NCBI GenBank assembly: GCA_015665315.1
Contig: JADFAK010000084.1
Coordinates: 1-43,318, forward strand
Direction of reading: 5' to 3'
DNA length: 43,318 nt
Source of the DNA: Flavobacteriales bacterium
GTDB taxonomy: Bacteria; Bacteroidota; Bacteroidia; Flavobacteriales_D; Sanyastnellaceae
Positions 1-43,318 of this stretch are shown here, piece by piece; the stretch's first letter is position 1; each line of letters begins with the position of its first letter. Under the pieces are notes generated by a model. That model did no database searches. It worked only from the letters and a program-made list of their open reading frames with translations, and had not been told where the DNA came from. The position numbers and the translations under genes are program-made.

Positions 1-2200
1 TTCTCTGGTGTTCATCTTCGGTGCACTCCATCCCATCGGCACAGTGATTCTTGAGCATGGTCTCTCCATAACCTACTGCTGTCAATCTGCTTGAGTCAAT
101 CCCTTGGGCGATGAGCCACTGTCGGGCAGCTTTGGCACGCCGATTTGAGAGATCGATATTGTATTCATGGGTAGCCCTTGAGTCGGTATGCGCCATGATC
201 TCCCCTTTTAAATCAGGGTGCTTGACAAGAATCTCATACAATGTCTTCAAGTCTGGCGTGGCATCCTCTCGAATATCCGCTGCATTTCGATCAAAGTAAA
301 TATGAAACAACTCCAAAACCATCCCTTTGCGAATAATTACGTCTTCGCTCAAAAGAGGAGGAGCAACGTTCTCCCGAATCTGCATGCCTACTGCTACCTC
401 CATGCAATCTCCATCAACGACCATTGTATTGAAAGTCGCTTTGGCTGCATGAAATTTGTCTTTCTGGGCCACGAGGTCAAATTCACAACCACTCGAAACA
501 GGGACGTAAAAAGTACCTCCTTCCTCGGTGACAATACTGATGGTCTCGCCCGTACATCGGTCAAATAGTTCGACCGACACATCTGCCAGTGGATTTCCGT
601 AATTGGCATTGATGATCTTACCACAGGCGTAGGTGACCGATTGAGAAACGGATTTTTCCGGTGATAACGCGAGATTGACCCGCATTTTATCCCCGGCCGA
701 CAATTCTTGCGTGTCGATGACTGCACCAGATTTGCACGCAGTGCTAATCATAAAACCTTTGGCTTTGGATTTCATTTCAAATACCTGTCCGGCGGGCACA
801 TGAAAAGTAAACTGTCCTTGCCCGTTTGAAAAGGCTAGGTCTGAAAAATAATTTTCCCCGGTGAGTGTAATTTCGGCTCCAGAAACGGGCTCCCGCGTTT
901 CACAATTCAAGATTTGACCCTCTACTAAAACATTGGCCGAGAACTCGAAAAACAGGATGTCGTCTTTGGTCGACACATTTCTATTTGAACTAAAGAAACC
1001 CGTTTCACCTTCCATGTCCCAGCACAATCCAAAATCATCTTTCGGGCTGTTCAAAGGAGCTCCCATGTTCTCAGGAATGTCCCAATTGGTCCCTTTCTTG
1101 ACGCATTTGTACAGGTCCAATCCACCAAAACCAACGAGCAGATCTGACGAAAAAACGAGGTCTCCAGAGGCACCCAGTGTCGGAAATACTTCGTTGCCCA
1201 TGGTATTTATGTGCGGACCAATATTTATAGGAGTTCCCCATTTGCCTTGTGCATCAATTTTAGAAACGTAGAGATCCATTCCCCCCATACCACCGGGCAT
1301 GTCAGAGGCAAAAATCATCGTTTTACCATCTTTCGACAAGGTGGGATGAACAACACTATAGTCGCTATTATTCATCGTCAACTCCTGCGGCTTCGTCCAC
1401 TGAACTTTGTCGGCACTCGTGCTTACCACCAGTTTCAATCGTGTGTTGCGTTGATCGTCATAGCGCCGTTTCTTTTCGTCAAAATCGGAGCAGGTCATGA
1501 TGCATGTATTCCCGTCGGCACTAAAACAGAGCGGACCTTCATGGTAGGGCGTATTGCCAAATGTATGAACTGGGACGACTGGTCCGAATTGATTTTTGCC
1601 CATGCGCAACACTTTGAATACATCTGTAAATCGGGATGTAGTCCAAGGGTCATCTTCGCCAGGTCGTTCGGTTGTTCCCTCTCTATTGCTCGTAAAGTAG
1701 AGTACATCGTCAACGAGGAAAGGAGCAAAATCCAGCTCAGGGCTATTGAAGCCAACAGGGGTCACTTCACAGTTCTCGAGTTTCAACCCATTGGTGGTAA
1801 TGCTTTTGCACCACGCCGACATTTTTCGGGCGTTGCTTGCTGCTTGACCATCTAGTTCGGCACTCGCATATTTATCCAGCCATTGGGCGGCTATGTCGTA
1901 TTTCTCATTGCTTATTAACAGCTGACTGTACCACAGTTTGACCCGTGGATCGTCGTTCATCAAAGCAGCTCGTGTGAACCAATACTCGGCCAAAGAGCCT
2001 TGGTCGGTTTTCCAATAGGCCACTGCAAGATTTGTGATTGCAGAGGCATTGTCGAGGTCTTTTCGAATGACTTTGTTGTACAATTCGATGGCCTCATCGT
2101 AATGGTGATGAGCAAAAGCTTCATCTGCCTTTTTTAGCTGGGCAGTTCCGACAAAAGAGCATGCAATTGCCAAGAATAGTATCGTTAATTTTTGAATCAT
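1..2200 (-). CDS. PorE-like OmpA-family protein with TPR and PD40 repeats (3' end cut by window)
   Basis: Translating the minus strand from the ATG at 2200 gives an open frame of about 733 codons that runs off the window edge. It has a signal peptide (MIQKLTILFLAIACS...), a TPR-like N-terminus (residues ~20-130), PD40/WD40-like blade motifs with SxDG and FSSN signatures (~150-420), two carboxypeptidase-regulatory-like beta domains (~430-640), and an OmpA C-terminal domain with a HTDSR peptidoglycan-binding motif and a GYGET turn. Only the last few residues of the OmpA fold appear to be missing. This is the architecture of PorE and of OmpA proteins encoded beside PorP/SprF in T9SS loci. The gene is third in a minus-strand operon, 12 bp after the PorP/SprF gene. 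Inferred role: a periplasmic anchor linking the outer-membrane partner and adhesin to peptidoglycan. Confidence 0.88.
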   Translation of the reverse strand, partial: MIQKLTILFLAIACSFVGTAQLKKADEAFAHHHYDEAIELYNKVIRKDLDNASAITNLAVAYWKTDQGSLAEYWFTRAALMNDDPRVKLWYSQLLISNEKYDIAAQWLDKYASAELDGQAASNARKMSAWCKSITTNGLKLENCEVTPVGFNSPELDFAPFLVDDVLYFTSNREGTTERPGEDDPWTTSRFTDVFKVLRMGKNQFGPVVPVHTFGNTPYHEGPLCFSADGNTCIMTCSDFDEKKRRYDDQRNTRLKLVVSTSADKVQWTKPQELTMNNSDYSVVHPTLSKDGKTMIFASDMPGGMGGMDLYVSKIDAQGKWGTPINIGPHINTMGNEVFPTLGASGDLVFSSDLLVGFGGLDLYKCVKKGTNWDIPENMGAPLNSPKDDFGLCWDMEGETGFFSSNRNVSTKDDILFFEFSANVLVEGQILNCETREPVSGAEITLTGENYFSDLAFSNGQGQFTFHVPAGQVFEMKSKAKGFMISTACKSGAVIDTQELSAGDKMRVNLALSPEKSVSQSVTYACGKIINANYGNPLADVSVELFDRCTGETISIVTEEGGTFYVPVSSGCEFDLVAQKDKFHAAKATFNTMVVDGDCMEVAVGMQIRENVAPPLLSEDVIIRKGMVLELFHIYFDRNAADIREDATPDLKTLYEILVKHPDLKGEIMAHTDSRATHEYNIDLSNRRAKAARQWLIAQGIDSSRLTAVGYGETMLKNHCADGMECTEDEHQR

Positions 2201-2212
2201 GTTTCCTGCCTA

Positions 2213-3178
2213 TTAAAAGTACCTTGGGTGATTGTATCCGTCTTTCTTGCGCTGCATGTCCCAACCAATAAAGAGCTCATGAGAGCCTAAATGGTTTTGA
2301 ATTTTAGTGAGCGTGAAATCGTAGGCATAACCTACTTTCAACGAAGAAGTGATGTTGTATTGAACCATTAAATCTGCCGAATCTCCAAAACGATATCCTG
2401 CTCCGATCCACACAACTTGATTGATCAATGCGCTTACATTTACATCAACTTGAACCGGTGAGTGGTAGGCATAACGTGTCATCATTGAGGGCTTGATCAC
2501 GAGATTTTTGTTGATCTCGATAGCATAGCCGGCCGTCAGATAATAATGTCTTCTCAACGAATAATCAGTATTGACTCCCGACTCAGTTTCGTTGAAATTT
2601 AGGTCTGTCTCCAACAATTTGGGAGCAGCCAGTCCTACGTACAATTGCTTGGTATGGTAGTACACGCCAAAGCCAAAATTCGGCGCCGACTCTCTACCAT
2701 CGGCATAGGGCAATTCGAAGTCCTCATCCTTGGGATTCAAGGCGCTCCAGTTCATTTGTTGCACACCGTAGTCGGCATTCAACCCGAAGCCCAGCTTCCC
2801 CTTTTTCAACTTCATACGGTACGCGAAGGAGAGCGTAGCACCGAGGTATTCACTAATTCCCAGCTTGTCGTGATTCAAATGAAATCCCACACCGAACTTG
2901 TCATTTTGTAGGGGCGTTTGAATACTCAAATGTTGGTTCTCGGGTGACCCTTCAAATCCCGCCCACTGGTTTCTGTAGAACAGGCGAGCGCTCCATGATT
3001 CGGAGGTGCCAGCATAGGCCGGATTGATGACCAATTGATCCCACATATATTGTGTATAGCCCGGCTGTTGCTGACCTTTGGAAGTGAGCACCGACAGCAA
3101 GAGAAAAAGAGCAAGCAGAAATAATATCGCGAAGTTTCGCTCGCTGCTCAAATGAATAGGTTGAGTAAATCGTATCAT
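2213..3178 (-). CDS. PorP/SprF family type IX secretion outer-membrane protein
   Basis: This 321-residue protein has a hydrophobic N-terminal signal (residues ~15-35, ending SKGQQQ). The typical PorP/SprF opening follows, with a YTQYMWDQLVINPAYAG motif at ~40-57, and then alternating beta strands of a 14-stranded barrel ending in an aromatic C-terminus. Family members are needed for secretion or surface retention of T9SS cargo that carries the type B (CHU_C, gliding-motility-associated) C-terminal domain. Exactly such a protein lies 12 bp upstream, and an OmpA/PorE-like gene lies 12 bp downstream, so this looks like a dedicated partner rather than the core PorP. The start at 3178 (ATG ATA CGA) is the one that gives a plausible signal peptide. 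Confidence 0.92.
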   Translation of the reverse strand: MIRFTQPIHLSSERNFAILFLLALFLLLSVLTSKGQQQPGYTQYMWDQLVINPAYAGTSESWSARLFYRNQWAGFEGSPENQHLSIQTPLQNDKFGVGFHLNHDKLGISEYLGATLSFAYRMKLKKGKLGFGLNADYGVQQMNWSALNPKDEDFELPYADGRESAPNFGFGVYYHTKQLYVGLAAPKLLETDLNFNETESGVNTDYSLRRHYYLTAGYAIEINKNLVIKPSMMTRYAYHSPVQVDVNVSALINQVVWIGAGYRFGDSADLMVQYNITSSLKVGYAYDFTLTKIQNHLGSHELFIGWDMQRKKDGYNHPRYF

Positions 3179-3190
3179 CGTAATAGTATG

Positions 3191-6100
3191 TTATCGGTGT
3201 AAAACAATATATCCCTGCTGCACGGCCGACCTCGTGTCGGTTTCCTTGAAGACGTAGTAATAGGTGCCTTCAGGCAGTGCTTGTCCCTGCCACATTCCTT
3301 CCCAGTCATTTTGGTAGTTGGACGTGCCGAATACCTCATGACCCCAGCGATTGTATACATACAGCTCATTGTTCGGGAAATTCTCTAGTCCAGTGATGAC
3401 GAATGTGTCGTTGGCTCCATCGCCATTCGGGGTGATGACATCTGGAATTTCTAGATAGGGCCTGATAAGCAGTTTCACATGTGCTGTATCGCACATAGTC
3501 GGGCATTCATCCAGGCAGATCTCATAGACCAACTCATCCGTTCCGAAGTAGTCCTCATCGGCACGGTAGTCAATGTATTCGTTCAATCCCACATCGGCCG
3601 AACCGTGCATCGGTTCTTCGACAACCGTTACATTCACCAAGTGCTGATCGTGCCAATCGTTCACGAGCACATAAATATCAATCGCCTCGCCTTGTCCGAT
3701 TTCCAAACTGTCCATTTCGGCAGTAGGATCCTCAGGGGAGAACAGGAGGATATCGTCGGTCGAATAAACGCCGCACCCATCATTGAATAAAGACCACGTA
3801 AGCACGTATGAATCGCCGGTAGTCGCTCCAATCACGGACGACTGCGATAATTGCGGACTAATAATCGTAATTCCATCAGAGCTCGTAGTCCAAAATCCTG
3901 AATAGGCGCCATCATTCGATGCTTGAATCCAGGCTTCAGCCCCATTGCAGGCATAGACATCTGATCCACCAGCAGCTTGCACCGAAGGAATTACATCTAC
4001 CACTACATCGGTGTCGACCGACATGGCGGAATAGCATGTGCCATCAAAAACCATCAAACTGTATTCACCGCCATCAGATGGTAATGAATTTGCAATCGTG
4101 AACGAGCCTTCGAAAGTTGTAAACTGTGTTCCACCAGGTACTTCCCAGACGAATTCAAGTGCCTCGTCGTTGGTTGTAAAGAGTAGGTCATCACCAGCAC
4201 ATACTGGAGAATTGGATGATAAGGTTGGAGTTACAGGTTGAGGGATAACCGTAATCTCGATCGATCCCATGGCTGAAGGACAGCCAGAGTTTGAAACAAT
4301 CAAGGTATAAGTTCCTGATTCAAAATTTGTGATTTCCTGAATGATAGGTGGAGAAGCTTGAGATGAGCTGTATCCGTTGGGACCAGACCACGAGTACTGG
4401 CCGGCACCTTGCGGACCCGATAAAACAAGCGTCGATCCAGCACATATTTGCTGCTCACTAGCCACAATTACCGGCGTTTCTGGTGTCGGAACGACCTCAA
4501 CATTCAGCAAGTTCGAATTGGCTGTTGTACATTCATTCACAGTCACCCAAACGCTGTATAATCCGTCGGCAAAAGCAGCTGCATCTTCAACTGTAAATTG
4601 CGAGTTCGATGTCGTTTCTTCTCCACTTGGGGTGTCCCAATGGTAGGTCACATCACCTAAATAATTGGTGCACGTAAATATCAAATCAGCGCCTTCACAG
4701 GCAATCAAAGTTCCTGATAATTCAGGAGTTTGTGGCGCATTGGTCACTGCAAGAACGGATGTTGATGTATTCGATACACACCCATTATCATCGATAACGT
4801 ACAAGGAATAAACTCCTTCGTCATCGACACCAGCATTCGGTATTATTGCCACTTCATCCGTAGAATTGTAATTGGGGCCTGACCAGAAATAGTCAAATGG
4901 ACCATCTCCCCCTGTTATATTCGGGACTATACTCACATCGTCTGTGCCATTGGTACACGGCAGATCGAGATCATCGAGATCTACCACTGGGTTACCGTTG
5001 ATTTGGAGTTCAATGACATTGGATATATCCGTTTCACAATCACCCACTTCTACATACACCGAATACAAACCTTGATCACCATTGTTAATGCCGTTAATCG
5101 TCAGCACATTGTCGTTGTATCCCGCAGGAACCCCAGGTCCAGTCCAGTGATACAATACACCGAAACCATCGTATTCGGGAATAGAAAGAACAACCTCACT
5201 TCCACTGCATGCCTGCTGCGGTCCGCTCAAAGTTGGAGTCACCATGGCCTCACTGATAATCTCAAGAGCACCGCATTCATTGTCGGCGTACACATTCAAC
5301 CCACCACCAACATTATTCAAATTTCCAGTTCTTGGCACAGACAGCTCGTTCATAGGAACAAGACCCATCGCCGCTTGGTCATCATCGTTGATACTTCGCC
5401 ATGTGAGTTCGGCACAATGATCAAGGAAGGTACATGGCGGATATGAATCCGATACTTTCACTGTAAAGACAAAATCGCACTCGAGGTCCAATGGAAGTCT
5501 GTCCCATTTGGCCATGATTTGTCCGAATTCTTCATTCGGCATAATTTCAAAGAGCTCATCGCATTCAACCGAAAAGGATCCATCTACCAATTCAAGTCCT
5601 ATGGGCAAGTCAAAGTTAAATACCACATCATGGGCATCAGCTGTTGAAGTTGTGGAATGCTTGACCGACACGGTAACAAAGGTTTCTTCACCCGGATTTA
5701 GTTCTGTATTGAACCAGTCCAAATCCAAAATAACATCGGGTTCGACCACTGTGCACGACGCATTTGCCGTGACATTAACTACGCCACCAGAGTTTCCGCG
5801 GACATACTTAATCTTGGCTTCGTTGTCCAGCACTTGACCGTTTTGGTTGTCGGCGGTATTGAGTGCAACAGCCTTATAATAGACAGAAATCGTTTCGGGA
5901 ACAAGGTTGTTGTTACCTACATTGGTCGTATTGTCAAAATTCAACGAGAGTTTTCGTCGTTGATCGATTGGGTCGGGCCCTAAATTTTCTACTAGCGCGT
6001 TGTTCCATACTTCGCTATTTGAGCCTGCGGCAAATGTGACACCGAATGGGATGACCAGGGAGTCAAGAGACTCAATTGAAAGTCCGGGCTCAAGTACGTC

Positions 6101-8569
6101 TTCAAAACTCATCGTCTTGGTAATTCCCTCAATGATTGTCAAATCGGCCCTATAACTAATTAACTCGCCGATATGGACATCTGATGAATTCGTGTAACCA
6201 GGGTTAACATCGAGGACTACCTTCTCTACTTTTGGATGAGGAGTGCTGCCCGTAGCTGCATCATAAATGGGTTCAAATCGATCGGGGTTTCCTGGACTCG
6301 CTGCCCACGTTGCTTCCGCTTCGTTTATAAAACTGTCGACACTTTTAATGTTGGACTTTATTTTGCACGTATATTTAATCACAGCCCAGCTCCCGTCGAC
6401 AGATCCTGCGCGGTCAATTTCTTCGACCACTAAGCCAGTTGTGAACAGACTTCCAGCAAAAGCTTTATCCACTTGAAATTCATTTTGAACCGATTGCAAG
6501 GTGCAATTTTCGAGGTAGGCTGCCGGAGGAATATCTACAACGATGGCATCGTAAGCTGGAGCATCACCTAAATTTCTCAGGGTAATCTGGTAGGTCAAGA
6601 TATCGTTGGCATCCACATTTGTTACATTGGCATTCACTGGTACCTGAATGGGATTGAGGACAGCGTTCGGATTGGTGGTTGCTAGAACTCCCTTTCGAAT
6701 ATCGAGTAATGGGGCGCCAACTTCTATGGCTACTAAATCGAGAAAGCTCGATGTGGTGGCAACGGTATTGTTGAACTTAAATCGGGCAAAATTGCTGTGT
6801 GTTAAGCCGTTGGCAAATGGCGCAGCGGTGATCACCGCCGATATATCGACAGAAATGACTGCTGCTTCGGTGGGATTGACTATATCGAGGTCTCCCCATT
6901 CAATGACCAGCATATTTCGATCTGTGTCGATAGAAATCGATTGTGGCGTCAAGCCCACGTTGTCCAAAGGAGAATGTGAAATATCGTTGCCAAAAGTCAG
7001 ATCAACCGTGGTTACATCATGAATAGGGATGGGGAATAAATCTTCGAAAATAATGTCCTTTGCATCTCCTGAAGGAATAGTCATCGTCAAGCGGTATTCA
7101 ACAGTTTCCCCGGGGACGTATCCGTCGCCATTGCTTGGCGAGGAAACTATCTCTTTTACTACTTCGGCCGATGGGATTGAATAATTTGCATCGACGACTT
7201 TAAAGCAATCAGAGGTTCCATTTACTATATCATAATCAAGCTCACCAGAGACCGGTAATACGTCGGTTGATGTCACGGCATCTCCGTTGTCGTATGTCTC
7301 CAGAATCATTACATCCATTGTAAAGGATCCTTCTTCACAGGGTCCGAATGGTCCGCCATGGCTGGTGGATAAATCGTAATTGTATTCATATTCACCGGCG
7401 GATGGTCCGGTTGTGCTAAAAGGTGAAATTGGAACACCATTTAGCATTTCATTTCCTACTGGCATCATTCCATCACAAATACGAATAGAAAGTATAGCCG
7501 CATCAATGCCGTCCACGTATTCAGAAACTTTGTACTTCACCTCGTACGGCACAACCATACCGGGCCAAACTTCGGCGCTTGACTCGTCGGAGCCAGCGAT
7601 AAAATGATGACCATTGGCCGGAATAATTGAAAGCAACGTACTTCCTTCGTTACTTGCCAAACTAGAGCTGTTTTCGACCACCACGCTATCGCAAGACATA
7701 GGGTCCAATTCATCGGTTATGTGGGCTGCGAAGGAGACCAGTACATCGTCGGCATCTGGAGTTCCAAAGGCATTGTTGCATTGAACCTTGAGTGTGCCAC
7801 CTGGAACAGTGGTGGAAGGTTGTTGTTGAACAACACATCCGGGCGTAACACCAATTAGCATGGTGTATTGCAACTCCGGTGGCAACAAATCGGTCACAAC
7901 TAAATCGGTAACAAGTTCACCTTCGGCAATATTTACTTTCAAACTGTACATCATGTCCCAGCAGGCACCTGTGGGAACATCGGTTTGATCCACTTCTTTA
8001 GTAAGTGTATACAGGTTGGGAACAATGGAAACAGAAAGTTGATCGTCGATCAATGGTCCGTTCACTCCAGTGGGTTCATCACCAAATCGGTAGACCGGCT
8101 GGGCGTATATCACGACGGGAGTTCCGACAGCCACGGTCGGACCGTTCAATTGAACACAACCACTAATTTCCAAGGCAACTCCATTTTCGACCATGGAGCC
8201 AACAGGCAGATTTACGATTACCAGTTGGTAGCCATCAGGTCCAGCCACCAAGCTCTCTGGTAGCTCATCAGACAAGTTGGGATCGAGCACTGTTCCACCA
8301 GACACGATGCCTTCGATTTGCACATTGGTAATGGTTTCGTCGAACATTTTAATCAACAAACCACTAGCGGGAGTTGCTGGAGGAAGGAGCAATCGGACAT
8401 AGGGTTGATAGCCCGGAATTCCTGTGTTAGAAAGAGTAAGGGAGAAACAAACTTCCTCATTGATAAGCGACTCACTGGGAGCACTCATTTCCGAGACGAT
8501 GTCTTGTCCGCATACAGACAAGCTTAGGCATAGAGCCGTAAAGAGAATAGATATTCGCATTGTTTTCAT
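3191..8569 (-). CDS. Giant T9SS surface adhesin with Ig-like repeats and CHU_C (type B) C-terminal domain
   Basis: This 1792-residue protein has a signal peptide (MKTMRISILFTALCLSLSVC). The first ~1100 residues are DUF11-like beta-sandwich repeats that contain recurring ITYQITLRN-type strands. About five PKD/Ig-like repeats follow (~1130-1560), each with a conserved Cys pair and WSGP or HWTG-type motifs. Next come a tandem-95/Big_9-like domain (~1610-1700) and a gliding-motility-associated C-terminal domain with ITPNGDGANDTF and YNRWGHEVF motifs. The CHU_C domain is the type B sorting signal of T9SS, as in SprB. The gene leads an operon with PorP/SprF and PorE-like genes, so the likely product is a secreted, outer-membrane-anchored adhesin. 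Ligand specificity cannot be read from sequence. Confidence 0.9.
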   Translation of the reverse strand: MKTMRISILFTALCLSLSVCGQDIVSEMSAPSESLINEEVCFSLTLSNTGIPGYQPYVRLLLPPATPASGLLIKMFDETITNVQIEGIVSGGTVLDPNLSDELPESLVAGPDGYQLVIVNLPVGSMVENGVALEISGCVQLNGPTVAVGTPVVIYAQPVYRFGDEPTGVNGPLIDDQLSVSIVPNLYTLTKEVDQTDVPTGACWDMMYSLKVNIAEGELVTDLVVTDLLPPELQYTMLIGVTPGCVVQQQPSTTVPGGTLKVQCNNAFGTPDADDVLVSFAAHITDELDPMSCDSVVVENSSSLASNEGSTLLSIIPANGHHFIAGSDESSAEVWPGMVVPYEVKYKVSEYVDGIDAAILSIRICDGMMPVGNEMLNGVPISPFSTTGPSAGEYEYNYDLSTSHGGPFGPCEEGSFTMDVMILETYDNGDAVTSTDVLPVSGELDYDIVNGTSDCFKVVDANYSIPSAEVVKEIVSSPSNGDGYVPGETVEYRLTMTIPSGDAKDIIFEDLFPIPIHDVTTVDLTFGNDISHSPLDNVGLTPQSISIDTDRNMLVIEWGDLDIVNPTEAAVISVDISAVITAAPFANGLTHSNFARFKFNNTVATTSSFLDLVAIEVGAPLLDIRKGVLATTNPNAVLNPIQVPVNANVTNVDANDILTYQITLRNLGDAPAYDAIVVDIPPAAYLENCTLQSVQNEFQVDKAFAGSLFTTGLVVEEIDRAGSVDGSWAVIKYTCKIKSNIKSVDSFINEAEATWAASPGNPDRFEPIYDAATGSTPHPKVEKVVLDVNPGYTNSSDVHIGELISYRADLTIIEGITKTMSFEDVLEPGLSIESLDSLVIPFGVTFAAGSNSEVWNNALVENLGPDPIDQRRKLSLNFDNTTNVGNNNLVPETISVYYKAVALNTADNQNGQVLDNEAKIKYVRGNSGGVVNVTANASCTVVEPDVILDLDWFNTELNPGEETFVTVSVKHSTTSTADAHDVVFNFDLPIGLELVDGSFSVECDELFEIMPNEEFGQIMAKWDRLPLDLECDFVFTVKVSDSYPPCTFLDHCAELTWRSINDDDQAAMGLVPMNELSVPRTGNLNNVGGGLNVYADNECGALEIISEAMVTPTLSGPQQACSGSEVVLSIPEYDGFGVLYHWTGPGVPAGYNDNVLTINGINNGDQGLYSVYVEVGDCETDISNVIELQINGNPVVDLDDLDLPCTNGTDDVSIVPNITGGDGPFDYFWSGPNYNSTDEVAIIPNAGVDDEGVYSLYVIDDNGCVSNTSTSVLAVTNAPQTPELSGTLIACEGADLIFTCTNYLGDVTYHWDTPSGEETTSNSQFTVEDAAAFADGLYSVWVTVNECTTANSNLLNVEVVPTPETPVIVASEQQICAGSTLVLSGPQGAGQYSWSGPNGYSSSQASPPIIQEITNFESGTYTLIVSNSGCPSAMGSIEITVIPQPVTPTLSSNSPVCAGDDLLFTTNDEALEFVWEVPGGTQFTTFEGSFTIANSLPSDGGEYSLMVFDGTCYSAMSVDTDVVVDVIPSVQAAGGSDVYACNGAEAWIQASNDGAYSGFWTTSSDGITIISPQLSQSSVIGATTGDSYVLTWSLFNDGCGVYSTDDILLFSPEDPTAEMDSLEIGQGEAIDIYVLVNDWHDQHLVNVTVVEEPMHGSADVGLNEYIDYRADEDYFGTDELVYEICLDECPTMCDTAHVKLLIRPYLEIPDVITPNGDGANDTFVITGLENFPNNELYVYNRWGHEVFGTSNYQNDWEGMWQGQALPEGTYYYVFKETDTRSAVQQGYIVLHR

Positions 8570-8571
8570 TT

Positions 8572-8602
8572 ACCTGGAGTCACGAAATACCGCGACTCAG
8601 GT
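8572..8602 (-). promoter_or_regulatory. 5'UTR stem-loop abutting the adhesin start codon
   Basis: On the minus strand ACCTGAGTC (8602-8594) pairs with GACT-C-CAGGT (8581-8572), giving nine pairs with one bulge and a 12-nt loop. It fills nearly all the space between the putative -7 box (8604-8611) and the ATG at 8569, so the start codon sits 2 nt 3' of the stem. A role in translational control or mRNA stability is inference. Confidence 0.4.
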
Positions 8603-8603
8603 A

Positions 8604-8611
8604 CAAAGTTG
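8604..8611 (-). promoter_or_regulatory. Putative -7 box of the T9SS adhesin operon
   Basis: The minus strand reads CAACTTTG followed by TACC, close to the Bacteroidota -7 consensus TAnnTTTG. It lies 34 bp upstream of the ATG at 8569, with no other gene between. No convincing -33 element was identified. Confidence 0.4.
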
Positions 8612-8706
8612 CCCTAGAAAGCTCTTTTGGAGGTAAGCGAAGGAGCTAAGCTTTATGTGGGGAAAATCTGACCTTGACGGCGAAAAAGCATTTGCGCGCA
8701 TGCGTC

Positions 8707-8740
8707 AAAAAAAAATGCCTCAGTAGATTACCAAGGCATT
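8707..8740 (-). terminator. Rho-independent terminator of candidate small RNA
   Basis: On the minus strand AATGCCT pairs with AGGCATT (7 bp) around a 13-nt loop, and nine T residues follow. It lies downstream of the tRNA-Gln terminator and before the adhesin promoter, so it ends a transcript that starts between 8740 and about 8800. Confidence 0.65.
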
Positions 8741-8798
8741 ATTCATTCACTTAATTACCTCAAATACAATTTGAAGTACTACTATAGTCATTGCGGGG
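8707..8798 (-). ncRNA. Candidate small RNA or leader with a 14-codon ORF
   Basis: A CATCTTTG box (8807-8800), a 10-bp hairpin (8778-8769 with 8765-8756, ACA loop) and a T-tailed terminator (8740-8707) occur in order on the minus strand, defining a transcript of about 90 nt. The hairpin contains a G-U pair that is an A-C mismatch on the other strand, which argues for minus-strand transcription. A 14-codon frame, MTIVVLQIVFEVIK, runs 8791-8747. It may be a mini-protein or simply overlap a structured RNA. No known RNA family was recognised. Confidence 0.38.
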
Positions 8799-8908
8799 AC
8801 AAAGATGGTAGGTACGATAACACTTGGTGTCAGTTTGCTGGATTAAGTGCCTGTCAGTTGTGGATTACAAGCTCAAGTCCCAATGTATGGGCATTTCCAA
8901 GCAAGACT

Positions 8909-8945
8909 AAAAAAAAATCCTGGTCTACAAAAAGCAGATCAGGAT
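8909..8945 (-). terminator. Rho-independent terminator of tRNA-Gln
   Basis: Directly downstream of the tRNA on the minus strand, ATCCTGATCT pairs with AGACCAGGAT (one mismatch), and a run of nine T follows. It lies 8 bp from the mature tRNA 3' end, as expected for a single-gene tRNA transcript. Confidence 0.75.
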
Positions 8946-8952
8946 CTTTGGG

Positions 8953-9023
8953 TTGTCCTACAAGGACTCGAACCTTGAATGCCTGGACCAAAACCAGGTG
9001 TGTTGCCATTACACCATAGGACA
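8953..9023 (-). tRNA. tRNA-Gln (anticodon TTG)
   Basis: On the minus strand the acceptor stem TGTCCTA pairs with TAGGACA, with discriminator A. The D-arm contains GGTGTAATGGCAACAC, the anticodon stem CCTGG/CCAGG closes a TTTTGGT loop with anticodon TTG, and the T-arm carries GGTTCGAGTCC. The gene is 71 nt. CCA is not encoded, which is usual for Bacteroidota. A terminator follows at once. Confidence 0.96.
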
Positions 9024-9148
9024 ATCATTGTTTCTTTCGAAACGCGGGTGCAAATTTAAAAAGATTTTTCCTCATGACGGCAATTTTTCTTTGCTTCATT
9101 TAATTTCTGCAAAACTCTACCTTAGCAATCTCTTAAAAAACAGGCCTT

Positions 9149-10591
9149 GTGGACAAGATTCAGAATTATATTGACGGTGAATTAGTGGCTCCCCACTCGG
9201 GAAAATACATTGATAATGTAGATCCTTCGAGGGGAAAAGTATACAGTTTGATTCCGGATAGTGATAGTGCCGATATTGATTTGGCAGTAAAGTCGGCGAA
9301 AAAGGCATTCGAAACTTGGTCGACCACTCCACATGGGGAACGAAGTGCTATACTCCAGCGATTGGCAGATCTCATCGGACAAAACCATCAAGCGCTGGCA
9401 GAAGCTGAGTCTTTGGACAACGGCAAGCCGGTTTCTTTGGCTGCAGCGGTGGATATACCCCGAGCGGAGAGCAATATTCGTTTTTACGCCACAGCGATCA
9501 TGCATTTCGAGTCGAAGGCGCATATTATGGAAGGCCGCGGCATCAACTATACGAATAAGAAGCCGATTGGAGTTGTGGGATGTATTTCGCCTTGGAACCT
9601 ACCACTTTATTTATTCACGTGGAAGATTGCACCTGCTTTGGCTTCTGGAAACTGCGTTGTTGCGAAGCCATCCGAGATTACGCCTATGACGGCCTACTTG
9701 CTTTCAAAACTTTGTATTGAGGCGGGCTTGCCCAAGGGTGTACTTAATATCGTGCATGGATTGGGACCTAAGGCGGGTCAGGCAATTGTTTCACATGAGG
9801 ACGTTAAAGCAATCTCGTTTACGGGTGGAACAGCCACTGGTGAGCACATTGCTCGAGAGGCGGCCCCAAAGTTCAAAAAATTGTCGCTTGAGCTCGGAGG
9901 GAAAAATCCGAACATCATTTTTGCCGATTGCGACTTCGACAAGATGTTGCAGACAAGTTTGCGTTCATCCTTTGCGAATCAAGGCCAGATTTGTTTGTGT
10001 GGATCTCGCATTCTGGTTGAGGCTTCGATTTACGAGAAGTTTAGAGATGCATTTGTAGAAAAAGTAGCCCGGATGAAGATTGGTGATCCGCGTGATCCGA
10101 AGACGAAAATGGGAGCTGTTGTATCTGAAGGACACATGGAGAAAATACTGTCCTATATTGAACTGGCCAAAGAAGAGGGAGGGACTGTTCTAACAGGAGG
10201 AAAGCGAGCCCTCCTCGACGGAGAACTCGCTTCAGGGTATTATATTGAACCAACCGTAATTGAGGGATTGGACTATGCATGTCGTACCAACCAAGAAGAG
10301 ATTTTCGGTCCGGTGGTAACGATTACTCCATTTCACTCGGAAGAAGAAGCACTTCAGATGGCCAACAGTACTAAGTATGGTCTGGCCGCCACAGTGTGGA
10401 CGTCAGATCTCAGTAGAGCGCATCGTGTTGCGTCTAAAATCGAGTCAGGAATAGTATGGGTTAATTGTTGGTTGCTGCGTGATTTACGTACTCCGTTTGG
10501 AGGTGTAAAACAATCAGGTGTAGGTAGAGAAGGAGGTTTTGAAGCGTTGGAATTCTTTACAGAAGCACAAAATGTGTGCATTGAATTCTAG
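9149..10591 (+). CDS. ALDH8-type aldehyde dehydrogenase (2-aminomuconic/2-hydroxymuconic semialdehyde dehydrogenase-like)
   Basis: This 480-residue NAD-dependent aldehyde dehydrogenase has the full catalytic set: the PWN motif (Asn150), Lys173, general base Glu248 in LELGGK, and nucleophile Cys282 in NQGQICLC. The ICLCGSRI motif and the NCWLLRDLRTPFGG segment near the C-terminus match ALDH8 enzymes. Those oxidise 2-aminomuconate 6-semialdehyde in the kynurenine pathway, or 2-hydroxymuconate semialdehyde in aromatic degradation. No other catabolic gene is adjacent, so the substrate is not fixed by context. A stop at 9134 leaves GTG 9149 as the only usable start. A terminator is not obvious after the stop at 10591, where a small convergent ORF begins 2 bp later. 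Confidence 0.9.
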   Translation: MDKIQNYIDGELVAPHSGKYIDNVDPSRGKVYSLIPDSDSADIDLAVKSAKKAFETWSTTPHGERSAILQRLADLIGQNHQALAEAESLDNGKPVSLAAAVDIPRAESNIRFYATAIMHFESKAHIMEGRGINYTNKKPIGVVGCISPWNLPLYLFTWKIAPALASGNCVVAKPSEITPMTAYLLSKLCIEAGLPKGVLNIVHGLGPKAGQAIVSHEDVKAISFTGGTATGEHIAREAAPKFKKLSLELGGKNPNIIFADCDFDKMLQTSLRSSFANQGQICLCGSRILVEASIYEKFRDAFVEKVARMKIGDPRDPKTKMGAVVSEGHMEKILSYIELAKEEGGTVLTGGKRALLDGELASGYYIEPTVIEGLDYACRTNQEEIFGPVVTITPFHSEEEALQMANSTKYGLAATVWTSDLSRAHRVASKIESGIVWVNCWLLRDLRTPFGGVKQSGVGREGGFEALEFFTEAQNVCIEF

Positions 10592-10593
10592 CT

Positions 10594-10692
10594 TCATTTT
10601 TGGTTGCCTTTATAGCCGTTGGTAAAAAACCAACCGAATTCTCGATCAAACCAAGATGAGAATCCAGAGAAGATGTCAAAGAAATAATTCAT
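10594..10692 (-). CDS. Small aromatic-rich ORF (32 codons), unrecognised
   Basis: The minus strand from ATG 10692 (or ATG 10698, two codons earlier) reads MNYFFDIFSGFSSWFDREFG and then continues with WFFTN and a basic tail to a TGA at 10594. The composition, with eight Phe and three Trp in 32 residues and a Gly/Lys tail, looks like a membrane-associated small protein rather than random sequence. A -7-like box (TATCATTG, 10721-10714) lies 16 nt upstream of ATG 10698. The ORF ends 2 bp from the end of the convergent aldehyde dehydrogenase gene. Function unknown; conservation has not been tested here. Confidence 0.5.
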   Translation of the reverse strand: MNYFFDIFSGFSSWFDREFGWFFTNGYKGNQK

Positions 10693-10721
10693 AGGCATTC
10701 GTTTCAGTTGATACAATGATA

Positions 10722-10940
10722 ACCTTTTTTCCACCCTTCCTATTGCACGCCATTCAACCAGAAACCGGTGAACTCTTGCATTCCAAAAATGCGGGGGGTA
10801 TGTACTTTATAGGACGCATTTGACTTCATTTTATTGAGTAGACTTTGGTTAAAAAAAGCTAATCCATTGATTTGGTAGAGATTAATCGGTCATCTTTTAT
10901 TCGAAAAGGTCTAAACGACACAATCGCATGGTCAATAATT
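10722..10940. other. Intergenic stretch without a recognised gene
   Basis: Between the small ORF's promoter and the OmpA lipoprotein's promoter I see AT-rich sequence only. There is no convincing ORF and no strong hairpin with a T-tail. The nearest structure is a GTTGGT/ACCAAC stem at about 10618-10637, which lies inside the small ORF. Confidence 0.5.
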
Positions 10941-10948
10941 TAATTTTG
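10941..10948 (+). promoter_or_regulatory. Putative -7 box of OmpA lipoprotein gene
   Basis: TAATTTTG is an exact match to TAnnTTTG. It would give a 5'UTR of about 80 nt to ATG 11036. No clear -33 TTG was found at the usual distance, so confidence is limited. Confidence 0.4.
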
Positions 10949-11035
10949 TTGTTGCCCCAAGCTTTCACAGATTCATGTTTATAAAATAAAGGAACCTTCG
11001 CAGTGGCTGTCGATAAAGGCAGGAATTTAGACGCT

Positions 11036-12052
11036 ATGAAAATGTCATTTATTACGATGCGGAAATCTGGCTTTATTGTTATCACCGCCTTGATCACAAG
11101 CTTGGGAATAGGCTGTGTTTCAGGCCGTCAGTTCGAGGAATTGAAAGCTACCAAGGACTCAATTGAATCGGAAAATGATCAATTGAAGAAGTCCAATGAG
11201 TCGCTCTCGACGAAGAATACGGAACTCACCGCGACCTTGTCCGACGCCAATGAGCGATTGACTGCCTTGCAGGCCGATACGGCTATGGTTGGGAATTCAT
11301 TGCGCAGAATGCAAGATCAGTACGACAAGATCAACGACTTGAATGATATTCTCGCGTCGAAGAATTCTAAACTGCTGAACGATGCGGTGGAGGAAAATAG
11401 ATCGCTGTTGGCCGAGCTTGAAAAGACAAGACTGATATTACAGGCCAAGGAAGACTCCTTGTATATTCTTGAAGGGGAGATCAATAAAAAAGCCGCCGCA
11501 TTGGAAAATTCGTCAACAGCTTTGGAAGATAGAGAAGCGCGTTTGAAAGAGCTTGAGGCCTTGCTTTCTCGAAAAGACTCAGCAGCCGATGCGCTGAAAG
11601 ACAAAGTATCAAAAGCTCTCTTGGGCTTCAAGGACAAGGGATTATCTATTGAGCAACGAAATGGAAAAGTATACGTGAGCTTAGAGGCGAAATTGTTGTT
11701 CCCTTCGGGCAGTACAGCTATTGATCCACAAGGAAAGGCGGCGCTCGTTGATTTGGCTACGGCGATTGAAGACCAGACAGACCTAGAGATCATCGTTGAG
11801 GGACACACGGATACAGACCAGTTGAAATCATCAACTACGCCGAAGAACAATTGGGAATTGAGCGTATTGAGGGCTACCGCGGTTATCCAAATTCTGACGG
11901 CAAATAGCAAGTTGGAACCAGCCATGCTAGCAGCAAGTGGAAGAAGTGAATTCCATCCTGTAGATCCTGAAGACAAAGCCAAGAACAGACGAATTGAGAT
12001 TATTCTCTCACCTAACTTGAATGAATTATATCAATTGATCGAAACAGAGTAA
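11036..12052 (+). CDS. OmpA-family lipoprotein with long coiled coil
   Basis: Starting at ATG 11036 (MKMSFITMRKSG...) gives a 338-residue precursor with a lipobox-like LGIGC, after which Cys would be lipidated. The GTG at 11003 would add 11 charged residues that fit a signal peptide poorly. Residues ~30-200 form a Glu/Lys/Leu/Ser heptad-rich coiled coil. The last ~130 residues are an OmpA domain with IIVEGHTDTD and KNRRIEI motifs, which in this family bind diaminopimelate in peptidoglycan. The likely role is an outer-membrane lipoprotein tethering the envelope to the cell wall. It is a monocistronic gene flanked by its own promoter and terminator. Confidence 0.88.
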   Translation: MKMSFITMRKSGFIVITALITSLGIGCVSGRQFEELKATKDSIESENDQLKKSNESLSTKNTELTATLSDANERLTALQADTAMVGNSLRRMQDQYDKINDLNDILASKNSKLLNDAVEENRSLLAELEKTRLILQAKEDSLYILEGEINKKAAALENSSTALEDREARLKELEALLSRKDSAADALKDKVSKALLGFKDKGLSIEQRNGKVYVSLEAKLLFPSGSTAIDPQGKAALVDLATAIEDQTDLEIIVEGHTDTDQLKSSTTPKNNWELSVLRATAVIQILTANSKLEPAMLAASGRSEFHPVDPEDKAKNRRIEIILSPNLNELYQLIETE

Positions 12053-12081
12053 TCTTAAGATACAGTTGACAGTAGCTAGGA

Positions 12082-12111
12082 GGGAAAGTACAAATGTGCT
12101 TTCCCTTTTTT
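12082..12111 (+). terminator. Rho-independent terminator of OmpA lipoprotein gene
   Basis: GGGAAAG pairs with CTTTCCC around a 10-nt loop, followed by six T. It starts 30 bp after the stop codon at 12052. Confidence 0.8.
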
Positions 12112-12127
12112 ACGCGCTAGATTTTGG

Positions 12128-12323
12128 ATGCCCTTTGGCCACAATAGTGACCTAAAAGCGCATATAACGTCGTAAAGACGGAAGACTATTGGTATGGTTT
12201 GGTATGCGTCTTACCTCTTCCACCGTTAACGACTAGATCGACATAGTTAATTGGGCTTTACATTAGGTTTAGAGCATCGATAGCGGAAAAGACGTTGGGT
12301 CATCCATTGGGTGGCCCATTTTT
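12128..12323 (+). ncRNA. Candidate structured small RNA (~195 nt)
   Basis: A second plus-strand terminator (12296-12323) follows the OmpA gene's own terminator at 12111, implying a separate transcript in between. A TAGATTTTG box (12119-12127) could be its -7 element. GGCCAC near the 5' end (12138-12143) is complementary to GTGGCC inside the 3' hairpin (12311-12316), and a CGTC-GTAAA-GACG hairpin lies between. No ORF of note is present and no known RNA family was recognised; a 6S-like RNA is one possibility, not shown. Confidence 0.32.
12296..12323 (+). terminator. Rho-independent terminator, plus strand, of candidate small RNA
   Basis: TGGGTCATCC pairs with GGGTGGCCCA as a 10-bp stem with two G-U wobbles and a 3-nt loop, followed by five T. 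The wobbles are only pairs in plus-strand RNA, which supports the orientation. Confidence 0.6.
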
Positions 12324-12384
12324 GTCGCTCTAGACTTGCAGGAATGTACGGGATGAATGCTAAGCAATGGCCAGCTCTACGCGC

Positions 12385-12420
12385 AAAAAAAAGGTCCCTT
12401 TCGAATAGAAAGAGACCCTT
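12385..12420 (-). terminator. Rho-independent terminator of the Cys-rich lipoprotein gene
   Basis: On the minus strand GGTCTCTTTC pairs with GAAAGGGACC (one G-U) around a TATTC loop, followed by eight T. It begins 24 bp after the stop codon at 12444. Confidence 0.85.
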
Positions 12421-12443
12421 AAATATTTTATTCGTTCGTATTA

Positions 12444-13418
12444 CTAAGGTAAATTGAACAAGAAGAATCCTTGGTTAATTGTTCTTAGCTCACCTCCAGC
12501 AGAAACAACTGTTCCTGAGAACGACCCCAAGAAAATCCCGTCTGGCGGAGCTACATAGTTTTCAATGTTTATCGTCACAGAAGAACCAGCAACTGGCGTC
12601 GCATATACGGTTCCAAGAATATCAGTATAGGTAACGATACTTGACAAAATCAAATCATTTGCCGTCAAAACTGTTCCAGTCACCCAACCACCTGCTGGCT
12701 CACCAAGAACCAACTGAATGGTTTCACCAGTAAGAGAAGTTCCGTCAATTGTATAGGTTCCACCGGCCTCGGTAATTTGCATAAACCCTTGGCCTGTATG
12801 TTGTGACAAAGAAGTCCAGTAAAGCGTGTCTTGGCAAGCCGGACAAGTTGGTCCGCCGCAGTTCAAGTATAGCTCTCCACCATCTTGAACATTGTTGGTG
12901 CAGTTACTATCGTCAGGACATGGTCCGCAGATACCACCACAGTCAACACCCCACTCCGTACCATTCATAATTCCATCGACACAAGTAGGACAAGGATCGC
13001 AATAGTCTCCACCACAATCGGCTTCGGCCATATTCGGAGCAATACAATCTGGATCGGCACCATCTTCTGTACCATTCGGGAGTCCGTCATCGCATAAGTC
13101 GGCACACGGGCCGCAAATTCCACCGCAATCGACACCAACCTCACCACCATCTTGGCAACCGTTGTTACAAGGATCACATTCGCCGCAGTCTCCACCGCAG
13201 TCTACCCATGTTTCACCATTCTCTGGATTCCAGAGTCCGTTCAAACAAGGGTCACATGCAGGACATGGTCCACCACAATCGATTTCTTCTTCACCATTGT
13301 TCACCTCACCGTCATAGCAGTTAGCTGGAATTAGGTTATCGTCATTTAGACAACTGGTCATCAAGAATGACACAAAGAACGCAGCCGTCAGGCCGATAAG
13401 TATTTTCTGTATTTTCAT
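12444..13418 (-). CDS. Lipoprotein with six Cys-rich DCGGxC repeats
   Basis: The start at ATG 13418 gives MKIQKILIGLTAAFFVSFLM followed by TSC, a clear lipoprotein signal; an upstream extension to 13550 would run back into the recJ start and lacks a signal. Residues ~30-205 hold about six repeats of the form C-x2-G-x2-NG-x-E-x-G-x-DCGG-x-C-x2-C, spaced 25-35 residues apart, many with Asp and Asn that could bind calcium. The last ~115 residues are a beta-rich domain without Cys. The repeat type is common in surface proteins of Flavobacteria but has no assigned function that I can name. Probably surface exposed. A TATCTTCG box at 13458-13451 is a plausible promoter, and a strong terminator follows. 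Confidence 0.82.
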   Translation of the reverse strand: MKIQKILIGLTAAFFVSFLMTSCLNDDNLIPANCYDGEVNNGEEEIDCGGPCPACDPCLNGLWNPENGETWVDCGGDCGECDPCNNGCQDGGEVGVDCGGICGPCADLCDDGLPNGTEDGADPDCIAPNMAEADCGGDYCDPCPTCVDGIMNGTEWGVDCGGICGPCPDDSNCTNNVQDGGELYLNCGGPTCPACQDTLYWTSLSQHTGQGFMQITEAGGTYTIDGTSLTGETIQLVLGEPAGGWVTGTVLTANDLILSSIVTYTDILGTVYATPVAGSSVTINIENYVAPPDGIFLGSFSGTVVSAGGELRTINQGFFLFNLP

Positions 13419-13450
13419 AATATTCTCAATTCTCGCCCGAAGGTGAAGGA

Positions 13451-13458
13451 CGAAGATA
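13451..13458 (-). promoter_or_regulatory. Putative -7 box of Cys-rich lipoprotein gene
   Basis: The minus strand reads TATCTTCG, one base from TAnnTTTG, 32 bp upstream of ATG 13418. The TTCG variant also appears before mfd and the MscS gene in this window. Confidence 0.4.
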
Positions 13459-13548
13459 CACATATAAAGACTATCGATAAAAATTTTTGGTTGCAAAGTA
13501 AGCGCCATATTTTGCGCAACTATTTGAATGGAGATCAACACTTTTACC

Positions 13549-15312
13549 ATGAATGAGAAAATTTGGCGCCTGAAAGAGCCCAGAAAACCACATATCAGCG
13601 TCCAACTATCTCAGCAATTGGGAGTTAGTCCTTTCATCGCCCAATTGCTTGTCAACAACGGAATAGAGAGTTTTGAGGCGGCCAAGTCTTATTTCCGTCC
13701 GAGCTTGGATGACCTGCACAACCCTTTGTTGATGACCGACATGGGAAAAGCCGTAAAAAGGGTGCTTAATGCCCTTCTTTTGGATCAAAAAATATTGGTT
13801 TACGGCGATTATGACGTCGATGGGACGACTTCTGTAGCCATGATGTACTCTTTTCTGCGTGAATTAAAGGTTCCAAGTGCCTACTATATTCCTGATCGCT
13901 ACAAAGAAGGGTATGGTGTTTCGAGCGATGGAATTTTATATGCGGCCGAACAAGGCTGCAAACTTATAATTACCTTGGATTGCGGAATCAAGGCCTATGA
14001 GCGGGTCGAACAAGCCAATGAACTTGGAATCGACGTAATTATCTGCGATCACCATAAGCCGGGCGACACTTTACCTAAGGCATATGCAGTCCTAGATCCG
14101 CAACGGTCGGACTGTAGTTATCCTTGCAAGGCCTTGAGTGGCTGCGGGGTGGGATTTAAGTTGATACAGGGCATTGTTGAAGACCAGGGGATGGATCCAG
14201 AGCTTTTGTTTCAATACCTGGACCTTGTGACGATCAGTATTGGGGCAGACATCGTTCCCATAATTGGTGAAAACCGTGTTTTAGCAACTTTCGGCTTAAA
14301 AGGTATTCATGCCTATCAACGGCCTGGCATAGCTTCTTTATTCGCTAGCGCAAAGTTTTCTAAAAAGTCAATAACCATAAGTGATCTGGTATTCATTATA
14401 GCACCTCGAATCAATGCAGCGGGTAGGATCAAACACGCCACGAAAGCCGTTGAGCTGCTCATTGCTGAAACCAGGGAAGAGGCTGACGAGATCAGTGCAA
14501 TTATCGAAGAATACAATTCAGATAGAAAAGAGAAGGACAAGGAAACGACCGTAGCCGCCTTGCAAGCAATGGCGGTTGATCCCTGGTATTCAACGAGTTG
14601 GTCCACTGTGGTTCAGGGCAAGGGATGGCACAAGGGCGTGATTGGAATAGTTGCCAGCCGACTGATCGAGGCGCACTATAAGCCCACCATTGTTTTTACC
14701 GAAAAAAATGGAATACTGGTAGGAAGTGCTCGGAGTATTGAAGGTTTGGATATCCATGCCGCTTTAGAAATGTGTTCGGATCTTCTAGAGCAATTTGGTG
14801 GTCATGCAATGGCCGCAGGTATGACCATGAAGTTCGAAAACTTCGAAGCTTTTCGAGAAAAATTCGATATGGTAGTACGTTCGCTAATTAGCGAAGAAAT
14901 GCTGATTCCGGTGATTGAAGTCGATCAAGAGTTGAATTTTGATGACATCACACCTAGTAGTTATAAGATTTTACGTCAGTTTGCCCCTTTTGGTCCTGAG
15001 AATATGAAACCCGTGTTCCTGGCCAGAAACTGTATTGACAATTCGGGTAGTCGAGCCGTTGGAGATGACCGTTCACATTTAAAACTTGATGTGAGGCAAA
15101 GGCATAGTGAGCAAGCCATGCAAGGAATTGCTTTTAAAATGGGGCAGCATCTTTCTTGGTTGAAGACAAATACCCCTGTTGATCTGGTATTCACATTGGA
15201 AGAAAACGAATGGCGCGAGCGGGTTTCCTTGCAACTTCAAGTTGACGATATGAAGAAATCAGCGGGGCAAACTAGTGTTTCTCAGTCGGCTTGGGAGATA
15301 AGCCAGACTTGA
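13549..15312 (+). CDS. recJ: Single-stranded-DNA-specific exonuclease RecJ
   Basis: A 587-residue protein from ATG 13549 (MNEKIWRLKEP); ATG 13528 would add seven residues atypical for the family. The DHH phosphoesterase motifs are present: GDYDVDG at 86-92, DCG at 144-146 and DHH at 167-169. The DHHA1 domain carries GQ/KGWHKGVIGIVASR and GGHAMAAGM motifs, and a C-terminal OB-fold region follows. RecJ degrades single-stranded DNA 5' to 3' with Mn2+ in recombination, base-excision and mismatch repair. The 3' end overlaps the convergent MscS gene by 41 bp. Confidence 0.97.
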   Translation: MNEKIWRLKEPRKPHISVQLSQQLGVSPFIAQLLVNNGIESFEAAKSYFRPSLDDLHNPLLMTDMGKAVKRVLNALLLDQKILVYGDYDVDGTTSVAMMYSFLRELKVPSAYYIPDRYKEGYGVSSDGILYAAEQGCKLIITLDCGIKAYERVEQANELGIDVIICDHHKPGDTLPKAYAVLDPQRSDCSYPCKALSGCGVGFKLIQGIVEDQGMDPELLFQYLDLVTISIGADIVPIIGENRVLATFGLKGIHAYQRPGIASLFASAKFSKKSITISDLVFIIAPRINAAGRIKHATKAVELLIAETREEADEISAIIEEYNSDRKEKDKETTVAALQAMAVDPWYSTSWSTVVQGKGWHKGVIGIVASRLIEAHYKPTIVFTEKNGILVGSARSIEGLDIHAALEMCSDLLEQFGGHAMAAGMTMKFENFEAFREKFDMVVRSLISEEMLIPVIEVDQELNFDDITPSSYKILRQFAPFGPENMKPVFLARNCIDNSGSRAVGDDRSHLKLDVRQRHSEQAMQGIAFKMGQHLSWLKTNTPVDLVFTLEENEWRERVSLQLQVDDMKKSAGQTSVSQSAWEISQT

Positions 15313-16129
15313 TATGTAGATCGCGTTGTGGAAAAGGAATGGTGACCCCATTTTCACGGAAGGCCTCGTCGATAGCAAAACGAATATCGCTGATATCAAC
15401 CTCGATCTCCCAAGAGCGATAAGCCCAGAAGTAGACCCTGAAATTCAGTGAAGATTCTCCGAAATCGATAAAATCTACTCGCACAGGCTTTTCATTGAGC
15501 ACTCCAGCATGTTCTTGGGCACACTCCTTTAGCAGCTGTTTAACCAGTTGAGTATTTGATCCATAAGCGACACCGACATTGATGTGGAATCGGGAGGCCT
15601 TGTTCTCCATGCTCCAATTGTGCAGTTTATTGGCGGTAAAGTAGGAATTGGGAACGACCAAGTAGTTTCCGTCGCGATTCACCACTTTGGACGTGCGGAT
15701 ATCGATTTGCATGACACGCGAGACCATTCCATCGATTTCAACTACGTCACCCACTTTCACAACTCCTTCAAAAAGAATCAGTAAGCCAGAAATTACATCG
15801 TTAAAGATATGCTGCACTCCAAGTCCCAAACCTACGAGCAGAGCTGCAGATCCAACTAGTAGCGCATTTAGATTGACACCCAATGCTTGCAACGACAATG
15901 CGATTGCAAGTGTGTACAAAAAGTACTTTATAAGCTTCATTAAGGTGTAGCGCTTCGCTTCGTCTACTCTATCACTTTTTCTAGCTGCTCTTCGGAGGGC
16001 TGCTCCGATTAAGAAGATTAACCCTTGCACAACCAGAAAAATGACAGCTACATGAATGAGCTCAAAAACGGTGATCGAGTGTTCATCGTACTCCAGAATT
16101 TTATATTCGAGAATTTCCTTCAGTCGCAT
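15272..16129 (-). CDS. MscS-family mechanosensitive channel
   Basis: This 285-residue protein has three transmembrane helices: ~20-42, ~62-85 and the pore helix ~90-115. The pore helix is rich in Gly/Ala (LLVGSAALLVGLGLGVQHIF), the signature of TM3 in MscS. The cytoplasmic beta domain follows, with GDVVEIDGMVSRVMQIDIRTS and VPNSYF motifs, and then the C-terminal alpha/beta domain. It should open under membrane tension to release solutes during hypo-osmotic shock. A TAAATTCG box lies exactly 4 nt before the ATG (16141-16134), suggesting a near-leaderless mRNA. The gene overlaps the recJ 3' end by 41 bp tail to tail. Confidence 0.93.
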   Translation of the reverse strand: MRLKEILEYKILEYDEHSITVFELIHVAVIFLVVQGLIFLIGAALRRAARKSDRVDEAKRYTLMKLIKYFLYTLAIALSLQALGVNLNALLVGSAALLVGLGLGVQHIFNDVISGLLILFEGVVKVGDVVEIDGMVSRVMQIDIRTSKVVNRDGNYLVVPNSYFTANKLHNWSMENKASRFHINVGVAYGSNTQLVKQLLKECAQEHAGVLNEKPVRVDFIDFGESSLNFRVYFWAYRSWEIEVDISDIRFAIDEAFRENGVTIPFPQRDLHIKSGLSPKPTEKH

Positions 16130-16133
16130 AGCA

Positions 16134-16141
16134 CGAATTTA
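16134..16141 (-). promoter_or_regulatory. -7-like box 4 nt before the MscS start codon
   Basis: The minus strand reads TAAATTCG-TGCT-ATG. With a transcription start expected a few nt after the box, the mRNA would have almost no 5'UTR. The same spacing recurs at five or six other genes here. Confidence 0.5.
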
Positions 16142-16457
16142 GGGAAACAGTCGGATGAACGGATGGGGCAGACCAGAAAGATTACCAAAGTACACTTCTC
16201 ATTTCTAGAGGTTTGGAAACTTTTTTCAAAAAACTATTCCCAAAACTGAAACCAAATCAAGGAATACGCGTTAAAATACCTTGTAAGTTCTCATGTAGAG
16301 ATAATAGATAGTTTAATTGTTTTCATTTATTTACCATTGAAGGCCGTCCAACGGGATGGCCTTTAATATTTCCCCATTTTTTCGAAACAATTAAGTCTAT
16401 TTATCTTCTTCAACTCCCTCTTTTAATTTTTTATGATGATTCATCAACTAGATGAAT
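16142..16457. other. Intergenic region with one hairpin
   Basis: There is no convincing ORF on either strand. The only clear structure is AAGGCC/GGCCTT at 16340-16363, with a partly paired loop, followed by TAATATTT. It resembles a weak plus-strand terminator, although no gene ends upstream of it on that strand. Confidence 0.4.
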
Positions 16458-16465
16458 TAAGTTTG
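16458..16465 (+). promoter_or_regulatory. Putative -7 box of redoxin gene
   Basis: TAAGTTTG matches TAnnTTTG exactly and lies 22 bp upstream of ATG 16488. Confidence 0.5.
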
Positions 16466-16487
16466 TGGAACACAACTCACAACGATC

Positions 16488-17129
16488 ATGAAGACAAAAT
16501 TTATCTCAACGATTTTACTAGCATTTGCGCTTGTCGCTTCATCATTTTTCACTCCAGGCGGTGAAGAAAGTATTGCTATTGGTACCAAAGCTCCCTTGTC
16601 ATCGGTTAAGCTGAAAGGTATTGATGGTGCCGATCATTCTCTCGAAAGTTTGAAAAAAGAGAACGGACTACTTGTTATTTTCTCTTGTAATACGTGTCCC
16701 TTTGTTGTGGGCCGTGGGACGGATACTGAAGGATGGGAAGGTCGCTACGCTGGACTTAAGCAGCAATGTGATGTAGCCAACGTAGGTATGGTTCTTATCA
16801 ACTCAAATGAGGCCAAGCGTGACAACGGTGATTCAATGGATGACATGAAGTCGCATGCAGCAGACGCTGGAATTGACCATATTGCTTATTTATTGGACAA
16901 AAACCATAAGGTAGCAGATGCTTTTGGCGCAAAAACGACACCGCACGTCTTCCTTTTCGATTCAAAAATGGAATTGAGCTATAAAGGTGCTATTGACGAC
17001 AACGTTGATAAGGCCAGCGATGTACGTGAGCATTGGGTCATAAATGCGCTTGCAAGCTGTAGTGCTGGAAAACCTATCGAACCGCAAGAAACACGTGCTA
17101 CTGGATGTAGTATCAAACGTGTGAAATAA
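16488..17129 (+). CDS. Secreted thioredoxin-fold redoxin (PRX_like1/AhpC-TSA type)
   Basis: A 213-residue protein with a signal peptide (MKTKFISTILLAFALVASSF) and a thioredoxin fold. It has a CNTC motif at residues 67-70 in SCNTCPFVVGR and a conserved cis-Pro segment TTPHVFLFD at ~150. The NTCPFV signature matches the peroxiredoxin-like PRX_like1 group, whose usual form is NHCPFV; here a second Cys creates a CxxC redox pair. It probably acts in the periplasm or at the envelope as a thiol oxidoreductase, but its substrate is unknown. An upstream -7 box is present and a GCCGC/GCGGC hairpin follows the stop. Confidence 0.85.
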   Translation: MKTKFISTILLAFALVASSFFTPGGEESIAIGTKAPLSSVKLKGIDGADHSLESLKKENGLLVIFSCNTCPFVVGRGTDTEGWEGRYAGLKQQCDVANVGMVLINSNEAKRDNGDSMDDMKSHAADAGIDHIAYLLDKNHKVADAFGAKTTPHVFLFDSKMELSYKGAIDDNVDKASDVREHWVINALASCSAGKPIEPQETRATGCSIKRVK

Positions 17130-17150
17130 GAAATTCAACAGCTAATTTAG

Positions 17151-17187
17151 GCCGCCATTGACACCCATCGATTGCGGCTTTATTTTG
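17151..17187 (+). terminator. Probable terminator of redoxin gene
   Basis: GCCGC (17151-17155) pairs with GCGGC (17174-17178), followed by TTTATTTT. The T-tail is interrupted and the loop is long, so termination may be weak. It overlaps the 3' end of the convergent TM2 gene. Confidence 0.45.
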
Positions 17188-17569
17188 CCCACATAAATAC
17201 TTTTCCGTTGTCCTTGTACGGCTCTAAATCCTTCGTGAACAGGATGGCCAGCAAGTCGATCATGGGTAATACACCCAGTCCCCCGCCCAAAGTGAGCACG
17301 TAAATGATAGGCACTTTCATGTCGGTCCCAAGATACATCCGATGCACGCCAAAGAGTCCTAGTCCGACCGTGAGCATGGCCGCTACCCAGCGTGGATTCT
17401 CTCTTCGCTGACCCAGTGTATCCTCCATCGAAATCAAGAGCATTTGGTCTAGCTGAGCATCTTGTTGGGCATAGGTATGCAGCTCAACAAGCGTTAGGGA
17501 TACAGGTTGATTTGCGCGGAGCGCTGATACAGAAAATAAAATGAGCAACGTCAAGCACAGTCTATACAC
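17180..17569 (-). CDS. TM2 domain-containing small membrane protein
   Basis: About 129 residues from GTG 17569 (a TTG at 17575 is the alternative). A signal peptide or first helix (YRLCLTLLILFSVSALRA) is followed by ~45 polar residues. The C-terminal TM2 domain has two helices joined by the diagnostic turn LFGVHRMYLG and a DLLAILF second helix. TM2 proteins are widespread and poorly understood membrane proteins. A TTTTG element lies 3 nt before the GTG, close to the geometry seen at other genes. It sits 37 bp downstream of queA on the same strand. Confidence 0.8.
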   Translation of the reverse strand: MYRLCLTLLILFSVSALRANQPVSLTLVELHTYAQQDAQLDQMLLISMEDTLGQRRENPRWVAAMLTVGLGLFGVHRMYLGTDMKVPIIYVLTLGGGLGVLPMIDLLAILFTKDLEPYKDNGKVFMWAK

Positions 17570-17606
17570 AGACAAAAGAGTTTATGACGAAGATAAAGAA
17601 AGACCT

Positions 17607-18656
17607 TTAGAGGATCAACATGGCATCGCCGTACGCATAAAAACGATACTTTTCTTTGATCGCTTCCTTGTACGCCTTCATGATCAAATCATAGCCTCCA
17701 AAAGCTGCAGCCTGCATCAACAGAATTGATCCGGGTGTATGGAAATTCGTGACCATGGCATCGGCAATGTGAAACTCGTAAGGAGGAAAGATGAACTTGT
17801 TGGTCCACCCGTCGAAAGGCTTTAGTTGGTCGTAGGTGCTAACGCTTGACTCCAAACCACGCATTACGGTCGTACCAACGGCACAAACCTTTTGTTTCTT
17901 GGCTTTTGCATTGTTGATGACGTCACAAGTAGCTTGTGTGATGTGCGCTTCCTCCGAATCAACTTTGTGCTTCGTAAGGTCTTCTACCTCAACAGTACGG
18001 AAAGTTCCCAAACCAACGTGAAGTGTCAATTCAGTGAATTCAACTCCTTTCAGCTCAAGACGTTTTACCAATTGCTTCGAAAAGTGAAGTCCGGCAGTTG
18101 GCACTGCAACAGCGCCTTCAGACTTGGCAAAAACAGTTTGGAAACGTTCTGCATCTTCTGGCTCAACCGGACGATCGATGTATTTCGGAAGTGGTGTTTC
18201 ACCAAGCTTGTAAACTGCTTGTTTGAATTCATCGTGCGTACCGTCAAACAAGAATCGAAGCGTACGTCCGCGTGAAGTCGTATTGTCAATCACCTCAGCA
18301 ACGAGCTCGTCGTTTTCACCGAAGTACAATTTGTTTCCAATTCTGATTTTACGGGCTGGGTCAACCAACACGTCCCAGAGCAGACTTTCCTGATTCAATT
18401 CACGAAGCAAGAACACTTCAATTGTAGCACCTGTCTTTTCTTTATTTCCGTACATCCGTGCAGGAAAAACAGAGGTATTGTTCACACACATGATGTCTCC
18501 ATCATCGAAGTAATCAATAATATCCTTGAAATGACGGTGTTCAATTTCACCTGTATCACGATGGATAACCATCATTCGGGAATCATCGCGGTGATCAGTT
18601 GGATGCTGAGCAATGAGTTCTTCAGGAAGTTCGAATTTGAATTGAGACAGCTTCAT
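17607..18656 (-). CDS. queA: S-adenosylmethionine:tRNA ribosyltransferase-isomerase QueA
   Basis: A 349-residue protein, the usual length for the family. It contains the family motifs [13 protein letters not shown] near the N-terminus, [34 protein letters not shown] and [19 protein letters not shown]. It transfers and isomerises the ribosyl group of SAM to 7-aminomethyl-7-deazaguanine in tRNA, forming epoxyqueuosine at the wobble position of GUN tRNAs. It lies downstream of truB in the same direction, a frequent Flavobacteriia neighbourhood. An AATTTTTG element sits exactly 4 nt before the ATG. Confidence 0.97.
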
Positions 18657-18660
18657 AGGT

Positions 18661-18668
18661 CAAAAATT
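18661..18668 (-). promoter_or_regulatory. -7-like element 4 nt before the queA start codon
   Basis: The minus strand reads AATTTTTG-ACCT-ATG. The TA of the consensus is missing, so it is weaker than the others. An alternative TACCTTCG box lies about 40 bp further upstream. Confidence 0.35.
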
Positions 18669-18807
18669 TTTATCAAAAAGGCGCAAAAAAAGCGGTCGCG
18701 AAGGTAGGTAAATACACGGAATTTTCATAATAAGCTAAGCGCTATGGGGAACATGCGGGTAGACAGGCATTTCCGTGGAGATTGGACGCTGTGCTGAGGG
18801 CTGAATA

Positions 18808-19536
18808 TCAGTCTGTTACCGAAATATTTCGAATGTTTTTCTCCAAATCTTCAATGGTCATGGCATTTTCGACAAAAAACTCACCGCTCGATTCTCGTCT
18901 CAAAGCGGAGAGGTAGGCTCCTGATTGCAAATTGGCCCCCAAGTCATGAGCAAGCGAGCGGATATAGGTTCCTTTTGAGCAATCGACTATAAAATTTGCC
19001 GTGGGAAGTTGAATATTCTCAAGGGTAAACCGATTGATCGTGATCCAGTTCTTGCGCATTTCGACTGGCTTGTTTTGTCGGGCCAACTTATATGCCCTCG
19101 TCCCGTCAATTTTCTTGGCGCTATAAGCCGGGGGCGTTTGTTCCAGCGCCCCTTCCATTTTTTTGGCTACTTCGCAAATGGATTCTGAAGTTAGGTGATC
19201 GATAGGAAATTGAGCATCGGGTTCCGTCTCCGCATCATAGGAAGGTGTGGTTTGGCCAAAAGTTATTTCGCCCGAATACACCTTGTCATCGTTCATGATG
19301 AGATCAATTTTCTTGGTCATTCTACCAGTGCATACGATGAGCAGACCAGAAGCAAGGGGGTCCAATGTGCCGGCGTGGCCTACCTTGATCTTTTTGATGC
19401 TAAAGTGGTTTCGTATGACGTAACGCAACTTGTTGACCACGTCGAAAGAAGTCCAGCCCAAAGGCTTGTCTACCAACAATATCGTGCCCTCCTGAAAATC
19501 TTCGGCACTGGAAAAGGTATTTGGAGTCGGAAACAT
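18808..19536 (-). CDS. truB: tRNA pseudouridine(55) synthase TruB
   Basis: A 242-residue protein with the motif I segment KVGHAGTLDPLASGLL, whose Asp59 is the catalytic residue, preceded by VDKPLGWTSFDVV. The later motifs TPPAYSAKKIDGTRAYKLAR and KGTYIRSLAHDLG are also present. It isomerises U55 in the T-loop of tRNAs. The C-terminal PUA domain of longer homologues is absent, as is normal for Bacteroidota. A TAAAATTG box lies 4 nt before the ATG. Confidence 0.97.
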   Translation of the reverse strand: MFPTPNTFSSAEDFQEGTILLVDKPLGWTSFDVVNKLRYVIRNHFSIKKIKVGHAGTLDPLASGLLIVCTGRMTKKIDLIMNDDKVYSGEITFGQTTPSYDAETEPDAQFPIDHLTSESICEVAKKMEGALEQTPPAYSAKKIDGTRAYKLARQNKPVEMRKNWITINRFTLENIQLPTANFIVDCSKGTYIRSLAHDLGANLQSGAYLSALRRESSGEFFVENAMTIEDLEKNIRNISVTD

Positions 19537-19540
19537 GCGG

Positions 19541-19548
19541 CAATTTTA
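19541..19548 (-). promoter_or_regulatory. -7-like box 4 nt before the truB start codon
   Basis: The minus strand reads TAAAATTG-CCGC-ATG, one base from TAnnTTTG and with the same 4-nt spacing as other genes in the window. Confidence 0.45.
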
Positions 19549-19695
19549 GAAAAATATTCTGGCATTCCGCTGGGAGGATTCTGCAGACAAGATTCGATAC
19601 CATTCTCGAAGCGCGCTCTTCCATTCGCATTTAACTTAACCCTTCAGAAAACCTGAGGTCCAAAAACGCGTGTCTTTGAACCCCAGAAGTTTACT

Positions 19696-22600
19696 CTACC
19701 CTTGAATGCTCAAAAAGCCTCGTCGGTCTACGCTTCCAAGCAAGGGGGTAACAAGCCATTCGTCGAAATAGCGCAGACCTTCATTGCCTATTTCTTCCAT
19801 GTAGTCTCGGGCATTGCTCATGCTTTTGATCAAAATCCTACCTACCTCACCGTCTCGCAATTGCTTGGTGAAATCCAGGGGATCTACTACGCGTACAGAT
19901 GTACCTGGGAGAGGTCGACCGACAGATCCCAATTTGGAAGCGGCCTGCGTCATTGTTTTTCCGGCGATATCTGGACCGTTGTAGTCGGGTGTGTTAATCG
20001 CAAATATTCCAGCGGTTTCATTCATGCCTATGGATTGATACACGTCTATATCCATTTGCCGAAGGCTAGAAAAAACCTCTTCATCGATAGGCGCCTGACT
20101 TGTGAATACACGATTTAATTTGGGTGTGTCCAATTTGGAAATTTGTCTCAATTCCTCTTGATCGACGAGGAGAATATTTGGCTGACAATCGACTGTTTCG
20201 GCGACAAAATCCTTCACTGAGCGACGCGCCAAGGAAATGCGCATATCGCTTGCCATGGTCGTTGCTAGAACCAATTCGATCGTGTAGCCAAAAGCATTTT
20301 CCCAACTTAGATTCGAAAAGACCAGTTCGCTTTCTTCTTTGGCCAAAACTTGCTGGATGGCGTGGCACTTGGACAGCAAATTTTCGTGCGAAAAATGAAG
20401 CAGGTCGAATCCCCCACTCCCCGCTGGTCGAGCAATGATTAGGGCAATACTTTCTTTGTCAATATCCCGCAGCGGGCGTAGGAACTTACCTGCCAATGCG
20501 ACCGACTCCAAGCTGCTTCCCAACTTGAGAAGAAGCTCCATTTCTTGAATCAGATCCTCCACATAAATCACGGTTTTAGCCACAGGAACGAATCGTGTAA
20601 ACGACAAGTCTTTGTTGGTGATAAGCGCGGTACAGGCGGCTTTGTTGTACGCGCACAACTGCTGCTCGGGGGTCCATGAAGGATCGCAAGGCATTACAGT
20701 AACGCCCAATCGATGAAGCGCCACGTGGATGGCCATGGTATCCAATGATTTGGGCAACATGACACCCACCTTATCAAAATCAGAAATGCGGTCTTGGATG
20801 AGCTGTGCAAATGCCAACGATCGGATTAATTGTCGGCGTGAACTCCTCTTCTCACCCCCTGCTGCAATAAAAAAGTCATTGTCACGAAGCGATTTCAGCA
20901 TCATCTTTCCCACGGTATCCATCGTGTGGATGTTTTTGGCGAAGCTGGCCGACTCCAATTCGGTTATGTTCTGACGAATTCCGAATGACGAAAAGTCGCC
21001 ATGAACGGGTGATCCAACCTCGACGAAAATTTTACGGAAAAGCACGTCGATAGAAGGTAATGTGGCTTTCTTACTTCCCACTTTAAAGGTAAACGGCGTG
21101 CCTTGAACATTGCCCAAATAGATCGGAATAATAGGCTCTTCCATTCCTTGCATAATATGCTCGATCCCTTTTTTGAACTCCAATATTTGCCCCGTTCGCG
21201 TTACCGTTCCCTCTGCGAAAATGCACACGACATGTCCGTTCTTAAGATGATTTCGACATGCTTCGTTGAACTCAAGGAGGTCATTTTCGGCACCACGTGC
21301 ATTGATTGGAATCATGTGGAGTCGGCGTAAGATCCATGTAAACGCTTTCTTCTCATACATGTCGCGGAGCATGACAAAACGGAGCTGACGGGGGATTGCC
21401 ATAACAAGTAGAATGAAGTCCATGAAAGACGCGTGATTGGCAACAACTAGCGCTCCTGATTTCTTTGGAATATTTTCTACTCCCGTGATTTTTAAATTGT
21501 AAAACCATCGTCCTATCCCCACGACAAGAAGTCGCAAGAGATAATCGGGCACAGTGAGAATTGAAACCACGGCTACGAGCGACATGAAGCCACCGGCAAA
21601 GACAAATATCATGGATGAAGAACCGATAAATTGCAGTCCGTTGAAAAGCACAGCCGAAAGCAACACAGCGGCAGCGACACCCATGTTCAGGAATCCGAGT
21701 ACTTGTCCTAAGACACGACCTTGAATTCTCTCTTGAATCCAGGCATTTAGCGGCACTTTGAACATACCTGAAAGCACCGCCATGGTGAAAGTAAGCATGC
21801 TAAAAAGCCAAAGTGGGGTATCCCAAACACCTATTGCCAGAAGAATTATCGCCATTCCGACAGCCGACAAGGGAATCCACCCAAGTTCAATACGTTTCTT
21901 GTTAAACACACCACTCAACCAGCAGCCCAGCCCCACACCGGTTGCAATGGCCGCGAGAAGTAAGCCAGTCTGCGAAGCCGAAAGCCCATATTGTTCAGGC
22001 GCATACATGAGTAGATTGAGTTGAAAAAGCGAGCCCATGAACCAAAAAGCGACCAGTCCGAGCATGGTAATTCCCAGTTTAGGGTTCATCATGACTATTT
22101 TCAGCGACTTGCGCGCAAATGAAATGGGGTTGGACTTTTGGGCAAAACCAGTGATCACGACAGGATCCTCTTTTACGTCAATTCGGGTACTTGTCCACCA
22201 TCCTGCCAACGCGAGAAACATAAAAATTGAGCCTAAAGTCACTGTGCCAAATCGAGGCAAATCGGCCAGAGCGCTTGCAGCAACCATTCCGAGCAGTACA
22301 CACACAAAAGTGATCATCTCCATCATTCCAGTGCCGAAAGTCATTCCTTTTTCACCACCTACATCTCGAATGAGTCCGTATTTGGCGGGCGAGTACAAGG
22401 CGCTTTGGATGCCCATAAGGAGGAGAGCAAACAAGGACAAGGTGAGATTTTGAAGGGCAAATCCGGCAAAGGCGAGAACCATGATGAAAACCTCGGCCAA
22501 TTTGGCGACGCTCACTACGGTTGCTTTGTTGAACTTCATGCTCAGACGAGCGGCCATGGGAGAGAACAAGATAAAAGGCAATACCAACAAGCCCGACGCC

Positions 22601-22746
22601 GCCGCCAGGACAGCCGCTTTTTGATCTTCGGCAACCCATGAGACGCAGATAAAAGAAACAGCGCCTTTGAGGAGGTTATCGTTTAATACGCCCATGAACT
22701 GGGTAGATAGTAGTGGTAACCATTTTTTAGAATTCGACGAAAACAT
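19696..22746 (-). CDS. LplT-PlsC-adenylation fusion (Aas-like) with truncated adenylation domain
   Basis: This 1016-residue fusion has three parts. Residues 1-410 are an MFS transporter with about 12 helices, like LplT. Residues ~420-610 are a PlsC acyltransferase with NHASFMD (His438, Asp443) and EGTVTRTG motifs. Residues ~620-1016 are an AMP-binding domain. The family flips lysophospholipids inward and reacylates them with acyl-ACP made by the third domain. Here the phosphate-binding motif is degenerate (RPAGSGG at ~773-779 instead of TSGSTGxPK). The chain also stops at DRRGFLSIQG, where Aas continues about 90 residues into the C-terminal subdomain carrying the catalytic Lys. The frames after the stop close at once, so this is not a simple frameshift. 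AAGGAT before the ATG is one of the few Shine-Dalgarno-like sites. Confidence 0.88.
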   Translation of the reverse strand: MFSSNSKKWLPLLSTQFMGVLNDNLLKGAVSFICVSWVAEDQKAAVLAAASGLLVLPFILFSPMAARLSMKFNKATVVSVAKLAEVFIMVLAFAGFALQNLTLSLFALLLMGIQSALYSPAKYGLIRDVGGEKGMTFGTGMMEMITFVCVLLGMVAASALADLPRFGTVTLGSIFMFLALAGWWTSTRIDVKEDPVVITGFAQKSNPISFARKSLKIVMMNPKLGITMLGLVAFWFMGSLFQLNLLMYAPEQYGLSASQTGLLLAAIATGVGLGCWLSGVFNKKRIELGWIPLSAVGMAIILLAIGVWDTPLWLFSMLTFTMAVLSGMFKVPLNAWIQERIQGRVLGQVLGFLNMGVAAAVLLSAVLFNGLQFIGSSSMIFVFAGGFMSLVAVVSILTVPDYLLRLLVVGIGRWFYNLKITGVENIPKKSGALVVANHASFMDFILLVMAIPRQLRFVMLRDMYEKKAFTWILRRLHMIPINARGAENDLLEFNEACRNHLKNGHVVCIFAEGTVTRTGQILEFKKGIEHIMQGMEEPIIPIYLGNVQGTPFTFKVGSKKATLPSIDVLFRKIFVEVGSPVHGDFSSFGIRQNITELESASFAKNIHTMDTVGKMMLKSLRDNDFFIAAGGEKRSSRRQLIRSLAFAQLIQDRISDFDKVGVMLPKSLDTMAIHVALHRLGVTVMPCDPSWTPEQQLCAYNKAACTALITNKDLSFTRFVPVAKTVIYVEDLIQEMELLLKLGSSLESVALAGKFLRPLRDIDKESIALIIARPAGSGGFDLLHFSHENLLSKCHAIQQVLAKEESELVFSNLSWENAFGYTIELVLATTMASDMRISLARRSVKDFVAETVDCQPNILLVDQEELRQISKLDTPKLNRVFTSQAPIDEEVFSSLRQMDIDVYQSIGMNETAGIFAINTPDYNGPDIAGKTMTQAASKLGSVGRPLPGTSVRVVDPLDFTKQLRDGEVGRILIKSMSNARDYMEEIGNEGLRYFDEWLVTPLLGSVDRRGFLSIQG

Positions 22747-22802
22747 ATCCTTGCGTTTTGATGTGAAAAACTGAGTGATGTGTAGAATGAAAACCCATGT
22801 GA

Positions 22803-23336
22803 TTAAAAGCGGTGGTGAATACCTACCTCGGCAATGGCGTTCACTACGTTCGACTGGAAAAAGGTGCTTTGTCCGAATCCAAGGAGCAGACTAAATCCGG
22901 TTTTCGCACGAGAGGCGAATTCGAATCCCATTCCAGCACCGGTGCCACTCACAACTTTTGGTTTGGCGATTACGTAGCGTGAACCTTCATTTGGGGAGTC
23001 TAGGTCAAATGTTTCTGAATGGCTCGCGAAAACCAATAGGTTCACAGATTTACCACGGTAAAAGCGACCCAAGAGTGTCAATCCTGCACTTATTTGTCGG
23101 TCCTCATTCACTCCGAAATATCCCGCGGTAGTCTGGATTCCAATGCTCTTGTACCAAAATCGTGTTGACAGACCGACACCACCAGTAGCACCGGCGCTGA
23201 AGCCGACATGTACTTTACTATTGGCCACCGTATTCAAGCGAATGTGTTCGGTTCGTGCCTTGTTGGATACCTGAGCAGTTAGCTGTGCAGTACTAAATCC
23301 TGCGATGAGGGAGAGAGTTATTATGAGCTTCTTCAT
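22803..23336 (-). CDS. Predicted small outer-membrane beta-barrel protein, unknown function
   Basis: A 177-residue protein from ATG 23336 (MKKLIITLSLIAGFSTAQLT), with a signal peptide cut near QLTAQ. The mature part alternates aromatic and small residues (KVHVGFSAGATGGVGLSTRFWY, GIQTTAGYFG), consistent with about eight beta strands. It ends in IHHRF, a terminal aromatic residue typical of barrel proteins inserted by BamA. No specific family was recognised. It starts opposite the VCBS-repeat gene, with 390 bp between the two starts. Confidence 0.7.
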   Translation of the reverse strand: MKKLIITLSLIAGFSTAQLTAQVSNKARTEHIRLNTVANSKVHVGFSAGATGGVGLSTRFWYKSIGIQTTAGYFGVNEDRQISAGLTLLGRFYRGKSVNLLVFASHSETFDLDSPNEGSRYVIAKPKVVSGTGAGMGFEFASRAKTGFSLLLGFGQSTFFQSNVVNAIAEVGIHHRF

Positions 23337-23726
23337 TGTCTTAGAATTTTGATGATTCTGTGTAAATAATTTCTTCGACAAATTTGGGGGCTCGTGGCTG
23401 TCTTGGCAATGACAATATCAATTTATACGTATTTTACATTTTGTATCTACTCGTCTCTCACGTCTTTATTATTAGGTATCAATGTCAATTTATACGTATA
23501 TTATTTCTTATCCTTCCAACCCCGCATTTTGCTCCAATAAGCTCCTTTTGTTCGCAATAAAACTCAGCAGATATTCCTCGCTGCTTGTGGGTACTTTGGA
23601 AAAGCACTTGCTAATGCCAAGCAATTGAGTTACTTTTAATTGTGTTCAAGACGCGAACCCAAGGAATGTTTTCATGCCATTCTGCGAGTTCAAACCTTAA
23701 CCACTAAACCAACTATACTAGTAATC
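23337..23726. promoter_or_regulatory. Divergent intergenic region with paired 15-bp repeats
   Basis: TCAATTTATACGTAT occurs at 23418-23432 and again at 23485-23499, on the same strand and 67 bp apart. Each contains the palindromic core ATACGTAT. An inverted repeat TTGCT/AGCAA surrounds 23610-23626. The repeats may be binding sites of a regulator shared by the two divergent genes; this is inference. Confidence 0.35.
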
Positions 23727-26300
23727 ATGAGAGTCTCAACTTGCTTGGGTCTCTGTGCTGCATTTTTACCACTTTTTCTATTCGGACAAGGGGGTTACAC
23801 CAATGTATCTACAGCACAGGGCATTTCTGCGTTGAACCAAAATCCTACGTGGGGTGCTGGGGCTAGTTTTTTTGACTTCGACGGAGATGGATGGGATGAT
23901 TTGAGTTTTCCCATGAAGAACGATTCCTTAAAATTCTACCGCAACAACAACGGGAACTTTGAACCCATGCCTTCTTTTGGCCCAAACTCGGGTGATGCCA
24001 AGCAAGTTTGCTGGTTTGACATGGACAATGATGGCGATCGCGATGTAATCATCACCTACTACCTGGCACCCACTTTACTGTTCCGCAACGATGGGAATTG
24101 GCAATTTACTGATATCACAGAGAGTGCAGGCATTCCAACTCATCCCATCGCAAAAACATTTGGAGCCGCTTGTGGTGACTATGACAAGGATGGTTTCTTA
24201 GACATCTATTTATCGAACTACAATTGGTTGTCGGGACCCCCAAATTGGCTCCTTCACAACAATGGCGATGGAACATTCGAGGAGGTAGCTGTCGCTTTAG
24301 GTGTAGACAACGGCGAAAAACCTACTTTTCAATCTACGTGGATAGATTACGACAACGATTCGTGGCCTGACATCTATGTGATCAACGACAAATCTCCGAA
24401 AAACGCCATGTACCGAAACAATGGAGATGGGACCTTTACGGATGTGAGTGAAGACACCGGCACCGACATTGTAGCAGACGCCATGAGCAATGCGATATGT
24501 GACTATGACAACAACGGCTTTCTCGACATTTACATCACCAATAGTAGTATTGGGAATTTTCTGTTGGCCAACAATGGAGATGGTACATTTAGCGATATGA
24601 CGACTGAAGCTGGCCTGTCGGTTTTCGCTCTCACTTGGGGCACGACTTGGGTAGATCACGACAACGATCTGGACGACGACGCCATGGTACTAACGACCTA
24701 CGCACCTATAAACAACCGCAACTATTTCTATCAAAATCAGGGCGATGGCACCTTTGTGGACTATACGCAAGAAGCTGGCCTATACCAAGACACACCCCTG
24801 AGTTATTCCAATGCCAAAGGTGATTTCAACAACGATGGATACTTCGACTTGGCGGTGGCTAATAGTCAGCCAAACACTTGCTTCCTATACGAAAACGAAG
24901 GGGGCACCAACAACTACCTCAAAGTAGATTTAGAGGGTGTCGTGAGCAACCGGGATGCCATAGGAAGCTGGTTAAAATACTACCTTTCTGGAACCGAATA
25001 TGTCGAATGGACTACCTGTGGCGAAAATTATTTGAGTCAGGATTCTCACAGCGAAATTTTGGCGATGGGAAGTGCTTCGGTCGTTGATTCGTTGATTATT
25101 TATTGGCCCTCCGGGCAAATGGAGAAATTTTTCAGTCTCGCAGCCAATCAATCCATACATATTACCGAGGGGAGTACGCTTAGTCATTCAATTCAGTATG
25201 ATGGGTCTATTACTATCTGTGAAGGGGATAGTCTGCTCCTCGACGCCGGAGAATTCACTTCCTATCTATGGAGTACAGGCGACACCACTCAATATGCAAG
25301 TGTATTCGAAACGGGAACCTATTATGTACAAGTGAGCAACGAGTATGGCATCCTCTTGCAGTCGGATACCATTCAAACTACGGTTGTCTTACCTGCGTCC
25401 TACGACTCCAATGTGATCGAAATTGCCTGTTTTGGTGATGCGTCAGGTTCGATTGAAATCGAGGCAACGGGTGAATTGCAACTGGATGAGATTCTATGGA
25501 GTTCGGGAGATTCGACCTTGGTGATTGACGCACTTATCGCCGGAACTTATTCGTTTGAGGCCACGGACGAACATGGTTGTGTGCTCAGTAACTCGTTTGA
25601 GATCGGCCAACCGGAAGCTCTCTGTTCGACAGAAATTATTAGTCCGGCCACATGTTTCGGGGATTCAGACGGATCGATCGTGGTTGAGCCATGCGGCGGA
25701 ATCCCCGATTACATTCTAGACTGGGGAGAATTGGATCCAGAAAATCTACCGGCAGGCAGCTTCAGCTATACGATAACAGACGGCTATGGCTGCTCAAGTG
25801 TTTTCGACTTTGACGTAGACCAGCCCGAGGAATTGGTGGCGACTTTTGAAACCATTGGCGCCACAGAAGATGTCGGCGGAAGCACTACGGTAACGATCGA
25901 AGGGGGAGTTGAACCTTATTATTTGACCTGGAATATTGGCAAGCATTCTGAAACAATCGACGACCTCAACCCGGGGATCTATACCATCCAGATTACGGAT
26001 GCCAACGGGTGCGTATTGTACTCGAGCTGTGAAATTGAATTGATGATAGGTCTGACCGAGGCTACTAGCAAGTCAATTACTGCCTACCCAAATCCGTCTA
26101 CAGGTATTGTCCATCTTGTCGGCTTGCCCCCCAACTCTACGGTCCAATTGTGGAGCATGCAGGGAGAGCAGGTCATCAAGTGGGAGGCCCCAGATGAGGC
26201 CATTATCGACGTGAGCTCATTTGCTGCCGCTTCCTATTTTCTGGTTGTTGTGGTACAGGGGCAGGTGGTTTATCGGACGTATTTGGTGAAGGGGGAGTAA
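23727..26300 (+). CDS. T9SS-secreted VCBS/FG-GAP repeat protein with UnbV, SprB-like repeats and type A sorting domain
   Basis: An 857-residue protein from ATG 23727 (MRVSTCLGLCAAFLPLFLF), where the signal peptide begins. Residues ~20-390 hold seven FG-GAP/VCBS blades with Ca-binding DxDxDGxxD loops such as DFDGDGWDD and DYDKDGFLD. An ASPIC/UnbV domain follows (~400-480, IIYWPSGQMEKF). Next come a PKD-like segment with CEGDSLLLDAG, and two to three SprB-type repeats with CFGDASGSI and DEHGC ends. The C-terminal Por sorting domain opens YPNPSTGIVHL. The protein is predicted to be a secreted or surface beta-propeller, possibly binding polysaccharide or calcium. A tandem repeat array starts 7 bp after the stop. 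Confidence 0.9.
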   Translation: MRVSTCLGLCAAFLPLFLFGQGGYTNVSTAQGISALNQNPTWGAGASFFDFDGDGWDDLSFPMKNDSLKFYRNNNGNFEPMPSFGPNSGDAKQVCWFDMDNDGDRDVIITYYLAPTLLFRNDGNWQFTDITESAGIPTHPIAKTFGAACGDYDKDGFLDIYLSNYNWLSGPPNWLLHNNGDGTFEEVAVALGVDNGEKPTFQSTWIDYDNDSWPDIYVINDKSPKNAMYRNNGDGTFTDVSEDTGTDIVADAMSNAICDYDNNGFLDIYITNSSIGNFLLANNGDGTFSDMTTEAGLSVFALTWGTTWVDHDNDLDDDAMVLTTYAPINNRNYFYQNQGDGTFVDYTQEAGLYQDTPLSYSNAKGDFNNDGYFDLAVANSQPNTCFLYENEGGTNNYLKVDLEGVVSNRDAIGSWLKYYLSGTEYVEWTTCGENYLSQDSHSEILAMGSASVVDSLIIYWPSGQMEKFFSLAANQSIHITEGSTLSHSIQYDGSITICEGDSLLLDAGEFTSYLWSTGDTTQYASVFETGTYYVQVSNEYGILLQSDTIQTTVVLPASYDSNVIEIACFGDASGSIEIEATGELQLDEILWSSGDSTLVIDALIAGTYSFEATDEHGCVLSNSFEIGQPEALCSTEIISPATCFGDSDGSIVVEPCGGIPDYILDWGELDPENLPAGSFSYTITDGYGCSSVFDFDVDQPEELVATFETIGATEDVGGSTTVTIEGGVEPYYLTWNIGKHSETIDDLNPGIYTIQITDANGCVLYSSCEIELMIGLTEATSKSITAYPNPSTGIVHLVGLPPNSTVQLWSMQGEQVIKWEAPDEAIIDVSSFAAASYFLVVVVQGQVVYRTYLVKGE

Positions 26301-26306
26301 CCCATC

Positions 26307-26740
26307 TCGACGGCGTGATTTTACTGTTACTCTTTCATTCGACTCTTTTTGAAATCACTTTGCTCGATGACCCCATGTCGACGGCGTGATTTTACTGTTA
26401 CTCTTTCATTCGACTCTTTTTGAAATCACTTTGCTCGATGACCCCATGTCGACGGCGTGATTTTACTGATACTCTTTCATTCGACTCTTTTTGAAATCAC
26501 TTTGCTCGATGACCCCATTTCGACGGCGTGATTTTACTGTTACTCCTTCATTCGACTCTTTTTGAAATCACTTTGCTCGATGACCCCATTTCGACGGCGT
26601 GATTTTACTGATACTCTTTCATTCGACTCTTTTTGAAATCACTTTGCTCGATGACCCCATGTCGACGGCGTGATTTTACTGTTACTCCTTCATTCGACTC
26701 TTTTTGAAATCACTTTGCTCGATGACCCCATTTCGACGGC
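26307..26740. repeat. Six-copy 71-bp tandem repeat plus a partial seventh
   Basis: Copies begin at 26307, 26378, 26449, 26520, 26591 and 26662, each opening TCGACGGCGTGATTTTAC, with a truncated copy at 26733. Differences are limited to a few sites (gttac/gatac, ctttc/ccttc, catg/catt). Copies 3 and 5, and copies 4 and 6, share variants, which implies a past 142-bp duplication. Each unit holds GTGATTT and AAATCAC about 30 bp apart and so can fold into a hairpin. No frame stays open through the array with a plausible start. Confidence 0.95.
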
Positions 26741-26761
26741 ACGTATAGTCCTACATATATG

Positions 26762-26828
26762 GGACCTCTACGAGGTCCATTTGTTGTTCATGGACCTGCT
26801 GTTATAGCGATGGGACCTTACGAGGTCC
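26762..26828. repeat. Pair of short GACCTC/GAGGTC palindromes (REP-like)
   Basis: GGACCTC-TAC-GAGGTCC (26762-26778) and GGACCT-TACG-AGGTCC (26813-26828) are perfect inverted repeats 35 bp apart, just after the 71-bp array. Related GACCC-N5-GGGTC palindromes occur near 35.7 kb. They resemble REP-type interspersed palindromes, though no RAYT transposase is in the window. Confidence 0.6.
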
Positions 26829-26986
26829 AGGGTGTCGAGAGGATTTGTTAGGGCCGTCGACAACGGTGGTGGGACTTGCACATCAACGACTTATTTTTCA
26901 TCGATCACGTACATCAACATTTGCGCTTGTCGCTTGATAATGCCTTTCTTTTCTTATATTTCACTTGCGCCAACGTATAGAAGATA
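26829..26986. other. Short spacer before the 509-residue gene
   Basis: I see no ORF or strong structure here. TTATATTTCACTTG around 26955 is a weak candidate -7 region for the downstream gene. Confidence 0.3.
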
Positions 26987-28516
26987 ATGGACCACCTGAA
27001 AGAGACTATTGCCACGATGACCGATGAGGAACGGAAGGAATTTCGTGTTTTTATGCAGCGACAACGGGTGAAATCGGAGAGAAAGGACTTGGCTTTGTTC
27101 ACGATTTTGGAGCGGAAGGACGATTACAAACCACGGGAGATTACGGAGATGCTTTATGGAAAAGCGAACCTGAATGCCTACCATACTTTGCGAAAAAGGC
27201 TGACTCGTGAATTGCTTGATTTTACGATGCTCAAGAGTATGGATGAGGACAATACATCGTACTCGGCGATTTTGGGGATGATTGCTATGTCGCGGAGGTT
27301 GCTGGATAAAAACAGAGCCGATATAGCGCGGAAATATCTCGAAAAGGCTGAGGCTCTTGCCAACTCGACGGAGTCCTATGACCTGCTGGATAATATTCTG
27401 AACCTGCAGATCAAGCATGCGCATGAATTGGACTTGGACGTTGAGAAGATTATTGAGCAATGGAAATTATTTCGAGAAGAGGCGGAGATTGATGAAAAAG
27501 TGAATTTGGCTTATGGCTTGATTAGACAGCGATTGAATCAGATCAAGCGAACTGGTCAGCCTCAAAACTTACTTACGATTACGAACAACGCACTGCGGGA
27601 ATTGGACTTAGATGAAACGCGGATAATGCGTCCGTCGTTGATGTATATGCTGGTATCCATGACGCGAAGTGCGGTAATTGCGACAAAGAACTACTTCCTT
27701 TTTGATTCTTATGTGTGCAATATTTACGACCAGCTAGTTGCGCGCAAGGCATTTTCGAAAAAGAATCACTTGTATCAACTTTGGTTTCTGTACATGATTG
27801 CGCATGTGAAATACCGCAACCGTGATTTTGAAAAGGCGAGGGAGTATGTGAACGCTTTGAACGAACATCTGGGCCATTATGGCAATATGCATTTCAATCG
27901 GTTTTACCCTCGATCGGTGTTATTGGACGCGGCTGTTTATAGCTACATGAGCGAGAATGAGAAATCGATCCACATATTGGAAGAAGCCCTGGGAAATGCG
28001 CAATTGAACTTGACTGTGGAGGATCGATGCAATATGACTTTGAACTTGGCGGTATATCAGTTTCAAGGGGAGAATTATCGTGCGGCGAATAGGCTTCTTC
28101 GGGATATTGGTCATACCGACAAATGGCTTGAAAAACGGTTGGGAATCGAGTGGCGTTTCAAGAAGAACTTGATTGAAATCATCGTGCAGGTGGAAATGGA
28201 AAATACGGAGATCGCGCTAGCTCGAATAGCCTCCATCGATCGTTACTACAAAGGTTTTTTTCAAAACGAGTTGTACCAGCGCGCACGGGTATTTTTGGGA
28301 TTCATCAAGCAAGTGATCGAAAAACCCGATTCCATAGCAACGGAGGCATTTGCCAGGCACGTGGATGAGACCATAGTGCGCCTGCCTCAAGACAAAGAAG
28401 ACATCCAGGCCATTACGTTTTATTGCTGGTTAAAAAGCAAGATGTTGCGTAAATCGTACTATCCTGTTCTGATTGAAACTGTGCATTCCTTTGACAGAAA
28501 AGAGAGTTTAAGTTAA
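26987..28516 (+). CDS. Unrecognised helical (TPR-like) cytoplasmic protein
   Basis: A 509-residue protein with no signal peptide or membrane segment. The N-terminal ~80 residues are highly charged (MDHLKETIATMTDEERKEF, then a VFMQRQRVK segment) with a helix-turn-helix-like stretch around PREITEMLYGKANLNAYHTL. The rest is continuous alpha-helix with periodic hydrophobics and segments such as DRCNMTLNLAVYQFQGENYRAANRLL, suggesting TPR-like repeats. I recognise the style from Flavobacteriia genomes, where similar proteins are annotated hypothetical, but cannot name a family. It could be a regulatory or scaffold protein; this is inference. Its neighbours are a repeat array upstream and a lipoprotein downstream. 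Confidence 0.8.
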   Translation: MDHLKETIATMTDEERKEFRVFMQRQRVKSERKDLALFTILERKDDYKPREITEMLYGKANLNAYHTLRKRLTRELLDFTMLKSMDEDNTSYSAILGMIAMSRRLLDKNRADIARKYLEKAEALANSTESYDLLDNILNLQIKHAHELDLDVEKIIEQWKLFREEAEIDEKVNLAYGLIRQRLNQIKRTGQPQNLLTITNNALRELDLDETRIMRPSLMYMLVSMTRSAVIATKNYFLFDSYVCNIYDQLVARKAFSKKNHLYQLWFLYMIAHVKYRNRDFEKAREYVNALNEHLGHYGNMHFNRFYPRSVLLDAAVYSYMSENEKSIHILEEALGNAQLNLTVEDRCNMTLNLAVYQFQGENYRAANRLLRDIGHTDKWLEKRLGIEWRFKKNLIEIIVQVEMENTEIALARIASIDRYYKGFFQNELYQRARVFLGFIKQVIEKPDSIATEAFARHVDETIVRLPQDKEDIQAITFYCWLKSKMLRKSYYPVLIETVHSFDRKESLS

Positions 28517-28635
28517 AGGATGAAAATTCCCGCAGACTTAGTTCCTGGTGACACTTGCGGATAGTCATGCAGGATGATTACATTTACACTTGCAATAGGG
28601 ATTGATTTTTTGATCCATTTATAGACGACCGAAAA

Positions 28636-29139
28636 ATGACAAGAATACTTCTCGCCTTCATGGCCATAGCGATGGTTTTTACTTCGTGCGAACCACGCTC
28701 ACAAAAAGCAGCTGAATACAACGACAGCATTATTTCACATCAGATTGAAATTAGCGATGCATTTGACGCATTGGATACGACGTTCAATGAATATGTTCCA
28801 AAAGACATGGATTACGCACACTTGATGCTCCGCTCGAAAATTGAGACTGGTCAGCGTGTTCTCGACACTTTGGGAACATTCAAAGACGACCCACTATTGC
28901 TCGATGCGGCGCATGAGTTATTTCAGTTTTACGAGGATATCAGCAATGCCGAATACGTTGAAATGATCAACATTATGAAGATTCCTGATTCATTGTACAC
29001 ACAGGAAGATCAGGAGCGGGCAAGTGAAGTAGAGACGCGAATCATATCTCGTTTTACTGGGGCACAGAAGAAATTTACGGATGCCCAAGTCGAATTTGGC
29101 GAGAAATACAATGTTCTGTTTGAAGAATCTGAAGAATAG
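28636..29139 (+). CDS. Small helical lipoprotein, unknown function
   Basis: A 167-residue precursor, MTRILLAFMAIAMVFTSC, with a lipobox FTSC. The mature protein is acidic and almost entirely helical, with an N-terminal segment KAAEYNDSIISHQIEISDAF. It resembles the LIC11966-type surface lipoproteins found in Bacteroidota, a tentative match from memory. It is probably anchored in the outer or inner membrane facing the periplasm. It ends 2 bp before the end of the convergent mfd gene, so no separate terminator fits between them. Confidence 0.75.
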   Translation: MTRILLAFMAIAMVFTSCEPRSQKAAEYNDSIISHQIEISDAFDALDTTFNEYVPKDMDYAHLMLRSKIETGQRVLDTLGTFKDDPLLLDAAHELFQFYEDISNAEYVEMINIMKIPDSLYTQEDQERASEVETRIISRFTGAQKKFTDAQVEFGEKYNVLFEESEE

Positions 29140-29141
29140 AT

Positions 29142-32100
29142 CTAAGCTTCTTTGACCTGTTTGGGTTGTAATCTTTCCAGAATATGAAGTGCCGCTGCAA
29201 TGTTTTTCACTTTGTTGAACTTCATTCTTAGTCCGCCATTTTTCTCATACATTTCGCCTTCACGCGGGTTGTACTTCATGAACTCCAAAACTGCAGTAAA
29301 CGCTTCGCTTTGGTAGTAAGGCGAATCCTCGCGCGACACAAAGTAGCCAATGAGCTTGCCTCCTTTGATGATGAGTTTCTCGAAGCCGATAGAGCCCGCA
29401 ATCCAGCGCAGACGAATGGTTTGAATCAAGTCTTTGGCTTTATCGGGCAATGGACCGAAACGATCTATTAATCGTTGTTCGAATGCTTGGAGTTCGCTTT
29501 CTGTCTTGCAATTGTCCAGTTCTTTGTACAGGGTAATCCGTTCGGCGATCTGGCTCACGTATGTATCGGGAAACAGAATGTCAAAATCGGTTTCCATGAC
29601 CGTGTCTTTAACGAATTGCTGACTTTCAAGTTCTTCCTCTTCAAGCATTTCTTTGAACTGATCCTGCTTGAGCTCCTGCATGGCCTCTTCGAGAATCTTC
29701 TGGTAGGTCTCGATACCTATGTCGGCCATGAATCCGCTTTGTTCAGCGCCCAATAAGTTTCCGGCACCACGGATATCCAAGTCGCGCATGGCAATGTTCA
29801 TTCCCGATCCCAAGTCACTGAATTGTTCGAGCGCTTGCAGTCGCTTTCTGGAATCAGAAGGCAAGAGATGCATGGGTGGAGCTAGGAGATAGCAAAACGC
29901 TTTTTTATTCGACCGACCAACACGTCCTCTCAATTGATGTAAGTCACTGAGTCCATAATTCTGGGCTTCGTTGATGATGATGGTATTGGCATTGGAAATA
30001 TCGATTCCCGATTCAATTATGGTCGTCGCCAAAAGCACATCAAAGGCCCCATCGATGAAATCACCCATGATCTTTTCGAGTTTGGCTCCATCCATTTGGC
30101 CATGTCCTATCCCTATGCGCACATCTGGCACAAGTCGCTGAACCATGCCTGCCATTTCCTTGATATTGGCAATGCGATTGTGCACGATATAAACTTGTCC
30201 GCCCCGACTAATCTCATACGCCACTGCATCGCGGATCACCTCTTCATTGAAGGGGCATATTTCCGTTTGGATAGGGTATCGATTGGGAGGAGCTGTGCGC
30301 AACATAGATAAATCACGTGCGCCCATCATAGAAAATTGGAGCGTACGTGGAATGGGAGTAGCGGTCAATGTGAGCGTGTCTACATTTTCCTTGAGGGTCT
30401 TTAATTTGTCTTTGACCGACACCCCGAATTTCTGTTCCTCGTCGATCACGAGCAGGCCTAAATCTTTGAATTTGACTTGTTTGCCCACAATAGCGTGTGT
30501 CCCAATTAGGATATCTACTTCGCCAGAGGCCAACTGCTTGAGGGTTTCTGTTTTCCTTTTAGCCGATTTAAAACGATTGATGTAATCGACCTTGCAGGGG
30601 AAATCGGCCAATCTTTCCTTGAAACTCTTGTAATGCTGCATGGACAATATCGTCGTTGGCACCAAAATAGCGACTTGTTTGCCATCGGCAACTGCCTTGA
30701 ATGCAGCTCTTACGGCAATTTCCGTTTTGCCGAAGCCAACATCCCCACACACCAAGCGATCCATCGGGTACTCCGACTCCATATCTTTTTTAACATCCTC
30801 GGTCGCGGTCACCTGATCGGGCGTGTCCTCGTACATAAAGGAGGCTTCAAGTTCAGTCTGCAAATACGTATCAGGAGTAAAGGCAAAACCTTTCGTCGAC
30901 CTGCGCTTGGCATACAACTTGAGCAAGTCGAAGGCAATTTCTTTGACCTTGGTTTTTGTCTTCTTCTTGAGGTTTTGCCACGCCTGCGATCCGAGCTTGT
31001 TGATTTTTGGGTTGCCGTCTTTTCCGGTGAATTTGGAAATTCTGTGCAGACTATGAATGCTCACATAGAGTACATCGCCGTCTTTATAGGTAAGTCGGAT
31101 CGCCTCTTGTTCCTTGCCGTTGTGCTCAATTTTATGCAGACCAGAAAACTCACCAATACCGTGGTCGATGTGTACTACATAGTCGCCCGGTTGAAGTTGA
31201 TTGAGCTCACGCAAAGTAAGCGCCTCCTTATTCTTGCTAAACCCTTCTTTGAGTCGGAATCTGTGGTATCTCTCAAAAATTTGGTGATCGGTATAACAGA
31301 GAATTTTAGTGTCCTTGTCAATAAATCCTTCGGCTAGCTCGGCCAATAGAGGTGTAAAATTCACCTCGTGGTCTTTGTCGTCGAAAATGGAATACAGTCG
31401 TTCGATCTGCTTCGGTTGAGCCGACATGATCAGGGTCTTGTAACCCTGCTTATGGTTGTTGGCCAAATTGGTGCCCAACATATCAAAATTCTTGTTGAAG
31501 GCAGGTTGTGGTGTCATGTCAAAGACGATCGACTCTCCATCCATGAAATGCCTTGGGCTACCAAACTCCACGCTTCGCACATCGGTTGTCAAGTTCACGA
31601 AATCGTGCTTGCCAACATATAGTTCTTCAGGTGGCAAATGTTTAGTGAAGGTGTCAAGTTTTTCGAATTGCTTGCGTGCTTTTTCGAGTTCGGCCTCAAT
31701 TTCGTGGGCGCACGTTTTAAAATCCTTGTACCAAAAAATAGTATCTCCACCAATGAACTCGAAGAAAGACTCGCTGCTTTCTTCGATCATTTTTTCACCA
31801 AGACTCGGGATAATTGTAGCCTTGGTCATTTTGGCTACCGAAAGTTGGGTGTCGGGTTCAAACTTCCTGATGCTTTCCACCTCATCACCAAAGAACTCGA
31901 TCCGGTAGGGATGATCGAAAGAAAAGGAGAACACGTCGACGATGCCACCACGAATTGAGTATTGTCCGGGCTCAAACACGTAGTCAACCTTCACGAAACC
32001 AAATTCATGAAAAGCCTCATCGAGGAAGTCCATGTCGAAGGTATCGCCAATCTTGATATCGAAGGTGTTTTTGGTGAGTTGCTTTTTTGTAGCAACGCGC

Positions 32101-32489
32101 TCGGCCAAAGCTTCGGGAAAAGTGACAATAACCAGTTGATCATGCTGCTTATTGATCTCGTTGAGCACCTCCGCTCGCATGGAGATATTGGCATTCTCTA
32201 CCGCCTCATTTGTGTAGGGAATGCGGGCAGATCGAGGGAAAAATAAGATCCTGCCATCGGGATAGAGGTTTTCCAAATCATTGGCCAAATAGGCAGCCTC
32301 TTCTTTGTCATTTAGTATAACCACATGGGTTCCTGAGAGCTTGGAAATGGCCGATCCAATAACGATTGAGCTAGCCGAGCCTACAAGGCCTTTGAGATGA
32401 ACTTTCGATCCGCTCGGACGCAATTTTTCCAGCGCCGCGCTTACTCGGTCATCATTCTCATATAAAGCTCTAAACTCACTAATCGTCAC
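29142..32489 (-). CDS. mfd: Transcription-repair coupling factor Mfd
   Basis: A 1115-residue protein with the full Mfd layout. A UvrB-homology module lies at ~20-330 and the CarD-like RNA polymerase interaction domain at ~430-500 (PGDYVVHIDHGIGEF). The RecG-like translocase has Walker A GDVGFGKTE at 582-590, DEEQ at 683-686, a TATPIPRTLQFS motif and a GRVGRS motif VI. A C-terminal TRCF domain follows. Mfd displaces stalled RNA polymerase and recruits UvrA to the lesion. The start is GTG at 32489, with a TAAATTCG box exactly 4 nt upstream. Confidence 0.97.
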   Translation of the reverse strand: MTISEFRALYENDDRVSAALEKLRPSGSKVHLKGLVGSASSIVIGSAISKLSGTHVVILNDKEEAAYLANDLENLYPDGRILFFPRSARIPYTNEAVENANISMRAEVLNEINKQHDQLVIVTFPEALAERVATKKQLTKNTFDIKIGDTFDMDFLDEAFHEFGFVKVDYVFEPGQYSIRGGIVDVFSFSFDHPYRIEFFGDEVESIRKFEPDTQLSVAKMTKATIIPSLGEKMIEESSESFFEFIGGDTIFWYKDFKTCAHEIEAELEKARKQFEKLDTFTKHLPPEELYVGKHDFVNLTTDVRSVEFGSPRHFMDGESIVFDMTPQPAFNKNFDMLGTNLANNHKQGYKTLIMSAQPKQIERLYSIFDDKDHEVNFTPLLAELAEGFIDKDTKILCYTDHQIFERYHRFRLKEGFSKNKEALTLRELNQLQPGDYVVHIDHGIGEFSGLHKIEHNGKEQEAIRLTYKDGDVLYVSIHSLHRISKFTGKDGNPKINKLGSQAWQNLKKKTKTKVKEIAFDLLKLYAKRRSTKGFAFTPDTYLQTELEASFMYEDTPDQVTATEDVKKDMESEYPMDRLVCGDVGFGKTEIAVRAAFKAVADGKQVAILVPTTILSMQHYKSFKERLADFPCKVDYINRFKSAKRKTETLKQLASGEVDILIGTHAIVGKQVKFKDLGLLVIDEEQKFGVSVKDKLKTLKENVDTLTLTATPIPRTLQFSMMGARDLSMLRTAPPNRYPIQTEICPFNEEVIRDAVAYEISRGGQVYIVHNRIANIKEMAGMVQRLVPDVRIGIGHGQMDGAKLEKIMGDFIDGAFDVLLATTIIESGIDISNANTIIINEAQNYGLSDLHQLRGRVGRSNKKAFCYLLAPPMHLLPSDSRKRLQALEQFSDLGSGMNIAMRDLDIRGAGNLLGAEQSGFMADIGIETYQKILEEAMQELKQDQFKEMLEEEELESQQFVKDTVMETDFDILFPDTYVSQIAERITLYKELDNCKTESELQAFEQRLIDRFGPLPDKAKDLIQTIRLRWIAGSIGFEKLIIKGGKLIGYFVSREDSPYYQSEAFTAVLEFMKYNPREGEMYEKNGGLRMKFNKVKNIAAALHILERLQPKQVKEA

Positions 32490-32493
32490 GCCG

Positions 32494-32501
32494 CGAATTT
32501 A
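32494..32501 (-). promoter_or_regulatory. -7-like box 4 nt before the mfd start codon
   Basis: The minus strand reads TAAATTCG-CGGC-GTG. Both the box and its spacing are identical to those at the MscS gene (16134-16141). Confidence 0.5.
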
Positions 32502-32614
32502 GCGATGTTTCTCTGGTGCAGACAAGTACCTATGCAAGTAATTTGCGAATGCTATATTCCTCTGGATTTTAGGCGGGAGTGACAATGCGCACCGACCATG
32601 CCAGATGCCAAAAG

Positions 32615-32622
32615 TACTTTTG
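32615..32622 (+). promoter_or_regulatory. -7 box 4 nt before the small membrane protein start
   Basis: The plus strand reads TACTTTTG-TCGT-ATG, an exact TAnnTTTG match. It selects ATG 32627 as the start instead of an upstream in-frame codon. Confidence 0.55.
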
Positions 32623-32626
32623 TCGT

Positions 32627-32872
32627 ATGAAAACCAAACAGGAGAAACTCAACGAAAAATTGAAATTCGCAGCACTGGCCTCGCTAACATTAGGGCTAGC
32701 ACCTTTCGTTCCCGAGCCGCATATTTTCGGCAAGATCAAGTGGGTTCTTGGAGGTGCGGTTGGCATGGGACCCATGGACTGGTTTGACCTCTTTTGGCAC
32801 AGTTGGCCCTGGGTCTTATTCATCGTATTCGGAATTCAGTGGCTGGTTGCCAAGAAGAAAGCTGTTGTTTAA
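32627..32872 (+). CDS. Small two-helix membrane protein, unknown function
   Basis: 81 residues from ATG 32627 ([14 protein letters not shown]). Helix 1 spans ~15-32 ([13 protein letters not shown]) and helix 2 spans ~58-76 ([16 protein letters not shown]). Between them is a conserved-looking loop [26 protein letters not shown], and a KKKAVV tail ends the chain. Similar small proteins with a PPHIWGK-xxW-xxGG loop occur in many Bacteroidota, without an assigned function that I know. The stop codon shares a palindromic TTAA with the end of convergent fbp. Confidence 0.75.
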
Positions 32873-33897
32873 TTCTCTGAGACAGACTTTTCGTCTACTT
32901 CCTTGAGATAGGCTTCAGCACGGTCCATCATGCCCGGTGAGCCCACGAAATAGGAAACTCTTTGATGCAGTTGACTAGGAATAATATCCATGACATTGGT
33001 GTAGCCATTGGATGCTCTTCCCCCAGCCTGCTCGATGACAAAGGCCAGCGGATTGCACTCGTAGAGCAATCTTAGTTTGCCCTCAGGTGCTGCTGTCGTA
33101 TCTGGGTAAATATAAATCCCGCCTTTGATCAAGTTTCTATGGAAGTCGGCGACGAGCGAACCTATATAACGACCAGAATACGGTCGGCCAGTGCTCTTGT
33201 CGGTCTCACGACACCAGTCGGCATACATCCCAATTCCCGGATGACAAATTTTAAGATTGCCTTCATTGATTGAATACAAACGACCTGCATTGGGGGTTTT
33301 CAGATCCCTGTGTGAAAGACAAAACTCACCTATCGACTGCTCCAAGGTAAATCCGTTCACACCGCGACCGGTCGTGTACACCAACATGGTAGACGATCCA
33401 TACAAGACATATCCTGCAGCTACCTGTTTATTTCCCGGCTGCAAGAAATCTTCCATAGTGGCTGGTCCGCCAACAGGGCTTACTCTTCTATAAATACTAA
33501 AAATGGTACCGATGGAAACATTGACATCAATATTCGAGCTTCCGTCGAGCGGATCGTAGAGCACAATATACTTGCCGTTCATGCTGCGCTCGTTGTCAAA
33601 AGCCACGAAATCATCCTGCTCTTCAGAGGCTAGTCCGCACACCATCCCTCCATTGCGGAAGGAGCTCATGAAAACCTGATCTGCCACGAGATCTAGTTTT
33701 TGTTGCTCTTCACCTTGAATATTGGTAACCCCTTGGGCACCGAGAATATCACCTAGTCCGGCGCGCTGAACTTTTTGGTTGACAATTTTCGAGGCGATGC
33801 CGATGTCTGTGAGCAAGCGACTCAAATCACCGCTTGCAAATGGGAAATCGGCTTGGCGGTCAAAAATGAATTCGTCGAGGGTCGTGAGATCGTACAT
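32869..33897 (-). CDS. fbp: Class I fructose-1,6-bisphosphatase
   Basis: 342 residues from ATG 33897, giving [20 protein letters not shown], which aligns with the N-terminus of class I enzymes. A longer frame from 33999 would overlap rsmA. The metal-binding motif [20 protein letters not shown] and the substrate loop [21 protein letters not shown] are intact. It hydrolyses fructose 1,6-bisphosphate in gluconeogenesis. It lies 49 bp downstream of rsmA, and a CCTTTGCACC element in that gap may give it its own promoter. Confidence 0.96.
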
Positions 33898-33946
33898 GGG
33901 GCTTAATTTGGTGCAAAGGTCGGATAAATCATCTAAAATAGGTCCA

Positions 33947-34732
33947 TCAGCTGGCTTCTCTTGCGGCAGCAATAGCATTGGTGAACACGACGAAGCCATC
34001 GGCTTTTAGTTGTTCGGGTCTTTTTTGAAGGAGATCTCCAAGAATTTCTGGGTCGACACCTACCAGCATTCCACTTAGGGAATTTCTCAGGGTTTTGCGG
34101 CGCTGATTGAAGGCTGTTTTAACAACGGTCAGGAACAAAGCGGCATCACAATCTAGTTTGGCAACATCGTTTCTTTTCATCCGAATCACTCCGGATTGCA
34201 CGCGCGGTGGTGGTTCGAATTCTTTGGCATCGACGGTAAACAAATATTCAATGTCATAAAATGCTTGCAAGAGGACCGAGAGAATTCCGTAGGCTTTTTT
34301 GCCTGGAGGTGAGGCTACGCGTTCGGCGACTTCTTTTTGAAACATGCCCACTACTTCGGGCATGAGGTCTTTGAATTCGTAGGCTTTGAATAGTATTTGG
34401 GTCGAGATATTGTAGGGGAAGTTTCCAATGACGGCAAATGGCTCTTCGGCTCGTTCGTTCCAATCAACACTTAGGAAATCGCCATCCAAGATCGAACCTT
34501 CCAACTGCGGGAAGTTCTCTTCGAGGTAATCAATAGACTCTCCATCAATCTCGATACATGAAAGCTCGATGTCTTTTCTTGCCAACAAATACTTGGTGAG
34601 TGCGCCGGTTCCAGGACCGATCTCCAGGACCTTTTTATATCCTTTGTGGCACTGCAGTGCATTGGCAATGTCACGGCAAATGCCTTCATTCATCAAAAAA
34701 TGCTGTCCGAGGTACTTTTTCGCTTTTACCAT
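33947..34732 (-). CDS. rsmA: 16S rRNA (adenine1518/1519-N6)-dimethyltransferase RsmA (KsgA)
   Basis: A 261-residue protein with [16 protein letters not shown] at the N-terminus, the SAM-binding motif [15 protein letters not shown], the acidic motif [12 protein letters not shown] and the catalytic NFPY motif (IGNFPYNIS). It dimethylates two adjacent adenines in helix 45 of 16S rRNA late in 30S assembly. It starts 7 bp after the DUF4286 gene and is probably transcribed with it. Confidence 0.97.
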
Positions 34733-34739
34733 CTAGGGA

Positions 34740-35054
34740 TTATGGGTTAAAGATCTCAACAACATCCAACAAAGTGCGGAATGCAGCAAATTTACCTTGA
34801 AACCTGCGTGTATGCTCTTCCTGTAATCGGGGTGCTTCCTTCTCCTGATACTCCTCCAGCTTCGCCTCGGATTCACAGGTATATTGCAGGGAATAGGTGA
34901 GTCCGCCCTCTTCAAAAGCCATCACTTTCGACATCTTACATTCTGAAAAGTACCCCGTCTTCAACACATCGGGAATATGCTCTTCTTTCATCCATTTGAG
35001 CCACTCAAGATTGGCGCTCGCATCGATGTTTACAGTCACGTTGTAAATTATCAT
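34740..35054 (-). CDS. DUF4286 family protein
   Basis: A 104-residue protein, MIIYNVTVNIDASANLEWLK, with the family pattern WLKWMKEEHIPDVLKTGYF and YTCESEAKLEEYQEKEAPRLQEEH. It has a ferredoxin-like (dimeric alpha/beta barrel) predicted fold. The function is unknown, but location directly upstream of rsmA is usual in Flavobacteriia. A perfect TATCTTTG box is followed by CACC and then the ATG, the clearest case of the 4-nt geometry. Confidence 0.92.
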   Translation of the reverse strand: MIIYNVTVNIDASANLEWLKWMKEEHIPDVLKTGYFSECKMSKVMAFEEGGLTYSLQYTCESEAKLEEYQEKEAPRLQEEHTRRFQGKFAAFRTLLDVVEIFNP

Positions 35055-35058
35055 GGTG

Positions 35059-35066
35059 CAAAGATA
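35059..35066 (-). promoter_or_regulatory. -7 box 4 nt before the DUF4286 start codon
   Basis: The minus strand reads TATCTTTG-CACC-ATG, an exact TAnnTTTG match. The TTTGCACC string recurs before the AGMO-like gene at 35988-35995. Confidence 0.6.
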
Positions 35067-35078
35067 AGTCTCAACGAC

Positions 35079-35141
35079 GGGTCTCGACGACGAAACTTAA
35101 CTTTTTCCACTAGAAGTGAAGTATCCTCCAGTCTTTGCTCG
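35079..35141. repeat. Diverged ~63-bp direct repeat, left copy
   Basis: GTCTCGACGACGAAACT, followed by (t/c)AACTTTT and ending in CTCCAGTCTTTGCTCG, is repeated in the same orientation at 35818-35881. The two copies flank the 115-bp tandem array and its palindromes. Confidence 0.65.
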
Positions 35142-35210
35142 TTTGGTCGTTCTCTTTCAACAAAATGGACCCGTAGAGGTCACAATTCTACGACAGCCGA
35201 GCTTTTTTTG

Positions 35211-35666
35211 AAATTGAAAATGGAAAATTCAAAATGATAAATTGGGTTGATCGTTTTGGTGACTTTTCTGGTTGAGATGAGCTTTTGTCGACTAGTCGTT
35301 CGCTTTTGACAGCCTGGTCCTTTCTAAATTATAAATGGAAAATTCAAAATGATAAATTGGGTTGATCCTTTTGGTGACTTTTCTGGTTGAGATGAGATTT
35401 TGCCGACTAGTCGTTCGCTTTTGACAGCCTGGTCCTTTCTAAATAATAAATGGAAAATTCAAAATGATAAATTGGGTTGATCCTTTTGGTGACTTTTCTG
35501 GTTGAGATTAGCTTTTGTCGACTAGTCGTTCACTTTTGACGCTTGGTCCTTTCTAAATTATAAATGGAAAATTCAAAATGATAAATTGGGTTGATCCTTT
35601 TGGTGACTTTTCTGGTTGAGATGAGATTTTGCCGACTAGTCGTTCGCTTTTGACAGCCTGGTCCTT
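35211..35666. repeat. Four-copy ~115-bp tandem repeat
   Basis: Copies start at 35211, 35326, 35441 and 35555 (the third is 114 bp), each opening with an AAAATTCAAAATGATAAATT-type segment. Every copy contains the perfect 10-bp palindrome CGACTAGTCG. Copies 1 and 3 read GCTTTTGTCG where copies 2 and 4 read ATTTTGCCG, pointing to a duplicated 230-bp dimer. No ORF passes through. Confidence 0.93.
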
Positions 35667-35697
35667 GTAGAGTTAGAGTTTGTCCTATGACCGAAAC

Positions 35698-35763
35698 CGA
35701 CCCAGTATGGGTCGCATATTTATAACTGCTGGTCGAAGATACATCCTGACCCTGTAGGGGTCA
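35698..35763. repeat. Two GACCC-N5-GGGTC palindromes (REP-like)
   Basis: CGACCC-AGTAT-GGGTCG (35698-35714) and TGACCC-TGTAG-GGGTCA (35747-35763) lie 32 bp apart, right after the 115-bp array. A weaker relative, GACC/GGTC with a CGTAGA loop, is at 35168-35181 before the array. The pairing and spacing resemble the palindrome pair at 26762-26828. Confidence 0.6.
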
Positions 35764-35817
35764 CACCTACCACTGATAGTTAATCTTGCTCTTCACTTTC
35801 TGTCACTTTTGCTTGAT

Positions 35818-35881
35818 CGGTCTCGACGACGAAACTCAACTTTTACACGAAATATGATATGCACTCCAGTTTCTTTGCTCG
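35818..35881. repeat. Diverged ~63-bp direct repeat, right copy
   Basis: Right copy of the direct repeat at 35079-35141, with the same GTCTCGACGACGAAACT core and CTCCAGT..CTTTGCTCG end. The ~740 bp between the copies may be a unit that was duplicated or inserted. Confidence 0.65.
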
Positions 35882-35983
35882 ACCACCTCTTTAAATCCTG
35901 TCGTCAAAATGAAGTCATCGACTGCCATCACAAGAATTCCATTTTTCATTTCTCATTTTCCATTTTAAATTTTATTGGAGTTG

Positions 35984-35991
35984 TAGCTTTG
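35984..35991 (+). promoter_or_regulatory. -7 box before the AGMO-like gene
   Basis: TAGCTTTG followed by CACC is an exact TAnnTTTG match, with the same CACC spacer as the DUF4286 gene. The codon at the +4 position is ATC, not ATG. Confidence 0.55.
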
Positions 35992-35995
35992 CACC

Positions 35996-37234
35996 ATCGA
36001 TTTAGATCCAATCATACTGTCCATTCCGATTTTTACCTTGTTGATCTTGGTGGAGATGATGTGGGATGCCCGACAAAAGCGAAAATCTCATGCTGGAAAG
36101 TACAGGGTGAACGACGCGCTTACCAATATTTCGTGCGGCATACTCGACCAAGTTTCTGGCATCTTTTCGAAGGTCTTGGTTATTGGAGCTTATGTCGTCG
36201 TTTTTGAATTGGCTTCTGGAATTCGTACGTGGAGTATTCCTTCGAGTGGTTTTTGGTGGGCTTTGGCCTTTATTGCTGTTGACTTCGCTTATTACTGGTC
36301 GCACCGCTTGAGCCATCGGGTGAATTTATTTTGGCTGGGACATGTCGTTCACCACCAAAGTGAGGATTACAATTTGTCGGTTGCGCTTCGACAGGGACTC
36401 TTGCAAAAAGTGTTCATGTTTTGGATCTATTTGCCCCTCGCCTTTGTGGGCTTCCCTCCTGAGTGGTTTGTCCTGTGCATGGCTTTTAATCTCTTGTACC
36501 AATTTTGGATTCATACGGAGGTTATCGATAAAATGGGTGCTTTTGAAGCGGTCATGAATACGCCATCTCACCACCGCGTGCACCATGGAAGAAATCCTGA
36601 ATACATCGATAAAAATCATGCGGGCGTATTTATTATTTGGGACCGGATGTTTGGCACTTTCGCTCAAGAAACGGTACGGCCAACCTACGGAATCACCACA
36701 CCTACAGACAGTTTTAATCCTGTACTAGCCCACACGAAGCCTTTTGCCCAACTGGCTCAAGAGGTGCGCACTGTGCCGGGTTTTTTGGACAAATTGCGCA
36801 TGGTTTTTATGCCTCCAGGATGGTATCCAGCGTCTATGGGCGGAGTAAAACCACCTCCACCTATTACGGGAAAGGAGGTCAAATACAATCGCACTATTCC
36901 CAAGATATTGAACATCTATATCATCGTACAGTACATTGTTGTTTTGGGTATTACTTCAGGTTTTTTATTCACTTTTCATTCTTATAGCACATACGTGCAA
37001 ATGGCTTTTGCTGTAGCAATTGCTTTCTTTGTTTTTACCTTGGGAGATGTGCTCGACAAAAACCCAAGAGGCGTGTATTTGGAATTCATTCGACAGCTCC
37101 TCATTTGCGGAATCGCGAGTTATATTGCTTTTACTTCCAATCCCCTATTCTATTTTCTGGCGGCCGTTTCTGTGCTGAGCAGCCTGTGGTTCCTGTATAT
37201 TCAAAAATCCATTTCCCATGAAGTTGATGGCTAA
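35996..37234 (+). CDS. Alkylglycerol monooxygenase-like (AGMO/TMEM195) membrane di-iron hydroxylase
   Basis: A fatty acid hydroxylase/sterol desaturase superfamily protein of about 412 residues if read from 35996. His boxes are HRLSH (103-107), HVVHH (116-120) and HHRVHH (192-197). The strings SEDYNLSVALRQ, FNLLYQFWIHTE, NTPSHHRVHHGRN and AGVFIIWDRMFGTF are nearly those of animal AGMO. AGMO cleaves the ether bond of alkylglycerols using tetrahydrobiopterin. Several C-terminal helices (NIYIIVQYIVVLGITSG onward) also match AGMO's longer form. The start is uncertain: TTG 36038 cuts TM1 in half, while ATC 35996 gives DLDPIILSIPIFTLLILVE, a full helix, and fits the promoter spacing. The frame overlaps the downstream YhhN gene by 17 bp. 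Confidence 0.87.
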   Translation: MDLDPIILSIPIFTLLILVEMMWDARQKRKSHAGKYRVNDALTNISCGILDQVSGIFSKVLVIGAYVVVFELASGIRTWSIPSSGFWWALAFIAVDFAYYWSHRLSHRVNLFWLGHVVHHQSEDYNLSVALRQGLLQKVFMFWIYLPLAFVGFPPEWFVLCMAFNLLYQFWIHTEVIDKMGAFEAVMNTPSHHRVHHGRNPEYIDKNHAGVFIIWDRMFGTFAQETVRPTYGITTPTDSFNPVLAHTKPFAQLAQEVRTVPGFLDKLRMVFMPPGWYPASMGGVKPPPPITGKEVKYNRTIPKILNIYIIVQYIVVLGITSGFLFTFHSYSTYVQMAFAVAIAFFVFTLGDVLDKNPRGVYLEFIRQLLICGIASYIAFTSNPLFYFLAAVSVLSSLWFLYIQKSISHEVDG

Positions 37235-37904
37235 AATGAGTCTTGTACTGTACGCGATTGTTGCGCTTATCCATATTGTGACCTGCTATTTTGAGGAGTA
37301 CGATGTGGTCAACCATATCTCGAAAGTGTTACTCATGCCTTTGTTGATTCTGGCTGTTTTTTTAGCGCGAGCGCAAATGAAATATTGGGCCCTCCTCATC
37401 GGAGCATTGCTGTTTTCATGGATCGGTGATGTCGTGCTGATCTCAGATGACGAGAGCTATTTTCTCTATGGACTGGGTGCCTTTTTGATCGCCCATATCT
37501 TTTACATTGTCACTTTTAGAAAATGCAAGGACGACAACCATGAGATTCCCATGATGAAGCGCTACCCGCTCACGGCGATTGCAATTGGCGTAGCTGGGGC
37601 GGCCATGTTTTTTAAAATTAAGGACGGACTAGAAGCTATGGAATTGCCTGTATTGATCTACACGGCAATTATTATTACCATGGCTATTCAAGCTCTCAAC
37701 CGACACAAGAAAACAACTGCACGAAGCTTCGAATTGGTCATGATAGGCGCCTTATTGTTCATGGTTTCAGACAGCATTATTGCGTTGAATCGATTCAACG
37801 AACCTATTGAATATGCCTCGATGTGGATCATGCTCACCTATTGTGCCGCTCAATACCTGATTGTAAAGGGAATGATGGCCGCAAAACCCTATGAAGAATT
37901 TTAA
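37218..37904 (+). CDS. YhhN/TMEM86 family lysoplasmalogenase-like membrane protein
   Basis: A 228-residue protein with about eight transmembrane helices and the family motif LLFSWIGDVVLI (Asp71). A second conserved acidic segment is LLFMVSDSIIALNRF in the C-terminal half. Animal TMEM86A/B hydrolyse the vinyl-ether bond of lysoplasmalogens, and bacterial YhhN proteins share the fold. The gene starts 17 bp inside the AGMO-like gene, so the two are translated in tandem. It ends 3 bp before the convergent T9SS operon. The pairing suggests shared work on ether lipids. Confidence 0.88.
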   Translation: MKLMAKMSLVLYAIVALIHIVTCYFEEYDVVNHISKVLLMPLLILAVFLARAQMKYWALLIGALLFSWIGDVVLISDDESYFLYGLGAFLIAHIFYIVTFRKCKDDNHEIPMMKRYPLTAIAIGVAGAAMFFKIKDGLEAMELPVLIYTAIIITMAIQALNRHKKTTARSFELVMIGALLFMVSDSIIALNRFNEPIEYASMWIMLTYCAAQYLIVKGMMAAKPYEEF

Positions 37905-37907
37905 GAC

Positions 37908-39113
37908 CTACTGAAGGACTATTCGCTGCATGGTTGTTCCGCTTTTCACGATGTACATTCCGCTTGGAAGTGCGCTCAAATCCATCCGAATGGTTCCTGT
38001 CTTACTTACTTGCTGAGAAAACACCAAGCGCGATGAAAGGGTATACACCTCAACTAGGTTTGTATTCGAAGCTGGAAGGATAGTTAAGATTCCGGTTGTT
38101 GGATTGGGATAGGTCGACAACGATTCTAGATTGGATTCGTTGATGCTTGTTGGCGCATCTCCAATTTTCGTAACACCTGTACTTGTAGCTACCCATACGT
38201 TATCTTGAGAATCGATAGAAAGCTGAGCAACAGCTGGTCCGGCTAGACCATCGTCTTCGTCGTAGTCAATCCACTCACCACCGACGTAAAGAGAAACTCC
38301 ACCTACAGAAACGAGGTAATCAACATACAATCCCGCCCAAACGCGGCCTTGAGAATCGATTTTCACATCTTCCACAGGATTGATTTCGTGTGGAGCAGGC
38401 AATTCAAAAATAGCGTCGTGGTCTTCAACGTGCTCGTTGCTATTGCTGAAAACTGAAATTCCTGTGTTGGTTCCCATCCACTTTTGGTTGGAAGCATCAA
38501 CCGCGATTGATCGTACGGCAACAGATAACAATCCGTCGTCTTCATTGATCTCGGTGAGGTCGGTACCATCAAACATGAAAGAACCACCCAACCCGGTTCC
38601 GAACCACATGTTTCCGTTGTTGTCTTGAGTCACGTGAGCCACCCCTCCAAATGGCAGTCCATCGGCCGTTGTATAGTTGGTAAATGTACTCCCGTCAAAA
38701 GACGAAACACCGTCGTTGTTACCGAACCAGATAAGTCCGTCGGTGCTTTCGTAAATGTGCTTGATGCGGTCGTCTTCCAGCCCATCATCGGTCGTATAGG
38801 TAGTCCACGTACCGTCCTGAAATTTACTGATTCCGAAATCCGTTCCCGCCCAGAGGATTCCTTGGCTGTCCATGAGAATTCCCCATACTGTATTGAACAC
38901 CAAGCCGTCATCCGTCGTGTAATTGGTCCAGTCGGTTCCGTCGAAGAAGGAAATTCCCTCTTGTGTACCAAACCACACGTTGTCGTCGGCGTCAACATCT
39001 ACGCACAGAACGGCGTTGTTGACGAGTCCATCTTCGGTGGTATAAGAGGTAAACGTTTGCGCGGATGCGCTAATCGTAAAAGCTAAAAAGAGGATTGCAA
39101 TTGATTTTTTCAT
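37908..39113 (-). CDS. T9SS-secreted Reg_prop beta-propeller protein
   Basis: A 401-residue protein from ATG 39113 (MKKSIAILFLAFTISASAQT), which begins a clean signal peptide. About seven two-component-regulator propeller repeats follow, each with a TxDGL and NVWFGTxxGIxxFDG pattern (~20-320). A C-terminal type A sorting domain (YPNPTTGILTILPA ... GMYIVK) ends the protein. Reg_prop blades normally form the periplasmic sensor of hybrid two-component systems; here they stand alone and are secreted, with no kinase domain. It is the last gene of a three-gene operon, 10 bp after the CotH gene. Confidence 0.9.
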   Translation of the reverse strand: MKKSIAILFLAFTISASAQTFTSYTTEDGLVNNAVLCVDVDADDNVWFGTQEGISFFDGTDWTNYTTDDGLVFNTVWGILMDSQGILWAGTDFGISKFQDGTWTTYTTDDGLEDDRIKHIYESTDGLIWFGNNDGVSSFDGSTFTNYTTADGLPFGGVAHVTQDNNGNMWFGTGLGGSFMFDGTDLTEINEDDGLLSVAVRSIAVDASNQKWMGTNTGISVFSNSNEHVEDHDAIFELPAPHEINPVEDVKIDSQGRVWAGLYVDYLVSVGGVSLYVGGEWIDYDEDDGLAGPAVAQLSIDSQDNVWVATSTGVTKIGDAPTSINESNLESLSTYPNPTTGILTILPASNTNLVEVYTLSSRLVFSQQVSKTGTIRMDLSALPSGMYIVKSGTTMQRIVLQ

Positions 39114-39123
39114 GGGTCTACTA

Positions 39124-41397
39124 TTATAGAACAACCAGCTTTTGGATAGCCGATCGATTTCCTTGTGTCAGTTGAATTTGATAAATGCCATGCGACAATG
39201 CCGAAACATCAACAACTTGACGGTCGCCAGTCATGGTCGTTTGCAGCACATATCGGCCATCGATACCAACTATGGTAATCGTGGCGGGCTCCCTGTTTTC
39301 AGTAAGCACGAGTACTTTGTGCGAGCTAGGATTTGGGTAAATTTTAAATTCTAGGGCCTCCTGCTCATACACCGAAACTGGTTCGTTGACGGCATTGAAA
39401 GTAGCGTTCATTTCGACAAAAGGACCCGTCCCATTCGGGAAACGAGCGATCGACTGGTTTTCTCCTACCTCGCCAAATGTTACCGAATCAATGATCGTGC
39501 TGTCGGCGTATGCGATGGAGATAAATTCTCCGAAAGCTGATAGTTGGAAATTGGCGTGCAGACTACCCTCCGACCCTTGCTCATCGGCCCAGACGATCAG
39601 GTATCCATCGGCTTCGACGGTTACATTTGGCATGGCCCATTTAACTGGATTCAAGGGATCATCGGATAAATAGAGTCCGCTAGTAGATATATCGGTATCC
39701 GTGTTGTTGTACAGTTCAATCCAGTCGTCGTAATCTCCACTTCCATCGGTATCTCCGGCTGTGTTGAAGGCCATGAATTCGTTGATCACTAAGTCGGCCG
39801 GATTGATGTTGGACTCCATGGTATAGAATTCGTAGGCCGCGCGCTCGGGTGAAAATCGGCCAGACTCGTCGTTTTCGGCGTATATATAATATTCGATTGC
39901 ATTGCCCACATTGGTGAGTGAGGCCGTGTATATTCCATCGCCTGATACCGCGTCTTGTCCTGTTCCATCGTCGAGCATGGGTGTACGAACAAACAAGCCT
40001 GTGCCTCCAAATCTATAGGCCAAGGTGACCTCGTTGGCGTCAACAACATTTGCGTTTATCGCTAAGTCGCCACCAAGTGAAATAGAAGTGGGAATGGAGC
40101 CGATATCACTAATTTCTGGTGCATTTTCGAAGCCCGGGTAAGTCATTAAAAATTCGGTACGGCCTTCCATCAAATCGATAATTCCCGGGTAGGAAACGAG
40201 GTCGGTAACGGTACTGGTCAAGTTGTTTTCAAAATCCTCGTAGGTGTAAAATTTATTGGTATCGGCCAGCACATCATCGGCGATAAGATCGTGGTAAAAC
40301 TGGGCTCGTGCGAGGTAATCGTCGTTTTGAAAATTCTCCTCCATAATCGTGCGCATGTGTGCCAAATACATTCTACGATAGGTGTCGTTATCGAAGAGAT
40401 TGCGCATCAATGGTCGTGGGAAAACCGACACACTCGAATAGTGATACAGGGGATCCATGGTCATGGCTTCGGCAATGCTGAACCCGTCGTAAAATTCGGA
40501 ATCATCGGTAAGGCGGAAGCTGGCAAAGGACATGTTGAGGTCCCACAGTAGTGGGTTGAACTGACCGTTGAGGTCTTCGAACATATAGTAATTCTGCGAA
40601 AAACCCACATAGCTGTCGAAGTTGATCAAGGCGTAATTGAAGGCATGCATCCACAGTGCGCGGTCGATGTTAAGTACCGGTTCGACGTTGTCAATGTCGT
40701 TGTTGAGGACATCGATGAAGTCTACTAGCTGGGTCCAACCTTGGTCAGACTTCAACTGATACAAGTCGTAATAATCCACTTCGTCGGATCCAGGCGTATC
40801 GCTCAAATTAGAGTTTTCGCCGAAGAGATCGAGACTCGTAGGGTTGCATTTAAAAAAGGCGTGATCGATGTCTACAAAATGTTCGTTGAGGAACTCTTTG
40901 TCTACGGGTTCGACATTGGTATAGAGGCCCCAATAGACGTCGTTGATAAAGACCTTCGCGTAGTTGGCCCTTCCCGCAGGCATGTACTTGCGGCCAATTT
41001 CGTAGGAGAGTACCTCGCGCAAAAAAGAGGGGTCTTGAATGACGTTGGACAGTTTGATTTTATCCTTGCCTTGGTAATGCTGTGAGCCATCGACGTAATC
41101 CAATTTGATATTAAAAGGGTTCTTTGTGTAATCTACACTAGCTGAGCTAAATCCTTTGTATCGAACACCCACATCGGGAAGCATTGTTCCGTCGATTTCT
41201 ACCGAAGCGAGGAGACGTTCTTCTTCTCCTGCAATAAACAAAGCGTCTAGTAGTTCGTCCCAATTGTCTTGGGTGAAGTAGATTTTAATCTCTGGAATAT
41301 GATCTTCGGCATAAAAATCATCCTGCGACCATACCTGCGTTGAAAGCAGCATGGTCATCAGGAGGAAGAGGCTCTGTATTTGCGCTTGTCGCGTCAT
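39124..41397 (-). CDS. T9SS-secreted CotH-type kinase with lamin-tail domain
   Basis: A 757-residue protein with a signal peptide (MTRQAQIQSLFLLMTMLLST). A CotH domain spans ~30-400 with RYKGFSSAS, NYAKVFINDVYWGLYTNVE, NFDSYVGFSQNYYMF (259-273) and WDLNMSF (285-291), the last carrying the expected metal-binding Asp. A chitobiase-like beta domain (~450-530), a lamin-tail domain (~535-650, LVINEFMAFN) and a type A sorting domain (IYPNPSSHKVLVL) complete it. CotH proteins are atypical protein kinases related to Fam20C that phosphorylate secreted or coat proteins. The start overlaps the upstream stop as TAATG, implying coupled translation. Confidence 0.9.
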   Translation of the reverse strand: MTRQAQIQSLFLLMTMLLSTQVWSQDDFYAEDHIPEIKIYFTQDNWDELLDALFIAGEEERLLASVEIDGTMLPDVGVRYKGFSSASVDYTKNPFNIKLDYVDGSQHYQGKDKIKLSNVIQDPSFLREVLSYEIGRKYMPAGRANYAKVFINDVYWGLYTNVEPVDKEFLNEHFVDIDHAFFKCNPTSLDLFGENSNLSDTPGSDEVDYYDLYQLKSDQGWTQLVDFIDVLNNDIDNVEPVLNIDRALWMHAFNYALINFDSYVGFSQNYYMFEDLNGQFNPLLWDLNMSFASFRLTDDSEFYDGFSIAEAMTMDPLYHYSSVSVFPRPLMRNLFDNDTYRRMYLAHMRTIMEENFQNDDYLARAQFYHDLIADDVLADTNKFYTYEDFENNLTSTVTDLVSYPGIIDLMEGRTEFLMTYPGFENAPEISDIGSIPTSISLGGDLAINANVVDANEVTLAYRFGGTGLFVRTPMLDDGTGQDAVSGDGIYTASLTNVGNAIEYYIYAENDESGRFSPERAAYEFYTMESNINPADLVINEFMAFNTAGDTDGSGDYDDWIELYNNTDTDISTSGLYLSDDPLNPVKWAMPNVTVEADGYLIVWADEQGSEGSLHANFQLSAFGEFISIAYADSTIIDSVTFGEVGENQSIARFPNGTGPFVEMNATFNAVNEPVSVYEQEALEFKIYPNPSSHKVLVLTENREPATITIVGIDGRYVLQTTMTGDRQVVDVSALSHGIYQIQLTQGNRSAIQKLVVL

Positions 41398-42932
41398 TAT
41401 TTAGCAATGCTTATCATGCGTGTATTTTGCTTGTCTTCGAAGGAAACGGTCACATAGTAAATACCATTTGCCTGCGATGAAAGATCGAGTTCTTGCACAT
41501 TTCTAAACGAAGCAACTAGACGCCCGAATGTATCGTGAACCAAGATTTGATCCGGACCATTTTGGCTGAATTCTCCGATCATTTGAAACAGACCTTCAGA
41601 GGGATTTGGGAAGATCGTGAATACCAATTCGTTGTTCTCCTCAATGAAATCAGGCGTATCGCACGGATTCTCAAGCAAGGCCTGAATTCCAGGATGATCG
41701 CATTCGTAGCGGAAAGCTTTGTGGGTTCCAGCGTTGTATTGAAAAACGACGTTGTCATCCTCGTCGGCCTCGTACATGTATCCTGCGCCACCCATTCCGC
41801 CGGCGAGATTTACGAAAACGTTTCCGTTTGACATACGATCCGAAGATGATTGTCCGCTTGCACTCGCAATGCAGTTGTGTCTCCAGCTATACGAAGCAGG
41901 CTCGTATTGTTGTCCTGGAGTTAGGTCATAATTGTATCCGTTCACAGGCGCGTCGATCGCATCAATGGCTGAGGCGCCATTGTTCCCCGAATTGTTAAAT
42001 ATTTGGATGAAGCCACCGTTTGGTCGGCCATCGTCGATGATCCATCGTGCGTCGTGGCAAGCAGCTGTTAGAATCTGATCTCCTGCAGTATCGTAGTTTT
42101 CTGGATGTCCCCAACGGTAAATAAAGTCGCCCCCCATGCCCGAGTTGCCACCAGAATGCGAAGCTGCCTCTTCGGTAGTGGTGCTATGATCGATGATTAA
42201 TACTTCACTCAGGAAGCGAGAGCTGAATACAATTTGATCCAAGGCCTCATTGTAGTCAATTCCATTGCAGTGAAACCAATCATTTGCAGCACCGCCGCCG
42301 CCTGGTCCGCCACCACTTGTGCTCACTTCAACATTGATATTCATCAACTCAGGGTGTTCGGAAATGACACCGTAGTTGGGTAATTCGCTATCGACATCTT
42401 GGATCAAGTGATCTTTGATATGCCATTCCCAGACAATATCGGCACTTGAGCCGTTGGGTTGCAATTCGATAAAATGCGTTGCGTATTTGTTATCGTCATC
42501 GTCGTAGCCAATCTCCACGAGGTCATCGTTGTCGATATACTCCCATGCGATGAGTAGTACGTTACCGTTGGGCATGAGGCAAAGGTCGTGGTGAGAAACG
42601 TGTTGTGAATTGGAATAGATGTACTCCCAAACAACATCTCCATTGGCATCCAATTCTTGAACCATACCACCTACTGCGGCTCCGTTGATTTGATTTCCGC
42701 TATACTCGGCACCGCGAACGATGTTGCCAGAAGGGGCAAGAGCCATTGCATAGTTGGCAGCAATTGAGCACGACCATGAATAGGCGATGTCGCCCTCACT
42801 GTCTATGAGGTAAGCGGTGTTTTGTCCGGCTGGATTGTAAAGAGCATAGCCGTCAAAAGCTTGAGAGAATCCTTGGAACGCGAGCATTGAAAGCAAAGCG
42901 CTAAGGAAGATTACGTGGGTCTTTGTAGTCAT
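41397..42932 (-). CDS. T9SS-secreted arylsulfotransferase-like (Arylsulfotransf_2) propeller protein
   Basis: A 511-residue protein with a signal peptide (MTTKTHVIFLSALLSMLAFQ). A six-bladed ASST-type propeller follows, with HHDLCLMPNGNVLL (His114/115), NDWFHCNGIDY (His221), FSSR (Arg239) and CHDARWI (His293), positions where the family keeps catalytic His and Arg. A Gly-rich linker lies at ~207-214. The C-terminal sorting domain begins FPNPSEGLFQM. Arylsulfate sulfotransferases move sulfate from phenolic esters to phenolic acceptors via sulfo-histidine. Many Bacteroidota relatives are untested. It is the first gene of the CotH/Reg_prop operon. Confidence 0.87.
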   Translation of the reverse strand: MTTKTHVIFLSALLSMLAFQGFSQAFDGYALYNPAGQNTAYLIDSEGDIAYSWSCSIAANYAMALAPSGNIVRGAEYSGNQINGAAVGGMVQELDANGDVVWEYIYSNSQHVSHHDLCLMPNGNVLLIAWEYIDNDDLVEIGYDDDDNKYATHFIELQPNGSSADIVWEWHIKDHLIQDVDSELPNYGVISEHPELMNINVEVSTSGGGPGGGGAANDWFHCNGIDYNEALDQIVFSSRFLSEVLIIDHSTTTEEAASHSGGNSGMGGDFIYRWGHPENYDTAGDQILTAACHDARWIIDDGRPNGGFIQIFNNSGNNGASAIDAIDAPVNGYNYDLTPGQQYEPASYSWRHNCIASASGQSSSDRMSNGNVFVNLAGGMGGAGYMYEADEDDNVVFQYNAGTHKAFRYECDHPGIQALLENPCDTPDFIEENNELVFTIFPNPSEGLFQMIGEFSQNGPDQILVHDTFGRLVASFRNVQELDLSSQANGIYYVTVSFEDKQNTRMISIAK

Positions 42933-43054
42933 GTTTGGTTTTTTCTATACAGAGATAATGGGCAATTTATGTCGAAATAACCCGAATTCGCCTGTATGAC
43001 GACATTGACTTTAAAAACTTGCGAAGGTTTAATAATAAGAGATGCGAGGAAGCG
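42933..43054. promoter_or_regulatory. Upstream region of the T9SS cargo operon
   Basis: No ORF is present. On the minus strand TTATTTCG and ATAAATTG, both close to the -7 consensus, lie about 40 bp and 30 bp upstream of ATG 42932. Neither can be chosen on sequence alone. Confidence 0.3.
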
Positions 43055-43318
43055 AAGGACAGAATTGTGTGCGAGTGCGGAGTATCGAGATGGGCGCGAT
43101 TTTTTTTATCTCTTACTCTTTTCTCTTGCTCTTACTCTTCCTCTTCTTTTAAGAGATAAGAGGAAGTTTCAAGAGGAAGAGATAAGTATGGCAAAGGACA
43201 GAATTGAGTGCGAGTACGGAGTATCGAGATGGGCGCGATTTTTTTACTTATCTCTTGCTCTTTTCTCTTGCTCTTCCTCTTCTTTTAAGAGATAAGAGGA
43301 AGTTTCAAGAGGAAGAGA
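43055..43318. repeat. 139-bp direct tandem repeat running off the window
   Basis: The AAGGACAGAATTG unit starts at 43055 and again at 43194 with few changes, and the second copy is cut by the window end. Each copy has GAGTATCGAGATGGGCGCGA and a polypyrimidine tract. It then carries CTCTTCCTCTT (43135-43145) facing AAGAGGAAGAG (43171-43181), a perfect 11-bp inverted repeat with a competing inner stem AAGAGGAAG at 43158-43166. Confidence 0.9.

Follow-up and report, generated by a model that had tools for sequence, protein, structure and literature searches.

Does a bacterial locus in which a gene resembling alkylglycerol monooxygenase (AGMO) runs into a gene of the YhhN/TMEM86 family encode a small unit for taking apart ether lipids? 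The pair lies on the plus strand of contig JADFAK010000084.1 from a Flavobacteriales bacterium, and we refer to the whole 43,318-nucleotide stretch that was analyzed as the window. The frame of gene 1, which encodes an AGMO-type FA_hydroxylase membrane protein, spans 35987..37234 with its stop codon at 37232-37234. Gene 2 starts with an ATG at 37218 and encodes a YhhN/TMEM86-family protein of 228 amino acids (37218..37904, plus strand, its stop codon ending at 37904). An earlier note, made from the DNA letters, had placed both genes in this way, and the frame ends confirmed the overlap of 17 bp that it gave (37218..37234, plus strand). The three strings it had quoted, SEDYNLSVALRQ, FNLLYQFWIHTE, and NTPSHHRVHHGRN, were all found in the gene 1 protein. 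Its description of the genes as fused did not hold, as the window carries two separate overlapping frames and a single frame with both proteins occurred in none of 100 loci (L044-L143), which rules out a gene fusion. The neighboring frames (34740-35054 and 37908-39134) both run on the minus strand; thus, the gene pair stands alone on its strand. In the intergenic region upstream of it, a 115-bp unit is repeated four times in tandem (35211-35666), and this unit has 40 matches across many contigs of the source genome. About 25 kb from the pair, the window also encodes an aldehyde dehydrogenase (9149-10591) that most resembles 2-hydroxymuconic semialdehyde dehydrogenase (585 bits against a cut-off of 693), and we found nothing that ties it to the pair.

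The start of gene 1 had been put at 35996; however, the codon there is ATC, which is no standard start. Of 19 relatives tried, 13 could be aligned at this place (six could not), and the ATC aligns with ATG in 10 of them and with GTG in three. The first ATG, GTG, or TTG in the gene 1 frame is the TTG at 36038. The protein probably begins at one of these two codons, 35996 or 36038. From the sequence, a rare start codon, a start at TTG 36038, and an assembly error would account equally well for the ATC.

Gene 1 matched the Pfam family FA_hydroxylase (PF04116) with an E value of 1.2e-28 and 100.6 bits (cut-off 31), and this core (36257..36658, plus strand) holds nine histidines. The genome encodes three paralogues that score alike (83-111 bits), and so the score does not discriminate the AGMO type. 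A weak match to AGMP_C (PF24858), the C-terminal domain of alkylglycerol monooxygenase, was found at residues 305-380, the place expected for that domain, with an E value of 7.6e-4 and 19.9 bits, below the cut-off of 28.3. Among 10 scanned relatives, including two short forms, AGMP_C gave five weak matches and none over the cut-off, and none of the three other FA_hydroxylase proteins of the genome matched it at E 0.1.

In human AGMO, nine histidines and six further residues (Q162, D233, N235, Y236, W243, and D244) are described as essential in the accessible part of PMC7911779. Our human reference sequence is a provisional one that matches all 15 of these published positions. Gene 1 has the nine histidines (H103, H107, H116, H119, H120, H173, H193, H196, and H197) and five of the six further residues (Q133, D205, N207, W215, and D216), with H208 in place of human Y236, and thus carries 14 of the 15. 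All three paralogues also possess the nine histidines; one of them (L003) likewise reaches 14/15, lacking Q162, and the other two (L001 and L004) reach 12/15. Because L003 equals the window protein in this respect, the residue count alone proves little. The identity of the residues is more telling, since Q162 is missing in all three paralogues and the window protein has Q133 at that place. Across 103 AGMO-type rows, 97 carried all 14 residues besides position 236 and six carried 13, with the full set of 15, and hence all six non-histidine residues, present in 34. The window protein shares 36% identity with the provisional human AGMO sequence over 398 aligned positions, and its identity is 20-24% to the paralogues and 30-53% to the AGMO-type rows.

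The AlphaFold2 model of gene 1 (pLDDT 88.8) begins with five helices (residues 5-26, 38-74, 85-108, 137-151, and 155-171) and ends, after the core, with four more (303-329, 332-353, 358-378, and 384-411). The latter form a C-terminal extension (36902..37228, plus strand), defined by the model helices and including the place of the weak AGMP_C match. According to the available text of PMC7911779, AGMO has nine membrane segments arranged as five plus four, and the long helices of the model, if read as membrane segments, would fit this layout. Another FA_hydroxylase type of this genome was therefore ruled out for gene 1 by four lines of evidence, namely Q162, the C-terminal four-helix part with its AGMP_C match (both missing in the paralogues), overall similarity, and the tree described below, and the earlier assignment to the AGMO type stands. 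A sequence search of the PDB with gene 1 returned only four antibody chains (E 0.37-0.59), a search with its profile gave no match, and Foldseek against the PDB found nothing at E ≤ 0.001 for the model of either gene.

The position of gene 1 within the AGMO family was examined in two trees. In a tree of 107 rows, built by a quick method in which the paralogues were designated as the outgroup, the AGMO-type rows form one group; the window protein and four others make up a starred group, every member of which is followed by a YhhN gene. A more careful, unrooted tree of 64 rows has a branch supported at 98/97 that sets apart 44 long window-type rows; on its other side are the provisional human sequence, long proteins of the type found in family f6, and short bacterial proteins. 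Human AGMO is represented in both trees by this one provisional sequence, which has a long branch and takes no settled place on its side; the quick tree placed it similarly. The window protein thus appears, by sequence, to be a member of a family of bacterial AGMO-like proteins in which animal AGMO is also included. A close tie to the animal enzyme, as had been claimed from the quoted strings, was not borne out, given that the human sequence lies across the 98/97 branch from the window type (with the reservation that the tree is unrooted and the branch long). Because of this separation, together with the equal residue count of L003, we hold the ether-lipid reading of the locus less firmly.

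The same separation favors a possible alternative, which we take seriously, namely that the AGMO-type enzyme oxidizes a C-H bond of some bacterial lipid or metabolite other than an ether and that YhhN processes the resulting product or a related lyso-lipid. Precedents for such chemistry are OlsE, which hydroxylates ornithine lipid, and PRUB680, an AGMO-like enzyme that cyclizes prodigiosin. The best NCBIfam match of gene 1 is indeed OlsE, at 67 bits for a cut-off of 475; however, the three other FA_hydroxylase proteins of the genome fit OlsE better (121, 79, and 76 bits).

The nature of the partner bears on this alternative as well. Gene 2 matched Pfam YhhN (PF07947) with an E value of 2.5e-48 and 164.6 bits (cut-off 25.6), and its AlphaFold2 model (pLDDT 90.6) has eight long helices, from which the membrane helices were read. 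For TMEM86A/B, eight catalytic residues have been proposed, most but not all of which were needed when mutated, as reported in the accessible text of PMC11994398. Gene 2 has all eight (K36, G70, D71, H93, G177, S184, D185, and Y208). Of these, G177 was assigned by the published spacing, which puts the glycine seven residues ahead of the serine, and it does not vary among 10 aligned rows; H93 is replaced by glutamine in 4 of 25 linked YhhN proteins. The Pfam match and these residues bear out the earlier placement of the second gene in the YhhN/TMEM86 family. A PDB sequence search with gene 2 gave no match, and the weak Foldseek matches of its model in the PDB include rhodopsins and G protein–coupled receptors. 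The available part of PMC9052158 describes lysoplasmalogenase activity for the YhhN proteins of Legionella and Mycobacterium tuberculosis. Tested bacterial members of the partner's family thus cleave vinyl ethers, which speaks against a non-ether substrate; the same source, as far as it is accessible, speaks for one in stating that many microorganisms carry YhhN without machinery for plasmalogen synthesis. According to this source, plasmalogens are also missing from aerobic bacteria, a claim contradicted by the plasmalogens of myxobacteria (PMC9131029, accessible part).

The argument for a joint function depends on whether the two genes recur side by side. We queried 296 genomes from the phylum in two ways, with the protein of gene 1 (E ≤ 0.001; 198 with a match) and with PF07947 (54 with a YhhN match). 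Setting our threshold for the AGMO type at a best E value of ≤ 1e-30 left 77 genomes, 43 of which also had YhhN. A YhhN gene lay directly downstream of the AGMO-type gene on the same strand in 15 of the 296 genomes, which represent five genera in three families: two genomes from the window's family f1 (G000 and G045), three from f3 (G080, G138, and G122), and 10 from a single genus, g8 of f6 (G057, G218, G068, G206, G222, G174, G142, G025, G285, and G245). Random placement would yield 0.37 genomes under a generous model (43 genomes, six AGMO-type genes each, 6 kb, 4.2 Mb). Since these 15 genomes come from no more than five genera, it is fairer to count five genera in three families, which is still well above this expectation. 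Seen from the YhhN side and among the matches listed, 16 of the 54 genomes were linked (15 downstream and one upstream), and 38 had no adjoining AGMO-type match (matches down to about E 2e-15). The one upstream case (G210, locus L138) has the order reversed, with a YhhN frame upstream of and overlapping a short AGMO-type frame that gives no AGMP_C match. In a further genome (G190), YhhN lies ~2.8 kb downstream of the AGMO-type gene, and another (G170) has kept a YhhN of the linked type with no AGMO-type match beside it among the matches listed.

A collection of named genomes gave the same arrangement in 9 of the best 80 of 593 confirmed relatives, including Pedobacter frigiditerrae, P. rhizosphaerae, and P. 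foliorum. Because only the best 80 of the 593 were kept, this count favors near relatives; 5 of the 80 loci end within 150 bases after the AGMO-type gene, and some may belong to the same species as members of the 296-genome set. Among the loci titled as other phyla, none had YhhN downstream within the flank examined. In 23 linked loci besides the window, YhhN is second and on the same strand, with the open frames -101 to +65 bases apart. We also looked for a third gene with a fixed place across lineages (frames of at least 100 amino acids, groups in at least three loci) and found none. A third partner was thus rejected, the only cross-lineage neighbor matches being two loose ones: one connects L062 to five loci of the f6 type, 3-4 kb upstream, and the other connects L065 to the window group, in a very different position. 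Co-occurrence across the phylum was set aside as evidence: AGMO-type genes were found in 43 of 54 genomes with YhhN vs 34 of 242 without, figures that are confounded by relatedness; inside the class, the corresponding counts were 38/41 vs 22/32.

On the AGMO-type tree, the linked state changes four times, the linked lineages being the window type, the Pedobacter type with L062 and L065, the f6 type, and L056. On the YhhN tree, it changes nine times, at least three of which are forced by starred branches. Repeated joining and an ancient linkage followed by losses fit these trees equally well. Adjacency could also simply reflect common descent within a few groups, with the two proteins acting independently in membrane lipid upkeep. 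This would agree with the small share of YhhN genomes that are linked (16/54 among the matches listed) and with the concentration of the 15 linked genomes, of which 10 are from one genus, three from f3, and two from f1. However, linked pairs occur in separate lineages of both proteins, their neighbors are mostly unrelated, and the order is reversed in L138, and we consider shared ancestry alone a quite improbable explanation. The recurrent linkage proposed for this pair was thus found in several protein lineages and in differing surroundings of Bacteroidota, in 15 of 296 genomes, and this recurrence side by side suggests a small unit for lipid breakdown.

We then compared the residue that departs from human AGMO with the linkage. 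Histidine occupies position 208 in all 24 YhhN-followed proteins, the window included, vs 20 of 47 unlinked long ones. On supported branches, this amounts to only three independent contrasts (sign test p 0.25-1), and the Y236-to-His change was therefore not upheld as a mark of linkage and stays a hint.

If the locus handles ether lipids, the genome might supply the AGMO cofactor or the lipids themselves. It is 99.27% complete by the estimate of the tool and encodes two proteins of the PTPS family, one with a C-x5-HGH motif (L042), which we take to be the biopterin-type PTPS, and one with C-x3-HGH (L043), presumably QueD. The L042 gene, on contig C38, overlaps a gene for GTP cyclohydrolase I. 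We found no match in the genome to pterin-carbinolamine dehydratase (PCD; Pterin_4a, PF01329) or to aromatic amino-acid hydroxylases (Biopterin_H, PF00351). The genes for tetrahydrobiopterin synthesis and recycling to which the earlier note had pointed are thus present in part: PTPS and GTP cyclohydrolase I were found, and PCD and Biopterin_H were not. PTPS was dismissed as a mark of AGMO cofactor supply, since 287 of the 296 genomes match it. Five of the 15 linked genomes had PCD and 10 lacked it, and within the class PCD was found in 39 of 60 genomes with an AGMO-type gene vs 7 of 13 without, showing no association that would make it a companion of these genes.

For ether-lipid synthesis, CarF/PEDS1 (PF10520) gave no match in the source genome and exceeded the cut-off in 1 of the 296 genomes. 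In that genome (G158, protein L041), the AGMO-type and YhhN genes are on different contigs. AGPS is assumed here to carry an FAD-oxidase_C domain. The single FAD-oxidase_C protein of the genome matched best with GlcD (437 bits, under the cut-off of that model), and no AGPS-named model was among the 12 listed for it. Thus, two known markers of ether-lipid synthesis in aerobes were not found in this genome. PlsA/R and ElbD are other routes to ether lipids. Given that CarF/PEDS1 is absent and the FAD-oxidase_C protein is GlcD-like, it is doubtful that the host makes ether lipids itself, and the same two results add to the case for a non-ether substrate. The lack of a CarF/PEDS1 homologue beside a member of a vinyl ether hydrolase family would also suit an exchange of roles, in which the AGMO-type enzyme desaturates a saturated ether lipid to a vinyl ether, as CarF/PEDS1 does, and YhhN clears the excess or damaged product. 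However, no AGPS candidate to make the saturated ether was found in the genome, and we know of no AGMO-family enzyme that desaturates, which leaves this idea very improbable.

We tentatively favor, as the best-supported reading of the families, residues, overlap, and recurrent linkage observed, a predicted two-gene unit that takes ether-linked chains off lyso-lipids or alkylglycerols. AGMO itself is described in the accessible text of PMC7911779 as cleaving alkylglycerols and lyso-alkyl lipids. The AGMO-type protein, acting as a di-iron enzyme, would place a hydroxyl group on the carbon beside a saturated ether oxygen, and the YhhN protein would add water to the vinyl ether in lipids of the lysoplasmalogen type. 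The two reactions would lead through the same kind of hemiacetal to a fatty aldehyde and a glycerol or lyso-phospholipid head, and a single operon would thereby cover alkyl and alkenyl forms. This reading presumes the substrates, the reaction, the electron donor, co-transcription of the genes, and a lipid pool shared by both enzymes. Because the genome has neither CarF/PEDS1 nor an AGPS candidate, the lipids would most likely be taken up from elsewhere. We can also imagine, although we consider it unlikely, that in aerobic bacteria that make no plasmalogens, YhhN has the natural role of working with an AGMO-type oxygenase, the two enzymes dismantling or editing an undescribed ether lipid of Bacteroidota, bacterial or scavenged, by an electron route without PCD-based biopterin recycling. 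The histidine found for the essential tyrosine in all 24 YhhN-followed proteins may mark such a changed electron route.

AGMO and lysoplasmalogenase have both been described in mammals (PMC9131029, accessible part), and we found no description of an AGMO-type/YhhN operon in the open-access literature, a scope that leaves subscription journals mostly outside. A recurrent AGMO-type neighbor is a concrete lead on the substrate of YhhN in carriers without plasmalogen machinery. The pair also offers bacterial proteins for study, considering that AGMO is unstable and that its purification failed (PMC7911779, accessible part), and that PDB sequence searches returned nothing meaningful. Furthermore, the use of ether lipids by aerobic Bacteroidota becomes directly testable, for instance in the named Pedobacter species that carry the pair.

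Compared with known systems, gene 1 shares with AGMO (TMEM195, EC 1.14.16.5) the FA_hydroxylase core, the nine histidines, the counterparts of Q162, D233, N235, W243, and D244, and the 5+4 helices of its model. It differs in having histidine for Y236, a sub-threshold AGMP_C match, and an overlapping YhhN gene, and in lying across a supported branch from the provisional human sequence; its cofactor and substrate are predicted from the family. OlsE, the ornithine lipid hydroxylase, belongs to the same superfamily (NF052566), but gene 1 falls far under its cut-off and the three other FA_hydroxylase proteins of the genome score higher. PRUB680 of Pseudoalteromonas rubra is, according to the accessible texts of PMC7911779 and PMC6667630, an AGMO-like enzyme that cyclizes prodigiosin. 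We liken it to gene 1 by this description, not by sequence, as another bacterial AGMO-like oxygenase; it differs in acting on a pigment. It is the main warning against reading a substrate from the family, and such a relative leaves room for other substrates of gene 1. With the YhhN/TMEM86 lysoplasmalogenases (Legionella, M. tuberculosis, and TMEM86A/B), gene 2 shares PF07947, eight long helices, the eight residues, and, where compared, their spacing; it differs from them in adjoining an AGMO-type gene, and its substrate is a prediction. Together, the pair is real and recurrent, a new pairing of two known families and not a new kind of system.
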